A stretch of DNA of 59,944 nucleotides, taken from assembly GCA_009380005.1 (NCBI GenBank), contig WHSQ01000011.1:1-59944 (forward strand), given 5' to 3'. The stretch comes from Actinomycetota bacterium (GTDB lineage Bacteria > Actinomycetota > CADDZG01 > WHSQ01). A program made the position numbers and the translations under genes. The notes beneath the pieces were generated by a model. It was not told the origin of the DNA. It saw only the letters and a program-made list of their open reading frames with translations, and searched no databases. Shown piece after piece: positions 1 through 59,944 of the stretch (the first letter of the stretch is position 1; each line of letters starts with the position of its first letter).

Positions 1-47
1 GCACGTGGCGTGTCCAACCGGACGAGGATCGTCGCCGCGGGAGAGCC
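1..47 (+). repeat. Left copy of 47-bp terminal inverted repeat
   Basis: These first 47 bases are identical to the reverse complement of 59890-59936, and the match continues for six more bases with one mismatch. The unit contains two short hairpins (GTCC-AACC-GGAC and GACGA-GGA-TCGTC). No transposase is next to it. It could be a dispersed genomic repeat at which the assembly stopped, or a real inverted repeat flanking the region. Confidence 0.85.
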
Positions 48-95
48 AGGCCGGGCGGGGGGTCGTCGGGCGCCCTTCTGCCGGGCGGGGGCGGT

Positions 96-124
96 TTGCG
101 CCCCGGGGGCGGGTAACCTATCCT
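96..124 (+). promoter_or_regulatory. Promoter of the rpsL (str) operon
   Basis: A -35 box TTGCGC (96-101) and a -10 box TATCCT (119-124) are separated by exactly 17 bp. The same TATCCT -10 recurs upstream of rplM, glmS and gmd. It is the best sigma-A-type promoter ahead of the ribosomal run and would give a leader of about 345 nt before rpsL. Confidence 0.65.
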
Positions 125-476
125 TCCTGGTCACGCCTCCTTCGGGGGGCGCGTTCGCGCGGTGTGAGATCCGCACCGCGGTTGTTAGGAGCCTGAGTTC
201 GGTGAGCTTCGATAGGCCGGGTCGCCCCCGGAACCATCGGAGTCGGGGCTAGATCGCCGGACAACCTCGTCGGGAGGACACCCGGATACAGGGACGTATC
301 GGGCTATCCACGCCTCGGTCCCCGCTCCGGCCCTATCTCTCGCGCGGGTGGACAAAGCCTTCGGCGTGCGCGCCGGTGGTCATAGAGGTGAGGCAGGTCC
401 CGCGTGCGGGACGCGACCTCCGAACGGCGCGGTGGGTTACGCGTGCGTGGAGGTCAACGGAAAGGAAAAGCACAGC
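125..476 (+). other. Long untranslated leader of the str operon
   Basis: This stretch of about 350 nt has no supportable gene. It holds a perfect hairpin, GTCCCGC (397-403) with GCGGGAC (406-412), nested in an AGGTC/GACCT extension, and other GC-rich stems. An open frame runs into rpsL from 348, but its codons are not S12-like and a purine-rich ribosome site lies only at 461-470. The length suggests post-transcriptional control of the operon, which is inference. Confidence 0.45.
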
Positions 477-854
477 GTGCCTACGGTGCAACAGCTGGTC
501 CGCAAGGGCCGTCAGTTCAAGCGCGAGAAGTCGAAGTCGCCGGCCCTCAAGGGGTCGCCACAGCGGCGCGGGGTGTGTACCCGCGTGTACACCACCACGC
601 CCAAGAAACCGAACTCCGCCCTCCGCAAGGTCGCTCGTGTCCGCCTCACCTCTGGTATCGAAGTCACCGCTTACATCCCCGGCGTCGGCCACAACCTTCA
701 GGAGCACTCGATCGTGCTCGTCCGCGGGGGCCGGGTGAAGGACCTGCCGGGCGTCCGCTACAAGATCATCCGAGCAGCCCTGGATACCGCCGGCGTCCGT
801 GACCGAGCGCAGAGCCGCTCGAAATACGGCACCAAGAAGGTCGGGGGTGGCTGA
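477..854 (+). CDS. rpsL: 30S ribosomal protein S12
   Basis: S12 of the decoding centre, 125 residues, the normal length. The start is the GTG at 477, giving [12 protein letters not shown], preceded by AAAGGAAAAG at 461-470; the frame is open 43 codons further upstream but that part is not conserved. The protein shows the [18 protein letters not shown] motif and the loop [11 protein letters not shown], where streptomycin-resistance substitutions occur in other bacteria; the lysine positions are wild type. It is the first gene of the str operon and its TGA overlaps the rpsG ATG by one base. Confidence 0.97.
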
Positions 855-1324
855 TGCCGCGTAAGGGGCCCGCTCAGCGGCGAGAGCTCGTCGGCGATCC
901 CGTGTACAACTCGATCCTCGTCACCCAGATCACGAACCGCATCATGCTGCGCGGCAAGCGTGGTCTGGCCGAGGGGATCGTCTACGACGCCCTCGCCAGG
1001 GTCGGCGAGCGCACCGGCAAGGACCCGTTGCCGATCCTCAAGAAGGCGATCGACAACATCAAGCCGCTGCTCGAGGTTCGGTCTCGACGCGTCGGGGGCG
1101 CTACCTATCAGGTTCCCGTGGAGGTCCAGACGCGGCGGGGCACGACCCTCGCCATCCGCTGGCTCGTCACGTTCTCGCGTAATCGCCGGGAGGGCACGAT
1201 GGCCGACCGGTTGGCGGGCGAGATCCTGGACGCCTCGGGAGGCACGGGCTCGGCCGTGAAGCGCCGCGAGGACATGCACAAGATGGCGGAAGCCAACAAG
1301 GCTTTCGCTCACTACCGCTGGTGA
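854..1324 (+). CDS. rpsG: 30S ribosomal protein S7
   Basis: S7 nucleates assembly of the 30S head and contacts the E-site tRNA. The 156 residues begin [11 protein letters not shown] and end FAHYRW, both characteristic of the family, and the length is typical. It overlaps rpsL by one base and is followed 23 bp later by fusA, the order found in nearly all bacterial str operons. In other bacteria S7 is the autogenous repressor of this operon; no such site is obvious in the short rpsL-rpsG junction here. Confidence 0.97.
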
Positions 1325-1347
1325 TCGAAAGGGACGACGAGTAAGAG

Positions 1348-3519
1348 ATGGCTGAAGCAGCACGCGAAGAGAAGCATCAGGGCCGCCCCCAGCTGCGCGA
1401 GGTGAAGGGTGGCAAGGGCCTCGCGACGCGCGAGTACCCCCTCAACCACACGCGCAACATCGGGATCATGGCCCATATCGACGCGGGGAAGACCACGACC
1501 ACCGAGCGCATCCTGTACTACACGGGCAAGACGTACAAGATCGGCGAGGTCCACGAGGGTGCCGCGGTCATGGACTGGATGGTCCAGGAACAGGAGCGCG
1601 GCATCACGATCACGTCTGCGGCGACGACGGCGCACTGGAAGGGCTACTGGATCAACATCATCGACACGCCCGGCCACGTCGACTTCACGGTCGAGGTCGA
1701 GCGGTCGTTGCGGGTGCTGGACGGCGCCGTGGCCGTGTTCGACGCGGTCGCCGGCGTGGAGCCGCAGTCCGAGACCGTGTGGCGACAGGCCGATCGGTAC
1801 AACGTGCCGCGCATCTGCTTCGTGAACAAGATGGACCGCACGGGCGCCGACTTCTTCCGAACCGTCCAGATGATCACGGATCGGTTGAACGGGACCCCTG
1901 TCGTGATACAGCTTCCGATCGGCAAGGAGTCCGATTTCCACGGCGTCGTCGACCTCGTCACGATGGTCGCCCACTACTGGCCCTCGGAGGGCATGGGTGA
2001 GGAGTGGGAGGATCGGGAGATCCCCCCGGAGCTCAAGGACGATGCCGATCGGTACCGGCACGACCTGCTCGAGGCACTCGCCGATCACGACGAGCAGATC
2101 ATGGAGAAGTACGTCGCCGAGGAAGACATCGACGTCGGCTCGATCCGCAAGGCGTTGCGCCGCGCCACGGTGGCCAACGAACTCGTTCCGATCATGTGCG
2201 GAACGGCGTTCAAGAACAAGGCGGTGCAACCGTTGTTGGATGCGATCTGCTGGTACCTGCCGAGCCCGCTCGACCTCCCTGCTTACAAGGGGCGCCACCC
2301 CCAGACCGGGGACGTGATCGAGCGGAGGCCGGACGACTTCGAACCGTTCTCGGCCTTGGCGTTCAAGATCATGAGTGACCCGTACGTCGGTCGCCTCACT
2401 TACATGCGCGTGTACTCCGGCACGTTGAAGAGCGGGGACTCGATCCTCAACTCGACCCGTGACCGCAAAGAGCGGATCGGCCGCATCCTGCAGATGCATG
2501 CAAACCACCGAGAGGACAAGGACGCGGTCTTCGCGGGAGACATCGTTGCCATCGTGGGGCTCAAGCAGACGTTGACCGGTGACACGCTGTGCGATCCGAA
2601 CGAACCGGTCCTGCTCGAGGAGATGAACTTCCCGGCCCCCGTCATCGACGTGGCCATCGAGCCGAAGTCCAAGCCGGACTCGGACAAGTTGGGCAACGCT
2701 CTCCAGAAGCTCTCGGAGGAAGACCCGACCTTCCGAGTACACACCGACGAGGACACCGGACAGACGATCATCTCGGGGATGGGCGAGCTCCACCTCGAGG
2801 TCCTCGTCGACCGCCTCATCCGGGAGTTCAAGGTCGGCGCCAACGTCGGCAAGCCTCAGGTCGCCTACCGGGAGACGATCAAGCAACACATCGCCAAGCA
2901 CGAGACCCGTTACGTCAAGCAGACGGGCGGTAAGGGTCAGTACGGGCATGTCGTGATCGCGATCGAGCCGACCGGCCCCGGTGGTGGCTACGAGTTCATC
3001 AACAAGATCACCGGTGGGCGCATCCCGAATGAGTACATCCCCTCCGTCGACCAGGGCGTGCAGGAAGCCTTGGCTACCGGGGTCCTGGCGGGCTATCCGG
3101 TGGTCGACGTACGCGTGACGCTGCTGGACGGATCGTCCCACGATGTGGACTCCAGCGAGATGGCGTTCAAGATCACGGGCTCCATGGCCTTCAAGGAGGC
3201 CGCACGGAAGGCGCAACCCACGCTGCTCGAGCCCATCTTCGACGTCGAGGTCGTCACGCCCGAGGAGTACATGGGCGACGTTATCGGGGACCTCTCGGGT
3301 CGCCGGGGTCGCATCGAGAACATGGAACAACGCGGCGGCGACCGCATCGTCAAGTCACAGGTCCCGTTGGCTGAGATGTTCGGGTACGCCACCGGACTGC
3401 GCAGCCGCACTCAAGGTCGTGCGACGTACACCATGCAGTTCAACTCGTACCAGGAAGTACCGCAATCGATCGCAGATGAAGTCATCGCAGCCGTTCGCGG
3501 CGAACCGGTAGGGAAGTAG
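1348..3519 (+). CDS. fusA: Elongation factor G
   Basis: Translocation GTPase, 723 residues. The G domain shows the P-loop AHIDAGKTT at 42-50, DTPGH at 106-110 and NKMD at 160-163; domain IV carries the [10 protein letters not shown] region and the usual C-terminal YQEVP segment. The ATG at 1348 gives about 30 extra N-terminal residues (rich in Lys, Glu and Arg) before the usual [13 protein letters not shown] beginning; no better start with a ribosome site lies nearer, so the extension may be real. The gene sits between rpsG and tuf. Confidence 0.96.
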
Positions 3520-3532
3520 GGAAGGAGCAGGG

Positions 3533-4723
<1,191 letters not shown>

Positions 4724-4756
4724 CGAACCCAGAGAGAAGAGAGAAGAGGCCCCCAG

Positions 4757-5071
4757 GTGGCGCAAGGCGGGATGAAGATCCGCATACGGCTCAAGGCCTA
4801 CGACCACGAGGTCATAGACCAGAGCGCAAAGAAGATCGTCGAGACGGTTACGCGCACGGGCGCGTCCGTCAACGGTCCGATCCCCCTGCCGACGGAGAGA
4901 TCCGTGTACACGGTCATCCGCTCGCCACATAAGGACAAAGACTCACGCGAGCACTTCGAGATGCGTACGCACAAGAGATTGCTCGACATCGTCAACCCGA
5001 CGCCCAAGACGGTCGACTCGCTCCAGCGGCTCGACCTTCCTGCCGGCGTCGACATCGAGCTCAAGCTCTAA
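4757..5071 (+). CDS. rpsJ: 30S ribosomal protein S10
   Basis: S10, 104 residues, in the 30S head and also the NusE partner of NusB in antitermination. It shows [28 protein letters not shown] and [10 protein letters not shown]. The GTG at 4757 gives [12 protein letters not shown], similar to mycobacterial MAGQKIRIRL; an ATG at 4772 is the alternative. It opens the S10 cluster but has no separate terminator or promoter between it and tuf. Confidence 0.96.
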
Positions 5072-5095
5072 ACGGGAACGAGGGAAGAGGACGAG

Positions 5096-5749
5096 ATGGC
5101 AGAGGTCAAGGGGATCCTGGGTCGCAAGATCGGGATGACCCAGATCTTCGACGAGAACGGTAGGGCCGTGCCCGTTACCGTCGTGGAGGCCGGCCCTTGT
5201 CACGTCGCGCAGATAAAGCGACCGGACAAGGATGGCTACTCGGCGATCCAGATGTCGTTCGGCCGGCCGCGCAAGACCAACAAGCCTCAGGAAGGCCACT
5301 TCAAGAAGGCCAACGTCGACCCGGGTCGCTACCTGGTCGAGCTGCGTCTGGACGACAGCAGCGAGTACGAGCTCGGTGCGGAGATCAAGGCCGACGTCTT
5401 CGAGGTCGGCGAGTCGGTCGACGTGATCGGGGTGACGAAGGGGAAAGGCTTCGCCGGTGGGATGAAGCGCCACAATTTCGCCGGTCTATCCGCGTCACAC
5501 GGTACTCAGCGCAAGCACCGTTCACCGGGTTCGGTGGGGGCTGCAGCGACGCCCTCTCGTGTCTTCAAGGGGACGAGGATGGCGGGTCAGTTGGGGAACG
5601 TGCGGGTGACGACCCTCAACCTGAAGGTGATCAAGGTGGACCTGGAGCGCAACCTGCTCTTGATCCGCGGCGCCGTTCCCGGGCCCAAGAACGGTCTCCT
5701 GATGGTCCGTTCGGCGGTTCGCCTGCGTCAGCGGAAGGCGGCCTCGTGA
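5096..5749 (+). CDS. rplC: 50S ribosomal protein L3
   Basis: L3, 217 residues, an early-assembly protein whose loop reaches the peptidyl transferase centre. The N-terminus [17 protein letters not shown] and the central segment [27 protein letters not shown] are diagnostic. The ribosome site is GGAAGAGG just before the ATG. The TGA overlaps the ATG of rplD, indicating translational coupling. Confidence 0.97.
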
Positions 5750-6408
5750 TGGCGACGAAGACGCTGAAGGCCAAGGTCCTCGACGGATCCGGGAAGGTAA
5801 GCGGTGACGTGAACCTGCCCGGGGACGTATTCGGCGGAGAGATCAACGTGCCCGTCATGCATCAGGTGGTGACGGCTCAACTCGCGGCCGCTCGCTCCGG
5901 AACGGCCTCCACGAAGACCCGATCCGAGGTGCGAGGCGGCGGCAGGAAGCCCTGGCGCCAGAAGGGCACGGGGCGGGCGCGACATGGCTCCATCCGCAGC
6001 CCCCTCTGGGTCGGCGGAGGCGCGGTCTTCGGGCCGAAGCCCCGCGATCACTCGGTGCGCGTGAACCGGAAGATGAAGCGGGCGGCTCTCCGGTCGGCGC
6101 TCGCCGACAAGGCCAACGCCGGCGCAGTCTTCGTCCTCGACGGTTTCGACGAGCCGCGTACCAAGATCGCCGCCGCCGCGCTGAAGGCGGCCGAGATCGG
6201 GGGCCGGGTACTGGTCGTGGTGGATCCCAAGAGCGAGGGTGACGAGGCGGTCGACCGCGCGTTCCGAAACCTCGAGCGAGTGGCGTTCGCGCTCGTCGGA
6301 TCGCTGGGCACCTACGACGTGCTCGTGGCGGATTCGATCGTCTTCACCCGTAGTGCCTTGGACCGGCTGACGGCTGCGAAGGATGACAAGCAGGAGGAGT
6401 CGGCATGA
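5749..6408 (+). CDS. rplD: 50S ribosomal protein L4
   Basis: L4, 219 residues, lining the exit tunnel. Diagnostic segments are [28 protein letters not shown]-type tunnel-loop residues (here [19 protein letters not shown]). The frame is open far upstream across rplC, but the start is the ATG at 5749 overlapping the rplC stop. Translation continues into rplW by a 4-base overlap (ATGA). In E. coli L4 represses this operon; no leader for that is evident because tuf reads directly in. Confidence 0.96.
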
Positions 6409-6710
6409 GCGGCTCCACGAAGAACGGCGCGCGCGACGTGATCCTGGCCCCCGTGGTCAGCGAGAAGTCCTATTCGTTGCTCGACGGCAACCAGTACACG
6501 TTCGTGGTGCACCCGGATGCGAACAAGACGGAGATCCGTCAGGCCGTCGAACAGATCTGGGACGTCAAGGTAGTGAAGGTCAACACGCTGAACCGCAAGG
6601 GCAAGGTCAAGCGCTTCCGGTTCCAACAGGGACGTCGCAAGGACACCAAGCGTGCGGTCGTGAAGCTCGCCGAGGGCGACCGCATCGAGATATTCGAGTC
6701 GCAGGGTTAG
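6405..6710 (+). CDS. rplW: 50S ribosomal protein L23
   Basis: L23, 101 residues, at the polypeptide exit and the docking site for trigger factor and SRP. It shows [13 protein letters not shown] near the N-terminus, [14 protein letters not shown], and [14 protein letters not shown] of the loop. The length is typical for the family. It starts in a 4-base overlap with rplD, and rplB follows after 11 bp with a weak ribosome site. Confidence 0.96.
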
Positions 6711-6721
6711 GGGCGATCTAG

Positions 6722-7552
6722 ATGGCGATCCGTAAAGCGAAGCCGACCTCTCCGGGACGAAGGTTCCAGACCTACGAGGACTTCTCGGGGATCACTCGCG
6801 ACGAGCCCGAGAAGACGCTTCTCGAGCCGAATCCGAAATCGGCCGGCCGTAACAACCACGGTCGCATCACCTCGCGGCGACGCGGGGGTGGCCACAAGGG
6901 GAAGTACCGTGTCATCGACTTCCGCCGGAACAAAGACGGCGTGCCGGCGAAGGTCGCACATGTGGAGTACGACCCGAACCGCAACGCGCGCATCGCCCTG
7001 CTCCACTACGCAGACGGCGAGAAGCGCTACATCCTTCTCCCCAACCGCGTGAAGGTGGGGGACAGACTGGAATCGGGGGCGAAGGCCGAGGTTCGTCCGG
7101 GCAACGCTCTTCCCCTCCGGAACATCCCCGTGGGTACCGTCGTCCACAACGTGGAGCTCAAGCCCGGAGCGGGGGGCAAGATGGCCCGATCCGCGGGATC
7201 TTCCGTCCAACTCGTCGCCAAGGAAGGCGATCGAGCAACCCTCCGTCTACCGTCCGGCGAGGTGCGGATGGTCCTGATGGACTGCCGCGCGACCGTCGGA
7301 GAGGTCGGCAACGCCGAGGCCGAGTTGATCTCGTTGGGCAAGGCCGGTCGTAATCGCTGGAAGGGACGACGTCCGAAGGTCCGAGGCGTCGTCATGAACC
7401 CGGTCGACCATCCCCTTGGTGGTGGCGAGGGCAAGTCCTCCGGTGGGCGCCACCCGGTGAGCCCGTGGGGCAAGCCGGAAGGACGTACCCGTAAGAAGAA
7501 GTCGTCGGACGACATGATCATCCGTCGTCGTCGCAAGAAGAGAGGTAGATAG
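6722..7552 (+). CDS. rplB: 50S ribosomal protein L2
   Basis: L2, 276 residues, needed for subunit association and peptidyl transfer. The C-terminal segment [21 protein letters not shown] carries the conserved histidine implicated in activity (the HPLGGGEG motif), and [16 protein letters not shown] is the N-terminal RNA-binding segment. Stop overlaps the GTG of rpsS by one base. Confidence 0.97.
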
Positions 7553-7836
7553 TGCCGCGAAGCTTGAAGAAGGGACCGTTCGTGGACGAGCACCTGCTCG
7601 TCAAGGTCCTCGATCAGAACAAACGCAACGAGAAGCGCGTCATCAAGACCTGGTCGCGCCGGTCCACCATCATCCCGGAGATGGTGGGACACACCCTCGC
7701 CGTCCACGACGGGCGCAAACATGTCCCCGTCTACGTGACGGAATCGATGGTGGGACACAAGCTCGGCGAGTTCGCACCCACGCGTGCATTCCGGACACAC
7801 GGTAGCTCGGCCGAGAGAAGCACGAGGGTCAAATAG
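7552..7836 (+). CDS. rpsS: 30S ribosomal protein S19
   Basis: S19, 94 residues, in the 30S head with S13. It begins [16 protein letters not shown] and has [22 protein letters not shown], both strongly conserved. It uses a GTG start overlapping the end of rplB, so it is probably translated by coupling rather than from its own ribosome site. rplV follows two bases after the stop. Confidence 0.96.
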
Positions 7837-7838
7837 TC

Positions 7839-8429
7839 ATGGCAACCAGGGTTGTGTCAGATGAGCAAGCCGCTATGGCGTCGGCGAGATTCATCCGCAT
7901 GTCACCAACGAAGGCCCGTCGTGTGATCGATCTGATCAGGGACCGGCACGTCGACGACGCTCGCCGGGTGCTGCGATTCACCCAGCGCGGTGCCTCGGCA
8001 CCGATCCTCAAGGTCCTCAACTCCGCGATAGCGAACGCCGAGCACAACCGTGGTCTCGCTGCCGATGAGCTCGTGGTCGTCCGGGCGTGGGCCGACGAAG
8101 GCCCCACCCTCCGGCGTTATCGACCTCGGGCTTTGGGGCGTGCGACGCGGATCCGCAAACGTACCTGCCACATCTCCGTGGTAGTGGGTCGACCCGACGA
8201 AGCGATCGAAGAGGCGCGGGGCGGGGAACAGGAGACGAAGCGTCGGGCGCGGACCGAGCCGGCGACCGCGTCGGAGCCCGGCACCGAGGTGACGGAGGGA
8301 ACGGCGGCCAAGAAGACCACCGCCAAGAAGACCACCGCCAAGAAGACCACCGCCAAGAAGACCACCGCCAAGAAGACGACCGCCAAGAAGACGACGAGGA
8401 AGAAGAAGTCCGAGGGGAGCGAGGATTAA
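7839..8429 (+). CDS. rplV: 50S ribosomal protein L22 with a long Lys-rich tail
   Basis: L22 lines the exit tunnel. The L22 fold occupies about residues 1-118 ([32 protein letters not shown]). Residues 119-196 are an added tail: first acidic/Arg-rich, then a run of KKTTA pentads at about 157-187, ending [10 protein letters not shown]. Such a tail resembles the C-termini of actinobacterial histone-like proteins and probably binds RNA or DNA; its role is not known. The tail is encoded by a 15-bp tandem repeat, so its length may differ between strains. Confidence 0.95.
8310..8399 (+). repeat. 15-bp tandem repeat inside rplV
   Basis: Six consecutive 15-bp units of the form AAGAAGACCACCGCC, the first four identical, the fifth with one change and the sixth diverged. 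They encode the KKTTA pentads of the L22 tail. Near-identity at the DNA level points to recent slippage or expansion. Confidence 0.92.
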
Positions 8430-8432
8430 CTG

Positions 8433-9443
8433 ATGGGTCAGAAGGTTCATCCATACGGCTTCCGCCTCGGCATCCACACGGACTGGAAGTCCCGCTGGTT
8501 CTCGGAGAAGGAATACAAGGCATACCTCGAGGCCGACCTGCGGATACGCGAGTACCTGCTGGGACAATTGCCTCACGCCGGGATCAGTCGCATCGAGATC
8601 GAGCGGACCCGCGAGCGCGTGCGCATCGACGCGCACACCGCCCGTCCGGGGATCGTCATCGGGCGGCGTGGTTCCGAGGCCGAGCGCCTCCGGAAGCAGT
8701 TGGAGACCATGGAGTCGAAGCTCTACGGCAAGCCCGTCGACGTGCGTCTCAACATCATCGAGGTCAAGCAGCCCGAACTCGACGCTCAGCTGATCGCCCA
8801 GGGCGTGGCGGAGCAGCTGGCGGGTCGTGTCTCGTTCCGGCGGGCCATGAAGAAGGCCGTCGGCACGACCATGAGGCACGGCGCCAAGGGCGTCCGCGTG
8901 CAGTGTGGAGGCCGTCTCGGCGGCGCCGAGATGAGTCGGCGGGAGTGGTACATCGAGGGTCAGATGCCCCTGCATACCCTTCGGGGCGACGTCGACTACG
9001 GCTTCGCGGAGGCGAAGACGACGTTCGGCCGGATCGGGGTGAAGGTGTGGATCTACAAGGGTCCGTTCCAGGACGTGTACGCCGCGGCTCGCGATGCAGC
9101 CCGGCTCCGTCGCGAGGCAGCACTCGCTGCGGGCGAGACGATCGGTCGTGGGGCGGAGGAGCGCGCAGCTCAGCATCGCGGCGCTCAGCGTTCGAGCACG
9201 CCCGAGGGCGGTACGGCGGCCACCACCGAGGCCGGTACCAAGGCGCAGCGCCCGGGTAAGGGCACCGGCAGGTCCGAGAAGCAGGTCGCTTCCCCGCCGG
9301 CCGAGGGAACGCCGCCGGCCGACCAGGTCGACGCCTCGCTTGGAAAGGCCTCGTCGGAGCCCGAGCCGCAGCCGAAGCCGAAGAAGCCCGCCGCCAACAT
9401 CAAGGCCACGCCCGCCCCCGACGAAGGCGAGGAGCAAGCCTGA
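8433..9443 (+). CDS. rpsC: 30S ribosomal protein S3 with a long C-terminal extension
   Basis: S3 forms part of the mRNA entry channel and its helicase. The KH domain ([18 protein letters not shown]) and the C-terminal domain ([24 protein letters not shown], then KVWIYKGP) end near residue 213. The remaining 120 or so residues are low-complexity (Ala, Pro, Glu, Lys, Thr) and not expected to fold. S3 is usually 210-280 residues; at 336 this one is long. rplP starts on the final base of the stop codon region. Confidence 0.95.
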
Positions 9444-9865
9444 TGTTGCAGCCACGCAAGATGAAACACCGGAAGCAGCAACGGGGTCGCATGCGCGGTC
9501 GCGCCAAGGGCGGCACTACCGTGAACTTCGGAGACTACGGCCTGATGGCGCTGGAACCGGCCTGGATCACCAACCGCCAGATAGAGGCCGCCCGTATCGC
9601 GATGACGCGCCACATCCGACGAGGCGGGAAGGTCTGGATCAATATCTTCCCGGACAAGCCCTACACGAAGAAGCCCGCCGAGACCCGGCAGGGGTCCGGT
9701 AAGGGCAACCCCGAGGGCTGGGTGGCCGTCGTCAAACCGGGACGAGTGATGTTCGAGATCGCCGGCGTACCCGAACCGCTTGCTCGCGAGGCGATACGAC
9801 TGGCTGCTCACAAACTTCCGATCCGATGCAAGTTCGTCCACCGCGACGAGCCGATCGAGATCTAG
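9443..9865 (+). CDS. rplP: 50S ribosomal protein L16
   Basis: L16, 140 residues, next to the A-site tRNA elbow. It begins [24 protein letters not shown] and includes [25 protein letters not shown] and the loop around [17 protein letters not shown]. The length is typical. Its ATG overlaps the rpsC TGA by one base and rpmC follows after 9 bp. Confidence 0.97.
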
Positions 9866-9874
9866 AGGAACGGC

Positions 9875-10087
9875 ATGGCGAAGGTAACGGAGTTCAGAGA
9901 TCTATCGGTTGATGAGATCGAGGGTCGCCTCTCGGAGGCGCGGGAGGAGCTGTTCAATCTGCGCTTCCAGAATGCGACCGGTCAACTCGACAACTACAAG
10001 CGACTGGGCGAACTTCGCAAAGAGGTCGCTCGGATCAAGACGGTGCTTCGGGAGCGAGAGCTTACCGAAAGCGAAGGTGAAGGTTGA
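9875..10087 (+). CDS. rpmC: 50S ribosomal protein L29
   Basis: L29, 70 residues, a two-helix protein at the exit site beside L23. Diagnostic is [34 protein letters not shown]-type sequence (here residues about 25-58). A GAGGAACG ribosome site precedes the ATG. TGA and the rpsQ ATG overlap by one base. Confidence 0.95.
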
Positions 10088-10368
10088 TGGCAGATAACGA
10101 ACTGGGCCGGCTCGAGCCGGCCGGCGTCCGCAAGATGCTGGTCGGTCGCTGCGTGTCCGACAAGATGGACAAGACGGTCGTCGTCGAGGTCCGCGATGCT
10201 GCACAGCACCCGACCTACGGGAAGATCGTGCGGCGCACGAAGCACCTCAAGGCTCATGACGAGGCGAATGAAGTCAGCATCGGTGATCTCGTTCGGATCG
10301 CCGAGACGCGGCCGCTATCCAAGACCAAGCGATGGCGTGTTGCTGAGATCGTGGAAAGAGCCAAGTGA
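10087..10368 (+). CDS. rpsQ: 30S ribosomal protein S17
   Basis: S17, 93 residues, an early-assembly OB-fold protein of the 30S body. It shows [36 protein letters not shown] and [15 protein letters not shown]. The ATG at 10087 is preferred over the TTG one codon upstream because it overlaps the rpmC stop in the pattern used throughout this operon. Its own stop overlaps the GTG of rplN. Confidence 0.96.
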
Positions 10369-10733
10369 TCCAACAGGAGAGCCGATGTCGTGTCGCAGAT
10401 AACACCGGAGCCCGTGAGGTCCTGGTGATCAAGGTGCTGGGGGGATCCCGCCGGCGCTACGCTGGTGTGGGCGACATCGTCGTATGCACCGTGAAGGACG
10501 CCATCCCCGGTGGCGGCGTCAAGAAGTCAGAGGTCGTCAAGGCCGTCGTGGTCCGTACCGCGAAGGAACGGCGCCGTATCGACGGTTCGTACATCAAGTT
10601 CGACGACAACGCAGTGGTGATCGTCGACAACCAGATGCAGCCCCGCGGCACCCGGATCTTCGGGCCGGTCGCCCGAGAGCTGCGTGACAAGAGGTTCATG
10701 AAGATCATCTCGTTAGCCCCAGAGGTGCTGTGA
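10365..10733 (+). CDS. rplN: 50S ribosomal protein L14
   Basis: L14, 122 residues, the family's exact usual length, at the subunit interface. It begins [28 protein letters not shown] and ends with [19 protein letters not shown], both diagnostic. It starts at GTG in a 4-base overlap (GTGA) with rpsQ and leads into rplX by another overlap. Confidence 0.97.
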
Positions 10734-11053
10734 TGTCTTTGAAGATAAAGAAGGGCGACCAGGTGGAGGTCATCGCCGGCAAGGATCTCGGCGCTCAAGG
10801 TCGCGTGCTCCAGGTCCTTCCGCGTAAACAGAAGGTCTTGGTCGAGGGCGTCAACGAGGTGACCCGCCACGAGCGGGTCCGCGTCAACCGGAGGGGGGGC
10901 CAGGAGGGTGGCATCACCCACAAGGAGGCCCCCATCTCACTGAGCAACGTGGCCCTCGTGTGTCCGACGGACGGTCCCACGAGGGCCGGCTACCGGATCG
11001 AGGAAGGCGGCACGAAGGTACGTGTCTGCCGCAGATGCGGAACGGAGCTTTGA
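10733..11053 (+). CDS. rplX: 50S ribosomal protein L24
   Basis: L24, 106 residues, an assembly initiator near the exit tunnel. The KOW motif [25 protein letters not shown] lies at the N-terminus. Unlike E. coli L24 the C-terminal part ends with a pair of cysteines in [10 protein letters not shown], common in Actinomycetota. A GTG one codon upstream (10730) is an alternative start. Confidence 0.95.
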
Positions 11054-11058
11054 GCCCG

Positions 11059-11649
11059 ATGGCAGCCACGACGACGTACACGCCGCGCCTCAAGGAGCGA
11101 TACCGCTCCGAGGTCGTGCCGCGCCTGCAGCAAGAGCTCGGGCTCCGCAACGTGATGGAGGCGCCCAAGCCCGAGAAGATCATCGTGAACATGGGGGTCG
11201 GCGACGCCGCCAAGGACGCCAAGGCCCTCGAGGGAGCCATGAAGGATCTCACCACGATCGCCGGACAGCGACCGTCGATCCGTCGAGCGCGCAAGTCGAT
11301 CGCGACCTTCAAGATCCGGGAGGGTATGCCGATCGGCGCCGCCGTCACGATGCGCGGTGACCACATGTGGGACTTCCTCGACCGGCTCATGTCGATCGTT
11401 CTCCCGCGTATCCGTGACTTCCGGGGTCTCAACCCGCGGTCGTTCGACGGCAACGGCAACTACAGCTTCGGTCTCACCGAGCAGCTGGTGTTCCCGGAGA
11501 TCGATTACGACGACATCGATGCGACGCGCGGTATGGACGTGACGATCGTGACGACGGCGAAGAACGACGACGAGGGACGGGCGTTGCTCATGGCGCTCGG
11601 TTTCCCACTGAGGCAGATGGGCCCAAGGTCCGAGGTAGCTGGAGGCTAG
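11059..11649 (+). CDS. rplE: 50S ribosomal protein L5
   Basis: L5 binds 5S rRNA and contacts P-site tRNA; 196 residues with a slightly long N-terminus ([20 protein letters not shown]). Diagnostic are [45 protein letters not shown], and [18 protein letters not shown]. The ATG at 11059 is chosen over an upstream open extension because only it gives L5 sequence and it lies six bases after rplX. Confidence 0.96.
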
Positions 11650-11835
11650 ATGGCGAAGAAAGCCCTTAGGAACAAGGCGCAGGCGAAGCCGAAGTTCAAG
11701 GTGCGCGCTTACACGCGCTGTGTTAGGTGCGGACGGCCGCGCGCGGTTTACCGGCGTTTCGGCCTGTGCCGTCTGTGTTTCCGCGAGATGGCCCACAACG
11801 GGGAGATCCCGGGCATCACGAAGGCGAGTTGGTAG
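11650..11835 (+). CDS. rpsN: 30S ribosomal protein S14, zinc-binding type
   Basis: S14, 61 residues, the short zinc form (also called rpsZ). Two CxxC pairs, [20 protein letters not shown], bind one zinc ion. This is the ancestral form used by Gram-positives and thermophiles; the long zinc-free paralogue seen in some actinobacteria under zinc control is not in the window. The ATG directly abuts the rplE stop. Confidence 0.96.
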
Positions 11836-11837
11836 GC

Positions 11838-12236
11838 GTGAGCATGACCGATCCGATCGCCGACATGCTGAGCCGGATCCGTAACGCGGCGCGCGCGGCT
11901 CACGATGACGTCCAGATCCCGACGTCGAAGATCAAGGAGTCGATAGCCAAGATCCTCGCCGAGGAGGGCTACGTCGATGGGTACGAGATAGTTCGTGAAG
12001 ACGGACATCCATACCTCCAGATCCGCTTGCGGTATTCGGAGGAGCGGGAACCCGCCATAGCGGGCATCCGCCGCGTTTCGAAGCCGGGGCGTCGCGTGTA
12101 CCGCGGAGCTTCGGATCTGCCACGCGTGTTGGGCGGCTTGGGTGTAGCGATCATATCGACGTCTCACGGTGTCATGACCGACAAGGAGGCCCGTCGGACG
12201 CGTGTCGGCGGCGAGGTCCTTGCATACGTCTGGTAG
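11838..12236 (+). CDS. rpsH: 30S ribosomal protein S8
   Basis: S8, 132 residues, a central-domain 16S binder. It begins [17 protein letters not shown] from a GTG at 11838, parallel to mycobacterial MTMTDPIADFLTR; an ATG two codons later is possible. It ends with [27 protein letters not shown], the conserved RNA-binding end. In E. coli S8 represses the spc operon; no separate leader exists here. Confidence 0.96.
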
Positions 12237-12245
12237 GAGAGCGAC

Positions 12246-12791
12246 ATGTCACGAGTAGGTCAGGCGCCGATCACCGTGCCCTCCGGGGTGGAGGTTTCGG
12301 TGGCCGGCAACAGCATCAGGGTGAAGGGCCCGAAGGGAGAGCTCGAGAGAAGCTTTCCCGAGGAGATCCGCGTCGAGCAGAGCGACGGCGAGGTTCGCGT
12401 CACGCGCTCGGGCGAGGAGCGTGAGGTGAAGGCGTTGCACGGGTTGTTCAGAAGCCTCATCAACAACATGGTCCTCGGCGTCACCGAAGGCTTCGAGAAG
12501 AAACTGGAGATCCACGGCGTTGGATATCGCGCTTCCAAGCAGGGCAACGACCTCGAGATCCAGGTGGGTTTCTCGCATCCGGTCCGCAAGGCGGCTCCGG
12601 CCGGCATCGAATTCGAGGTCCCGCAACCGACCCGGATCACCGTCCGCGGCATCGATAAGGAGCTGGTCGGCAGGATCGCCGACGAGATCCGAGCGATCAG
12701 GAAGCCCGAGCCCTACAAGGCCAAGGGCATCAGGTACGAAGGTGAGTACGTCCGTCGCAAGGGCGGCAAGGCAGCGAAGGCTGGTGCGTGA
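12246..12791 (+). CDS. rplF: 50S ribosomal protein L6
   Basis: L6, 181 residues with two repeated domains, close to the sarcin-ricin loop. It begins [17 protein letters not shown] and carries [27 protein letters not shown] and the C-terminal [23 protein letters not shown], all characteristic. Ribosome site AGGAGAG precedes the ATG. Stop overlaps the start of rplR. Confidence 0.97.
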
Positions 12792-13141
12792 TGAGAGCCA
12801 AGGACAAGGTCGCAAGTCTTCGGCGGCGGCATCGCCGGGTGCGCAAGAAGGTGATCGGCACGGCCGAGCGCCCTCGTCTGGCGGTGTACCGGTCCAACCG
12901 GCATATCTACGCCCAGGTCATAGACGACTCCGCCGGCCGGACGCTCGCCGCTGCATCGACGCAGGACAACGGCACCGAGGGCTCGCCCAAGGACCGCGCG
13001 AAGGCCGTGGGGGTCTCCCTCGCCAAGAGGGCGCAGGACGCGGGGGTCACGAAGGTGACCTTCGACCGAGGCGGCTTCCAGTACCACGGCCGGGTAGCGG
13101 CCGTGGCGGAAGGCGCTCGTGAAGGAGGCTTGGAGCTGTGA
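12791..13141 (+). CDS. rplR: 50S ribosomal protein L18
   Basis: L18, 116 residues, binds 5S rRNA together with L5. It shows [32 protein letters not shown] and ends [26 protein letters not shown], both typical. The ATG at 12791 overlaps the rplF stop; a GTG one codon upstream is an alternative. It overlaps rpsE by four bases. Confidence 0.96.
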
Positions 13142-13692
13142 GGAGACAAGGAGGAGGCCGCGGGCGCGACGACGACCGGGGCCAGTACGAAGAGCGGGTC
13201 GTTTCCATCAACCGCGTTGCGAAAGTGGTCAAGGGTGGCCGTCGCTTCTCCTTCACGGCTCTCGTCGTCGTGGGCGATGCCAATGGACAGGTGGGCGTTG
13301 GTTACGGCAAGGCCCGTGAGGTCCCCGCTGCGATCCAGAAGGGCATCGAGGAAGCGAAACGCAACTTCTTCCGGGTGCCGATGGTCGGCTCGACCATCAT
13401 CCACGAGATCACCGGCGAGGACTCGGCCGCGGTCGTGCTCCTCAAGCCCGCCTCGCCCGGTACCGGAGTGATCGCCGGGGGTCCCGTGCGTGCGGTGGTC
13501 GAGTGCGCCGGGATACGGGACATCCTGTCGAAATCGCTCGGTTCCGGCAATGCGATCAACATCATCCATGCGACCGTCAAGGCGCTGAAGGGTCTGAGCA
13601 CGCCGGACAGCGTGGCTCGCAAGCGCGGCAAGACGCCGGAAGAGGTAGCTCCGCCGTACCTGCTCCGCGATGCGACGCCCGCCGGGAGGTAG
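13138..13692 (+). CDS. rpsE: 30S ribosomal protein S5
   Basis: S5, 184 residues, at the mRNA entry and a fidelity determinant. The double-stranded-RNA-binding-like domain ([21 protein letters not shown]) follows a short Gly/Arg/Asp-rich N-terminus, then the C-terminal domain [32 protein letters not shown] start in a GTGA overlap with rplR. Confidence 0.96.
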
Positions 13693-13698
13693 ATAGGA

Positions 13699-13887
13699 GT
13701 GCCGAAGAATCTCAAGGTTACTCAGGTGAAGTCGGCTTCGGACAAGGGCCAGAAGCAGCGCGCCACGATGCGCGCTTTGGGCATCCGTCGTATCGGCCAG
13801 GCCGTGACTCAGGAGGACAAGCCGGAGATCCGAGGGATGATCCGGGTCGTGGAGCACCTAGTAACGGTCGAGGAGATCGACGCATGA
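13699..13887 (+). CDS. rpmD: 50S ribosomal protein L30
   Basis: L30, 62 residues. It shows LKVTQVKSASDKGQKQRATMRALGIRRIGQAV and ends with the HLVTVEEI strand, all diagnostic. It starts at GTG after an AGATAGGAG ribosome site and overlaps rplO by four bases. L30 is absent from some lineages, so its presence here keeps the full spc order. Confidence 0.95.
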   Translation: MPKNLKVTQVKSASDKGQKQRATMRALGIRRIGQAVTQEDKPEIRGMIRVVEHLVTVEEIDA

Positions 13888-14336
13888 AGCCGCATGAGTT
13901 GAAGTCGGCCCCCGGAGCGACCAAGCGCCGCAAGCGTGTTGGGCGCGGGGAGGCATCGGGCAAGGGCAAGACGGCCGGTCGGGGGACCAAGGGGACCAAG
14001 GCACGCAACACCGTGCGGCTCGGATTCGAGGGCGGTCAGATGCCCCTGGTCCGGCGCGTTCCGAAGCTCAAGGGCTTCAAGCCACCCCGGCGCACGATCT
14101 ACGGGAGCGTGAACCTGAGCCAGCTCGACCGGTTGGACGCGTCCGAGATCGGGCCGGACGAGCTGCGAGCGGCCGGCCTGGTGCGGAAGCGACATGACCT
14201 GATCAAGATCCTGGGTTCGGGCGAGATCGAGCGCGCCGTGACCGTGCGCGCGCATGCCTTCAGCCAGACCGCACGAGAGAAGATCGAGGCCGCCGGAGGC
14301 AAGGCCGAGATCGTCGAGACGAAGGCCAAGAAGTGA
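13884..14336 (+). CDS. rplO: 50S ribosomal protein L15
   Basis: L15, 150 residues. The N-terminal extended arm (MKPHELKSAPGATKRRKRVGRGEASGKGKTAGRGTKG) and the C-terminal domain with IEAAGGKAEIVE are typical. The ATG at 13884 overlaps rpmD by four bases; the upstream open frame across rpsE/rpmD is not L15. The stop overlaps secY by four bases. Confidence 0.96.
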   Translation: MKPHELKSAPGATKRRKRVGRGEASGKGKTAGRGTKGTKARNTVRLGFEGGQMPLVRRVPKLKGFKPPRRTIYGSVNLSQLDRLDASEIGPDELRAAGLVRKRHDLIKILGSGEIERAVTVRAHAFSQTAREKIEAAGGKAEIVETKAKK

Positions 14337-15631
14337 ACCTGCTGCGAGCGTTCGTAAACGCATTCAAGGTCCCAGACCTCCGCAAGAAGATCTTCTTCAC
14401 CCTCATCATCATCGCGATATACCGATTCGGGTCCCACGTCCCGACCCCCGGTATCGACGTCGAAGCCGCTCAGAGGTTCCAGCAACAGGCCCAAGACGCC
14501 GGCGGCGTCCTGGCATTCATTAACCTGTTCTCGGGAGGGGCGCTGACGCAGCTGGCCGTGTTCGCGCTCGGGATCATGCCGTACATCACGTCCTCGATCA
14601 TCATGCAGCTGCTCACGGTGGTGATCCCGAAGCTCGAGGCGTGGTCCAAGGAAGGTGAGCTCGGGCAGAAGAAGATCACCCAGTGGACCCGGTACCTGAC
14701 CGTTCTGCTGGCCGTCATGCAGTCGACCGGGCTCGCGTTCCTGTTCAGTCGGGGCGATCCCTTCGGGACCGGTATCCAGGTCAACCTGATCCCCAACTTC
14801 GACGCCATGCACGTGGCCCTGATCGTCATATCGCTCACGGCCGGGACCGCTCTGATCATGTGGCTGGGCGAACTGATCACGCAACGGGGCATCGGCAACG
14901 GCATGTCGATCCTGATCTTCGCCTCGATCATCTCGACGCTGCCGGCCGAAGGGGCGGGGATCCTGAGGCAGAAGGGTTTTGGCCCGTTCCTCGTCATCTG
15001 CGCGATCGGCATGTTCATCATCGTCGCGATCGTGATCATGGAGCAGGGCCAGCGCCGCATCCCGGTTCAGTACGCGAAGCGGGTCGTGGGTCGCAAGATG
15101 GTCGGGGGCCAGTCGGTCTACATCCCCCTGAAGGTGAACACCGCGGGGATCATCCCGATCATCTTCGCCTCCAGCGTCCTGTACATACCGACGCTGTTAC
15201 AGAACGTCGTACAGCACCAGGGGATCCGGGACTTCATCGATCGGTACCTCGTCAACTCGACCAGCATCTTCTACATGTTCCTGTACGGATTGATGGTCGT
15301 CTTCTTCGCTTACTTCTACACGGCGATCGTCTTCAACCCGGTCGACCAGGCGGACAACATGAAGAAGTACGGCGGGTTCATCCCCGGGATCCGTCCGGGC
15401 CGTCAGACGGCGGAGTACCTCGACCGGATCCTGACGCGTATCACCCTACCGGGCGCCCTGTTCATCGCCGCCATCGCCCTGATGCCCAACATCGCGACCG
15501 CGGCCTACGGCATCCAGCAGCTGCCCTTCGGTGGGACCTCGATCCTGATCACGGTCGGTGTCACACTGGAGACGATGAAGCAGATCGAATCGCAACTAAC
15601 GATGCGCCACTACGAAGGCTTCCTGAAATAG
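14333..15631 (+). CDS. secY: Protein translocase channel subunit SecY
   Basis: SecY is the membrane pore for secreted and membrane proteins, working with SecE, SecG and SecA. The 432 residues contain the expected ten hydrophobic segments; segment 1 is FFTLIIIAIYRFGSHVPTPGID, the plug follows, and the cytosolic loops include QRRIPVQYAKR and the C-terminal MKKYGGFIPGIRPGRQTAEYL. The start is GTG in an overlap with rplO. Position between rplO and adk is the standard spc order. Confidence 0.96.
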   Translation: MNLLRAFVNAFKVPDLRKKIFFTLIIIAIYRFGSHVPTPGIDVEAAQRFQQQAQDAGGVLAFINLFSGGALTQLAVFALGIMPYITSSIIMQLLTVVIPKLEAWSKEGELGQKKITQWTRYLTVLLAVMQSTGLAFLFSRGDPFGTGIQVNLIPNFDAMHVALIVISLTAGTALIMWLGELITQRGIGNGMSILIFASIISTLPAEGAGILRQKGFGPFLVICAIGMFIIVAIVIMEQGQRRIPVQYAKRVVGRKMVGGQSVYIPLKVNTAGIIPIIFASSVLYIPTLLQNVVQHQGIRDFIDRYLVNSTSIFYMFLYGLMVVFFAYFYTAIVFNPVDQADNMKKYGGFIPGIRPGRQTAEYLDRILTRITLPGALFIAAIALMPNIATAAYGIQQLPFGGTSILITVGVTLETMKQIESQLTMRHYEGFLK

Positions 15632-15638
15632 GCATGTG

Positions 15639-16277
15639 ATGAGGCTGGTGATGTTCGGCCCGCAGGGCGCGGGTAAAGGTACGCAATCGGCGCGGATAGC
15701 GGAGAAGTACGGCATCCCCTCGATCGCGACCGGTGACATCTTCCGGTGGGCGATCAAGGGGGGCACCTCGTTGGGCGGCAAGGTGAAGCAGTACGTCGAG
15801 GCCGGCAACCTGGTCCCCGACGAGCTCACGATAGAGACCGTCCGGGAGCGTTTGACGGCGGATGACTGTGAGGAGGGCTTCCTCCTCGACGGGTTCCCCC
15901 GCAGCGTCCCCCAGGCCGAAGCCCTCGACGAGATCCTCGCCGAGAAGGATCGTGCCCTGGACGCGGCTCTCGTGCTGCAGGTGCCGGAGGAGGTCTCGCT
16001 GCGGCGACTCACGGGGCGTCGCGTGTGCTCCAACTGCGGCCGCAACTACAGCCTGGACAGCCCGCCCGAGAAGAACTGGACCTGCGACGTGTGCGGAGGA
16101 CCGGTCACCCCTCGCGCCGACGATGAGGACGAGGAGGCGATCCGGGCCCGCCTCAGGAGCTACCACGACACCACCGAGCCGCTGAAGGTCTACTACGGCG
16201 AGAAGGGGATCCTGCGGGAGGTCGACGGGACCCAGAGCCCAGACGACGTCTTCAGCAGCATCGTCTCGGCGCTCTAG
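15639..16277 (+). CDS. adk: Adenylate kinase, long zinc-LID form
   Basis: Interconverts ATP+AMP and 2 ADP. 212 residues: P-loop GPQGAGKGTQ, NMP-binding region, DGFPRS at about 88, and a full LID at about residues 120-160 holding four cysteines (CSNCG ... CDVCGG) that bind zinc. Mycobacterial Adk lacks this LID insertion, so the protein is of the Bacillus-like long type. The ATG at 15639 is preferred to the GTG one codon upstream; the ribosome site is weak and expression may depend on secY. Confidence 0.95.
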   Translation: MRLVMFGPQGAGKGTQSARIAEKYGIPSIATGDIFRWAIKGGTSLGGKVKQYVEAGNLVPDELTIETVRERLTADDCEEGFLLDGFPRSVPQAEALDEILAEKDRALDAALVLQVPEEVSLRRLTGRRVCSNCGRNYSLDSPPEKNWTCDVCGGPVTPRADDEDEEAIRARLRSYHDTTEPLKVYYGEKGILREVDGTQSPDDVFSSIVSAL

Positions 16278-16281
16278 ACCG

Positions 16282-17040
16282 GTGATCTACAAGAAGTCCC
16301 CCGAGGAGATCGCCACGATGCGACGCGCCGGCAAGGTCGTCGCCGACACGCACGAGCGGCTCGAAGAGGCGATCCGCCCGGGGGTCACCACCGCGGAGCT
16401 GGACCGGATCGCCGACGAGTACATCGCCGGGGCCGGTGGGGTGCCCTCGTTCAAGGGCTACCGGGGTTTCCCCCGATCGATCTGCTCATCGCCCAACGAG
16501 ATGATCGTCCACGGGATCCCCAGTGAAGACGTCGTCCTCGAAGACGGCGACATCGTCTCTCTGGACATCGGGGTGATCTTGGACGGTTATCACGGAGACT
16601 CCGCCTGGACGTACGCCGTGGGCGCCGCGGACGCGGCTGCCGCTGAGCTGCTCAAGGTCACCGAGGCCAGCCTCGACGCCGCCATCGGCCAGACCCGGCC
16701 CGGGCGCCGTTTGGGGGACGTCGGCTACGCCGCCCAGCAGGTCGCCGAAGCGGCGGGGTTCTCCGTCGTGCGGGAGTACGCGGGTCACGGGATAGGCCGA
16801 TCTCTCCACGAGGAACCGTGGGTGCCCAACTACGGCCCTCCGGGCCGCCGGGAGCTCCTGAGCGCGGGCATGACCATCGCCATCGAACCGATGGTCAACG
16901 CCGGCGGGGCCGGGACCAAGGTCCTCGACGACGGTTGGGGCGTGGTGACCGCCGACGGCAGCCTGTCGGCCCACTTCGAGCACACGGTCGCGGTCACGCC
17001 CGAGGGGCACGAGGTCCTCACCCGCAGGGGGCCTCTGTGA
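16282..17040 (+). CDS. map: Methionine aminopeptidase, type I
   Basis: Removes initiator methionine from new proteins, using two metal ions. The 252 residues show DIGVILDGYHGDSAWTYAVG (two Asp ligands), GHGIGRSLHEEP (His ligand), IEPMV and the FEHTVAVT Glu ligand. No N-terminal zinc finger or SH3-binding extension is present, so it is the short form. GTG start, four bases after adk. It is the last gene of the long run; a fresh promoter follows. Confidence 0.96.
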   Translation: MIYKKSPEEIATMRRAGKVVADTHERLEEAIRPGVTTAELDRIADEYIAGAGGVPSFKGYRGFPRSICSSPNEMIVHGIPSEDVVLEDGDIVSLDIGVILDGYHGDSAWTYAVGAADAAAAELLKVTEASLDAAIGQTRPGRRLGDVGYAAQQVAEAAGFSVVREYAGHGIGRSLHEEPWVPNYGPPGRRELLSAGMTIAIEPMVNAGGAGTKVLDDGWGVVTADGSLSAHFEHTVAVTPEGHEVLTRRGPL

Positions 17041-17081
17041 GCGGTGCCAGCCCGCCCTTCGTGGCCCTCGGTTTGCGGGGG

Positions 17082-17111
17082 GTGACCAGGGAAAATGCCG
17101 GCTGCTATACT
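17082..17111 (+). promoter_or_regulatory. Promoter of the infA-rpoA (alpha) operon
   Basis: A -35 like GTGACC (17082-17087) and a -10 TATACT (17106-17111) are 18 bp apart in the 170-bp gap after map. Transcription would start near 17118, about 90 nt before infA. Confidence 0.65.
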
Positions 17112-17142
17112 CGTCAGTCCGGCTTGGTCCCCCAGTTACGCG

Positions 17143-17166
17143 CGCCCCGGGAGGGGCGTTTGTCTT
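17143..17166 (+). terminator. Attenuator-like hairpin in the infA leader
   Basis: CGCCCC (17143-17148) pairs perfectly with GGGGCG (17153-17158) around a GGGA loop, followed by TTTGTCTT. It lies about 25 nt after the predicted start point and 45 nt before infA, so it would act inside the leader rather than end map. Whether it terminates in vivo is unknown. Confidence 0.5.
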
Positions 17167-17210
17167 GGGTGGCCCGGCACAAGCGAACAAGTAGAGATGT
17201 GAGATAGCCC

Positions 17211-17453
17211 ATGGCCAAGAACAAAGAGAAGGCTCCCGCCAAGGAAGAGGGCATCCAGGTAGAGGGGACGGTCATCGAGACCCTCCCCAACGCCATGTTC
17301 AAGGTCGAGCTCGAGAATGGCCACAGCGTCCTCGCTCACATCTCCGGGAAGATGCGTATGCACTACATCCGCATCCTTCCCGGCGACCGTGTCCAGGTGG
17401 AGTTGTCGCCGTACGACCTCAGCCGGGGCCGGGTCACATACAGGTACAAGTAG
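17211..17453 (+). CDS. infA: Translation initiation factor IF-1
   Basis: IF-1, 80 residues, an OB-fold protein that occupies the A site at initiation. The core [68 protein letters not shown] is typical in order; the N-terminus has an extra Lys-rich stretch ([12 protein letters not shown]) of about eight residues. It is the first gene after a separate promoter and leader, and rpmJ follows after 19 bp. Confidence 0.96.
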
Positions 17454-17472
17454 GACGGAGTTGCAAGCAGCG

Positions 17473-17586
17473 ATGAAGGTGCGCCCGAGCGTCAAGAAGA
17501 TGTGTGACAAATGCAAGATCGTCCGTCGCCGCGGGCGCGTGATGGTGATCTGTTCGAACCCGCGACACAAGCAGCGTCAGGGCTAG
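17473..17586 (+). CDS. rpmJ: 50S ribosomal protein L36, zinc form
   Basis: L36, 37 residues. It reads [17 protein letters not shown] and ends [11 protein letters not shown]; the three cysteines and one histidine bind zinc (C+ form). The short length matches the family exactly. It sits between infA and rpsM as in most Gram-positives. Confidence 0.95.
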
Positions 17587-17595
17587 GGAGGCAAG

Positions 17596-17979
17596 TTGGC
17601 TCGCATCGCAGGGGTGGATCTTCCACGGGACAAACGTCTCGAGATCGGCCTGACGTACATCTTCGGAATGGGCCCCACGAAGGCGGTCGATACCTGCTTC
17701 GGCGCGCGCGTGGACCCGGCCACCAAGGTGAGAGATCTGACGGATGAGGAGATCATCCGTATCCGTGACTGGATCGGCGCCAACTACACGGTCGAGGGTG
17801 ACCTCCGGCGCGAGGTCAATCAGAACATCAAGCGAAAGGTCGAGATCGGTTGTTACCAGGGGCTCCGCCACCGCCGGAGCCTGCCGGTCCGAGGTCAGCG
17901 CACGCACACCAACGCCCGGACTCGTAAGGGACCGCGCAAGACCGTGGCGGGCAAGAAGAAGGTCAAGGGTAAGAAGTAG
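17596..17979 (+). CDS. rpsM: 30S ribosomal protein S13
   Basis: S13, 127 residues, in the 30S head and the bridges to the 50S. It begins [26 protein letters not shown] and ends with the basic tail [26 protein letters not shown]. The start codon is TTG after a GGGAGGCAAG ribosome site; no better start exists. Confidence 0.95.
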
Positions 17980-17994
17980 TGAAGGGGACTGTGT

Positions 17995-18390
17995 TTGGCG
18001 ACCGGTAAGAAGGCGAAGAAGACTCGCCGCAGGGAAAAGAAGAACATCGTCCACGGTGTGGCTCACATCAAAGCGACGTTCAACAACACGATCATCTCGA
18101 TCACGGACGTCGAGGGGAACGTGATCTCGTGGGCGTCGGCCGGCAACGTCGGCTTCAAGGGTTCGCGTAAGTCGACGCCGTACGCCGCCCAGCAGGCTGC
18201 CGAGATGTGCTCGCGCCGGGCGCAGGAACACGGTGTCCGGCGTGTCGACGTAACGGTGAAGGGGCCCGGCTCCGGTCGGGAGACTGCCATCCGGTCGCTG
18301 CAGGCCTCGGGACTCGAGGTGATCGGCATCAAGGACGTGACCCCGGTGCCCCACAACGGCTGTCGCCCCCGCAAGAGAAGGCGGGTGTGA
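17995..18390 (+). CDS. rpsK: 30S ribosomal protein S11
   Basis: S11, 131 residues, of the 30S platform. It shows [47 protein letters not shown] and the C-terminal [20 protein letters not shown]; the last segment is almost invariant. It uses a TTG start, the second in succession in this operon. Confidence 0.95.
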
Positions 18391-18396
18391 GGGCCG

Positions 18397-19023
18397 ATGG
18401 CTAGGTATACCGGGCCCGTCTGCAAGCTCTGTCGTCGCGAGCGAACGAAGCTCTTCCTGAAGGGCACGCGTTGCGAGTCTCAGAAGTGTCCGATCGAGAA
18501 GGGCCGTCCCCCGCCCGGCGAGCACGGTCGAGGTCGCGTGCGGGAGAGCGAGTACCTGCTCCAGCTGCGCGAGAAGCAGAAGGCCAAGCGTTTCTACGGC
18601 GTGCTGGAGAAGCAGTTCCGCCGCTACTACGCAGAGGCTGCTACCTCCAAGGGGGTCACGGGCGAAGAGCTGATGCGCATCTGCGAGTCGCGGCTCGACA
18701 ACGTCGTGTACCGAGCGGGTTTCGCGATGAACCGCCCGATGGCGAGGCAGTTGGTCAACCACGGTCATTTCGAAGTGAACGGACGCAAGGTGAACATCCC
18801 GTCCTACCGCGTGAAGTCCGGGGACACGGTGACCGTCAAGGCTCGTTCGAAATCGTTGGGCCGCATCGTCGAGAACACCTCGTACGCCGGCGGTCGCGAG
18901 ATCCCCGAGTGGCTCAGTTCGAACTTCAAGGACATGCAGGTAGAGGTGCGATCTCTGCCGGATCGCAATCAGATCGATGCTCCCGTCCAGGAGCAGTTGA
19001 TCGTCGAGTACTACTCCAAGTAA
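18397..19023 (+). CDS. rpsD: 30S ribosomal protein S4, zinc form
   Basis: S4, 208 residues, a primary 16S binder and fidelity protein. Near the N-terminus CKLCRRERTKLFLKGTRC and the following C-x5-C supply four cysteines for zinc; the S4 RNA-binding domain (SRLDNVVYRAGFA ... VNHGHFEVNGRKVNIPSYRVKSGD) lies at about 95-155. ATG start, six bases after rpsK. Confidence 0.96.
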   Translation: MARYTGPVCKLCRRERTKLFLKGTRCESQKCPIEKGRPPPGEHGRGRVRESEYLLQLREKQKAKRFYGVLEKQFRRYYAEAATSKGVTGEELMRICESRLDNVVYRAGFAMNRPMARQLVNHGHFEVNGRKVNIPSYRVKSGDTVTVKARSKSLGRIVENTSYAGGREIPEWLSSNFKDMQVEVRSLPDRNQIDAPVQEQLIVEYYSK

Positions 19024-19049
19024 CCCACAGCAGCAGCGAGAGGAGTTAG

Positions 19050-19991
19050 ATGGATCTGCTTATCGTTCAGCGCCCGCAGATCTCCGAGGAAGAGATCTCC
19101 GAGAATCGAAGCAAGTTCACCATCGAGCCACTGGAGCCGGGCTTCGGCTACACGCTTGGGAACTCGCTCCGTCGGACGCTTCTCTCGTCGATCCCGGGTG
19201 CGGCGGTCACGGAGATGAAGGTCGACGGGGTCCTTCATGAGTTCTCCACGGTCGAGGGTGTGACCGAGGACGTGACCGATATCGTGCTCAATCTGAAGGA
19301 GCTCGTCATCCGCAGCGAGAACGAGGAGGCCACGAACGTCCACCTTCGTGCCTCCGGTCCCGCCGAGGTCAAGGGGAGCGACATCGAGCTGCCCAGCGGT
19401 CTCGAGATCCTGAACCCCGAGCATCACATCGCCACGCTCAACGGCAAGGCGACCCTCTCCATGGACCTCACGATCGAGCAGGGTCGTGGCTACCGGGCGG
19501 CCGACGGTGCGGCCGGCAAGGACATCGGCCGTATCCCGATCGACGCCCTGTTCTCGCCCGTCAGGCGGGTCACGTACGAAGTCGAACCCACTCGCGTCGA
19601 ACAGATGACGAACTACGATCGTCTGATCCTCGATGTCGAGACCGATGGCTCGGTTTCGCCGACGGAGGCCGTCTCGGCTGCCGGTTCGACGCTGGTCGAG
19701 CTCTTCCAGCTCTTCCAGGGTCTGGGCGAGGGAACGGGGGGACTGGTCCTGGGCCCGGAGCCGGGCGAGGACGAGGTCTCGGGCATCCTGGCCCAACCGA
19801 TCGAGGATCTCGACCTGACGGTTCGCTCGTACAACTGCCTCAAGCGTGAGGGAGTCACCACGGTCGGCGAGCTAACGCAGAAGTCCGAGGAGGACCTGCT
19901 CGAGATCCGCAACTTCGGCCAGAAGTCGATCGACGAGGTGAAGGCGAAGCTCGAGGAGCTCGGCCTCGACCTCAAGCGCAAAGAGTTCTAG
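19050..19991 (+). CDS. rpoA: RNA polymerase alpha subunit
   Basis: Alpha, 313 residues. The N-terminal assembly domain includes [31 protein letters not shown]; the C-terminal domain (about 240-305) has [16 protein letters not shown] and [19 protein letters not shown], which contact UP elements and activators. AGGAG precedes the ATG. It follows rpsD in the standard alpha operon order. Confidence 0.97.
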
Positions 19992-20018
19992 GGAACGCCC
20001 GGAGGAAGGTGCACGGTC

Positions 20019-20702
20019 ATGCCGCAGCCTAAGAAGGGCTACTCGCTCGGGTCGAGCCCTTCTCATCAGGGACTCATGCTGCGCAACCTCGCGCGCTCGC
20101 TGTTCGAGCACGAGAGGTTGAAGACGACCGAGGCCAAGGCCAAGCTCCTGCGTCCTTACGCGGAGAAGTTGATCACCAAGGCGAAACACGGCACCGTCCA
20201 CCACCGTCGCCAGGCGTTGTCGGAGATCCAGGACCGGGAGTCGGTGCACAAGCTGTTCGCCGAGATCGGGCCGCGCTTCTCCGAGCGCAACGGCGGCTAC
20301 ACGCGCATCGTGAAGCTCGGGACCCGCAACGGTGACGGCGCTCCTATGGCTCTCATCGAACTGCTCGACGGCACCGAGGTCGGCACCACCACGGTCGAGG
20401 AGGAGGACGGCACGCGCCGCCGCATCCGTCGGCCGCGACGGCGAACGGCCGAAGGGATGCCCGAGGACAAGCCCACGCGGTCGCGAGCGTCACAGGCGGC
20501 GGCCGAGGGCTCGGGCGCGCCGGAGACGGTCGAGGGACCTGAGGGCGAAGAGGCGGAGTCCGCCGCGGTCGCGCAGGCCGCGCGAGAAGCGTCGATCGGA
20601 GATACAGCGGAGCAGGTCGAGGGTCAAACCGAGAACGTGCCCGAGGGCGCTCCGCCGATGCGTCGCGAAACCCGATCCGATCAGGAAACGAAACAAGACT
20701 GA
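20019..20702 (+). CDS. rplQ: 50S ribosomal protein L17 with an acidic tail
   Basis: L17 lies near the exit site. The core is residues 1 to about 118 ([41 protein letters not shown] through [10 protein letters not shown]). The rest, to 227, is a low-complexity tail rich in Glu, Ala, Arg and Thr. Most L17 proteins stop near 120, though some actinobacteria have tails. The gene ends in an overlap with truA. Confidence 0.95.
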
Positions 20703-21463
20703 AGGTCCGGCTCGACCTCGCGTACGACGGCAGCTCGTTCCGCGGTTTCGCACGGCAACCGCAGGTGCCCACCGTTCAGGGAACGCTCGAACTCGCCCTC
20801 TCCAAACTCACCGGCCGGGACGTGGTCACGACGGGGGCGGCTCGGACCGATGCCGGCGTCCACGCACTGGGTCAAGTCGTGTCCGTCCCCGACCTTCCCG
20901 ATCACGCCGATGTCGACGACCTTCGGCGAAGGCTGAACGCGATCTGTGGACCGGCGATGGCGGTCAATGCTGCAAGCGCGGTCTCGGACGATTTCGACGC
21001 TCGCTTCAGCGCCCGATCCCGGACGTACGTATATGCGTTGTCGGACGCGCCCGTCCACGATCCCTTCCTGGCGCCCACCGTGCTCTTCCACAACGCCGGC
21101 CTCGACGTGGACGCTATGAACGAGGCGGCCGGCCACCTGGCCGGTGCCCATGACTTCGCCGCCTTCGGCCGGGTCGGCGAGGGCAAGACCTCGGTGCGCA
21201 ACTTGTTCGAGCTGCGCTGCACCCGCGCCGGCCACCTGATCCGGGTGCGGGCTCGGGCCAACGCGTTCATCCAGCAGATGGTCCGGTCGCTGGTCGGAAC
21301 CCTGATCCAGGTGGGGGAGGACCGCCTCGACCCCAGCGCCATCCCGGGGATCCTCGAGGGCCGGGATCGGGCCGCAGCCGGACCGGTGGCGCCGCCGCAC
21401 GGGCTCTGCCTGGTGGCGGTCGAGTACGACGAAGGCTGGTCCGCCCCGCCGACTGCAACATGA
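20699..21463 (+). CDS. truA: tRNA pseudouridine synthase A, apparent CTG start
   Basis: TruA modifies U38-U40 in the anticodon arm. The protein has [27 protein letters not shown], and the catalytic aspartate in [12 protein letters not shown]. The first in-frame ATG/GTG/TTG is the GTG at 20765, which would delete the conserved first strand; the conserved sequence begins right after a CTG at 20699 that overlaps the rplQ TGA (CTGA), with AGGA about 12 bases upstream. A sequencing change of ATG to CTG is an alternative. The last residues, PPTAT, and the stop lie inside a repeat element. Confidence 0.85.
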
Positions 21464-21496
21464 GTAGCGCGGGGCGCTGGTCCTGTTGTACTCGGC
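21448..21496 (+). repeat. Dumbbell palindrome, copy 1
   Basis: A 49-bp element: outer arms GCCGACTGCAACA and TGTTGTACTCGGC, a 5-nt variable part on each side (TGAGT, GGTCC), and the self-complementary core AGCGCGGGGCGCT. It overlaps the truA 3' end and gives that gene its TGA. Copy 2 follows in the same orientation 70 bp on. Confidence 0.9.
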
Positions 21497-21517
21497 ATCG
21501 CAGGATCCAGCCCGCCC

Positions 21518-21566
21518 GCCGACTACAACATCTCGAGCGCGGGGCGCTGGTCCTGTTGCACTCGGC
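21518..21566 (+). repeat. Dumbbell palindrome, copy 2
   Basis: A 49-bp unit with outer arms GCCGACTACAACA and TGTTGCACTCGGC, variable parts TCTCG and GGTCC and the same core AGCGCGGGGCGCT. Copies 1 and 2 share most of their bases and the following TCGCAGGATC, so they are a tandem pair. The rest of 21567-21707 holds the rplM promoter. Confidence 0.9.
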
Positions 21567-21584
21567 TTCGCAGGATCGCCCGGT

Positions 21585-21613
21585 TTGCCGGCCCCTCTTG
21601 GGGCCGTTATCCT
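21585..21613 (+). promoter_or_regulatory. Promoter of rplM-rpsI
   Basis: TTGCCG (21585-21590) and TATCCT (21608-21613) are 17 bp apart. The predicted leader to rplM is about 88 nt and contains GC-rich hairpins; a GAGAGGAAACC ribosome site precedes the TTG start. Confidence 0.7.
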
Positions 21614-21707
21614 GCGTCTTTCCGTGCGAGCCCGACCTCTGCCCCCGCGCCCCGTGGGGTCCCGGGGTGCGGATAGCTTTATGGCTCGGGCCTAGAGAGG
21701 AAACCAG

Positions 21708-22202
21708 TTGAAGACCCACTCCACCAAACCGAGCGAGATCGAGCGCGACTGGCTGCTCGTCGACGCCGAGGGCGTCGTCCTGGGACGCCTGGCGTCCGAG
21801 GTCGCCAAGCGGCTCATGGGCAAGCACAAGCCCAACTACGCCCCCCACCTGGACACGGGCGATCACGTCGTCGTGGTGAACGCCGCCAAGGTCGTCCTCA
21901 CCGGCAACAAGCTGTTGTCGAAGGAAGCCATCCGCCACTCCGGGTACCCCGGTGGCCTGAAGCGGGTGGCGTACTCGAAGCTGATGGTGGAGAGGCCCGA
22001 GAAGGCCATCGAGCGCGCGGTCAGGGGGATGCTGCCGAGCACGAAACTGGGTCGAGCGATGCTCAGGAAGCTGGGGGTCTACGCCGGTCCCCAACATCCG
22101 CACACCTCGCAGAAGCCGCAGACGCTCGACGTGAAACAGGTCGCGGCTCCGCATAACCCGGAACAGGCTCACACGATCGAGGAGGTAGTCCAGGGTGGCT
22201 GA
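21708..22202 (+). CDS. rplM: 50S ribosomal protein L13
   Basis: L13, 164 residues, an early-assembly protein of the 50S. It shows [49 protein letters not shown] and [21 protein letters not shown] start after GAGAGGAAACCAG. The tail is about 15-20 residues longer than usual and acidic. It overlaps rpsI by 8 bases. Confidence 0.95.
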
Positions 22203-22587
22203 AGCCCTTACCCGGGGAACGGGTCGTCGCAAGGAGGCCGTGTGCCGCGCTCGGGTCCTGGAGGGCAGTGGCCGCTGGGAGATCAACGGCCGGCCGTTCG
22301 AGGACTACTTCCCCAGCGCTACCCACCGCATGCTGATCAACGAGCCCTTCAAACTCACCGAGACCGAGGGCCGTTACGACGTTTTCGCCAAGATCGAAGG
22401 TGGCGGCGTCAGCGGCCAGGCCGGCGCGCTGCGGCACGCGATCGCGCGGTCTCTCGTGGAGCTGGATCCCGACTACCGGCCGGCACTCAAGAAGGCCGGT
22501 TTCCTAACCCGTGATGCCCGCGAGAAGGAGCGTCGCAAGTACGGTCTAAAGAAGGCCCGCAAGGCGCCGCAGTACTCCAAGCGCTAA
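22195..22587 (+). CDS. rpsI: 30S ribosomal protein S9
   Basis: S9, 130 residues, whose C-terminal tail touches the P-site tRNA. It has [30 protein letters not shown] and ends with the conserved [15 protein letters not shown] start within the end of rplM. In mycobacteria rplM-rpsI is followed by glmM; here a 10-kb minus-strand block intervenes. Confidence 0.96.
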
Positions 22588-22608
22588 GCCCCGTCGAAGG
22601 TCACGTTT

Positions 22609-22659
22609 CGCCGGTGGGCCCGGAGGCCCTACCGGCCTCGGCGGGAGCTCGGCCGAGGG
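22609..22659. terminator. Paired hairpins between rpsI and the VOC gene
   Basis: Two stems lie side by side between the converging genes: GCCGGTGGGCC with GGCCCTACCGGC (one bulge), then CCTCGGC with GCCGAGG. There is no strong T run. They probably end transcription from both sides. Confidence 0.5.
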
Positions 22660-22660
22660 C

Positions 22661-23101
22661 TCAACCGACGCAGAACTCGTTGCCCTCGGGATCGTGCATC
22701 ACGACGAAGTAGATCGGGTCCTCCGGATCGTCGTGGCGGGTTCGTCGCTCCACGCTGGCGCCCAGCCCGATCAGCTCGGCGACCTTGGCCTCGACGATCT
22801 CCATCCGCCGCTCGAGCGGTAGCGCGTTGTCGCGGCCGGTCGGGTAGAGGTCGAGGTGGAGCCGGTTCTTCCCCGCCTTCGTCTCCGGCACCTCCTGGAA
22901 CCAGATCGGCGGGCGTAGCCCGGCCGGGTCGAAGAGGCGGTCGTCGAAGGCGGCCTCCGGGCCCAGCCGAGAGAGATAGTGCGCCTGCCAGGTCGTCTCC
23001 GGCTCCGTCGGCGGCACCGGCTGATATCCCAGTGCCTGCGCCCAGAACTGCGCCAGCCGGGCGGGGTCATTCGCGTCGATCGTCAGCTGCCAAAACATCA
23101 T
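22661..23101 (-). CDS. VOC (glyoxalase-like) family protein
   Basis: 146 residues with the two-module VOC fold: FWQLTIDANDPARLAQFWAQALGY at the N-terminus, LHLDLYPTGRD in the middle and YFVVMHDPEGNEFCVG at the end. This matches the glyoxalase-like domain often found in actinobacteria, whose substrates are mostly unknown. It begins six bases after the acnA stop on the same strand, so it is probably cotranscribed with aconitase. Two ATGs in a row can serve as start. Confidence 0.85.
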   Translation of the reverse strand: MMFWQLTIDANDPARLAQFWAQALGYQPVPPTEPETTWQAHYLSRLGPEAAFDDRLFDPAGLRPPIWFQEVPETKAGKNRLHLDLYPTGRDNALPLERRMEIVEAKVAELIGLGASVERRTRHDDPEDPIYFVVMHDPEGNEFCVG

Positions 23102-23107
23102 GAGCGG

Positions 23108-25855
<2,748 letters not shown>

Positions 25856-25888
25856 GTCCCTCCTGCAGGCGTAGGCGACATCCATCCC

Positions 25889-25894
25889 ATATTA
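25889..25894 (-). promoter_or_regulatory. Probable -10 box of acnA
   Basis: TAATAT on the minus strand, about 34 bases before the acnA start, with only a weak -35 (TCTACG, 17 bp upstream). Its TAA doubles as the stop of the truncated cyclopropane synthase remnant. Confidence 0.4.
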
Positions 25895-26071
25895 GGGGCC
25901 TGCGCCCGGCGCGTAGAGCAGGCGGCGAAGCGCATCGGGCGAGTTGAAGCGAAGCGTGGTGGCAACCGACGCGGGGCCGAACCCGGAGCCGTCCCAGCAC
26001 CGCACCCGCACCGGTAGATCGCTGCCCACGATGCTCTCGACGAGGGGAGCCACGACGGATGCGACCTTCAT
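25892..26071 (-). pseudogene. Truncated N-terminus of a cyclopropane-fatty-acyl-phospholipid synthase
   Basis: The 59-codon frame starting MKVASVVAPLVESIVG and continuing LPVRVRCWDGSG, LRFNSPDALRRLLYAPG resembles from memory the N-terminal region of actinobacterial CFA synthase-type methyltransferases, which normally run past 400 residues and continue after LLYAPGELG. Here it stops at once (AGP-stop), at the acnA promoter. No SAM-binding domain is nearby. It is therefore probably a remnant left when the acnA unit joined; a small working protein is unlikely. Confidence 0.6.
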
Positions 26072-26111
26072 GCTTCGAGTACAGCGCGTAGGGCCGGGCG
26101 GAGCAAGCCCC

Positions 26112-27206
26112 CTAGTTGGGTTGCAGCTCGGGACACTCCTCCGCGGATTGCTCGATGACCTCGGGGGGCGCACCCTTGAGCTGCTCGCAGATGTCGGTGG
26201 GCTGGTCCCCAGGGGTGCCTCCGCCGGGGCTTCCCATCCCGCCGAACAGCCGGGACAGCTCTTGCGAATCGACGGTGGTTGCATCCTCCGGAGCCTCGAC
26301 CTCGTCGTCGAACTCTTCGAACGTCAGGCGGAGGGCGGCCTGTTCGACGCCTTCGGGGATGTCGGCCCCCTCGAAGTCGGCGAACTGCAGGAAGTCCAGC
26401 TCCATCTGTTGGACGAAGTCGTCGTCGATCCAGAGGTCGAAGACCACATCCTCGTCCGGCAGCTCCGCCGCCGGCGGGAGTCCTGCCGTCATCATCGCGC
26501 CGAGCGATCCGGCTATCTCCTGAAAGCCGTCGTAGAAATCCCGGACGTCCAACGTTACGATCAGGTGGTCGCCGGGACCTTCCTTGTCTCCCGCCTCGGC
26601 CTTCGCGTTCCGCTCGATCAGGTTGCTGAGTTCGTTGAGGGCCTCTTGCTGCTGTGCGGCCGTCCGATCCATGTCGGCCGCCCCGACGAACTGCTTGCCC
26701 AATTCGTCCAAGCCCTCGATCTTCAGCCATTCCCCCTCGACGGCGGGCCGGGCCCAGTCGATCCCCGCGGTCTCGCCGTCGGCGACGAACCGATCCGCGT
26801 CGTCGGGGTTCCCCCCGAAGAGCTCCATGATGTCGCGCACGGCGCCTCGGAGATACATCGTCGTGCCGATGAACTTCATCTCCAGGGCGTCATCGATGCC
26901 TGCCATGTCTATCGACATCTCTGCCTGCGCCTTCTCCGGATCGGTCTCGTTACGCCCCGTTATCGTGATCGAGGAGTCGAGGACCTTCTGGGCGTCCTCC
27001 TCGCTCAGCGATCCCTCCGACATCGCTTGGATCGACCCGGTGTCGGAGCGCACCGACACCGTCATCGTGATGCCCTCGGCCTCCTTGAGCGCGTCGAAGG
27101 CGCTCGTCAGGGCCGCCTGTGGGTCCTCCTGCGGGTCGGGACCGCCACCGCCGCATGCGGCGAGACCAAGGGCCAATACGGAAAGGATCAGGACGGAACG
27201 GCGCAC
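26112..27206 (-). CDS. Secreted lipoprotein, LppX/LprG-like
   Basis: 364 residues. A short signal peptide ends in the lipobox LAAC (Cys18), then a Gly-rich linker. The mature part alternates strands (TMTVSVRSDTGS, TITGRNETDP, MYLRG) and resembles lipoproteins with a lipid-carrying half-barrel, from memory only. It has a Cys pair near the C-terminus (DICEQ ... EECPEL). It likely sits on the outer face of the membrane. It has its own promoter downstream of hemQ. Function unknown. Confidence 0.7.
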   Translation of the reverse strand: MRRSVLILSVLALGLAACGGGGPDPQEDPQAALTSAFDALKEAEGITMTVSVRSDTGSIQAMSEGSLSEEDAQKVLDSSITITGRNETDPEKAQAEMSIDMAGIDDALEMKFIGTTMYLRGAVRDIMELFGGNPDDADRFVADGETAGIDWARPAVEGEWLKIEGLDELGKQFVGAADMDRTAAQQQEALNELSNLIERNAKAEAGDKEGPGDHLIVTLDVRDFYDGFQEIAGSLGAMMTAGLPPAAELPDEDVVFDLWIDDDFVQQMELDFLQFADFEGADIPEGVEQAALRLTFEEFDDEVEAPEDATTVDSQELSRLFGGMGSPGGGTPGDQPTDICEQLKGAPPEVIEQSAEECPELQPN

Positions 27207-27222
27207 TCGAACCCCCAGCGGT

Positions 27223-27235
27223 TAGTTGGCAACTA
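27223..27235. promoter_or_regulatory. Palindromic operator at the lipoprotein start point
   Basis: TAGTTGGCAACTA, a perfect 6-1-6 palindrome, lies 6 bp downstream of the predicted -10 of the lipoprotein gene, at its start point. That position suits a repressor. The regulator is unknown. Confidence 0.5.
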
Positions 27236-27240
27236 CTCCC

Positions 27241-27269
27241 ATCGTAGGTGAACCCCGGGCGTTAGTTAA
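27241..27269 (-). promoter_or_regulatory. Promoter of the lipoprotein gene
   Basis: On the minus strand TTAACT (27269-27264) and TACGAT (27246-27241) are 17 bp apart. The -35 overlaps the hemQ stop codon. Confidence 0.6.
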
Positions 27270-27937
27270 GGCAGATCGGCTACCGCCGCGGCCAGGTCCT
27301 TGCGGATGCCGGTGAAGAAGGGGATCTCCAGCTTGGTGTAGCGCCGGGCCTCGGTCGCTCGCAGGCTCCGTAAGAGGTCGACTATGCGGCCCAGTTCGTC
27401 CGCTTCGAAGGTGAGGATCCACTCGAAGTCGCCCAGGCCGAACGCGCTGGTGGTATTGGGCTGAACGTCGTCGAACTCGCGGCCCGCCATCCCGTGCTCG
27501 CGCAGCAAGGCGCTGCGCTCTTCCGCCGGCAGCAGGTACCAATCCGTCGTCCGGACGTACGGATACACGCAGATGTAATGAAGCGGTGGTTTGCCCTGGA
27601 TGAACGCAGGAGCGTGATCGCGGGTGAACTCGGCGGGACGCGTCACGGCGACGAAGTTCTCGCGCGGCTTCAGGGCGCGACCGAGAGCCGTGTGACGAAG
27701 CTCGACGAAGAGCTCTTGGAGATGATCGGGTGACTGCGAGATCCACCAGAACATCAGATCGGCATCGGCGCGGAACCCGGCGATCGAATAGGCGCCGCGC
27801 GTCTCGACCCGGTCCGACCAGCGATCGAGCAGGTCGGCTGCCTCCTTCACGGCCAGCTCCCGATCGCTCTCGGTGAGGGCTCCCGGGATCCCCTGGAAGA
27901 CGGCGAAACTGACGAAGACCTCTTCTCTGCCGCTCAT
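27266..27937 (-). CDS. hemQ: Coproheme decarboxylase HemQ (ChdC)
   Basis: Decarboxylates two propionates of coproheme, with peroxide, to give heme b; the last step of the coproporphyrin-dependent route. 223 residues of the chlorite dismutase fold, with the family segments FVSFAVFQG, FWWISQSP, HYICVYPYVRTTDWYLLP and LREHGMAG, whose His is the expected heme ligand. The open frame extends into hemG but the ATG at 27937 gives the true N-terminus. It is the last gene of hemE-hemH-hemG-hemQ, 10 bases after hemG. Confidence 0.93.
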   Translation of the reverse strand: MSGREEVFVSFAVFQGIPGALTESDRELAVKEAADLLDRWSDRVETRGAYSIAGFRADADLMFWWISQSPDHLQELFVELRHTALGRALKPRENFVAVTRPAEFTRDHAPAFIQGKPPLHYICVYPYVRTTDWYLLPAEERSALLREHGMAGREFDDVQPNTTSAFGLGDFEWILTFEADELGRIVDLLRSLRATEARRYTKLEIPFFTGIRKDLAAAVADLP

Positions 27938-27947
27938 CGGACCAACC

Positions 27948-29318
27948 CTAACGGGCCTGGGTGACCACCTCGGCCGCCACCGCTCCCGCCGCCGCCGTGG
28001 CCTGGCGGACGCAATCCGGCAAACCCGAGCCCCGCAACCAGGCCCCGGCGACGCGAACCCTGGGGTGGATCGCGAGGGAACGTTCGATGGCTTCGACCGT
28101 GCCCAGGTGTCCGACGCGGTAGATCGGCAGGCCACCCGACCAGCGGATGCCCTGGCGACCCGTCGGCTCGGGTAATCCACCCAGGGCCTCGGAGAGATCC
28201 GCGTGGAGGAGGTCCATCAGCTCGTCGTGATCGTCCGGGAGTGCGTCAGCGGCCGCCCGGCCGGCGAAGCACCTCACGATGGTCGTGTCGGCAGGGGCGG
28301 CGTGCGGCCATTTGGACGAGTACCACGTGGCCCCGGTCAGGGTTCTCCGACGCGCGCTCGGGACCAGCAGGCCGCTCCCCTTCGGGAGTTGCAGCGGCCC
28401 TTCGTAGGAGAAGGTCGCGATCGCCACGTCGGCAGCCTCCAGCCGGCGGATGGAGCCCGCGGCCTCCTCCGACAGGGGCGCGAGGACCACGGCCGCCATC
28501 CGTGCCGGCGTCGTGACGACGACGCCGGACGCCTCGACGTCCCCCACGCTCGTCTCCACGACGTAATCGTCGCCTTGCTGCCGGACCGCGTGCGCGGCGA
28601 CGTGGGTCCGCGTGGTGAACCGCGGCAGCGCGCTGCTCAAAGCATCTACGAGCCGTTGCATCCCTCCCTGCAAACCGTAGAAGGGGGGCGCCCCTCGGGC
28701 TCCACCCGAACGACGTCCCCCTCGGAGCGCCTTCGTCAGTCGCCGGCCCTTCTCCAGTGCCGACCAGGCCTCGGGGAGGGCCGCCCGCGTGCTGACCTCG
28801 TAGGGATCGCCGGCGCGCGTTCCCGCGAGGATCGGGTCCACCATGCGCTCGAGCACCTGCCGGCCGAACCGGCGCTTCACCACGTGTCCGACGGAGACGT
28901 CGGTGGCATGGCGCGTCTCCGGCAAGAAGGCTCCGACGCGGGCGCGCAGGGCGCCCGCCCGGCTCAGGATCTGGGAGCGGCGCGCCGCTCCGATGTCGAG
29001 GGGGATGCCGAAGTACGTGGACATGGGCAGTGGGCGCAGGCCCTCATCGAGCCATACCTGCGCGCCGAAACCCGACGGCGCGATGAGCTCATCGGCCAGC
29101 CTCAGGTCGGCACACAACTCCAGCAGCATCGGGTCGTTGCCCAGGAACGAATCGGGCCCCATCTCGACGCGCGTTCCCGCGAAGTCGGTGGTCAGGATCT
29201 TCCCGCCGAGGCGATCGGAGGCCTCGACCAGGGTGACGTCGACCCGCGCCTCGTGAAGGCGGCGAGCCGCAACCAGCCCGGTGATGCCGCCTCCCACGAC
29301 GACGACGGGATGGGTCAT
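27948..29318 (-). CDS. hemG: Coproporphyrinogen/protoporphyrinogen oxidase (HemY/CgoX type)
   Basis: Oxygen-dependent FAD enzyme of 456 residues. N-terminal dinucleotide-binding motif VVVGGGITGLVAARRLHEARVDVTLVEASDRLGGK; GPDSFL region; a C-terminal FAD segment ending LPDCVRQATAAAGAVAAEV. With HemQ and the class of ferrochelatase beside it, it most likely oxidises coproporphyrinogen III to coproporphyrin III (also named hemY or cgoX). The ATG at 29318 overlaps hemH by four bases. Confidence 0.92.
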   Translation of the reverse strand: MTHPVVVVGGGITGLVAARRLHEARVDVTLVEASDRLGGKILTTDFAGTRVEMGPDSFLGNDPMLLELCADLRLADELIAPSGFGAQVWLDEGLRPLPMSTYFGIPLDIGAARRSQILSRAGALRARVGAFLPETRHATDVSVGHVVKRRFGRQVLERMVDPILAGTRAGDPYEVSTRAALPEAWSALEKGRRLTKALRGGRRSGGARGAPPFYGLQGGMQRLVDALSSALPRFTTRTHVAAHAVRQQGDDYVVETSVGDVEASGVVVTTPARMAAVVLAPLSEEAAGSIRRLEAADVAIATFSYEGPLQLPKGSGLLVPSARRRTLTGATWYSSKWPHAAPADTTIVRCFAGRAAADALPDDHDELMDLLHADLSEALGGLPEPTGRQGIRWSGGLPIYRVGHLGTVEAIERSLAIHPRVRVAGAWLRGSGLPDCVRQATAAAGAVAAEVVTQAR

Positions 29319-30217
29319 GCGGAGCGAGCGAGCCCTCTTGCGACGATCCCGGCGAGGACGTCCAGGAACTCGGGGTCGTCGTTGGGCATCGCGATGCGTT
29401 CCAGGGCGAGCCCCAGATCGTCGGCGCGCTGCCTCGCCTCGATGTCGACGTCGTAGAGGACCTCCAGGTGATCCGCGACGAAACCGACCGGAGCCAAGAC
29501 GAGGCCGGGCTCCCCGGCCGCCGCGGCCTCCTCGACGACCTCCACGATGTCGGGGCCGAGCCACGCCTCCCCCGTCCGCCCTGCGCTCTGCCACGCGATC
29601 TGCCATCGTGAGACGCCGGCCTCGGCGGCGACGACCTCGGCGGTCTCACGCAGTTGATCCGGATACGGATCCTTCTTCTGGAGTATGCGTTCGGGGAGAC
29701 TGTGGGCTGAGAAGACGACGAGAGGCTCGTCGACGCCCAACCGCTCGATCGCCTCCTTCAGGCTCCTGGCGGTCCAGCTGATGAATCCGGGCTCGACGTG
29801 CCAGCTCGTCACCATCTCGAACGTCCCCGTCCAGCCGATCTGTTCGGCCGCGATCCGGGCTCTCCGCTCGTAATCCCCGATGCTCATCGCGGAGAAGTGT
29901 GGTGCGAGGACGAAACCCACCGCTCGCTCGACCTCGTCGTCATGCATATGGCGGATGGCGTCGGCGACGAACGGCGGCGAGTGCTTCTGGCCCAGGTACA
30001 CCTTGACCCCGCCGAGCCGGTCCTCGATGCCACGAGCCTGGGCCACCGTCGTCTCGTACAGAGGCGATCCTCCGATGGCTCGGTAGCGTTCGGTCAGCTC
30101 GGCGAGAGCTTCCGGCGACGGCGGCCGGCCGTGGCGGATGTCGGTGTAGTAGCGCTCGACGTCGTCGAGGCCGCGCGCCGTCCCGTAGGCCATGACCACG
30201 ACGCCATCACTCGTCAT
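29315..30217 (-). CDS. hemH: Ferrochelatase (coproporphyrin type, CpfC)
   Basis: Inserts ferrous iron into the porphyrin. 300 residues, the soluble single-domain form. It shows [34 protein letters not shown] and [11 protein letters not shown], which includes the conserved His that receives iron, and ends in a [12 protein letters not shown] helix. Its start overlaps the hemE stop by 11 bases. In Gram-positive routes the substrate is coproporphyrin III. Confidence 0.93.
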
Positions 30218-31250
30218 CGGGGCTCCAAGCGTGGACGACGTCGACCAATCGAGCGAGCGCTTCGGCATCGGTCTCCGGCAGGACGCCGTGGCCGAGGTTG
30301 AAGATGTGTCCCCCGCCTCCACCCCGACGCAGTACGTCGCGAGCTCTCTCTTCCATGACGTGGGCCGGACCCAGGCAGGCGGCCGGGTCCAGGTTCCCCT
30401 GAAGGGCGACGCCGCCCTCGGTCCTGCGCCGGGCCACGTCCAACGGCGTTCGCCAGTCGACGCCCAGCACGTCGCATCCGGAGTTGGCCATCGCCGAGAG
30501 CAGTTCGCCGGTGCCGACTCCGAAGTAGATGCGCGGGACATTGAGGTCGCCCAACCCGTTCAGGATCCGTTCGACGGAGGGGAGTGCGTAGGTGACGAAG
30601 TCATCGGGGCTCAGCGCGCCCACCCAGCTGTCGAACAGCTGGATCGCGCCGGCGCCCGCCTCGACCTGTGCTCGCAGGTACGACAGCGTGATGTCGGCGA
30701 GCCGCTCCATGAGGCGGTGCCACAGGTGGGTCTCCGAGTACATCAGAGCCTTGGTCCTCGTATGTTGACGCGACGGCCCGCCTTCGATCAGGTAGCTGGC
30801 CAGGGTGAAGGGCGCGCCGGCGAATCCGATCAGCGGGACGGCGAGATCGTCGGCCAGAGCCTCGATCGCCTCGAGCACGAAGGGCACGTCCGCGCTCGGC
30901 TCGAGCGGTCGTAGCCGATCCAGGTCTCGCTCCCTGCGGATGGGTCGGTCGATGACGGGACCCTTGCCTTCGACGATGTCGAGCCCGATGCCCACGCCCT
31001 GGAGAGGGACGACGATGTCCGAGAACAGGATCGCCGCGTCCACGCCGTAGCGGCGGACCGGTTGGAGGGTCACCTCGACGATGAGGTCCGGAGTCCGGCA
31101 CAAGTCCAGCATGCTGTGTTCGCCGCGCAGAGCGCGGTACTCCGGCAGGCTCCGGCCCGCTTGGCGCATGAACCACACCGGGACGTGGTCCGTGTCCTGC
31201 TGGAAACACGCCCGCAGGAATCGGTAGCGGGCGTCGACGCTGGTAGCGAT
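30207..31250 (-). CDS. hemE: Uroporphyrinogen decarboxylase, apparent ATC start
   Basis: Converts uroporphyrinogen III to coproporphyrinogen [36 protein letters not shown] and [11 protein letters not shown] are diagnostic. The first in-frame ATG/GTG/TTG is the GTG at 31178, but the conserved start [11 protein letters not shown] lies upstream of it. An AGGAGGT site is ideally placed before an ATC at 31250, and an in-frame TAG at 31274-31272 limits the frame. From ATC the protein is 347 residues, the normal length. A base error for ATG is the alternative. First gene of the heme unit. Confidence 0.88.
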
Positions 31251-31296
31251 GGCGACCTCCTGCCCCGCATCCTACGGGGGCCGGGACTCCGGTCGG

Positions 31297-31896
31297 CTAG
31301 GACCGGACGGTCCTGAGTCCCAACGCGTCGAGCTCCAGCGCGGCGAGAGGCTCGTAGTTACCGGACGCGTACGCTCCCGCCGGATCGGGCGCCGCGCTGC
31401 GGAGCTCGTTGAGCGTTCGCCGAGCGATCGCGCGCAAAGCGAAGAGGTGCAGATCCTCCGCGTCGAGTCGGATCCGGTTCGCCGCGGAAGCCTCGGCTAT
31501 CCACCTGATGCGAGGCGGGAGCCACACGATGAGCACGAGGATGATCGGTATGAGCGCCAGCAGCACGCCGAGCCACAAGGCAAGCGCGTGCACCGCGTCC
31601 TGCTGGCTCTGGCCGGCGTCCCTCAAGAACCCTCCCGCGTCGGACAGACGATCGAACGCCGAGGCCAGATCGTCTCCCACCAGCGGCACGTCCGAGACGT
31701 CTCCCGAGACGTTGGCCGCTCCGTCTGCCACGCGCCGTCCGGCTCGCTCCACCGACCGCCCGGGACCGGCGAGCTTGTCAACCAAGCCGTGCACGATCAC
31801 CCCCACGCGCACCCAGACGATGACCCAGAGGGCGATGAAGATGTCGTTCAGGACCTGCTGCGTGCGGTGTCGAGGCACCTCTGCGTAGAGCTTCAT
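31297..31896 (-). CDS. Conserved two-helix membrane protein
   Basis: 199 residues, not assigned to a named family. Two hydrophobic stretches lie at about 17-40 and 105-127, joined by a soluble Ala/Asp/Gly/Arg-rich segment; the C-terminal 70 residues are soluble and mixed-charge. AGAGAGGATCCC precedes the ATG. It stands 46 bp before hemE on the same strand and may be cotranscribed with it. Function unknown. Confidence 0.65.
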   Translation of the reverse strand: MKLYAEVPRHRTQQVLNDIFIALWVIVWVRVGVIVHGLVDKLAGPGRSVERAGRRVADGAANVSGDVSDVPLVGDDLASAFDRLSDAGGFLRDAGQSQQDAVHALALWLGVLLALIPIILVLIVWLPPRIRWIAEASAANRIRLDAEDLHLFALRAIARRTLNELRSAAPDPAGAYASGNYEPLAALELDALGLRTVRS

Positions 31897-32100
31897 GGGA
31901 TCCTCTCTCTAGGCCGGAAGCTCATAGTTTCCCGCCGCCGTGCGAGAGGCAGCGCGTCGAGGTGGATGAGCTGGAGTTTCCTCAGATGGCGCCACCTGTC
32001 GCAAGCTGCGGCGTTCAGTCCCCAGTCGCTCCGTCGATCTGCTCGGCAAGACGTCCGTACGTGTCACGGGTGTCGTTGTCTCCGGGTGGTACCGATCCAG
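31897..32100. other. Intergenic region without a gene
   Basis: About 200 bp between two minus-strand genes. No frame here has the composition of neighbouring genes. It should hold the promoter of the membrane protein, but no clear TTGNNN-17-TANNNT match was seen. Confidence 0.4.
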
Positions 32101-32628
32101 TTATCCGTTCTCCCGTGCTACATCGCCGAGCACAAGTCCCATCTCGACGACGTCCCAGAGTTCGCCGGTCTTCCTCCGGTAGTGAGCGCGTCGATAACCC
32201 TCACGCTCGAAGCCGAATTTCTCGTACAGTCGGATGGCCGCCTCGTTGTGCGGCCACACCTGCAGGATCATCTTGTGCGCCCGCGCTCTCTCCGCCCAGT
32301 CGATGCATGCTTGGAGCAGTTGGCTTCCTATCCCTTCCCGTCGATGCCTTCGTTCGACGAGCATCCCGAGATCTACCAGCCCACGATCGTTCTGCACGCC
32401 TGCCGATGCGACGATGCCCTTCGTCGTCGCTGCGACGAACATGCAACCCGCATCACTGTCGAAGTACGTCGTCTTCCAACGCGATGCTCGGGCCTCACGG
32501 GCTATCGGGACTTCCGTGCCGATCCAACGGCCTTCTGCGGCCACGCTCTCCCAGAGGTCGAGGAGGGTCGGGATGTCTTCTGCAGTTGCCGCTCTCACCT
32601 GGAACCACGGGCTCTCCACAGACTCCAC
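32101..32628 (-). CDS. GNAT family N-acetyltransferase
   Basis: About 175 residues. The start VRAATAEDIPTLLDLWESVAAEGRWIGTE and the acetyl-CoA site RRHRREGIGSQLLQACIDWA, then MILQVWPHNEAAIRLYEKFGFEREGYRR, are classic GNAT motifs, close to ribosomal-protein or phosphinothricin-type acetyltransferases. The frame stays open into glmM on the other strand; the start is uncertain among GTG codons at 32628, 32619 and 32598. It is divergent from glmM. Confidence 0.8.
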   Translation of the reverse strand: MESVESPWFQVRAATAEDIPTLLDLWESVAAEGRWIGTEVPIAREARASRWKTTYFDSDAGCMFVAATTKGIVASAGVQNDRGLVDLGMLVERRHRREGIGSQLLQACIDWAERARAHKMILQVWPHNEAAIRLYEKFGFEREGYRRAHYRRKTGELWDVVEMGLVLGDVARENG

Positions 32629-32758
32629 GTCTTGATCTAAGCAGACCCCATCGCCTTCCCGCTCGCGGTATCGCAGCCACGGGGACCGGCATCGCTCGGT
32701 GAGACGCCTCGTTCCGAGGGGGCTCGAAGTTTCCCGCCGACCTGGCAAGATGCAGCCC

Positions 32759-34093
32759 ATGACACGGCTGTTCGGCACCGACGGGGTCCGAGGCGTAGCC
32801 AACCAGGACCTCACCCCCGACCTCGCCCTGGCGCTGGGACGCGCCGCCGGCGAGGTGCTCGCACCCAACGGTGAAGGGGTCGTGGTGGGCCGCGACACGA
32901 GGATCTCGGGGCCGATGCTCGAGGGAGCGCTCGCCGCGGGCCTTTCGTCGGCGGGGGCCGGCGTCCGTCTCGCCGGCGTGATCCCCACACCCGCCGTCGC
33001 GTTCCTCACGATCCACGAGGGAGCGGCGGCCGGAGCGATGATCTCCGCTTCGCACAACCCCGTTCCCGACAACGGGATCAAGTTCTTCTCGCCCGACGGC
33101 ATGAAACTATCGGAGGGACTCGAGGATCGGATCGAGGCTGCGATGGAACGGGGGCCGTCCGAGCTCCCGACCGGCCTCTACGTCGGCGCGACGGAGTGGA
33201 TCGAAGAAGCACACGATCGCTACGTCGGTCATCTCCTCGCAACGTTGCCCGAGCGCCTGATCGGCTTGCGCATCGTCCTCGACTGCGCGTTCGGCTCGGC
33301 CTGGAAGGTGGGTCCAAGGGCCTTCCGAGAGGCGGGAGCGGACGTCGTCGCGATCAACGCGGAGCCGGATGGGGCCCGGATCAACGTCGACTGCGGCTCG
33401 ACTTCTCTGGACGGGCTCGCGAAGCGAGTGCTCGAAGAGGGAGCGGATCTCGGGCTGGGTTTCGACGGCGACGCGGACAGGGTCCTGGCAGTGGACGAGC
33501 GGGGAGCGGTCCTCGACGGCGATCGGATCCTGACGGTGCTTGCGCAGGGTCTCCACGAGGCCGGTCAGCTCAAGGAGGACGTCGTGGTCGCCACCGTCAT
33601 GTCGAACCTCGGATTCCTGCGGGCGATGCGCGATCGGGGCATCGACGTCGTAACCGCGCCGGTGGGAGACAAGTACGTCGTCGAGGAGATGGTCGCTCGG
33701 GGAGCGGTCCTCGGCGGCGAGCAGTCGGGTCACGTGATCCTGGCGGAGCACTCGTCCACCGGGGACGGGATCCTCACCGGGCTCCAGCTGGCGGCGTTCC
33801 TGGTCGCGTCCGACCGCCCTCTCTCGGAGATCTCGCGCGGGTGGCAGACCTTCCCCCAGGTCCTCGTCAATGTGCCGGTCGAAGGCCGGGTCCAGCTCGA
33901 GGGCGCCGAGCCGCTGTGGGCCGAGGTCAGGGCCGTGGAGGCCGAGTTGGGCGATGACGGCCGGGTGCTCCTGCGGGCGTCGGGAACCGAGCCGGTCGTG
34001 AGGGTGATGGTCGAGGCCGAGAGCGAGGGCCGGGCCCGGGCCGCCGCCGAACGCCTGGCCGGGGCCGTCGCCGTCCACCTGGATAAGCCCTGA
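32759..34093 (+). CDS. glmM: Phosphoglucosamine mutase
   Basis: Interconverts glucosamine-6-P and glucosamine-1-P for UDP-GlcNAc and cell wall synthesis. 444 residues, with MTRLFGTDGVRG at the start, the phosphoserine loop ISASHNPVPDNG (Ser98), the metal loop GFDGDADR, and the C-terminal phosphate-binding RASGTEPVVRVMVEA. The ATG at 32759 is chosen; 20 codons upstream remain open but are not conserved. It directly precedes glmS, its pathway partner. Confidence 0.96.
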   Translation: MTRLFGTDGVRGVANQDLTPDLALALGRAAGEVLAPNGEGVVVGRDTRISGPMLEGALAAGLSSAGAGVRLAGVIPTPAVAFLTIHEGAAAGAMISASHNPVPDNGIKFFSPDGMKLSEGLEDRIEAAMERGPSELPTGLYVGATEWIEEAHDRYVGHLLATLPERLIGLRIVLDCAFGSAWKVGPRAFREAGADVVAINAEPDGARINVDCGSTSLDGLAKRVLEEGADLGLGFDGDADRVLAVDERGAVLDGDRILTVLAQGLHEAGQLKEDVVVATVMSNLGFLRAMRDRGIDVVTAPVGDKYVVEEMVARGAVLGGEQSGHVILAEHSSTGDGILTGLQLAAFLVASDRPLSEISRGWQTFPQVLVNVPVEGRVQLEGAEPLWAEVRAVEAELGDDGRVLLRASGTEPVVRVMVEAESEGRARAAAERLAGAVAVHLDKP

Positions 34094-34109
34094 CCGAACC
34101 CCGAAGCTC

Positions 34110-34152
34110 GCCGACTGCGAATGGCTACTGGGCGCCTCATTTCGCACTCGGG
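34110..34152 (+). repeat. Diverged relative of the dumbbell palindrome
   Basis: After glmM the arms CCGACTGCGAA and TTCGCACTCGG pair over 11 positions with a single C-C mismatch at the same place as in the 49-bp elements. The inner part differs. It may also end glmM transcription. Confidence 0.6.
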
Positions 34153-34176
34153 GCGGCTGGGAGTTACTGGAAAGTA

Positions 34177-34207
34177 TTGACCCGGCGAGGGCCATCGTGG
34201 CTATCCT
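34177..34207 (+). promoter_or_regulatory. Promoter of the glmS transcript
   Basis: TTGACC (34177-34182) and TATCCT (34202-34207) are 19 bp apart, immediately upstream of the glmS ribozyme. Confidence 0.55.
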
Positions 34208-34235
34208 TTTAGCCCCCGAGAGGGAAGCACGCAGG

Positions 34236-34402
34236 ATCGGATCTAGCGCCAGGGCTCGCTGGAGGAGCGAGTCGACGAGGTAGGGGATCTCGGAAGGGCC
34301 CGGCAGCACGCCGGCCCGACTCGGCGGGTGACCCTCGGCCGGCCACGGTCGTGACGGTGCCGACAAACCCCGGGAGCGATCCCGGGTCACAAACCGGCAT
34401 CG
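34236..34402 (+). ncRNA. glmS ribozyme
   Basis: Self-cleaving RNA that uses glucosamine-6-phosphate as cofactor. The cleavage core AGCGCC begins at 34245, with cleavage expected between A34245 and G34246. P1 is CTCGCT (34255-34260) with AGCGAG (34266-34271); GACGAGG is at 34274-34280; AGGG (34282-34285) pairs with CCCT (34332-34335); a GC-rich hairpin fills 34296-34317; GGCGG is at 34323-34327; GGTGCCG (34356-34362) pairs with CGGCATC (34395-34401) around ACAAACC, the hairpin CCCGGG/CCCGGG and CACAAA. Order and loops match the known family. It lies about 80 nt before glmS. Confidence 0.92.
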
Positions 34403-34479
34403 AGGTGGCCTCTCGGAGGAGCAAGGCGTGGCCTATCGCGCCCCATCGCCGGGCGCGCCGAAGAGAGAGGGGGCGAACC

Positions 34480-36315
34480 ATGTGCGGCATCGTCGGTTAC
34501 GTCGGCGGAGACGACGCCCTCCCCGTCCTGTTGGATGGGATGAGGAAGCTCGAGTACCGCGGTTACGACTCCGCCGGCGTCGCGCTGGTGAAGGACGGCC
34601 GGGTCGAGCTCGCGAAGAAGGCAGGTCACCTGTCCGAGCTCGAAGGTGAGCTCCAACACCTCACTCTGGACGGCAGCCTGGGGATCGGCCATACCCGCTG
34701 GGCGACGCACGGCGCTCCCAACGACATCAACGCTCATCCCCACCTGGACTGTGGCGGGAGGTTGGCGGTCGTACACAACGGGATCATCGAGAATCACGAC
34801 GGCATCAGGGACGAACTCGTCGCGGCCGGTCACGCGTTCCGATCGGAGACGGATACGGAGGTCGCAGCTCACCTGATCGAGTCGATCCTCGAACGCGACG
34901 GATGCTCCTTGCTGGAAGCGGTTCGGCGATCGATCTCGGTCCTCCAGGGCGCGTTCGCGCTCGTCGTCATCTCCGTGGACGAGCCGGATCGCCTCATCGT
35001 GGCGCGCCAGGAATCGCCGGTCATCATCGGCGTCTCCGAGGAAGTGGGCCTCGTCGCGTCGGGCATCCCGGCGCTCCTTCCTTTCACGCGCGACATCGTC
35101 CCGCTGGAGAACGGTCAGATCGCTCAGATCACGCCCGGCGGCTACGAGGTCTTCGATCTGAAGGGCGCCGCTGTCGAGCCTCCGGTGGTCCACGTCGAAT
35201 GGGACATGGAGGCGGCCGAGAAGGGCGGCTACGAAGACTTCATGTTGAAGGAGATCTTCGAGCAGCCCGAGGTGGTGCAGAACACGATCCTCGGGCGTGT
35301 CGATCCGAGCGGTCGTATCGTCCTCGACGACGTCCACTGGTCGGCCGACACGCTTGGCAAGATCAACAAGATCGTGGTCGTCGCGTGCGGTACCTCGTAT
35401 CACGCCGGCATGGCCTCCAAGCACGCGATCGAGCATTGGACGCGGCTCCCCGTCGAACTCGATCTGGCATCCGAGTTCCGGTACCGGGATCCCGTCCTCG
35501 ATGAGCACTCGCTGGTCATCGGCATCGCTCAGTCGGGAGAAACCGCAGACACTCTGGCCGCCGTCCGGTTCGCGAAGGAGATGGGTTCTCCGGTCGTGGC
35601 CGTAACCAACGTCGTCGGCTCGTCGATCACTCGAGATGCCGATGCCGTTCTGTTCACTCATGCGGGGCCCGAGATCGGGGTCGCCGCCACGAAGACCTTC
35701 CTGGCGCAGCTCGTGGCTTTGAACCTGTTGTCGCTGTACCTCGCACAGGAGCGCGGCTCGATGGAGCCGGAGAAGATCGCCGAAACGATCGTGGCCATGA
35801 ACCGCCTTCCGGATCAGGTGGAAGAGGTCCTCTCGATCCAGGGTGAGGTTCACCGAGCGGCCAAACGCTACGCCGATGCCAAGGACTTCATCTTCATGGG
35901 TCGGGGCGTCGGATACGCGGTGGCGATGGAGGGTGCTCTCAAGCTCAAGGAGATCTCTTACATCCACGCCGAGGGCTACGCGGCCGGCGAGCTCAAGCAC
36001 GGCGCCATCGCCCTCATCGAGGAAGGCGTCCCGGTCGTGGCGCTGCTGACGGGCCGGGCCCTCTACGACAAGATGCTCGCCAACGTGGAGGAGGTCCGGG
36101 CGCGGGGAGCTCAGACGATCGTCCTGGCGCACCAGGGCGACGAGCGCGCTCGACTTCTGGCCAACGAGCTCTTCGAGATCCCGGAGACGAAGCCCCTGTT
36201 GTCGCCGATCCTGGACTCCGTGCCTCTGCAGCTCTTCGCCTATTTCGTTGCGAAGGAACGCGGCCTGTCCCCGGACAAGCCCCGAAACCTCGCCAAGAGC
36301 GTCACGGTCGAATAG
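34480..36315 (+). CDS. glmS: Glutamine-fructose-6-phosphate aminotransferase
   Basis: Makes glucosamine-6-phosphate from fructose-6-P and glutamine. 611 residues; the frame is open from 34351 but the ATG at 34480 gives MCGIVGYVGG, whose Cys2 is the glutaminase nucleophile after Met removal. RWATHGAPND lies in the amidase domain; two SIS isomerase domains follow (VACGTSYHAGMASKHAIEHW, IAQSGETADT) and the end is LAKSVTVE. GAGAGAGGGGG precedes the start. Regulated by the ribozyme upstream. Confidence 0.97.
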   Translation: MCGIVGYVGGDDALPVLLDGMRKLEYRGYDSAGVALVKDGRVELAKKAGHLSELEGELQHLTLDGSLGIGHTRWATHGAPNDINAHPHLDCGGRLAVVHNGIIENHDGIRDELVAAGHAFRSETDTEVAAHLIESILERDGCSLLEAVRRSISVLQGAFALVVISVDEPDRLIVARQESPVIIGVSEEVGLVASGIPALLPFTRDIVPLENGQIAQITPGGYEVFDLKGAAVEPPVVHVEWDMEAAEKGGYEDFMLKEIFEQPEVVQNTILGRVDPSGRIVLDDVHWSADTLGKINKIVVVACGTSYHAGMASKHAIEHWTRLPVELDLASEFRYRDPVLDEHSLVIGIAQSGETADTLAAVRFAKEMGSPVVAVTNVVGSSITRDADAVLFTHAGPEIGVAATKTFLAQLVALNLLSLYLAQERGSMEPEKIAETIVAMNRLPDQVEEVLSIQGEVHRAAKRYADAKDFIFMGRGVGYAVAMEGALKLKEISYIHAEGYAAGELKHGAIALIEEGVPVVALLTGRALYDKMLANVEEVRARGAQTIVLAHQGDERARLLANELFEIPETKPLLSPILDSVPLQLFAYFVAKERGLSPDKPRNLAKSVTVE

Positions 36316-36318
36316 GCC

Positions 36319-37902
36319 GTGAAGCCGCTCCTGACCCCAGAGCAGATGGCTCGGGCCGATAAGGCGACCATCGACGCCGGAACGACCGCGGAGGTGCTGA
36401 TGGACCGCGCCGGTCGAGCCGTAGCGCGAGCTGCCATCAGGCTGATGGGTGGACGGTACGGGAAGCGTGCACTGGTGGTCTGCGGTAAGGGCAACAACGG
36501 CGGCGACGGCTTCGTCGCGGCCCGCGTGCTGCGGGCCGAAGGCGTCGGCGTCGATTGCGTGGTGATGTTCGATCCGGCTGAAGCCGGGGGAGCTGCGGCC
36601 CACCATCTCGACCTGATGCGTCGCGCGGGTGTCCACCCGGATAGATTCGAGCTGGGCAAATGGGAGCCTCGGTACGGCTACGACGTGGCCGTCGATGCCA
36701 TCTTCGGCACCGGTTTCCAAGGAACCGTGGAAGAGGGCTCGGACATCGCCCATGTGTTCGAGATCCTCGACTACCTGCCGGTGGTCGCGGCGGACATACC
36801 TTCGGGGGTCGATGGCACGACGGGTGCCGTTCGCGGTGAGGCCGTTCGAGCAGACGTGACCGTTGCGATGCAGGCACAGAAGACCGGCACCGCGCTGGCT
36901 CCCGGTTCCGACCGGGCGGGGCACGTCGAGGTCGTCGACATCGGCGTCGACCTGTCCGACGTGACGGCGGCGAGCGCTTCGTTGGTGGAGGCGTCGGATG
37001 TCGCGCGTTGGTTGCCTCACCGCGAGCCATCGGCACACAAGAAGAGCGCTGGGTGGGTGGTCGTGCTGGCCGGCTCCGAAGCCATGCGCGGAGCTGCCCT
37101 GCTGACCTGTCGAGGCGCGATGCGGATGGGCGCGGGCTACGTAACGCTCGCGACGACGCCGTCGGTCCGGGACGCGGCCACGTCGGTCCTGCCCGAGCTG
37201 CTGTGTGAACGGGCCTCGGATGAGGATGTTCTGGGGCCGGAGGCGCTCGACCGTATCGGTGACCTCCTGGATCGGGCAGACGCGTTGGCGATCGGTCCGG
37301 GTCTCGGCCGGGGAGAAGCGCAGTCGCGGCTGATCGAGCGGGTGATGAGAGAGGTCGACCTTCCACTCGTCGTGGATGCCGACGCGCTCAACGCGCTCGA
37401 AGGCAGGAGCGATCTGATCGGCGAACGCGGCCGGCGCCGGTACCCGGGTGATGGACGGGGTGCCTCCCTCGCCGGCGTCACGGTGCTGACGCCGCATCCC
37501 GCCGAGTTGGCGCGATTGCTCGGGACGACCTCGCAGGAGGTAGTCGGGGATCGTTTGTCCGCCGCCGTCGCAGCCGCGCGCATGGGGGCCGTGGTCGTGG
37601 CAAAGGGACATCGATCGATCGTCGTGGACCACGGTGACGCCGAGGCGTCGATCGTCCCCGTGGGAGGTCCCGAGCTCGCGACGGCGGGCACCGGCGACGT
37701 CCTGACGGGGGCGATAGCCGCCCGGCTGGCCGCCGGTACCTGGGGCACCGGAGCCGCCCTGGTCGCTACCTACGTGCACGGCGTGGCGGGAGAGCTGGCC
37801 GCCGGGACGCACGGCGGGGAGGGCGTTCTCGCCGGCGACGTGGCGGAGGCCCTTCCCGTGGCGGTCGAGCGGCTGCGGGCGGGGCTAACCTCGGAGCGAT
37901 GA
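36319..37902 (+). CDS. nnr: Bifunctional NAD(P)H-hydrate epimerase/dehydratase
   Basis: Repairs hydrated NADH and NADPH. 527 residues in two parts: the N-terminal epimerase (NnrE, about 1-220) with VVCGKGNNGGDGFVAAR, and the C-terminal ADP-dependent dehydratase (NnrD, about 230-525) with LTPHPAELARLLG and ATAGTGDVLTGAIAARLA. A short insertion rich in Arg and Gly lies just before the TPHPAEL motif. GTG start four bases after glmS; stop overlaps alr. This gene lies between glmS and alr in mycobacteria too. Confidence 0.95.
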   Translation: MKPLLTPEQMARADKATIDAGTTAEVLMDRAGRAVARAAIRLMGGRYGKRALVVCGKGNNGGDGFVAARVLRAEGVGVDCVVMFDPAEAGGAAAHHLDLMRRAGVHPDRFELGKWEPRYGYDVAVDAIFGTGFQGTVEEGSDIAHVFEILDYLPVVAADIPSGVDGTTGAVRGEAVRADVTVAMQAQKTGTALAPGSDRAGHVEVVDIGVDLSDVTAASASLVEASDVARWLPHREPSAHKKSAGWVVVLAGSEAMRGAALLTCRGAMRMGAGYVTLATTPSVRDAATSVLPELLCERASDEDVLGPEALDRIGDLLDRADALAIGPGLGRGEAQSRLIERVMREVDLPLVVDADALNALEGRSDLIGERGRRRYPGDGRGASLAGVTVLTPHPAELARLLGTTSQEVVGDRLSAAVAAARMGAVVVAKGHRSIVVDHGDAEASIVPVGGPELATAGTGDVLTGAIAARLAAGTWGTGAALVATYVHGVAGELAAGTHGGEGVLAGDVAEALPVAVERLRAGLTSER

Positions 37903-39050
37903 GCTTCACGAAGGACGAGATCGCCGCCCGGGGGCACCCGGTCTGGGCCGAGGTCGACCTCGGAGCGATCCGTCACAACATCCGGTCCCTGGCCGCCCTG
38001 GCCCCCGGAGCCGAGGTCATGGGCGTTGTAAAGGGATATGCGTACGGTCATGGGAACCCGGAGTCGGCGCGCGCCATGCTGCAGGCGGGTGCGACCCGAT
38101 TGGGCGTCGCGCGGGTAGCGGAAGCCATCCATCTGCGCGAGTCCGGGATCGAAGCCCCAATCCACGTGTTCACGGAGCCGCCTCCGGACGCGGCTCGCAC
38201 CATGGTCGCCCTGGACCTGACGCCGGCCGTCTACACGGAGCGCTTCGCCCGGTCGCTGTCGGCCGCAGCAACGGAGGCCGGTACCGCCGTCGGCATCCAC
38301 CTGAAGCTCGACACGGGGATGAACCGTGTCGGCCTCTTATCCGACGATGTGGCCGATGCTCTCCGTCTGTTGCGCGACCTTCCCGGCATAGAGATCGAGG
38401 GTGCATGGAGTCACCTGGCGGTCGCGGACGTCCCCGATCATCCGTTCACACGCAAACAGCTTGAGCTCTTCGAGGACCTGACGGGTCAGATCACGGCGAG
38501 CGGCATCGATCTCCGTTACCGGCACCTCGCCAATTCGGCAGCGGCGTTGTCCCTGCCGGCGGCCCACTTCGATATCGTGCGCTGCGGCATCGCGTCCTAC
38601 GGTTTGTGGCCGGGCCCCCAACTGCGCGGCTCGGCCGATCTCCGCCCGGCTCTGCAGCTGAAGGCGCGCGCGAATCTAGTGAAGAACGTCCCGGCCGGGG
38701 CGGCGTTGTCCTACGGCCTCAAGTACGAGCTCGAACGACCCGGTAACGTCATCACGATCCCGGCCGGTTACGCGGACGGTTATCCCCGGCCGCTGTCGGG
38801 CAAGGCCGACATCATCATCGACGGCGAGCGCCATCGCGTTTCCGGCACCGTGTGCATGGACCAGTTCATGGTCGATGTCGGTGAGAAGCGGTTCGAGCCC
38901 GGCGCCGTGGTGACGCTCCTCGGAAGCGACGGCGGTGAGGAGGTGTCTGCCGAGGAGCTTGCCGAGCAGATCGGAACGATCAACTACGAGATCACGACGC
39001 GGATACCTTCGCGTGTGCCACGCATCTATCTCCACGAGGACGATGGCTAG
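37899..39050 (+). CDS. alr: Alanine racemase
   Basis: PLP enzyme giving D-alanine for peptidoglycan. 383 residues, fold type III. The N-terminal VWAEVDLGAIRHNIRSL, the PLP lysine in VVKGYAYGHG (Lys45; the family usually has VVKADAYGHG), HLKLDTGMNRVG and the C-terminal CMDQFMVDVG with the second active-site Tyr in SYGLKYE are present. ATG overlaps nnr by four bases; the gene overlaps the next by 8 bases. Confidence 0.95.
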   Translation: MSFTKDEIAARGHPVWAEVDLGAIRHNIRSLAALAPGAEVMGVVKGYAYGHGNPESARAMLQAGATRLGVARVAEAIHLRESGIEAPIHVFTEPPPDAARTMVALDLTPAVYTERFARSLSAAATEAGTAVGIHLKLDTGMNRVGLLSDDVADALRLLRDLPGIEIEGAWSHLAVADVPDHPFTRKQLELFEDLTGQITASGIDLRYRHLANSAAALSLPAAHFDIVRCGIASYGLWPGPQLRGSADLRPALQLKARANLVKNVPAGAALSYGLKYELERPGNVITIPAGYADGYPRPLSGKADIIIDGERHRVSGTVCMDQFMVDVGEKRFEPGAVVTLLGSDGGEEVSAEELAEQIGTINYEITTRIPSRVPRIYLHEDDG

Positions 39051-40077
39051 CAAACGAGGGATCACCGCGCTGGTCGGCGCCGCGGTAGGCGTCGGCGCCA
39101 GCGCGGTAGCACAGCGTGTAGCTCTGAATCGCCGGCGTAAACACGATCCGGAAGCTGAAGAACGTTTCGGCACCCGTCGTGGGGTGCGTGCGCAGCGTAT
39201 CCGCCTCGACGACGGCGCGCAGGTCTTCGTCGAAGAGGTCGGCCCCGAGTCCCCGAAGGGCGCGATCTTCGTACACGGGAGTGCGCTGCGCACGGACACC
39301 TGGCACTACCAGTTCGAAGGGCTGGGTGACCACCGTCTGGTGTTCTGCGACCTGCGCGGACACGGGCTGTCAGGACCGACGGGCGACAAGGACTACACGA
39401 TGGAGACCCTGACCGGCGACCTCGTCGCCGTGATGGATGAAGTCGGCCTGGAGGAGGCCGTTGTCGTGGGCCACTCCGTCGGCGGCATGATCGCCCTGGA
39501 GATCGCGAAGCGTTACCCGGAGAGGCTGGGCAACCAGATCCGAGGTCTGGTCCTGGCGAACACGACCTACGGCCCCATCACCGAGACGTTGATCGGCGGC
39601 GGGACGGGGCTCGCCCGGATCGAGCGCGTCACGCGCCGGCCTTTCGATGCTCTCAAGTCACAGCATGCGCGGATAGAGGCCCTGCGGAAGTTGATGAAAC
39701 CGTCCGACGCGATGTTCTGGATCGTCGCTCTGACGTCGTTCGGGAAGGATGCTTCGGCTAAGCAGATCGATTTCGTCTACGACATGATCTCCGAGACGCC
39801 GATCGAGGTCGTGTTCGACCTGGTCCGCTCGTACCGCGACTTCGACATGACCGATCATCTCGACATGGTCACCGTCCCCACCCTGGTCCTGGGCGGATCG
39901 GAGGATAGGTTGACGTCCGTTCGGGCCTCGGCGTACCTCGGTGAACATCTGCCGAAGGCCGAGCTCCACTTGTTCGAAGGATCCGGCCACATGTGCATGC
40001 TCGAACGGCACGAAGAGTTCAACCGCCTCGTCGAACGGTTCCTGGACGACGTCCTCGGAAGGAACGGGGGGAGATGA
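39043..40077 (+). CDS. Alpha/beta hydrolase
   Basis: 344 residues. A hydrophobic N-terminal stretch of about 25 residues (ALVGAAVGVGASAVAQRV) may anchor it to the membrane; then a hydrolase fold with the oxyanion region FVHGSALRTDTWHYQ, the nucleophile elbow GHSVGG (Ser about residue 147), and the catalytic His in GSGHMCMLERHEEF; GGSEDRLT gives the acid. The substrate is unknown. An alpha/beta hydrolase lies between alr and tsaE in mycobacteria as well. Confidence 0.85.
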   Translation: MASKRGITALVGAAVGVGASAVAQRVALNRRRKHDPEAEERFGTRRGVRAQRIRLDDGAQVFVEEVGPESPKGAIFVHGSALRTDTWHYQFEGLGDHRLVFCDLRGHGLSGPTGDKDYTMETLTGDLVAVMDEVGLEEAVVVGHSVGGMIALEIAKRYPERLGNQIRGLVLANTTYGPITETLIGGGTGLARIERVTRRPFDALKSQHARIEALRKLMKPSDAMFWIVALTSFGKDASAKQIDFVYDMISETPIEVVFDLVRSYRDFDMTDHLDMVTVPTLVLGGSEDRLTSVRASAYLGEHLPKAELHLFEGSGHMCMLERHEEFNRLVERFLDDVLGRNGGR

Positions 40078-41177
40078 AGGATCAGAGGGTCGAGAAGGTA
40101 GCCGACGTTCTGGTCGACTATTCGATGCAGGTCAAAGAGAACGACCTGGTCGTCATCCGGGGCCCGTACGTAGCCGAGCCGTTGATGCTGGCTCTCTACG
40201 AGCGATGTCTCAAGCGCGGAGCGCAACCGATGCTGCGAGCATCTCTCCCTGAAGCCCCCTCGTACTTCTACCGCTTCGCGCAGAAGCACCAATTGGAATA
40301 CGTCTCGGAGCCGGACCGGTGGATCACCGAGAACGCCGATGTCGTTTTCTCGATCATCAGTGACACCAACACCCGCCAGTTATCGAAGGTGAACCCTGAG
40401 AAACAGGTGACGGCGGCGAGGGCCCGCCGGCCCTTGATGGAGAGGTCGATGGAGCGCGCGGCGGCCGGGGAGTACCGGTGGAACGTCACGCTGTTCCCCA
40501 CCGAGGCCCACGCTATGGACGCTGAGATGAGCCTGTCGGAGTTCGAAGACTTCTATTACGCCGCTTGCATGGTGCATGCCGACGATCCGATCGGCGAATG
40601 GCGGAAGATGGCCGAACGTCACCAGCGTCTGGTCGAGTGGATCACGGGTCGCAACGAGATCCATATCGAGGGCGAGGGAACGGACCTGCTCCTCGAGGTC
40701 GGCGGTCGGACCTTCATCCCCGCGTCCGGCCGGGAGAACTTCCCCGACGGTGAGATCTTCACCGGTCCCCGCGAGGACAAGACACGGGGCCACGTCACGT
40801 TCAGCTACCCGGCGATCTACGGTGGCCAGGTCGTCGAGGGGGTCCGGCTGGAGTTCGAGAGCGGCCGGGTCGTCGACGCCCGGGCCGCGAAGAACGAAGC
40901 GTTCCTCATCAAGAAGCTCGACACCGATCCGGGAGCTCGCGTGCTGGGTGAGCTGGGCATCGGCACCAATTACGGCATCGAGGAGTTCTCGGGCGAGATC
41001 CTGATGGACGAGAAGATCGGCGGCACCGTTCACCTGGCGGTCGGAGCGGCCTATCCGGAGACCGGGGGGGAGAACAAGTCCGCCGTGCACTGGGACATGG
41101 TCTGCGATCTGCGCCGCGGGGGCCGGATCAGCGTCGACGGTGATCGGCTGATGGAGGACGGCAAGCTGCTCGTCTAG
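40074..41177 (+). CDS. M29 family metallo-aminopeptidase
   Basis: 367 residues. The family features are the N-terminal domain DQRVEKVADVLVDYSMQVKENDLVVIRG and the C-terminal metal site with GRENFPDGEIFTGP, EEFSGEILMDEKIGGTVHLAVG and SAVHWDMVCDLR, which provide Glu, His and Asp ligands. Thermus AmpT-type enzymes are the model; they are cytosolic dimers with broad specificity. ATG overlaps the hydrolase stop by four bases. It is followed by a promoter. Confidence 0.88.
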   Translation: MKDQRVEKVADVLVDYSMQVKENDLVVIRGPYVAEPLMLALYERCLKRGAQPMLRASLPEAPSYFYRFAQKHQLEYVSEPDRWITENADVVFSIISDTNTRQLSKVNPEKQVTAARARRPLMERSMERAAAGEYRWNVTLFPTEAHAMDAEMSLSEFEDFYYAACMVHADDPIGEWRKMAERHQRLVEWITGRNEIHIEGEGTDLLLEVGGRTFIPASGRENFPDGEIFTGPREDKTRGHVTFSYPAIYGGQVVEGVRLEFESGRVVDARAAKNEAFLIKKLDTDPGARVLGELGIGTNYGIEEFSGEILMDEKIGGTVHLAVGAAYPETGGENKSAVHWDMVCDLRRGGRISVDGDRLMEDGKLLV

Positions 41178-41182
41178 TCGCG

Positions 41183-41211
41183 TTGACCTGCTTGGATGGC
41201 CCTCGTACCCT
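41183..41211 (+). promoter_or_regulatory. Promoter giving a leaderless udg transcript
   Basis: TTGACC (41183-41188) and TACCCT (41206-41211) are 17 bp apart; the ATG at 41218 lies only 6 bases after the -10, so the mRNA should begin at or next to the start codon. No ribosome site is present. Confidence 0.65.
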
Positions 41212-41217
41212 CGCGCC

Positions 41218-41880
41218 ATGACCTTCCCCGCGGGCATCGACATAGACCAGATCAGGGCAGTCGCTCTGGGATGTACCAGGTGTCGTCTGGCCGAGGGGCG
41301 CACCCAGGTCGTATGGGCGGACGGCAACCTCGAGTCGGACCTGCTCTTCATCGGCGAGGCGCCCGGGTTCCACGAGGACAAACAGGGGAAGCCCTTCGTC
41401 GGTGCCGCGGGACAGTTGCTCGACAAGTTGCTGGCTGAGATCGGTCTCGATCGCACCAAGTCGGCGATAGTCAACGTGATCAAGTGCCGGCCCCCGGGGA
41501 ACCGGGACCCGCTCCCGGACGAGTTGGAGACATGCAAGCCGTACCTCGATGCCCAGCTGTCCCATATGCGACCGACGGTGATCGTCACGCTCGGGAACTT
41601 CGCGACGCGCTACATCCTCGAAGAGCAGATCGGTATCACGAAGGCGCGCGGTCGCCGCTACGACCGCCGCGGCGCGGTCGTCATCCCGACGTTCCACCCC
41701 GCGGCCGCGTTGCGCGGGGGCCGGTTCGGAGGCATGACCCCGATCGATGCCATCCGTCAGGACCTCCAGCTGGTCCGCCACGTCCTCGACGAACGCTCCC
41801 GAGCGGCCGCGGCGGCTACGGCTCCGGGCCATACCGAGACGGCCGAGGCGGGCTCTTCGGAACAGCTCGGGCTGTTCTGA
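41218..41880 (+). CDS. udg: Uracil-DNA glycosylase, family 4 (iron-sulfur)
   Basis: Removes uracil from DNA. 220 residues: Cys19, Cys22, Cys90 and Cys106 bind a 4Fe-4S cluster; GEAPG (46-50) and the catalytic HPAAALR (from His160) are typical for family 4. The low-complexity C-terminus ends QLGLF, close to the beta-clamp binding consensus. The mRNA appears leaderless. It opens a unit with tsaE-tsaB-rimI-tsaD (ATG of tsaE overlaps its stop). Confidence 0.93.
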   Translation: MTFPAGIDIDQIRAVALGCTRCRLAEGRTQVVWADGNLESDLLFIGEAPGFHEDKQGKPFVGAAGQLLDKLLAEIGLDRTKSAIVNVIKCRPPGNRDPLPDELETCKPYLDAQLSHMRPTVIVTLGNFATRYILEEQIGITKARGRRYDRRGAVVIPTFHPAAALRGGRFGGMTPIDAIRQDLQLVRHVLDERSRAAAAATAPGHTETAEAGSSEQLGLF

Positions 41881-42473
41881 TGCACAAGGCGCTGGCCCTG
41901 ACGACCCTCTCCCCGGAGGAGACCCGGATCGTCGGTGCCGCGCTGGCGCCGACGTTGCTCCCGGGAGACGTGGTCAGCCTCAGCGGGGATCTGGGCGCGG
42001 GGAAGACCGCGTTCGTGCAGGGTCTCGCCGCCGCGATGGGCGTCACCCGGCAGGTCACGAGTCCGACCTTCACGATCGTCCACGAGTACGAGGGTCGCTA
42101 TCCGATCGTCCATCTCGACGTTTACCGGCTGGATTTTTTCCAGGAGGTGCTGGATCTGGGTTTCGAGGAGTACATGGACGGGGGATCGATCGTGCTCGTC
42201 GAGTGGGGGGAAGCCATAGCCCCGCTGTTGCCCAGCCGGCACCTCGAGGTGTTCATCCTGGGATCGACTGATCCCGAGGAGGTCGAGGAACGCCGGTTCT
42301 TCTTCAACCCGAAGAGCGATGACTGGGTCCTCAAGCTGGAGGCGATGCGGACCACGGCGGAGGCCCTCCTGGACGCCGCCTCCCCCAACCAATCCACCGG
42401 GGAGAGGTTCGGGTACGCGCCGCTCCCGCGGTCACGCGAGCATAGAGGGCCCCGAGCGGCCGAGGAGGAATAG
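41880..42473 (+). CDS. tsaE: tRNA t6A biosynthesis ATPase TsaE
   Basis: ATPase that works with TsaB and TsaD to make threonylcarbamoyl-adenosine at tRNA position 37. 197 residues with the Walker A GDLGAGKTAFVQG, TSPTFTIVHEY, HLDVYRL and VLVEWGE motifs. The final 55 or so residues (Pro, Arg and Glu rich) exceed the usual length of 150. Start overlaps udg, stop overlaps tsaB. Confidence 0.94.
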   Translation: MHKALALTTLSPEETRIVGAALAPTLLPGDVVSLSGDLGAGKTAFVQGLAAAMGVTRQVTSPTFTIVHEYEGRYPIVHLDVYRLDFFQEVLDLGFEEYMDGGSIVLVEWGEAIAPLLPSRHLEVFILGSTDPEEVEERRFFFNPKSDDWVLKLEAMRTTAEALLDAASPNQSTGERFGYAPLPRSREHRGPRAAEEE

Positions 42474-43183
42474 TGCTCGTCCTTGGGATCGAGACATCCA
42501 CTCCGCAATCCAGCGTGGCCATCGGCTCCGAGCAAGGGGTCGTCGCCAGCGCGCTCGTGTCGCGGGGCGCCAGCTACAACGAGTTCCTCCTGCCGGCCAT
42601 GCGCTTCTGCCTGGACCAGAGCGGCATCGGCTTCCGGAACGTCGGCGCCGTGTCGGTCAGTCTCGGCCCCGGTCTCCATTCGGGCATGAGGATCGGGGTG
42701 GCAACCGCCAAGGCCCTCTCGCAGGCCCTGAGCGTGCCGATCGTAGGGATGGCCAGTCTCGACATCCTGGCCTACGATGTCCGCTACTCCTCGAGGCTCA
42801 TCTGCACGTGCCTCGACGCCAAGCGCGGCGAGGTCTTCTACGCGTTCTACCGACCCTCGCCGGGCGGCATCCAACGCATCACGGATTACAGGGTGGAGAA
42901 GCCCTACCAGCTCGCGACGGCCATCCAGTCGCGACCGGAGGAGGTGCTGCTGGTCGGCAACGGCGCCCTCCTCTATCGGGATGAGTTCGAGGACCTCGGG
43001 CCACGGGTGGAGATCGGAACGATGAGTCATGCGTTCCCCCATGCCGGGTCCATCGTGGAACTGGCGTTACCGCGGATCTTCCGGGAGGATTTCGACTCGG
43101 TATACGACCTCGAACCGCTGTACCTGCGTCGCTCCGCGCGCCGCATCCAGTGGGAACGGATCCAGGGGAGCCGTTCGGCATGA
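42473..43183 (+). CDS. tsaB: t6A protein TsaB
   Basis: Inactive homologue of TsaD that forms the TsaB-TsaD heterodimer. 236 residues of the ASKHA fold, with LVLGIETSTPQSSVAIG, the helix NEFLLPAMRFCLD and VSLGPGLHSGMRIGVATAKALSQA. GTG start with a GAGGAGGAA ribosome site overlapping the tsaE stop. It stands between tsaE and rimI, as in mycobacteria. Confidence 0.94.
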   Translation: MLVLGIETSTPQSSVAIGSEQGVVASALVSRGASYNEFLLPAMRFCLDQSGIGFRNVGAVSVSLGPGLHSGMRIGVATAKALSQALSVPIVGMASLDILAYDVRYSSRLICTCLDAKRGEVFYAFYRPSPGGIQRITDYRVEKPYQLATAIQSRPEEVLLVGNGALLYRDEFEDLGPRVEIGTMSHAFPHAGSIVELALPRIFREDFDSVYDLEPLYLRRSARRIQWERIQGSRSA

Positions 43184-43193
43184 AGGACGCGCC

Positions 43194-43748
43194 ATGGCTC
43201 TAGCCCGCCAACCGGACGACCGCGCGATCCTGCGTGACCTGGAGTTCACGCGGATGCGCAGGCGCCATCTGCGCAAGGTCCTGGCCATAGAAGCGCGTGT
43301 CTACCCGCGGCCGTGGAGCGCCTCGCTGTTCTTGTCGGAATTGTCTCAGAAGGCGACCCGCTCGTACGTAGTCGCGAAGCATTCAGGAGAGGTCGTCGGA
43401 TACATCGGCATGATGTATGCGGCCGACGAGGCGCACGTTACGAATATCGCCGTGGACCCCAACTTCCACGGCTACAAGATAGGAACCCGCATGCTCCACG
43501 CGGCGATCATCGAAGCGCTGGCGCGCGGTTCGCGCACCCTCTCACTGGAAGTCCGGGTGTCCAACCAGGTCGCTCAGGCGATGTACGACAAGTTCGGGTT
43601 CCAGATCGTCGGTCGACGCAAGGGCTACTACATCGAAACCAACGAAGATGCGTTCGTGATGATGGTCCACGACGCGTTGTCCACCGAGTACCGGCTGAGG
43701 CTGCGGGAGATCCGGAAGGAGATCGACGAGGCCCTGTATGGAGGGTGA
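43194..43748 (+). CDS. rimI: Ribosomal-protein-alanine N-acetyltransferase RimI
   Basis: GNAT protein of 184 residues that acetylates the N-terminus of S18 and other proteins. It shows RVYPRPWSASLFLSELSQ, AHVTNIAVDPNFHGYKIGTRMLHAAI (acetyl-CoA site) and LEVRVSNQVAQAMYDKFGFQIVGRRKGYY. The ATG at 43194 is chosen. It overlaps tsaD by 11 bases. Neighbours tsaB and tsaD support RimI over other GNATs. Confidence 0.92.
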   Translation: MALARQPDDRAILRDLEFTRMRRRHLRKVLAIEARVYPRPWSASLFLSELSQKATRSYVVAKHSGEVVGYIGMMYAADEAHVTNIAVDPNFHGYKIGTRMLHAAIIEALARGSRTLSLEVRVSNQVAQAMYDKFGFQIVGRRKGYYIETNEDAFVMMVHDALSTEYRLRLREIRKEIDEALYGG

Positions 43749-44820
43749 TGTTGTCTGGAGCTCTCCCCTCCCTCAGGTCGAGGACAGGCCTCTCGGCGAT
43801 TGGGACGACTCGGTGCTCATCCTCGGCATCGAGACGTCCTGTGACGAGACCTCCGTTGCCGTGGTCAGAGGGGGACGCGAGATCCTCTCGAACGTCATCG
43901 CATCCCAGACCGAGCTGCATGGGGAGTACGGGGGGATCGTTCCGGAGATAGCGGCGCGTGCTCACGTGGAGGCTCTGTCTCCCGCCATCAGGGAGGCCCT
44001 CGTCCAGGCCGACATCACGTTCTGGGACGTCGATGGGATCGCGGCGACCCTGGGCCCGGGCCTGATCGGGTCGCTGCTGGTGGGCGTCGCGGAGGCGAAG
44101 TCGATCGCCGCCGTTCTGGAGGTGCCGTTCATCGGCGTCAATCACCTCGAGGGGCACATCTACTCGAACCTGCTCGCCGACCCCGAGGCCACGTTTCCCG
44201 CCGTCGTCCTCTTGATCTCGGGCGGCCACACGATCCTGGTGAACGCCCGCGGCCACGGGGACTACCAGCTCCTGGGCGGGACGATCGACGACGCAGCCGG
44301 GGAAGCGTTCGACAAGGTCGCTCGTTTCTTGGGGCTGGAGTACCCGGGAGGGCCCGAGATCGATCGTCTCGCGCTGCTGGGAGACCCCGAAGCGGTGAGG
44401 TTCCCGCGGGCGATGATCGACGTCGTCGGCTTCGACGTCTCGTATTCGGGTCTGAAGACCGCGGTGATCAATCACGTGCGGAAGCTCGAGTCGCGCGCCG
44501 AGGAAGTCGTCGTCGAAGACATCGCCGCTTCCTTCCAGGCCGCGGTCGTCGATGTGCAGGTAAAGAAGACGATGGATGCGGTGAGGCACGTCGGGGGCGA
44601 CGCACTGTTCCTGTGTGGGGGCGTGGCGGCCAACTCCGGCTTGCGCCAAGGCCTCGCCGAGCAGTGTCAGAGGCACGGCGTCCGGCTGTCCGTCCCTCCT
44701 CTGGAGCTGTGCACCGACAATGCGGCGATGATCGCCGCGTGCGGCACCGCGATGGCGAGGCGGGGCCTGTACACGAGCCTCGACGCGGCGCCCGATCCCA
44801 ACCTCCCCCTGATCGCCTAG
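43738..44820 (+). CDS. tsaD: tRNA threonylcarbamoyltransferase TsaD
   Basis: Transfers the threonylcarbamoyl group to A37. 360 residues. VLILGIETSCDETSVAVV is at 27-43, the metal-binding His in NHLEGH (His136, His140), ISGGHTILV and CGGVAANSGLR. The ATG at 43738, inside rimI, adds about 25 residues before the usual start; a GTG at 43813 would give the normal beginning MLILGIETS. Both are possible, and the ribosome sites are weak. Confidence 0.94.
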   Translation: MEGDVVWSSPLPQVEDRPLGDWDDSVLILGIETSCDETSVAVVRGGREILSNVIASQTELHGEYGGIVPEIAARAHVEALSPAIREALVQADITFWDVDGIAATLGPGLIGSLLVGVAEAKSIAAVLEVPFIGVNHLEGHIYSNLLADPEATFPAVVLLISGGHTILVNARGHGDYQLLGGTIDDAAGEAFDKVARFLGLEYPGGPEIDRLALLGDPEAVRFPRAMIDVVGFDVSYSGLKTAVINHVRKLESRAEEVVVEDIAASFQAAVVDVQVKKTMDAVRHVGGDALFLCGGVAANSGLRQGLAEQCQRHGVRLSVPPLELCTDNAAMIAACGTAMARRGLYTSLDAAPDPNLPLIA

Positions 44821-44836
44821 GTCGAGCTCGGCTTGC

Positions 44837-44866
44837 TTGCGGGTGCCGGGGCCGCGGTGATTACCT
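44837..44866 (+). promoter_or_regulatory. Promoter of the orphan receiver gene
   Basis: TTGCGG (44837-44842) and TTACCT (44861-44866) are 18 bp apart in the gap after tsaD. The leader of about 65 nt ends with GGAGGAGATCG before the ATG. Confidence 0.5.
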
Positions 44867-44938
44867 GTCCCCGTTCGTGAACCTTCGCAGGCGAGCGCCT
44901 GATGCCGGCAGCCCGACGGGCAGAACCGGAGGAGATCG

Positions 44939-45316
44939 ATGACCAGGGACGAGCCCTCGCTGTCCCCAAAGGCGAAGGTGCTCATCGTCGACGACGACGA
45001 GGACGTTCGGGACGCGTTGAGGCTGCTCTTCGAGGGTGAGTTCGACGTGGTCGGTCTGGCGGCCGATGGCCGCGAGGCGATCGAATTCGCCGAGATCTGC
45101 GATCCCGACGTGATCGTGCTCGACCAGGTGATGCCCGAGATGACCGGGGCCGAGGCCGCCGGGGTCCTGCGGGCCCAGCATCCCTCCACCCGCATCGTGG
45201 CCTTCTCCGCGATCCTGGATTCGAAGCCCGAGTGGGCCGATGCCTTCCTCAACAAGGAACGGATCGACGAGGTCGCGCCCTTGATCGGCTCGCTCCTGGC
45301 GGCCGTGACCACCTAG
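44939..45316 (+). CDS. Single-domain response regulator (receiver only)
   Basis: 125 residues, a CheY-like receiver with no output domain. Acidic pocket Asp18-Asp20 (VLIVDDDED), phosphorylation site Asp62 (VIVLDQVMPEMTG), and a lysine in FLNKERI at about 106, in place of the usual KP pair. No kinase is beside it. It lies between tsaD and groES; its partner is unknown. Confidence 0.85.
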   Translation: MTRDEPSLSPKAKVLIVDDDEDVRDALRLLFEGEFDVVGLAADGREAIEFAEICDPDVIVLDQVMPEMTGAEAAGVLRAQHPSTRIVAFSAILDSKPEWADAFLNKERIDEVAPLIGSLLAAVTT

Positions 45317-45355
45317 CTCCGCCGGATCCGCCCCCTCCGCCGCGGACCCTTCGGT

Positions 45356-45384
45356 TTGCCCATCTCCCAGACCGGCGGTAGTCT
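45356..45384 (+). promoter_or_regulatory. Promoter of groES-groEL
   Basis: TTGCCC (45356-45361) and TAGTCT (45379-45384), 17 bp apart; the last base of the -10 is the first of the CIRCE box. Confidence 0.75.
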
Positions 45385-45410
45385 TAGCACTCGAAGGATA
45401 GGAGTGCTAA
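45384..45410 (+). promoter_or_regulatory. CIRCE operator (HrcA site)
   Basis: TTAGCACTC, nine bases, GAGTGCTAA: a perfect match to the CIRCE inverted repeat. HrcA bound here would block transcription start and release it on heat shock. hrcA itself is not in the window. Confidence 0.97.
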
Positions 45411-45433
45411 CCCCAGTCTGTAGGAGGTACGAA

Positions 45434-47438
<2,005 letters not shown>

Positions 47439-47454
47439 TCAGACCCCCCCGCCC

Positions 47455-47503
47455 GCCGAGTGGTCGGGAGATTGCGCATGACGCAATCTGTAGACCACTC
47501 GGC
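47455..47503. terminator. 49-bp nested palindrome between groEL and the M23 gene
   Basis: Outer arms GCCGAGTGGTC and GACCACTCGGC pair perfectly; inside, AGATTGCG and CGCAATCT pair around CATGA. It is exactly as long as the dumbbell repeats and has the same GCCGAGT/ACTCGGC ends but a different core. Lying 6 bp from the converging gene's stop, it likely ends transcription from both sides. Confidence 0.7.
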
Positions 47504-47508
47504 ATGGG

Positions 47509-48621
47509 TTAGGGAAGGTAGGGCATCGGGTCGACCGGGTCCCCGTTGATGCGCACCTCGAAGTGGAGGTGGTCACCGGTGCACGAACCCGTACACCCCA
47601 CGTAACCGAGCGTCTGACCCTGGTCGACGATGACACCTTTCGACACCGCGAAGCGGCTCATGTGTGCGTAGAGGGTTGAAACGCCTCCGCCGTGGTCGAC
47701 GATCACCGCGTTCCCATAACCCGAGTAATAGCTCGCCAGGATCACGCGCCCCGCCTTGGAGGCGACGATCGGCTGCCCGGTGACGCCGTCGATGTCGATG
47801 CCGGTATGCATGCGTCCCCAGCGGTATCCGTAGGGTGACGTAACCCTGCCGTTCAGAGGCCAGATGAAACCCTTGCCGGATTCGCCGAGAGAAACGACGG
47901 CCGACTTCGCCTGAGCGGCGAGTATGTCGGCGGTGATCCTCTCCACGCTGCTCGAGAGGTCCCCCTCCAACTCCCTGGCATGCTCCAGCTTGCTGCCCAG
48001 CTTCACGAACTTCTGAGCCAGCACTGAGGATGCTTTCTGCTCCGCAGCGAGCACCGCGCTCTTCTCCTCGAGAACGGCGTCGAGCGCCGCCTTCTCCTTC
48101 AACAGCTCGCGGTTCTGCTTCTCGATCTGGAGACGCAGCCGGCCGAACCGGATGAGAGCCCCGGTGTTCTGCTGCGAGGCCACGCCTATGTACTGGATGC
48201 GGTCGTCGAGCTCCGAAAGCGATCGGGATTCGAGGAGCGCATCGATAGCGTCCGTGGCGCCCTCCTTATAGAGCTCGACGGCTTGTTCGGTTGCCCGACC
48301 GCGGATCTTGTCTATCTGAGCCTTGGTGGCATCGATCTCGGCCTGCGTGCTGCGGACGTCGGATTCCAGCTTGGCGGCTTGCGCCTCGAGCCTGCGGAGG
48401 TCGATCTGGAGTCCCCGGATGGTGCGGTCGATCTCGATGATCTGCTTCTTGATGTCGCCGCGCTCGGACGCGAGCGCTTCGATCCGGTCCCGGACCCGGG
48501 CCAGCTCGGCCTTCTTCGCCTTGAGTCGGTCGGGATCGTCGGCCCGGGAGCCTGCCGCGGGGACGAGGATGACGGCGAGCAAGGCTAGAGCCAGGCACGC
48601 GCGTTTGCTCCTCGTCCGCAT
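47509..48621 (-). CDS. M23 peptidoglycan endopeptidase with coiled coil
   Basis: 370 residues, secreted. Signal peptide to about residue 27 (ACLALALLAVILVPAAGSRA), a long coiled coil at about 30-245 like that of EnvC/FtsX-partner hydrolases, and a C-terminal M23 (LytM) domain with zinc ligands in HTGIDID and HLHFE; all appear intact, so it should be active. It probably cleaves cross-linked peptidoglycan during division. Converges with groEL. Confidence 0.92.
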   Translation of the reverse strand: MRTRSKRACLALALLAVILVPAAGSRADDPDRLKAKKAELARVRDRIEALASERGDIKKQIIEIDRTIRGLQIDLRRLEAQAAKLESDVRSTQAEIDATKAQIDKIRGRATEQAVELYKEGATDAIDALLESRSLSELDDRIQYIGVASQQNTGALIRFGRLRLQIEKQNRELLKEKAALDAVLEEKSAVLAAEQKASSVLAQKFVKLGSKLEHARELEGDLSSSVERITADILAAQAKSAVVSLGESGKGFIWPLNGRVTSPYGYRWGRMHTGIDIDGVTGQPIVASKAGRVILASYYSGYGNAVIVDHGGGVSTLYAHMSRFAVSKGVIVDQGQTLGYVGCTGSCTGDHLHFEVRINGDPVDPMPYLP

Positions 48622-48862
48622 CGATCTCCCTTGTCGTCTCGTCCCGGAACCCGCTCGGGGGTCTTCCGGGTGCCCCGCCCCGCCACCATATAGGCGTCGA
48701 GGGCCTGCCCGGCGGACATCTTGTCACGTACCGGTTGGTTCCGGCAAACCACCCCGTGGCGGAAGGAAAGCCCCGGCGGCCGATCCTTTGTGCTCCGAGG
48801 ACAACCCAGGGATGGGAGGTGTATCCGTCGTCCAGGGCGCGAAGAAAAGTGGCTCGACGGTC
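48622..48862. other. Intergenic stretch upstream of the M23 gene
   Basis: Of the 430 bp between the M23 gene and the next gene, this left part has no supportable gene. A minus-strand TATATG at 48692-48687 could be the M23 -10. Frames here lack gene-like composition. The right part holds two promoters and an RNA candidate. Confidence 0.4.
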
Positions 48863-48891
48863 TTGCGGGGGGCCGGGGGCGTGCCTAGAGT
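48863..48891 (+). promoter_or_regulatory. Promoter of the small RNA candidate
   Basis: TTGCGG (48863-48868) and TAGAGT (48886-48891), 17 bp apart; transcription would begin at about 48898, right at the base of the stem described next. Confidence 0.6.
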
Positions 48892-48897
48892 GCACCT

Positions 48898-48961
48898 CGT
48901 ACCCGGTGAGTTGTAAACCGGCTTCGGTCGGGAAGAAGGCTCGCCGGGTACATCTCTTTTT
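48898..48961 (+). ncRNA. Candidate small structured RNA
   Basis: GTACCCGG (48899-48906) pairs perfectly with CCGGGTAC (48944-48951). Inside is a hairpin, CCGGC-TTCG-GTCGG (48918-48931), flanked by purine-rich unpaired strands TGAGTTGTAAA and GAAGAAGGCTCG. A run of five T ends the unit at 48957-48961. It matches no RNA family known to me; it is either a leader element of the next gene or a separate RNA of about 62 nt. Confidence 0.45.
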
Positions 48962-48986
48962 CCGGGCTCCCGCGGCGGGTGACCCC

Positions 48987-49015
48987 TTCCCGCCTCCCGA
49001 GAACCGGCTTATCCT
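48987..49015 (+). promoter_or_regulatory. Second promoter ahead of the unknown two-domain gene
   Basis: TTCCCG (48987-48992) and TATCCT (49010-49015), 17 bp apart. Start near 49022 would leave about 30 nt of leader with GGGGAGA before the GTG. Confidence 0.5.
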
Positions 49016-49051
49016 CGATCGACCACCACCGGCGGCGGACGGGGAGACTCA

Positions 49052-49777
49052 GTGGCCATAGACGTTCTCGAACTCGAATCCAGCATCAAGGCGGTGCCCG
49101 GCATCCTCGGCTGCGTGATCATGACCGACTCCGAGGGTCACCCGGCCGAGATCCAGGCCTTCGTCCGGCTGGGGCTCGACCCCGCCGAAGCTCAGAAGGC
49201 GATCCAGGACACCGTGGCTCGCTTCGACCTGAAGCCGCCCCTCCGCCAGGTCTTCGTGTTCGAGCTCGACGCAGAGTCTCAGTTCGGCGATCGCGATTCG
49301 CTCGAGCGAGCCGCCGAGCTCGCCGAACAGGACGCCCGATCGAGAGGTCCCTCGTCGGTGCGCGTCATCCCCGGGAAGGAGGCGGTCGCCCGGGATGGCC
49401 CGGGGGCCAGGCCGGTGGTTGATCGGGTGAGCCTCACTTCGAGCTCCTGGACGGCCGAATCCGAGGTCGCCCTCAAGATGCGCGAGAGCGAGATCGTGGG
49501 CAATGCCGAGGGCGAGAAGACGCCTCATGGGCTCACCGTGCTCGCCCAGGCGACCATCGACGCCGCTCACAAGCTGATCGGGATGCAGCATTTCGAGCTC
49601 GAGGCGGCCTCCCTCGTCAACATCGGCGGACGTCAGGCGGTGCTGGTGCTCGTCCGTCAGGACCAGGGTCCCCCGAACCTCGGAGCCGCCCTCGTGCGCG
49701 AGGGTCCCATCGGCGAATCGGCCGTGCGGGCCACGCTCGCCGCCATCAACCGCAAGCTCCAGGCGGAATTGCCTTAG
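49052..49777 (+). CDS. Unknown protein with two small alpha/beta domains
   Basis: 241 residues, soluble, no signal peptide. An N-terminal domain of about 75 residues (LESSIKAVPGILGCVIMTDSEG ... EAQKAIQDTVARFDLKPPLRQVFVFEL), an Asp/Arg-rich linker, then a C-terminal domain from about 130 (VSLTSSSWTAESEVALKMRESEIVGNAEG ... AAHKLIGMQHFELEAASLVNIGGRQAVLVLV). From memory similar unannotated proteins occur in actinobacteria; I do not know a function. GTG start. It stands alone, upstream of sat. Confidence 0.7.
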   Translation: MAIDVLELESSIKAVPGILGCVIMTDSEGHPAEIQAFVRLGLDPAEAQKAIQDTVARFDLKPPLRQVFVFELDAESQFGDRDSLERAAELAEQDARSRGPSSVRVIPGKEAVARDGPGARPVVDRVSLTSSSWTAESEVALKMRESEIVGNAEGEKTPHGLTVLAQATIDAAHKLIGMQHFELEAASLVNIGGRQAVLVLVRQDQGPPNLGAALVREGPIGESAVRATLAAINRKLQAELP

Positions 49778-49819
49778 GAGGTCTTCCCCCGCCCGGGGAG
49801 CGGGTTCTGTGCTAGGCTC

Positions 49820-49847
49820 GGAGTGCTATAGGAGTGTGCCTGGAGTG
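49820..49847 (+). promoter_or_regulatory. Three phased GGAGTG repeats upstream of sat
   Basis: GGAGTG occurs at 49820, 49831 and 49842, i.e. exactly 11 bp apart, one helical turn. A -10 candidate TATAGG (49827-49832, TTCTGT at -35 16 bp upstream) or TAGGCT (49813-49818) overlaps. The array could bind a regulator of sulfate activation; none is known. Confidence 0.45.
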
Positions 49848-49896
49848 TTCCGGCTCGCTCCCTACCCCCTGCAGCATCCCCGATGGAGGTTTCTCT

Positions 49897-51078
49897 ATGC
49901 CCAAGACCTTGAAGGACGTCCCCGGCTACGCGCCGCACGGGGGTGCCCTGGAGATCCGCGCCGCAGATGACTCCGAGGCGGCGATGCTGGCCGAGGAGGC
50001 CAAGGGGCTTCCGACGATCGATGCCAACGGACGTCGCGTGGTCTCGGATCTCGAGCTCATGGCCGTGGGGGCAGTCTCTCCCAACCGCGGTTTCATGACG
50101 AAGGCCGATTACGAATCCGTCGTCAACGAGATGCGTCTCGCCTCCGGGCTTCCCTGGAGTCTGCCGATCACGCTCTCGGCGACCGAAGAAGAGGCGAAGA
50201 ACTTCAAGGAGGGTGAGCGCGTCGCGATCACCCACGAGGGTCGGCCGATCGCGCTCATCGATGTCGAAGACATCTTCACCTACGACGTTAGGGATGAGGC
50301 CGAGAAGACCTACCGCACTACCGACGAAGCGCACCCCGGGGTCGCCTACCTCTATTCGCAGGGGCCTCACTACGTCGGGGGTGAGGTAACGGTACTGGAG
50401 AACGTCTTCGCCCACGAGTTCGAGGAATATCGTCTGACGCCGCTCCGGCTGCGCGAGCGCATCGCGAGCGAAGGTTGGAGAACCGTCGTGGCGTTCCAGA
50501 CGCGCAACCCGATCCACCGGGCGCACGAGTATCTCACGAAGTGCGCGCTCGAGATCGTAGACGGTTTGGTGATCCATCCTCTGGTCGGTGGGACCAAGGG
50601 TGACGACATCCCGGCCGGTGTCCGGATGAAGTGTTACGAGGTTCTGATGGAGAACTACTACCCGCAGAACCGCGTGGTCCTCTCCGTGTTCCCGGCGGCC
50701 ATGCGCTACGGCGGTCCGCGTGAGGCGATCTGGCATGCGTTGCTACGTAAGAACTACGGGATGACGCACTTCATCGTCGGTCGCGATCACGCCGGCGTCG
50801 GCGATTACTACGGTAGCTACGACGCGCAGTTGCTCTTCGACGAGTTCGAGCAAGGCGAGCTGGGGATCTGGCCGCTCAAGTTCGAGCACTCGTTCTATTG
50901 CAAGAAGTGCGAGGCGATGGGATCCGACAAGACCTGCCCGCACGGCAAGGACGACCGCGTCTTCCTGTCGGGGACACAGGTTCGCGAGATGCTCGCCGCC
51001 GGCCAGGAGCCGCCGCACGAATTCTCCCGGCCGGAGGTTGCGCGGATCCTGATCGACGCGGAACGCTCCAAGGCTTAG
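49897..51078 (+). CDS. sat: Sulfate adenylyltransferase (ATP sulfurylase)
   Basis: Makes adenosine phosphosulfate (APS) from ATP and sulfate. 393 residues, the single-subunit bacterial form. [11 protein letters not shown] and [12 protein letters not shown] bind nucleotide; CKKCEAM followed by C-x-H (GSDKTCPHG) is the zinc-binding segment seen in thermophilic enzymes. ATG after GGAGGT. Next come the AlkP-family gene and cysC, so it feeds APS kinase. Confidence 0.95.
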
Positions 51079-51089
51079 GAGGCCCCCAC

Positions 51090-52535
51090 ATGGGACTGTT
51101 CGACAAACTGAAGAAGAAGGACGACGCCGCTCGGCCGTCCAAACGTGGTCGCAAGGTCATGGTGATCGGTCTGGACTGTGCGCCTCCCGAGCACATCTTC
51201 GACGAGTACGCGGACGACATCCCCAACCTGACGAAGCTTTGGCAGAACGGGATGTACGGACCGCTCGAGTCGATCACGCCGCCGATCACGGTCCCGGCGT
51301 GGATGTGCATGATGACCTCGAAGGATCCTGGAACGCTCGGCATCTATGGGTTCCGCAACCGCAAAGATCACACCTACGAGGGCCTCGAGTTCGCCACCTC
51401 GCTCAAGGTCAAGGAGCTGACGGTCTGGGACATCCTCAGCGAGCAGGGCAAAGACTGCATAGTGATGTCGGTTCCGCCGTCGTACCCGCCGAAGCCGCTG
51501 AACGGCGTCCAGATCGGCTGCTTCCTCACCCCGAACGACGAGGCCGAGTACACCTTCCCCAAGGAACTGAAGACCGAGCTCAAGGGCGCGGCAGGTGAGT
51601 ACATCTTCGACATACGGAACTTCCGCACCGACGACACGCAGTACATCCTCGACGAGGCCTACAGGATGACGGAGTCCAAGTTCCGCAACGCGGACTGGCT
51701 CCTGGCCAACAAGCCGTGGGACTTCTTCATGATGGTCGAGATGGGCCCGGATCGTCTGAACCACGGCATCTGGAGCTTCATCGACCCGAACCATCCCCGT
51801 TACCAGCCCGACAACCCCTACAAGGGATCCCTGCGCGAGTACTACCGATTCCTCGACGGGAAGATCGGTGAACTACTCGCCAGGCACGCCGACGACGAGA
51901 CCACGGTCCTGGTCGTATCCGATCACGGTGCGAAAGCGATGGTCGGCGGCGTCTGCTTCAACGAGTGGCTTCGGCAAGAGGGATACCTCTCCTTCGAAGG
52001 GGCCGTCCCCGATGGCATCACGCCGGTCAACAAGGTCCCGATCGATTGGTCCAAGACCAAAGCGTGGGGGGACGGTGGCTACTACGGTCGTCTGTTCCTG
52101 AACGTCGAGGGGCGTGAACCCAACGGGACGATCCCGAAGGATCAGTACGACGCGCTGCGCGACGAGCTGGTGGCCAAGATCGAGGCGATGGTCGATCACG
52201 AAGGCAACCCGATGGGCAACAAGGCCCTGAAGCCGGAAGAGATCTACGGCACGACCAACGGCGTCGCTCCCGACCTGATCGTCATCTTCGGTGGTCTGCG
52301 GTGGCGTTCCGTCGGCTCGCTCGGACACGGTTCGGTCTATGCGTTCGAGAACGACACCGGTCCCGACGAGGCGAATCACGCCGAGTTCGGGATCTTCGTC
52401 ATGCACAACGCCCCCGGCCAGCAGAACGGTCGTAAGGAAGGTCTGCACCTGTGGGACGTGCACAGCACCATCTTGGATCTGTTCGGGCTCGACCCGGCGC
52501 CGGGCGCGCTTGGCACGAGCGCACTCAAGAAGTAG
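51090..52535 (+). CDS. Alkaline phosphatase superfamily hydrolase (COG3379-like)
   Basis: 481 residues, cytosolic by lack of signal. Metal Asp29 ([10 protein letters not shown]), the nucleophile expected at Thr67 in [32 protein letters not shown], and the [10 protein letters not shown] metal site mark the type I phosphodiesterase/phosphomutase branch of the superfamily. ATG follows an AGGAGG site. It lies between sat and cysC, so a role with sulfated or nucleotide substrates is likely but its substrate is unknown. Confidence 0.85.
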
Positions 52536-52545
52536 GAGGATCGAT

Positions 52546-53091
52546 TTGAAGCAAGCGAACCGTGAAAGAGGAGCCGTCATCTGGTTCACCGGGCTCTCGG
52601 GCTCGGGCAAGACCACGATCGCGCACGTCGTCGAAGAAAAACTCCTGGATGCGGGCGCGCCCGTCGAGATCCTGGACGGCGATGTCGTTCGCGAGAACCT
52701 GTCTAAGGGGCTCGGCTTCTCCAAGGAGGATCGTGACACCAATATCCGCCGGATCGCGTTCGTGGCGCACCTGCTGCAACGCAACGGAGTCTTCGTGATC
52801 ACGGCGGCCATCTCGCCTTACAAGGCGGTCCGTGGCGAAGCGCGTGCCATGGCAAAGGACTTCGTCGAAGTCTTCACGGACGCGCCGCTCGAGGTTTGTG
52901 AGAGCCGGGACGTGAAGGGCCTCTACGCCAAGGCTCGCGCCGGTGAGATCAAGGGTTTCACGGGCATCGACGACCCCTACGAGGCGCCCGAGACCCCCGA
53001 GGTCGTCTGCGCGACCGACACCGAGTCGGTCGAGGAATCGGCCCAGAAGGTCGTCGACAAGCTGATAGAGCTCAAGTACCTCGAGGCCTGA
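52546..53091 (+). CDS. cysC: Adenylylsulfate kinase
   Basis: Phosphorylates APS to PAPS. 181 residues with the P-loop [38 protein letters not shown], and [37 protein letters not shown], all family hallmarks. The TTG start at 52546 has a perfect AGGAGGA in front; open codons upstream belong to the previous gene. No PAPS reductase (cysH) is near, so the PAPS may serve sulfation. Confidence 0.95.
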
Positions 53092-53268
53092 ACCCAGCTC
53101 ACGTTCCCCGGCGGCGGCACGTCCCTTCCCTAGACTCGGACAGTCCTCGCGGCGCACTCGGGGCCGCGCGCCTTCGGCGGGCGGCGCCTCGTAACCGCTT
53201 GCTGCGGAACTCGCGGGAAGGCACGCACCGCCGCTTGGGGGTTCAGGAGGGGAAGGTAGGTTCTCGTT

Positions 53269-54159
53269 GTGATCGATCTTCATTGTCATACGACCGTTTC
53301 GGATGGGGGAGATTCCCCGACCGAGCTGGTCCAGAAGGCCGCGGCGGCCGGGCTTCGGGCTATCGCGGTCACCGATCACGACAACGATTCGGGCTGCGAC
53401 GAGGCCGTCGCCGCGGGCTCGCGGCTGGGGGTGGAGGTCGTCCGCGGAGTCGAGATCTCCTGTGATGTCGACGCTCTCACCGAGCGCGGCCTGACGCCGA
53501 AACAGCGACCCACGATGCATCTCCTGGGCTACTTCATCCCGGAGACGCCGAACCCCCTATCCGAAGGTCTCGCCGAGCTGCAGCACGCGCGGGCCAACCG
53601 CAACCAACTCATGGTCGACAGGTTGAACGAGGTGGGCATCGACATCACCTTCGAGGAGGTCGAGACGGAAGCCGGGGGGCCCGGCTCGCAGATCGGCCGC
53701 CCCCACTTCGCCAACGTCATGGTCCGGAAGGCTGCGGTGCCGGATTTCCAGTCCGCGTTCGACGAATACCTCGCCAAGGGGGCGAAGGCCTACCTCGGCC
53801 GAAAGCTCTATAGACCCATCGAGGCGATCGAGCTCATGAGCAGGAGCGGCGTCGTGCCCGTCCTCGCACACCCCTTCACGCTGTGGTTGGACGATGCGGA
53901 CCTCGATAGCTTCGTCACGGACCTCATGGAGTCGGGACTCCAAGGCATCGAGGGTCTTCACGGCGACCTTGCCTACGAGGAGCAGGAGTCCGTTCGAGAG
54001 CTGGCCGCGCGCCACGGCCTCGTGGTCACCGGCGGCAGCGACTATCACGGGGACATGGTTCCAGACCGGCGTCTGCCCGGCGGGAAGTCGGGCGTGACGG
54101 TTCCCGACGAAGTCCTCGACGCGCTCAAGGATGTGGTCGACGCACTACGCTCGTGGTGA
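53269..54159 (+). CDS. PHP domain phosphoesterase (YciV/RNase AM-like)
   Basis: 296 residues. DLHCHTTVSDGG, AVTDHDN, VEISCD, and the later LAHPF and GSDYHGD motifs supply the trinuclear metal site of PHP phosphatases. Members of this branch hydrolyse 3',5'-nucleoside bisphosphates such as PAP and degrade short RNA. Its place just after cysC fits PAP removal after PAPS use (inference). GTG start after a GGAGGGGAAGG site; 177 bp separate it from cysC. Confidence 0.88.
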   Translation: MIDLHCHTTVSDGGDSPTELVQKAAAAGLRAIAVTDHDNDSGCDEAVAAGSRLGVEVVRGVEISCDVDALTERGLTPKQRPTMHLLGYFIPETPNPLSEGLAELQHARANRNQLMVDRLNEVGIDITFEEVETEAGGPGSQIGRPHFANVMVRKAAVPDFQSAFDEYLAKGAKAYLGRKLYRPIEAIELMSRSGVVPVLAHPFTLWLDDADLDSFVTDLMESGLQGIEGLHGDLAYEEQESVRELAARHGLVVTGGSDYHGDMVPDRRLPGGKSGVTVPDEVLDALKDVVDALRSW

Positions 54160-54713
54160 TGACGAGCGTGCGAGGCGAGCGCGTTTTCATACGGCGCCTG
54201 GAGCCCACAGACGCGAAACAGGTTCTTGATCTGAGGCTGGCGAATCGCGATTTCTTCCGGCCCTGGGAGCCCACCCGTGAGGAATCCGCGTACCGCCTCG
54301 ACGGTGTGACGGCAGAGCTGCAGATCTCGGCCGACCTCTGGGACCGGGACGACGGTTACGTGTTCGGGATCTTCGAGAACGACCGCGACGAGACGCTGGT
54401 CGGCGGGATCGCGTTGAGGAACGTGGCTCGGGGCGCGTGGCAGAACGCCACCCTCGGCTACTGGATATCAGAGACGCACAACGGCAAGGGATATGCGACC
54501 GAGGCCGTGCAGCTCGCCACCCGCTTCGCCTTCGATCATGCGCACCTCCATCGAGTGCAGGCCGGGACGCTCCTCCACAACATCGCTTCGCAACGGGTAT
54601 TGGAGAAGGCCGGGTATCGGTTCGAGGGCGTTTCCTTGCGCTACCTACGCATCGACGGACGGTGGCAGGATCACCGCATGTACGCGATCACGATCGAGGA
54701 TCTGGAGGGCTAG
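54159..54713 (+). CDS. GNAT acetyltransferase, RimJ/RimL type
   Basis: About 184 residues from the ATG at 54159 (GTG codons at 54153 and 54156 are alternatives). VFIRRLEPTDAKQVLDLRLANRDFFRPWEP, GGIALRNVARGAWQNATLGYWISETHNGKGYATEAV and VLEKAGYRFEG are characteristic of the ribosomal-protein acetyltransferases RimJ/RimL. The substrate here is unknown. It starts in the end of the PHP gene. Confidence 0.85.
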   Translation: MTSVRGERVFIRRLEPTDAKQVLDLRLANRDFFRPWEPTREESAYRLDGVTAELQISADLWDRDDGYVFGIFENDRDETLVGGIALRNVARGAWQNATLGYWISETHNGKGYATEAVQLATRFAFDHAHLHRVQAGTLLHNIASQRVLEKAGYRFEGVSLRYLRIDGRWQDHRMYAITIEDLEG

Positions 54714-54715
54714 GC

Positions 54716-55138
54716 GTGTTCATCACCAGAGCGAGTCGCCACGATAAGGCGGACCTTCAGGAGTTCTTCGAGAACCACGGCTGGGACGAGGTCGACCTGA
54801 GTACGGGCGTCGCCTTCGTCGCGCGGGACGGCCCCATAGTGGGCGCGGTTCGTTTCGTCGAAGTCGCGCCGCAGACCGTCGTCGTGGATAACGTGATGGT
54901 CGGGGAGGGACGCCGACGTAAGGGCATCGGTACGCGGGTCATGCAGGCCGCGATGAACAGCAGGGGTGGAACGTTGTATCTCTGCTGTCACGTCGAAGCA
55001 CGCGAGTTCTACCGGCGTCTAGGTTTCGACGACGTCGATCTCGCCGACGCGCCCGCGGAGGTCGTCGACTACTGGCGCAAGGTCGAGGACTACCCAACGC
55101 CCGAGGGTCACGTGCACTACTTCATGAGGGCTCGCTAG
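54716..55138 (+). CDS. GNAT family acetyltransferase
   Basis: 140 residues, a compact GNAT protein. VVVDNVMVGEGRRRKGIGTRVMQAAMN is the acetyl-CoA site; LYLCCHVEAREFYRRLGFDDVD follows. GTG start, three bases after the previous gene. The N-terminal part (ITRASRHDKADLQEFFENHGWDEV) is typical of the small, broad-specificity group. Function unknown. Confidence 0.8.
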   Translation: MFITRASRHDKADLQEFFENHGWDEVDLSTGVAFVARDGPIVGAVRFVEVAPQTVVVDNVMVGEGRRRKGIGTRVMQAAMNSRGGTLYLCCHVEAREFYRRLGFDDVDLADAPAEVVDYWRKVEDYPTPEGHVHYFMRAR

Positions 55139-55165
55139 AGTTGCGTGGGATCAGTGCTTCCCGCC

Positions 55166-55214
55166 GCCGAGTGCAACATCTCGAGCGCCCCGCGCTACCG
55201 GTGTTGTAGTCGGC
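55166..55214 (-). repeat. Dumbbell palindrome, copy 3
   Basis: On the minus strand the unit reads outer arm GCCGACTACAACA, variable CCGGT, core AGCGCGGGGCGCT, variable CGAGA, and arm TGTTGCACTCGGC; 49 bp. It lies between converging genes and probably ends both transcripts. Confidence 0.9.
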
Positions 55215-55221
55215 GGACGGG

Positions 55222-55836
55222 TCAGCGGAGGCCGCAGACGGGCCAGCGGTCGGATTCGCCCGCCCGGATCAGGCGAGCCGTCGTGCGGGCCTGGGCCACG
55301 GGGTCATAGATCGAGCCGTAGCCGAACTCGCTCCACGTCGTGAAATCGAACTGGAACAGGCCGTGGTAGCCGGCCGGGTGATAGGCGTTGGCGTTGAAGG
55401 TGGACTCGCATTCGGCGATCGAGAGGAGGTAGTCGGCGCTGACGCCGAACTCGTTGGCGGCGTCGACGATGATCTGGTGGATCTCGCCTCCGCTCGGGGT
55501 GGGGGACGGCACCGCCCCGGGCGGCGCCGTCTCCACCCGGTCCGCTCGAGGCGAGCGTTTCTTCTGGGTCGGGCGCCCGGCCTGGGTGCCCGCACCGGCC
55601 TTCGCCGCCGTGACGTTCCCGTCGCCGTCCAGGATGGCCCGCTCCAGGGCCTGGGCGAATTCGAGGGTGGGATCGGACGCACGGATCCCGAACAGGGCCA
55701 GGAGGGCCAACAGCATCCACCCGCCGATGGCGATACGGCCCCGGCGCATCCGCCGGCGAGCCCGCTTGCGGGCCCTCTTGCTGAAGTGCAAGTGGTCCAA
55801 AGCGGATATCTCGTCTAAAAGTGTCTTTCTGCCCAT
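55222..55836 (-). CDS. Lysozyme-like wall protein (RPF/transglycosylase type)
   Basis: 204 residues. A single hydrophobic segment at about 38-56 anchors it, with a basic N-terminal tail inside the cell, a Pro/Thr/Arg linker and a C-terminal lysozyme-like domain at about 125-200: [38 protein letters not shown], where the Glu in AECES is the likely catalytic acid. It resembles the transglycosylase or resuscitation-promoting-factor folds. The ATG at 55836 is chosen; the frame is open further up, through a CRP-type site. Confidence 0.8.
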
Positions 55837-55845
55837 CGAGCCGCC

Positions 55846-55851
55846 ACCATA
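55846..55851 (-). promoter_or_regulatory. -10 box of the lysozyme-like gene
   Basis: TATGGT on the minus strand, with TTAGGC 17 bp upstream as -35. The ATG at 55836 is only 9 bases after the -10, so the mRNA would be leaderless or nearly so. Confidence 0.5.
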
Positions 55852-55887
55852 CCCCGGAAGATGGAACTGCCTAACACCTGCAAGCAT

Positions 55888-55905
55888 TTGTGAAGGGGTT
55901 CACAA
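55888..55905. promoter_or_regulatory. CRP/GlxR-type operator
   Basis: TTGTGAAGGGGTTCACAA: a perfect 7-4-7 palindrome containing TGTGA-N6-TCACA, the consensus of CRP, GlxR and mycobacterial Rv3676. It is centred near -58 for the lysozyme-like gene, a place from which such regulators activate. gmd, 128 bp away on the other strand, could also be a target. Confidence 0.75.
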
Positions 55906-56020
55906 GAACCGCTTCTGCCTCGCCACGGTGAGTCCGTGGAGCGCAAAGCGGCTCCTGGACGTTCTCCAGCCCCCTGATGTGGAGATGGAGAGGTGCCTGG
56001 TGGAGAGGCGGGCGAGAGCT

Positions 56021-56026
56021 TATCCT
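56021..56026 (+). promoter_or_regulatory. -10 box of gmd
   Basis: TATCCT lies 6 bases before the gmd ATG, the spacing of leaderless actinobacterial mRNAs; the -35 region (TGGTGG) is weak. No ribosome site precedes the ATG. Confidence 0.5.
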
Positions 56027-56032
56027 GTTTCG

Positions 56033-57049
56033 ATGAGGACCGCGCTCATCACCGGGGTCACCGGCCAGGATGGCTCCTACCTGGCCGAGCTGCTCCTCGC
56101 CAAGGGCTACGAGGTCCACGGGCTGATCCGGCGTGCGTCCACGTTCAACACCCACCGCCTGGACCCGATCTATCGCGATCCGCACGAGACGGGCGTCCAC
56201 TTCTTCATGCACTACGGGGACCTGTCCGACTCCGGTTCGCTGGTGAACCTGATCCGGGACCTGAAGCCGGAGGAGGTCTATCACCTCGGGGCGCAAACGC
56301 ATGTGAAGGTCTCCTTCGAGATACCGGAGTACACGGTCGACGCGACCGGCCTCGGCACGGTGAGGATGTTGGAGGCGATCAGGGCCTCGGGCGTGCAGAC
56401 GCGCTTCTATCAAGCCGGATCCTCCGAGATGTTCGGCATCGCGCCGCCGCCGCAGAACGAGGACACGGCCTTCCACCCCCGCAGCCCCTACGGGGTCGGC
56501 AAGGTTGCCGCCCACTGGATCACCGTGAACTACCGGGAGGCGTACTCCTTGTTCGCCGTGAACGGGATCCTCTTCAACCACGAGTCCCCACGCCGGGGCG
56601 AGACGTTCGTGACCCGGAAGATCACCCGAGCCGTGGCTCGGATCAAGGCCGGGATCCAGGACAAGCTCTACCTGGGGAACCTCGACTCCAAGCGCGACTG
56701 GGGCTACGCGCCGGAGTACGTCGAGGCTATGTGGCGCATGCTCCAGCACGAGGAGCCGCGGGATCTGGTGATCGCGACGGGCGAGCAACACTCCGTCCGG
56801 GAGTTCTGCGAGAGAGCTTTCCAGCACGCCGATCTCGACTGGCAGGCCCACGTCGAGATCGACCCTCGTTACTTCCGGCCCGCCGAGATCCACAACCTCT
56901 GCGGAGATGCGAGTCGTGCCGGGGCCGAGCTCGGCTGGGAGGCGAAGGTCCGTTTCGAGGAGCTGGTCAGGATCATGGTTGACGCCGACATCGAGCTCTT
57001 GGACGACGAGCTATCGGGTCGTTTGGTAAGACAGGACCGGGAACTTTGA
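56033..57049 (+). CDS. gmd: GDP-mannose 4,6-dehydratase
   Basis: Converts GDP-mannose to GDP-4-keto-6-deoxymannose, first step to GDP-fucose, rhamnose or perosamine. 338 residues, SDR fold: NAD-binding [16 protein letters not shown], the catalytic SSEMFG Ser, and YGVGK with Tyr and Lys; [17 protein letters not shown] is the family's insertion. Start at the ATG at 56033, probably leaderless. No second gene of the sugar pathway is in the window. Confidence 0.94.
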
Positions 57050-57078
57050 GGGTCGCGAAACTGAAGTCCCCCCGGTCG

Positions 57079-57107
57079 TTGAAAATAGTCGGGGGCGACC
57101 GGACAAT
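57079..57107 (+). promoter_or_regulatory. Promoter of guaB3
   Basis: TTGAAA (57079-57084) and GACAAT (57102-57107) are 17 bp apart; the region also has CCGGTCG/CGACCGG arms that may end gmd. An AAGGAG site precedes the GTG of guaB3. Confidence 0.5.
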
Positions 57108-57142
57108 CGCTCTAACCCCCGTGCCGACGAAGGAGTGAAGTC

Positions 57143-58303
57143 GTGGAGATAGAGATCGGGATCGGTAAGTCGGGACGGAGGGCCTACGGGTTCGACGACG
57201 TCGCCATCGTGCCGTCGCGGAGGACCCGCGATCCGGAAGACGTCGATATCTCTTGGGAGGTCGACGCCTACAGGTTCGAGCTCCCCCTCATGGCCTCGGC
57301 CATGGACGCAGTCGTTTCGCCGCGTTCCGCGATCGAGGTCGGCCGGCTCGGCGGGCTCGCCGTGCTCAACCTCGAGGGCCTGCAGACGCGGTACGACGAT
57401 CCGCAGTCCATCCTCGCCGAGATATCCAAGCTCCCGGACGCGGAAGCTACCGCGCATATGCAGGAGCTCTACAGACAAGAGGTCAAGGAAGAGCTCATCT
57501 ACAAGCGCATCCGTGAGATCAAGGACGCCGGGGTCTTCGCCGCCGCATCATTGACCCCACAGAAGGTCGAGCGCTACAACAAGCTGGCGCTGGAAGCGGA
57601 GCTGGACCTCTTGGTGATCCAGGGCACGGTGGTCTCGGCCGAGCACGTCTCGACGCAGCACGAGCCTCTGAACCTGAAGCGGTTCATCTCGACCTACGAC
57701 ATCCCCGTGATCGTCGGTGGCTGCGCGTCGTACTCGACCGCGCTGCACCTGATGCGGACCGGGGCCGTCGGCGTCTTGGTCGGGGTCGGACCCGGCCAGG
57801 CCTGCACGACGCGCGGGGTGTTGGGCGTGGGCGTGCCGCAGGCGACCGCCATCGCAGATGCGGCCGGGGCTCGTATCCGGCACTTGGACGAGACCGGGCG
57901 CTACTGCCACGTGATCGCGGACGGCGGGATGCGGACTGGCGGCGACATCGCAAAGGCGATCGCGTGCGGTGCGGATGCGGTGATGATCGGGTCTCCACTG
58001 GCCGCAGCCGAAGAGGCCCCCGGGCACGGATACCACTGGGGGATGGCCACCTTCCACCCGACGCTGCCGCGGGGCGCCCGGGTCAAGACCTCCACGCTCG
58101 GCACCCTCGAGGAGATCCTGGTCGGTCCGGCTCATGAGAACGACGGTCGGCTGAACCTGTTCGGAGCCCTCCGTACGAGCCTCGCGACGTGCGGCTACGC
58201 CAACGTCAAGGAGTTCCAGAAGGCCGAGGTGGTCATCGCGCCGTCCTTCAAGACGGAGGGCAAGCAGCTTCAGCGGGAACAGCGTGTGGGGATGGGCAGC
58301 TAG
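57143..58303 (+). CDS. guaB3: GuaB3 family IMP dehydrogenase/GMP reductase-related protein
   Basis: 386 residues, a TIM barrel without the CBS domain. RRAYGFDDVAIVPSRRTRDPEDVD, PLMASAMDAVVSP, GGCASYSTALHLMRTGAVGVLVGVGPGQACTTRGVLGVGVPQATAI (with the catalytic Cys in GQACTT), and IADGGMRTGGDIAKAIACGAD are present. Mycobacteria carry it beside guaB2. Work on the cyanobacterial member shows GMP reductase activity, so purine salvage is likely. GTG start. Confidence 0.92.
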   Translation: MEIEIGIGKSGRRAYGFDDVAIVPSRRTRDPEDVDISWEVDAYRFELPLMASAMDAVVSPRSAIEVGRLGGLAVLNLEGLQTRYDDPQSILAEISKLPDAEATAHMQELYRQEVKEELIYKRIREIKDAGVFAAASLTPQKVERYNKLALEAELDLLVIQGTVVSAEHVSTQHEPLNLKRFISTYDIPVIVGGCASYSTALHLMRTGAVGVLVGVGPGQACTTRGVLGVGVPQATAIADAAGARIRHLDETGRYCHVIADGGMRTGGDIAKAIACGADAVMIGSPLAAAEEAPGHGYHWGMATFHPTLPRGARVKTSTLGTLEEILVGPAHENDGRLNLFGALRTSLATCGYANVKEFQKAEVVIAPSFKTEGKQLQREQRVGMGS

Positions 58304-58437
58304 CGGGAATCCACCCGCGACCACGGCGGTTGTACCGAACGGGCGGTCCGCATGGGCCCGCCCGCTCCGATCGGTCCGGTTTGGGGGCGTCGAGACCGGG
58401 TGATGAACCGGTTTCCGCCCCGATAAGAAAGGAAGGC
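58304..58437 (+). other. Intergenic region between guaB3 and the MFS gene
   Basis: 134 bp with a GC-rich hairpin (GGGCGG near 58340 with CCGCCC near 58358) that may end guaB3, then a AAGGAAGG ribosome site for the next gene. No good promoter seen. Confidence 0.4.
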
Positions 58438-59757
58438 ATGCTCGTTTCGGTCGGGCGAACGTTCGATTCGCTCCGGGTACGCAACTACAGACTGTTCTTC
58501 TTCGGGCAGATCCTGTCGTGGAGCGGCACCTGGATGCAGTGGGTCGCCCAAGCCTGGCTGATCCTCCGCCTGACCGACAGTGGTCTCGCCCTCGGGATGG
58601 TGACCGCGTTGCAGTGGCTTCCGGTCCTGCTGTTCGGGGCGTGGGCCGGCGTGGTGGCCGATCGCTTCGACAAGCGTCGCATCCTCTTGGCGACCAATGT
58701 TTCGTCTGCGGTGTTGTCGCTCGCACTTGGGATCGCGACCGTCGCCGGCTTCGTCGATCTGTGGCTCGTGATAGCGATCGCGGTCGTGCTCGGGATCGTC
58801 ACCGCGATCGACAACCCCACGCGCCAGACGTTCACGATGGAGCTCGTGGGCCGTGACCGCCTCGCGAACGCGGTGAGTCTGAACACCGCTACTTTCACCA
58901 TCGCCCGCGTCGCCGGTCCGGCGATCGCAGGACTCTTGATCGCATGGGTCGACGTTGGTCCCGTCTTCGTGATCAACGCCTTGTCCTTCGTGCCTGTGAC
59001 CCTCGGGCTGCTTGCGATGAGGCAGGACGAGTTGCGGCCGACGCCTCGCGCCCAACGCGCGCGCGGTCAGGTGCGTGAAGGCCTCCGATACGCATCGAGC
59101 ACGCCGATCCTGAGGACCCTCCTGACCGTCATGGCCGTCGTGGGGACGCTGCAGTACAACTTCCACATACTGATCTCGCTGCTCGCCAAGAACACGTTCG
59201 GTGGCGATGCACGGGAGTTCGGCCTCCTCGGCGCGGTACTGGGTGGCGGCATGCTGCTGGGATCGTTGGCGAGCGCCGCGGTGGGCCGTAACGGTCGCCG
59301 GCTGCTGGTCGGCGCGGGGACGGCGCTGGGCCTCTGCTCGCTCCTGGTCGCGGCGGCGCCGAACATCTACGTCGCGGGAGCCATCATGGTCCCTCTCGGG
59401 ATGGCATCCATGCTGTTCCTGACCACGATGAACTCGACGTTGCAGCTGAACTCTTCGGACGAGATGCGTGGCCGGGTCATGGCCCTCTACTTCGTCCTCT
59501 TCCTGGGCAGTACCCCGATCGGCGCTCCCATCATCGGCTGGGTCGCCGAAGCGTTCGACCCTCGTGCCGCACTTGCCCTGGGCGGGGTGGCGACGCTCGG
59601 CGCCATGACGTACGCGGCCGTGAAGTTGCTCCGCCGATCTCCGGCTCCTGCGGCGGAGCGGATGGTTGTATCGGGCGATGACCACGACGACATCGAAGCC
59701 GTCGAGACCGACCCCATCGACGAACGAGAGCCGGTCCCCACAGCCGACCGCTTGTAG
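58438..59757 (+). CDS. MFS transporter, EntS-like exporter
   Basis: 439 residues with 10-12 hydrophobic segments. RNYRLFFFGQILSWSGTWMQWVAQAWLILRLT, the WAGVVADRFDKRRILLATN loop A motif, DNPTRQTFTMELVGRDRLANAVSL and GMASMLFLTTMNSTLQLNSSDEMRGRVMALYF fit the MFS-3/EntS branch (exporters of siderophores or drugs). A soluble acidic C-terminal tail of about 35 residues follows the last helix. ATG after AAGGAAGG. Substrate unknown. Confidence 0.85.
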   Translation: MLVSVGRTFDSLRVRNYRLFFFGQILSWSGTWMQWVAQAWLILRLTDSGLALGMVTALQWLPVLLFGAWAGVVADRFDKRRILLATNVSSAVLSLALGIATVAGFVDLWLVIAIAVVLGIVTAIDNPTRQTFTMELVGRDRLANAVSLNTATFTIARVAGPAIAGLLIAWVDVGPVFVINALSFVPVTLGLLAMRQDELRPTPRAQRARGQVREGLRYASSTPILRTLLTVMAVVGTLQYNFHILISLLAKNTFGGDAREFGLLGAVLGGGMLLGSLASAAVGRNGRRLLVGAGTALGLCSLLVAAAPNIYVAGAIMVPLGMASMLFLTTMNSTLQLNSSDEMRGRVMALYFVLFLGSTPIGAPIIGWVAEAFDPRAALALGGVATLGAMTYAAVKLLRRSPAPAAERMVVSGDDHDDIEAVETDPIDEREPVPTADRL

Positions 59758-59863
59758 GACCGACTTCAGCACCATCTGCGGCGAGTGCGGCACCGACATG
59801 CGTCCGATCCACGGTCACTACGAATGCCCGGCCTGCGGCTGGCGCGACTCCTGCTGCTTCTGA
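59678..59863 (+). CDS. Small zinc-ribbon protein
   Basis: The end of this frame, STICGECGTDMRPIHGHYECPACGWRDSCCF, has two CxxC pairs of a rubredoxin-like zinc ribbon; similar short actinobacterial proteins are known from memory without a function. The only ATG start (59678) lies 80 bases inside the MFS gene and lacks a ribosome site, so the true start is uncertain and could be non-canonical or later. Confidence 0.55.
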   Translation: MTTTTSKPSRPTPSTNESRSPQPTACRTDFSTICGECGTDMRPIHGHYECPACGWRDSCCF

Positions 59864-59889
59864 CCCGCCCCCGCTCCCGTGATCGGCCC

Positions 59890-59936
59890 GGCTCTCCCGC
59901 GGCGACGATCCTCGTCCGGTTGGACACGCCACGTGC
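59890..59936 (-). repeat. Right copy of 47-bp terminal inverted repeat
   Basis: Exact reverse complement of 1-47, 8 bp from the window end. See the left copy; no gene lies between here and the end. Confidence 0.85.
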
Positions 59937-59944
59937 CGCACGGC

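Follow-up and report, generated by a model that had tools for sequence, protein, structure and literature searches.

A predicted GC-rich glmS ribozyme with an inserted hairpin and a plausible leader–flank helix in Actinomycetota

We analyzed a 59,944-nucleotide stretch of an Actinomycetota bacterium genome (GCA_009380005.1, contig WHSQ01000011.1; hereafter "the window"), in which two genes of the same pathway lie in succession on the + strand. The upstream gene, glmM, encodes phosphoglucosamine mutase (32756–34093; TIGR01455, 560 bits), and is followed by glmS, encoding a 611-amino acid glucosamine-6-phosphate synthase (34480–36315; TIGR01135, 812 bits, full length). A first-pass annotation of the sequence had proposed a glmS ribozyme between the two genes, in an actinobacterial background. 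This background was borne out by six WhiB matches in the genome (among 14 control genomes, this family had matches only in Corynebacterium glutamicum) and by the grouping of GlmS with Actinomycetota. A cmscan search yielded a match to the glmS ribozyme family RF00234 at 34234–34412 (+), which scored 61.5 bits (gathering threshold, 37) and covered model positions 1–167 of 167. The covariance-model check suggested at first pass thus excludes a chance match, with E-values of 7e-13 in 4.5 kb and 9.3e-12 over the whole window. No Rfam family other than RF00234 was matched in the window, and the match was the single one to this model in the 3.8 Mb genome. All elements that the first-pass annotation had named were found in place when the sequence was re-read. 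With the glmS ATG (34480) about 78 nt past position 34402, the ribozyme lies in the 5′ leader of glmS.

The leader is bordered by several smaller features. An own promoter for the ribozyme, as initially proposed, is weakly supported: a consensus scan found no sigma-70-type promoter before the ribozyme, and the one pointer to it is a TATCCT block (34202–34207, +), a candidate −10 element common to most members of the window's family at the same place. Downstream of the ribozyme, the glmS start is preceded by a purine-rich Shine-Dalgarno (SD) region, GAAGAGAGAGGGGG (34460–34473, +). The interval between ribozyme and SD region (34418–34459) is a GC-rich, hairpin-forming, GCGCGC-like stretch, and a GC-rich, hairpin-forming stretch of variable sequence was present at the same place in nearly all members of the window's family f1 (the window and 13 relatives).

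Using helix definitions and the importance of individual ribozyme parts from published work (PMC11602151, PMC7125110), we identified both the double-pseudoknot core, with 4, 3, and 4 pairs in P2, P2.1, and P2.2, and the peripheral domain, including P3.1, the purines of the P4 internal loop, and the GNRA tetraloop. Conservation was evaluated in an alignment of 18 sequences from four families. The self-cleavage site predicted from the known family lies between A34245 (A-1) and G34246 (G1) on the + strand, within an AGCGCC core (34245–34250) that was invariant across the cut in 18/18 rows. The CGCC portion of this core (34247–34250) is the 5′ strand of P2.2 and pairs with GGCG (34323–34326), with 4/4 pairs formed and invariant in all 18 sequences. 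It is followed by the P1 hairpin (34253–34273), in which 34253–34259 pair with 34267–34273, extended by T34260–A34266 and closed by a GGAGG loop; the CTCGCT/AGCGAG motif sits within its strands (34253–34260/34266–34273), 97.6% of cells were paired, and both sides changed at 5/7 pairs. The core strand GACGAGG (34274–34280) was invariant across the alignment. P2.1, formed by C34276–A34278 with T34290–G34292, was paired in 92.6% of cells, the unpaired cells belonging to two rows of another actinobacterial family (f13) that are apparently misaligned there. For P2, in which AGGG (34282–34285) pairs with CCCT (34332–34335), all cells (100%) were paired. The remaining core strand, CTCGGCGGGTG (34320–34330), contains GGCGG and comprises the 3′ strand of P2.2 and the core that follows; within it, TCGGCGGGTG was invariant in 18/18 sequences.

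The peripheral helices were similarly complete. P3 (34336–34351; CGGCC at 34336–34340 with GGTCG at 34347–34351) was paired in 100% of cells, and its loop GGCCAC (34341–34346) pairs with GTGGCC (34405–34410), the 3′ strand of the P3.1 pseudoknot. P3.1 is absent from the Rfam model, yet it covaries, with 88.7% of cells paired and both-side changes at 4/6 pairs (C-G to U-A in three sequences). In P4 (34356–34401), GGTGCCG (34356–34362) pairs with CGGCATC (34395–34401) in 90.5% of cells and encloses the ACAAA/ACAAA internal loop (ACAAACC at 34363–34369, CACAAA at 34388–34393). The outer 7-bp helix of P4 (34369–34375/34380–34386), paired in 99.2% of cells and changed on both sides at 7/7 pairs, is capped by a GCGA tetraloop of the GNRA type (34376–34379). 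Across the alignment, 95.9% of 772 cells were paired, and both-side changes occurred at 23/43 pairs compared to a shuffle mean of 6.4, with 0/500 shuffles reaching as high a value. When the partner strand was slid by 1–3 columns, pairing fell to 32–43%. P2 covaried at all four of its pairs, while P2.1 and P2.2 hardly vary and thus provide no covariation evidence either way.

The identity initially proposed for this element is backed by its sequence and structure, by covariation and conservation, and by its gene context, and no evidence against it was found in this analysis. We consider it very likely (probability of about 0.93) that the leader element is a GlcN6P-activated glmS ribozyme, placed before the organism's only canonical glmS. 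Judged from its sequence, it genuinely belongs to an already known class of ribozymes, to which it adds a new, in kind ordinary, member. As in the known family, accumulating GlcN6P would bind the preformed ribozyme core as a cofactor, the RNA would undergo self-cleavage at the A34245–G34246 bond, and the resulting 5′-hydroxyl mRNA would be degraded or poorly translated, leading to less GlmS. In B. subtilis, RNase J1 breaks down the RNA downstream of the cut (PMC11780869; PMC7125110), and the genome analyzed here includes an RNase J-family gene (533 bits, cut-off 400). We infer ligand, cleavage, mRNA decay, and lowered glmS expression by analogy with these characterized systems.

Compared to the RF00234 types of B. 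subtilis, B. anthracis, and T. tengcongensis, the window's ribozyme shares the core strands AGCGCC, GACGAGG, and CGGCGG, the position before glmS, and the helices P1, P2, P2.1, P2.2, P3, P3.1, and P4, including the ACAAA/ACAAA loop and the GNRA tetraloop. It differs from these types in its GC content (72%) and in a 22-nt inserted hairpin, GGGCCcGGC-AGCAC-GCCGGCCC (34296–34317, +), in the P2.1/P2.2 loop, which in the Bacillota examples considered here is only a few nucleotides long. A complementarity between leader and flank (P0, see below) is particular to family f1. The insertion was recognized by comparing the spacing between GACGAGG and CGGCGG, which is 41 nt in the window and 34–72 nt in 12/14 members of f1, as opposed to 19–20 nt in named Bacillota/Atribacterota ribozymes and in nearly all f13 ribozymes; the spacings read for loci L030 and L010 are artifacts of pattern matching. 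The f1 inserts differ in sequence between genera, and the longer ones fold as hairpins. Since the last residue of the P2.1/P2.2 loop touches the base of the P1 helix in known structures (PMC7125110), the inserted hairpin could possibly affect the cleavage rate. Outside of f1, ribozymes from the actinobacterial families f13, f20, and f30 display the same fold and precede the same gene as in the window. Six f20 loci (L002, L006, L024, L038, L173, and L176) have spacings of 31–54 nt and, by eye, a hairpin-like insert of their own at the same place, apparently acquired separately from the f1 inserts.

Upstream of the cut, a leader element CCGAGAGG (34216–34223, +) is the perfect complement of CCTCTCGG (34409–34416, +), which lies at the ribozyme's 3′ margin. 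The resulting helix, P0, would comprise eight pairs in the window, two of which overlap P3.1 (C34409–C34410). The same 3′ segment is a possible anti-Shine-Dalgarno, as 34409–34414 are complementary to GAGAGG (34465–34470) in the SD region of glmS. All 14 f1 members carry the leader GAGAGG core (once as GAGAGA), a CU-rich block complementary to it directly after P3.1, and an SD region complementary to this CU block. None of the f13, f20, or f30 ribozymes display the GAGAGG/CCTCTC leader–flank pair. The leader element was also considered as the SD sequence of a leader peptide, and this candidate was rejected, as the leaders read through showed no suitably spaced ATG after the element.

To evaluate P0, we compared complementary runs between leader and flank with those obtained from shuffled leaders. 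In f1, the observed runs exceeded the shuffled ones (combined p 1.6e-8, from sequences that are related and not independent), with no such excess in f13 (0.29) or in named Bacillota/Atribacterota ribozymes (0.37). Own leader–flank pairs extended beyond swapped ones at p 0.003 across 14 sequences and p 0.06 with one sequence per genus, values that are somewhat favorable because the register was set by eye. An earlier and blunter permutation test on long segments gave p 0.06–0.09. Within one genus, a compensated change was observed, i.e., GAGAGA/TCTCTC versus GAGAGG/CCTCTC. These pairing patterns make a P0 helix plausible in the f1 family.

What such a helix might do can be read in two ways. P0 may be real but purely structural, closing the ribozyme, speeding its folding, or retaining the 5′ product, with no role in translational control. 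This reading draws on all of the leader–flank pairing evidence above, and P0 is predicted at 0.97–1.0 in the window and several relatives. It leaves the complementarity between CU block and SD region in nearly all relatives unexplained, although any CU-rich block would pair with a purine-rich SD region. We regard a structural P0 as a tentative possibility, somewhat short of an even chance.

Alternatively, the active ribozyme may also act as a translational platform, in which the cut itself stops translation ahead of mRNA decay: the leader GAGAGG of the uncut RNA would hold CCUCUC in P0 and keep the SD free, and cutting would release CCUCUC to cover the SD. Such an arrangement would resemble SD-sequestering translational riboswitches, in that the CU block is able to mask the SD and faces a competing strand further upstream, but the proposed switch would be self-cleavage instead of a change of fold. 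The presence of leader GAGAGG, CU-rich flank, and complementary SD region in 14/14 f1 members, the restriction of the excess in complementary runs to f1, the advantage of own over swapped pairs, and the compensated change would all fit this scheme, as would the folding of isolated flanks, in which the SD sits on the CU segment at a probability of 0.56–1.0 in 13/14 f1 members. In the window, however, this probability is only 0.08–0.12, and P0 competes with P3.1 for C34409–C34410. Modeled SD accessibility was also almost unchanged between uncut and cut RNA (mean 0.28 to 0.23) in an equilibrium model that is crude, as a hairpin stands in for the ribozyme, and P0 prevails in no more than roughly every second species. 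Finally, own and swapped pairs of flank and SD did not differ significantly (p 0.24–0.26). Taken together, we consider direct translational control by the cut unlikely. If the leader–flank pairing did work as proposed, this would be a natural ribozyme coupling self-cutting directly to ribosome access, which to our knowledge has been achieved in engineered switches only.

We then evaluated the distribution of the predicted glmS ribozyme. Within f1, it was detected in 14/14 genomes with an assembled glmS start (the window and 13 others). Two f1 genomes, 68% and 81% complete, gave no match, and in both glmS is truncated by a contig end. Comparing glmS leaders in related genomes, as suggested at first pass, thus revealed a core that is kept in close relatives. 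Across the phylum, 74/396 sampled Actinomycetota genomes carry the ribozyme, and a glmS start was found downstream of it in 48 loci fetched from f1 and the phylum sample. The range extension put forward in the first-pass annotation therefore stands as far as GC-rich Actinomycetota do carry the ribozyme, but the window's locus is one of many, the element being common in several lineages. Sampled Streptomyces, Mycobacterium, and other Actinomycetes were without it. If these elements act as predicted, control of amino-sugar supply by RNA self-cleavage would be widespread in several deep actinobacterial lineages, beyond low-GC Gram-positives.

In the window's class (24 genomes), 16/16 genomes with an assembled canonical glmS start carry the ribozyme. 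Six class genomes without the ribozyme (f3 genera g15 and g18, f2 genus g17; loci L150–L155 in G023, G022, G020, G017, G018, and G021) are also without a canonical GlmS. The nearest GlmS relative in these six is encoded by an ORF of ~1140–1165 residues (truncated in one genome where the contig stops), is ~30% identical, and combines GATase_6 and SIS domains; the one tested scored 213 bits against TIGR01135, under the cut-off of 418. No Rfam element above threshold was found near these divergent genes. We infer from sequence that this ~1140-residue protein may serve as a working GlmS. Within this class, the ribozyme strictly accompanies canonical GlmS.

The glmS ribozyme is best known from Bacillota, which could speak for a recent horizontal import of ribozyme and glmS together from that phylum. 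In a quick GlmS tree, f1 formed one clade (support 99), which f2 and f3 joined (85), and these three families grouped with f13 and Actinomycetes on the actinobacterial side (88, open), apart from Bacillota. With GlmS placed among actinobacterial sequences, the tree gives no sign of a recent transfer from Bacillota; the window is also 66% GC throughout, and we consider such an import highly improbable. The ribozyme core pattern was not found upstream of glmS in the Actinomycetes of the tree. The simplest reading, which we hold with moderate confidence based on these sequences, is that the ribozyme was anciently present in Actinomycetota and lost in Actinomycetes.

The score of the window's ribozyme (61.5 bits) is lower than that of other actinobacterial glmS ribozymes (up to 115 bits), probably due to the inserted hairpin, the GC-rich helices, and a short L1. 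This score, below that of most relatives in the phylum, could suggest a degenerate and inactive relic retained as a plain leader structure, but this is scarcely credible given that core strands are all invariant across f1 whereas loops and inserted hairpin vary freely, and that helices are maintained by covariation.

Beyond a predicted ribozyme of ordinary kind, three features of this survey are worth a second look: the inserted hairpin and P0 of f1, and a distinct gene arrangement in family f26. In f26, which includes AT-rich genomes of 1.0–1.4 Mb from the same phylum, an RF00234 match of 50–62 bits precedes glnA, and glmS comes next, in the same orientation as glnA. These arrangements were observed at loci L177 (G186:C40:19300-22300), L178, and L179, with ribozymes at G186:C40:19536-19778, G054:C124:4129-4371, and G077:C30:11573-11805. 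The f26 cores are variant, with AGCGCA or AGCGAA for AGCGCC, CAGCGG for CGGCGG, and, in one case, TACGAGG for GACGAGG. The f26 glnA encodes a type I glutamine synthetase (523–524 bits), and one f26 ribozyme may govern both glnA and glmS.
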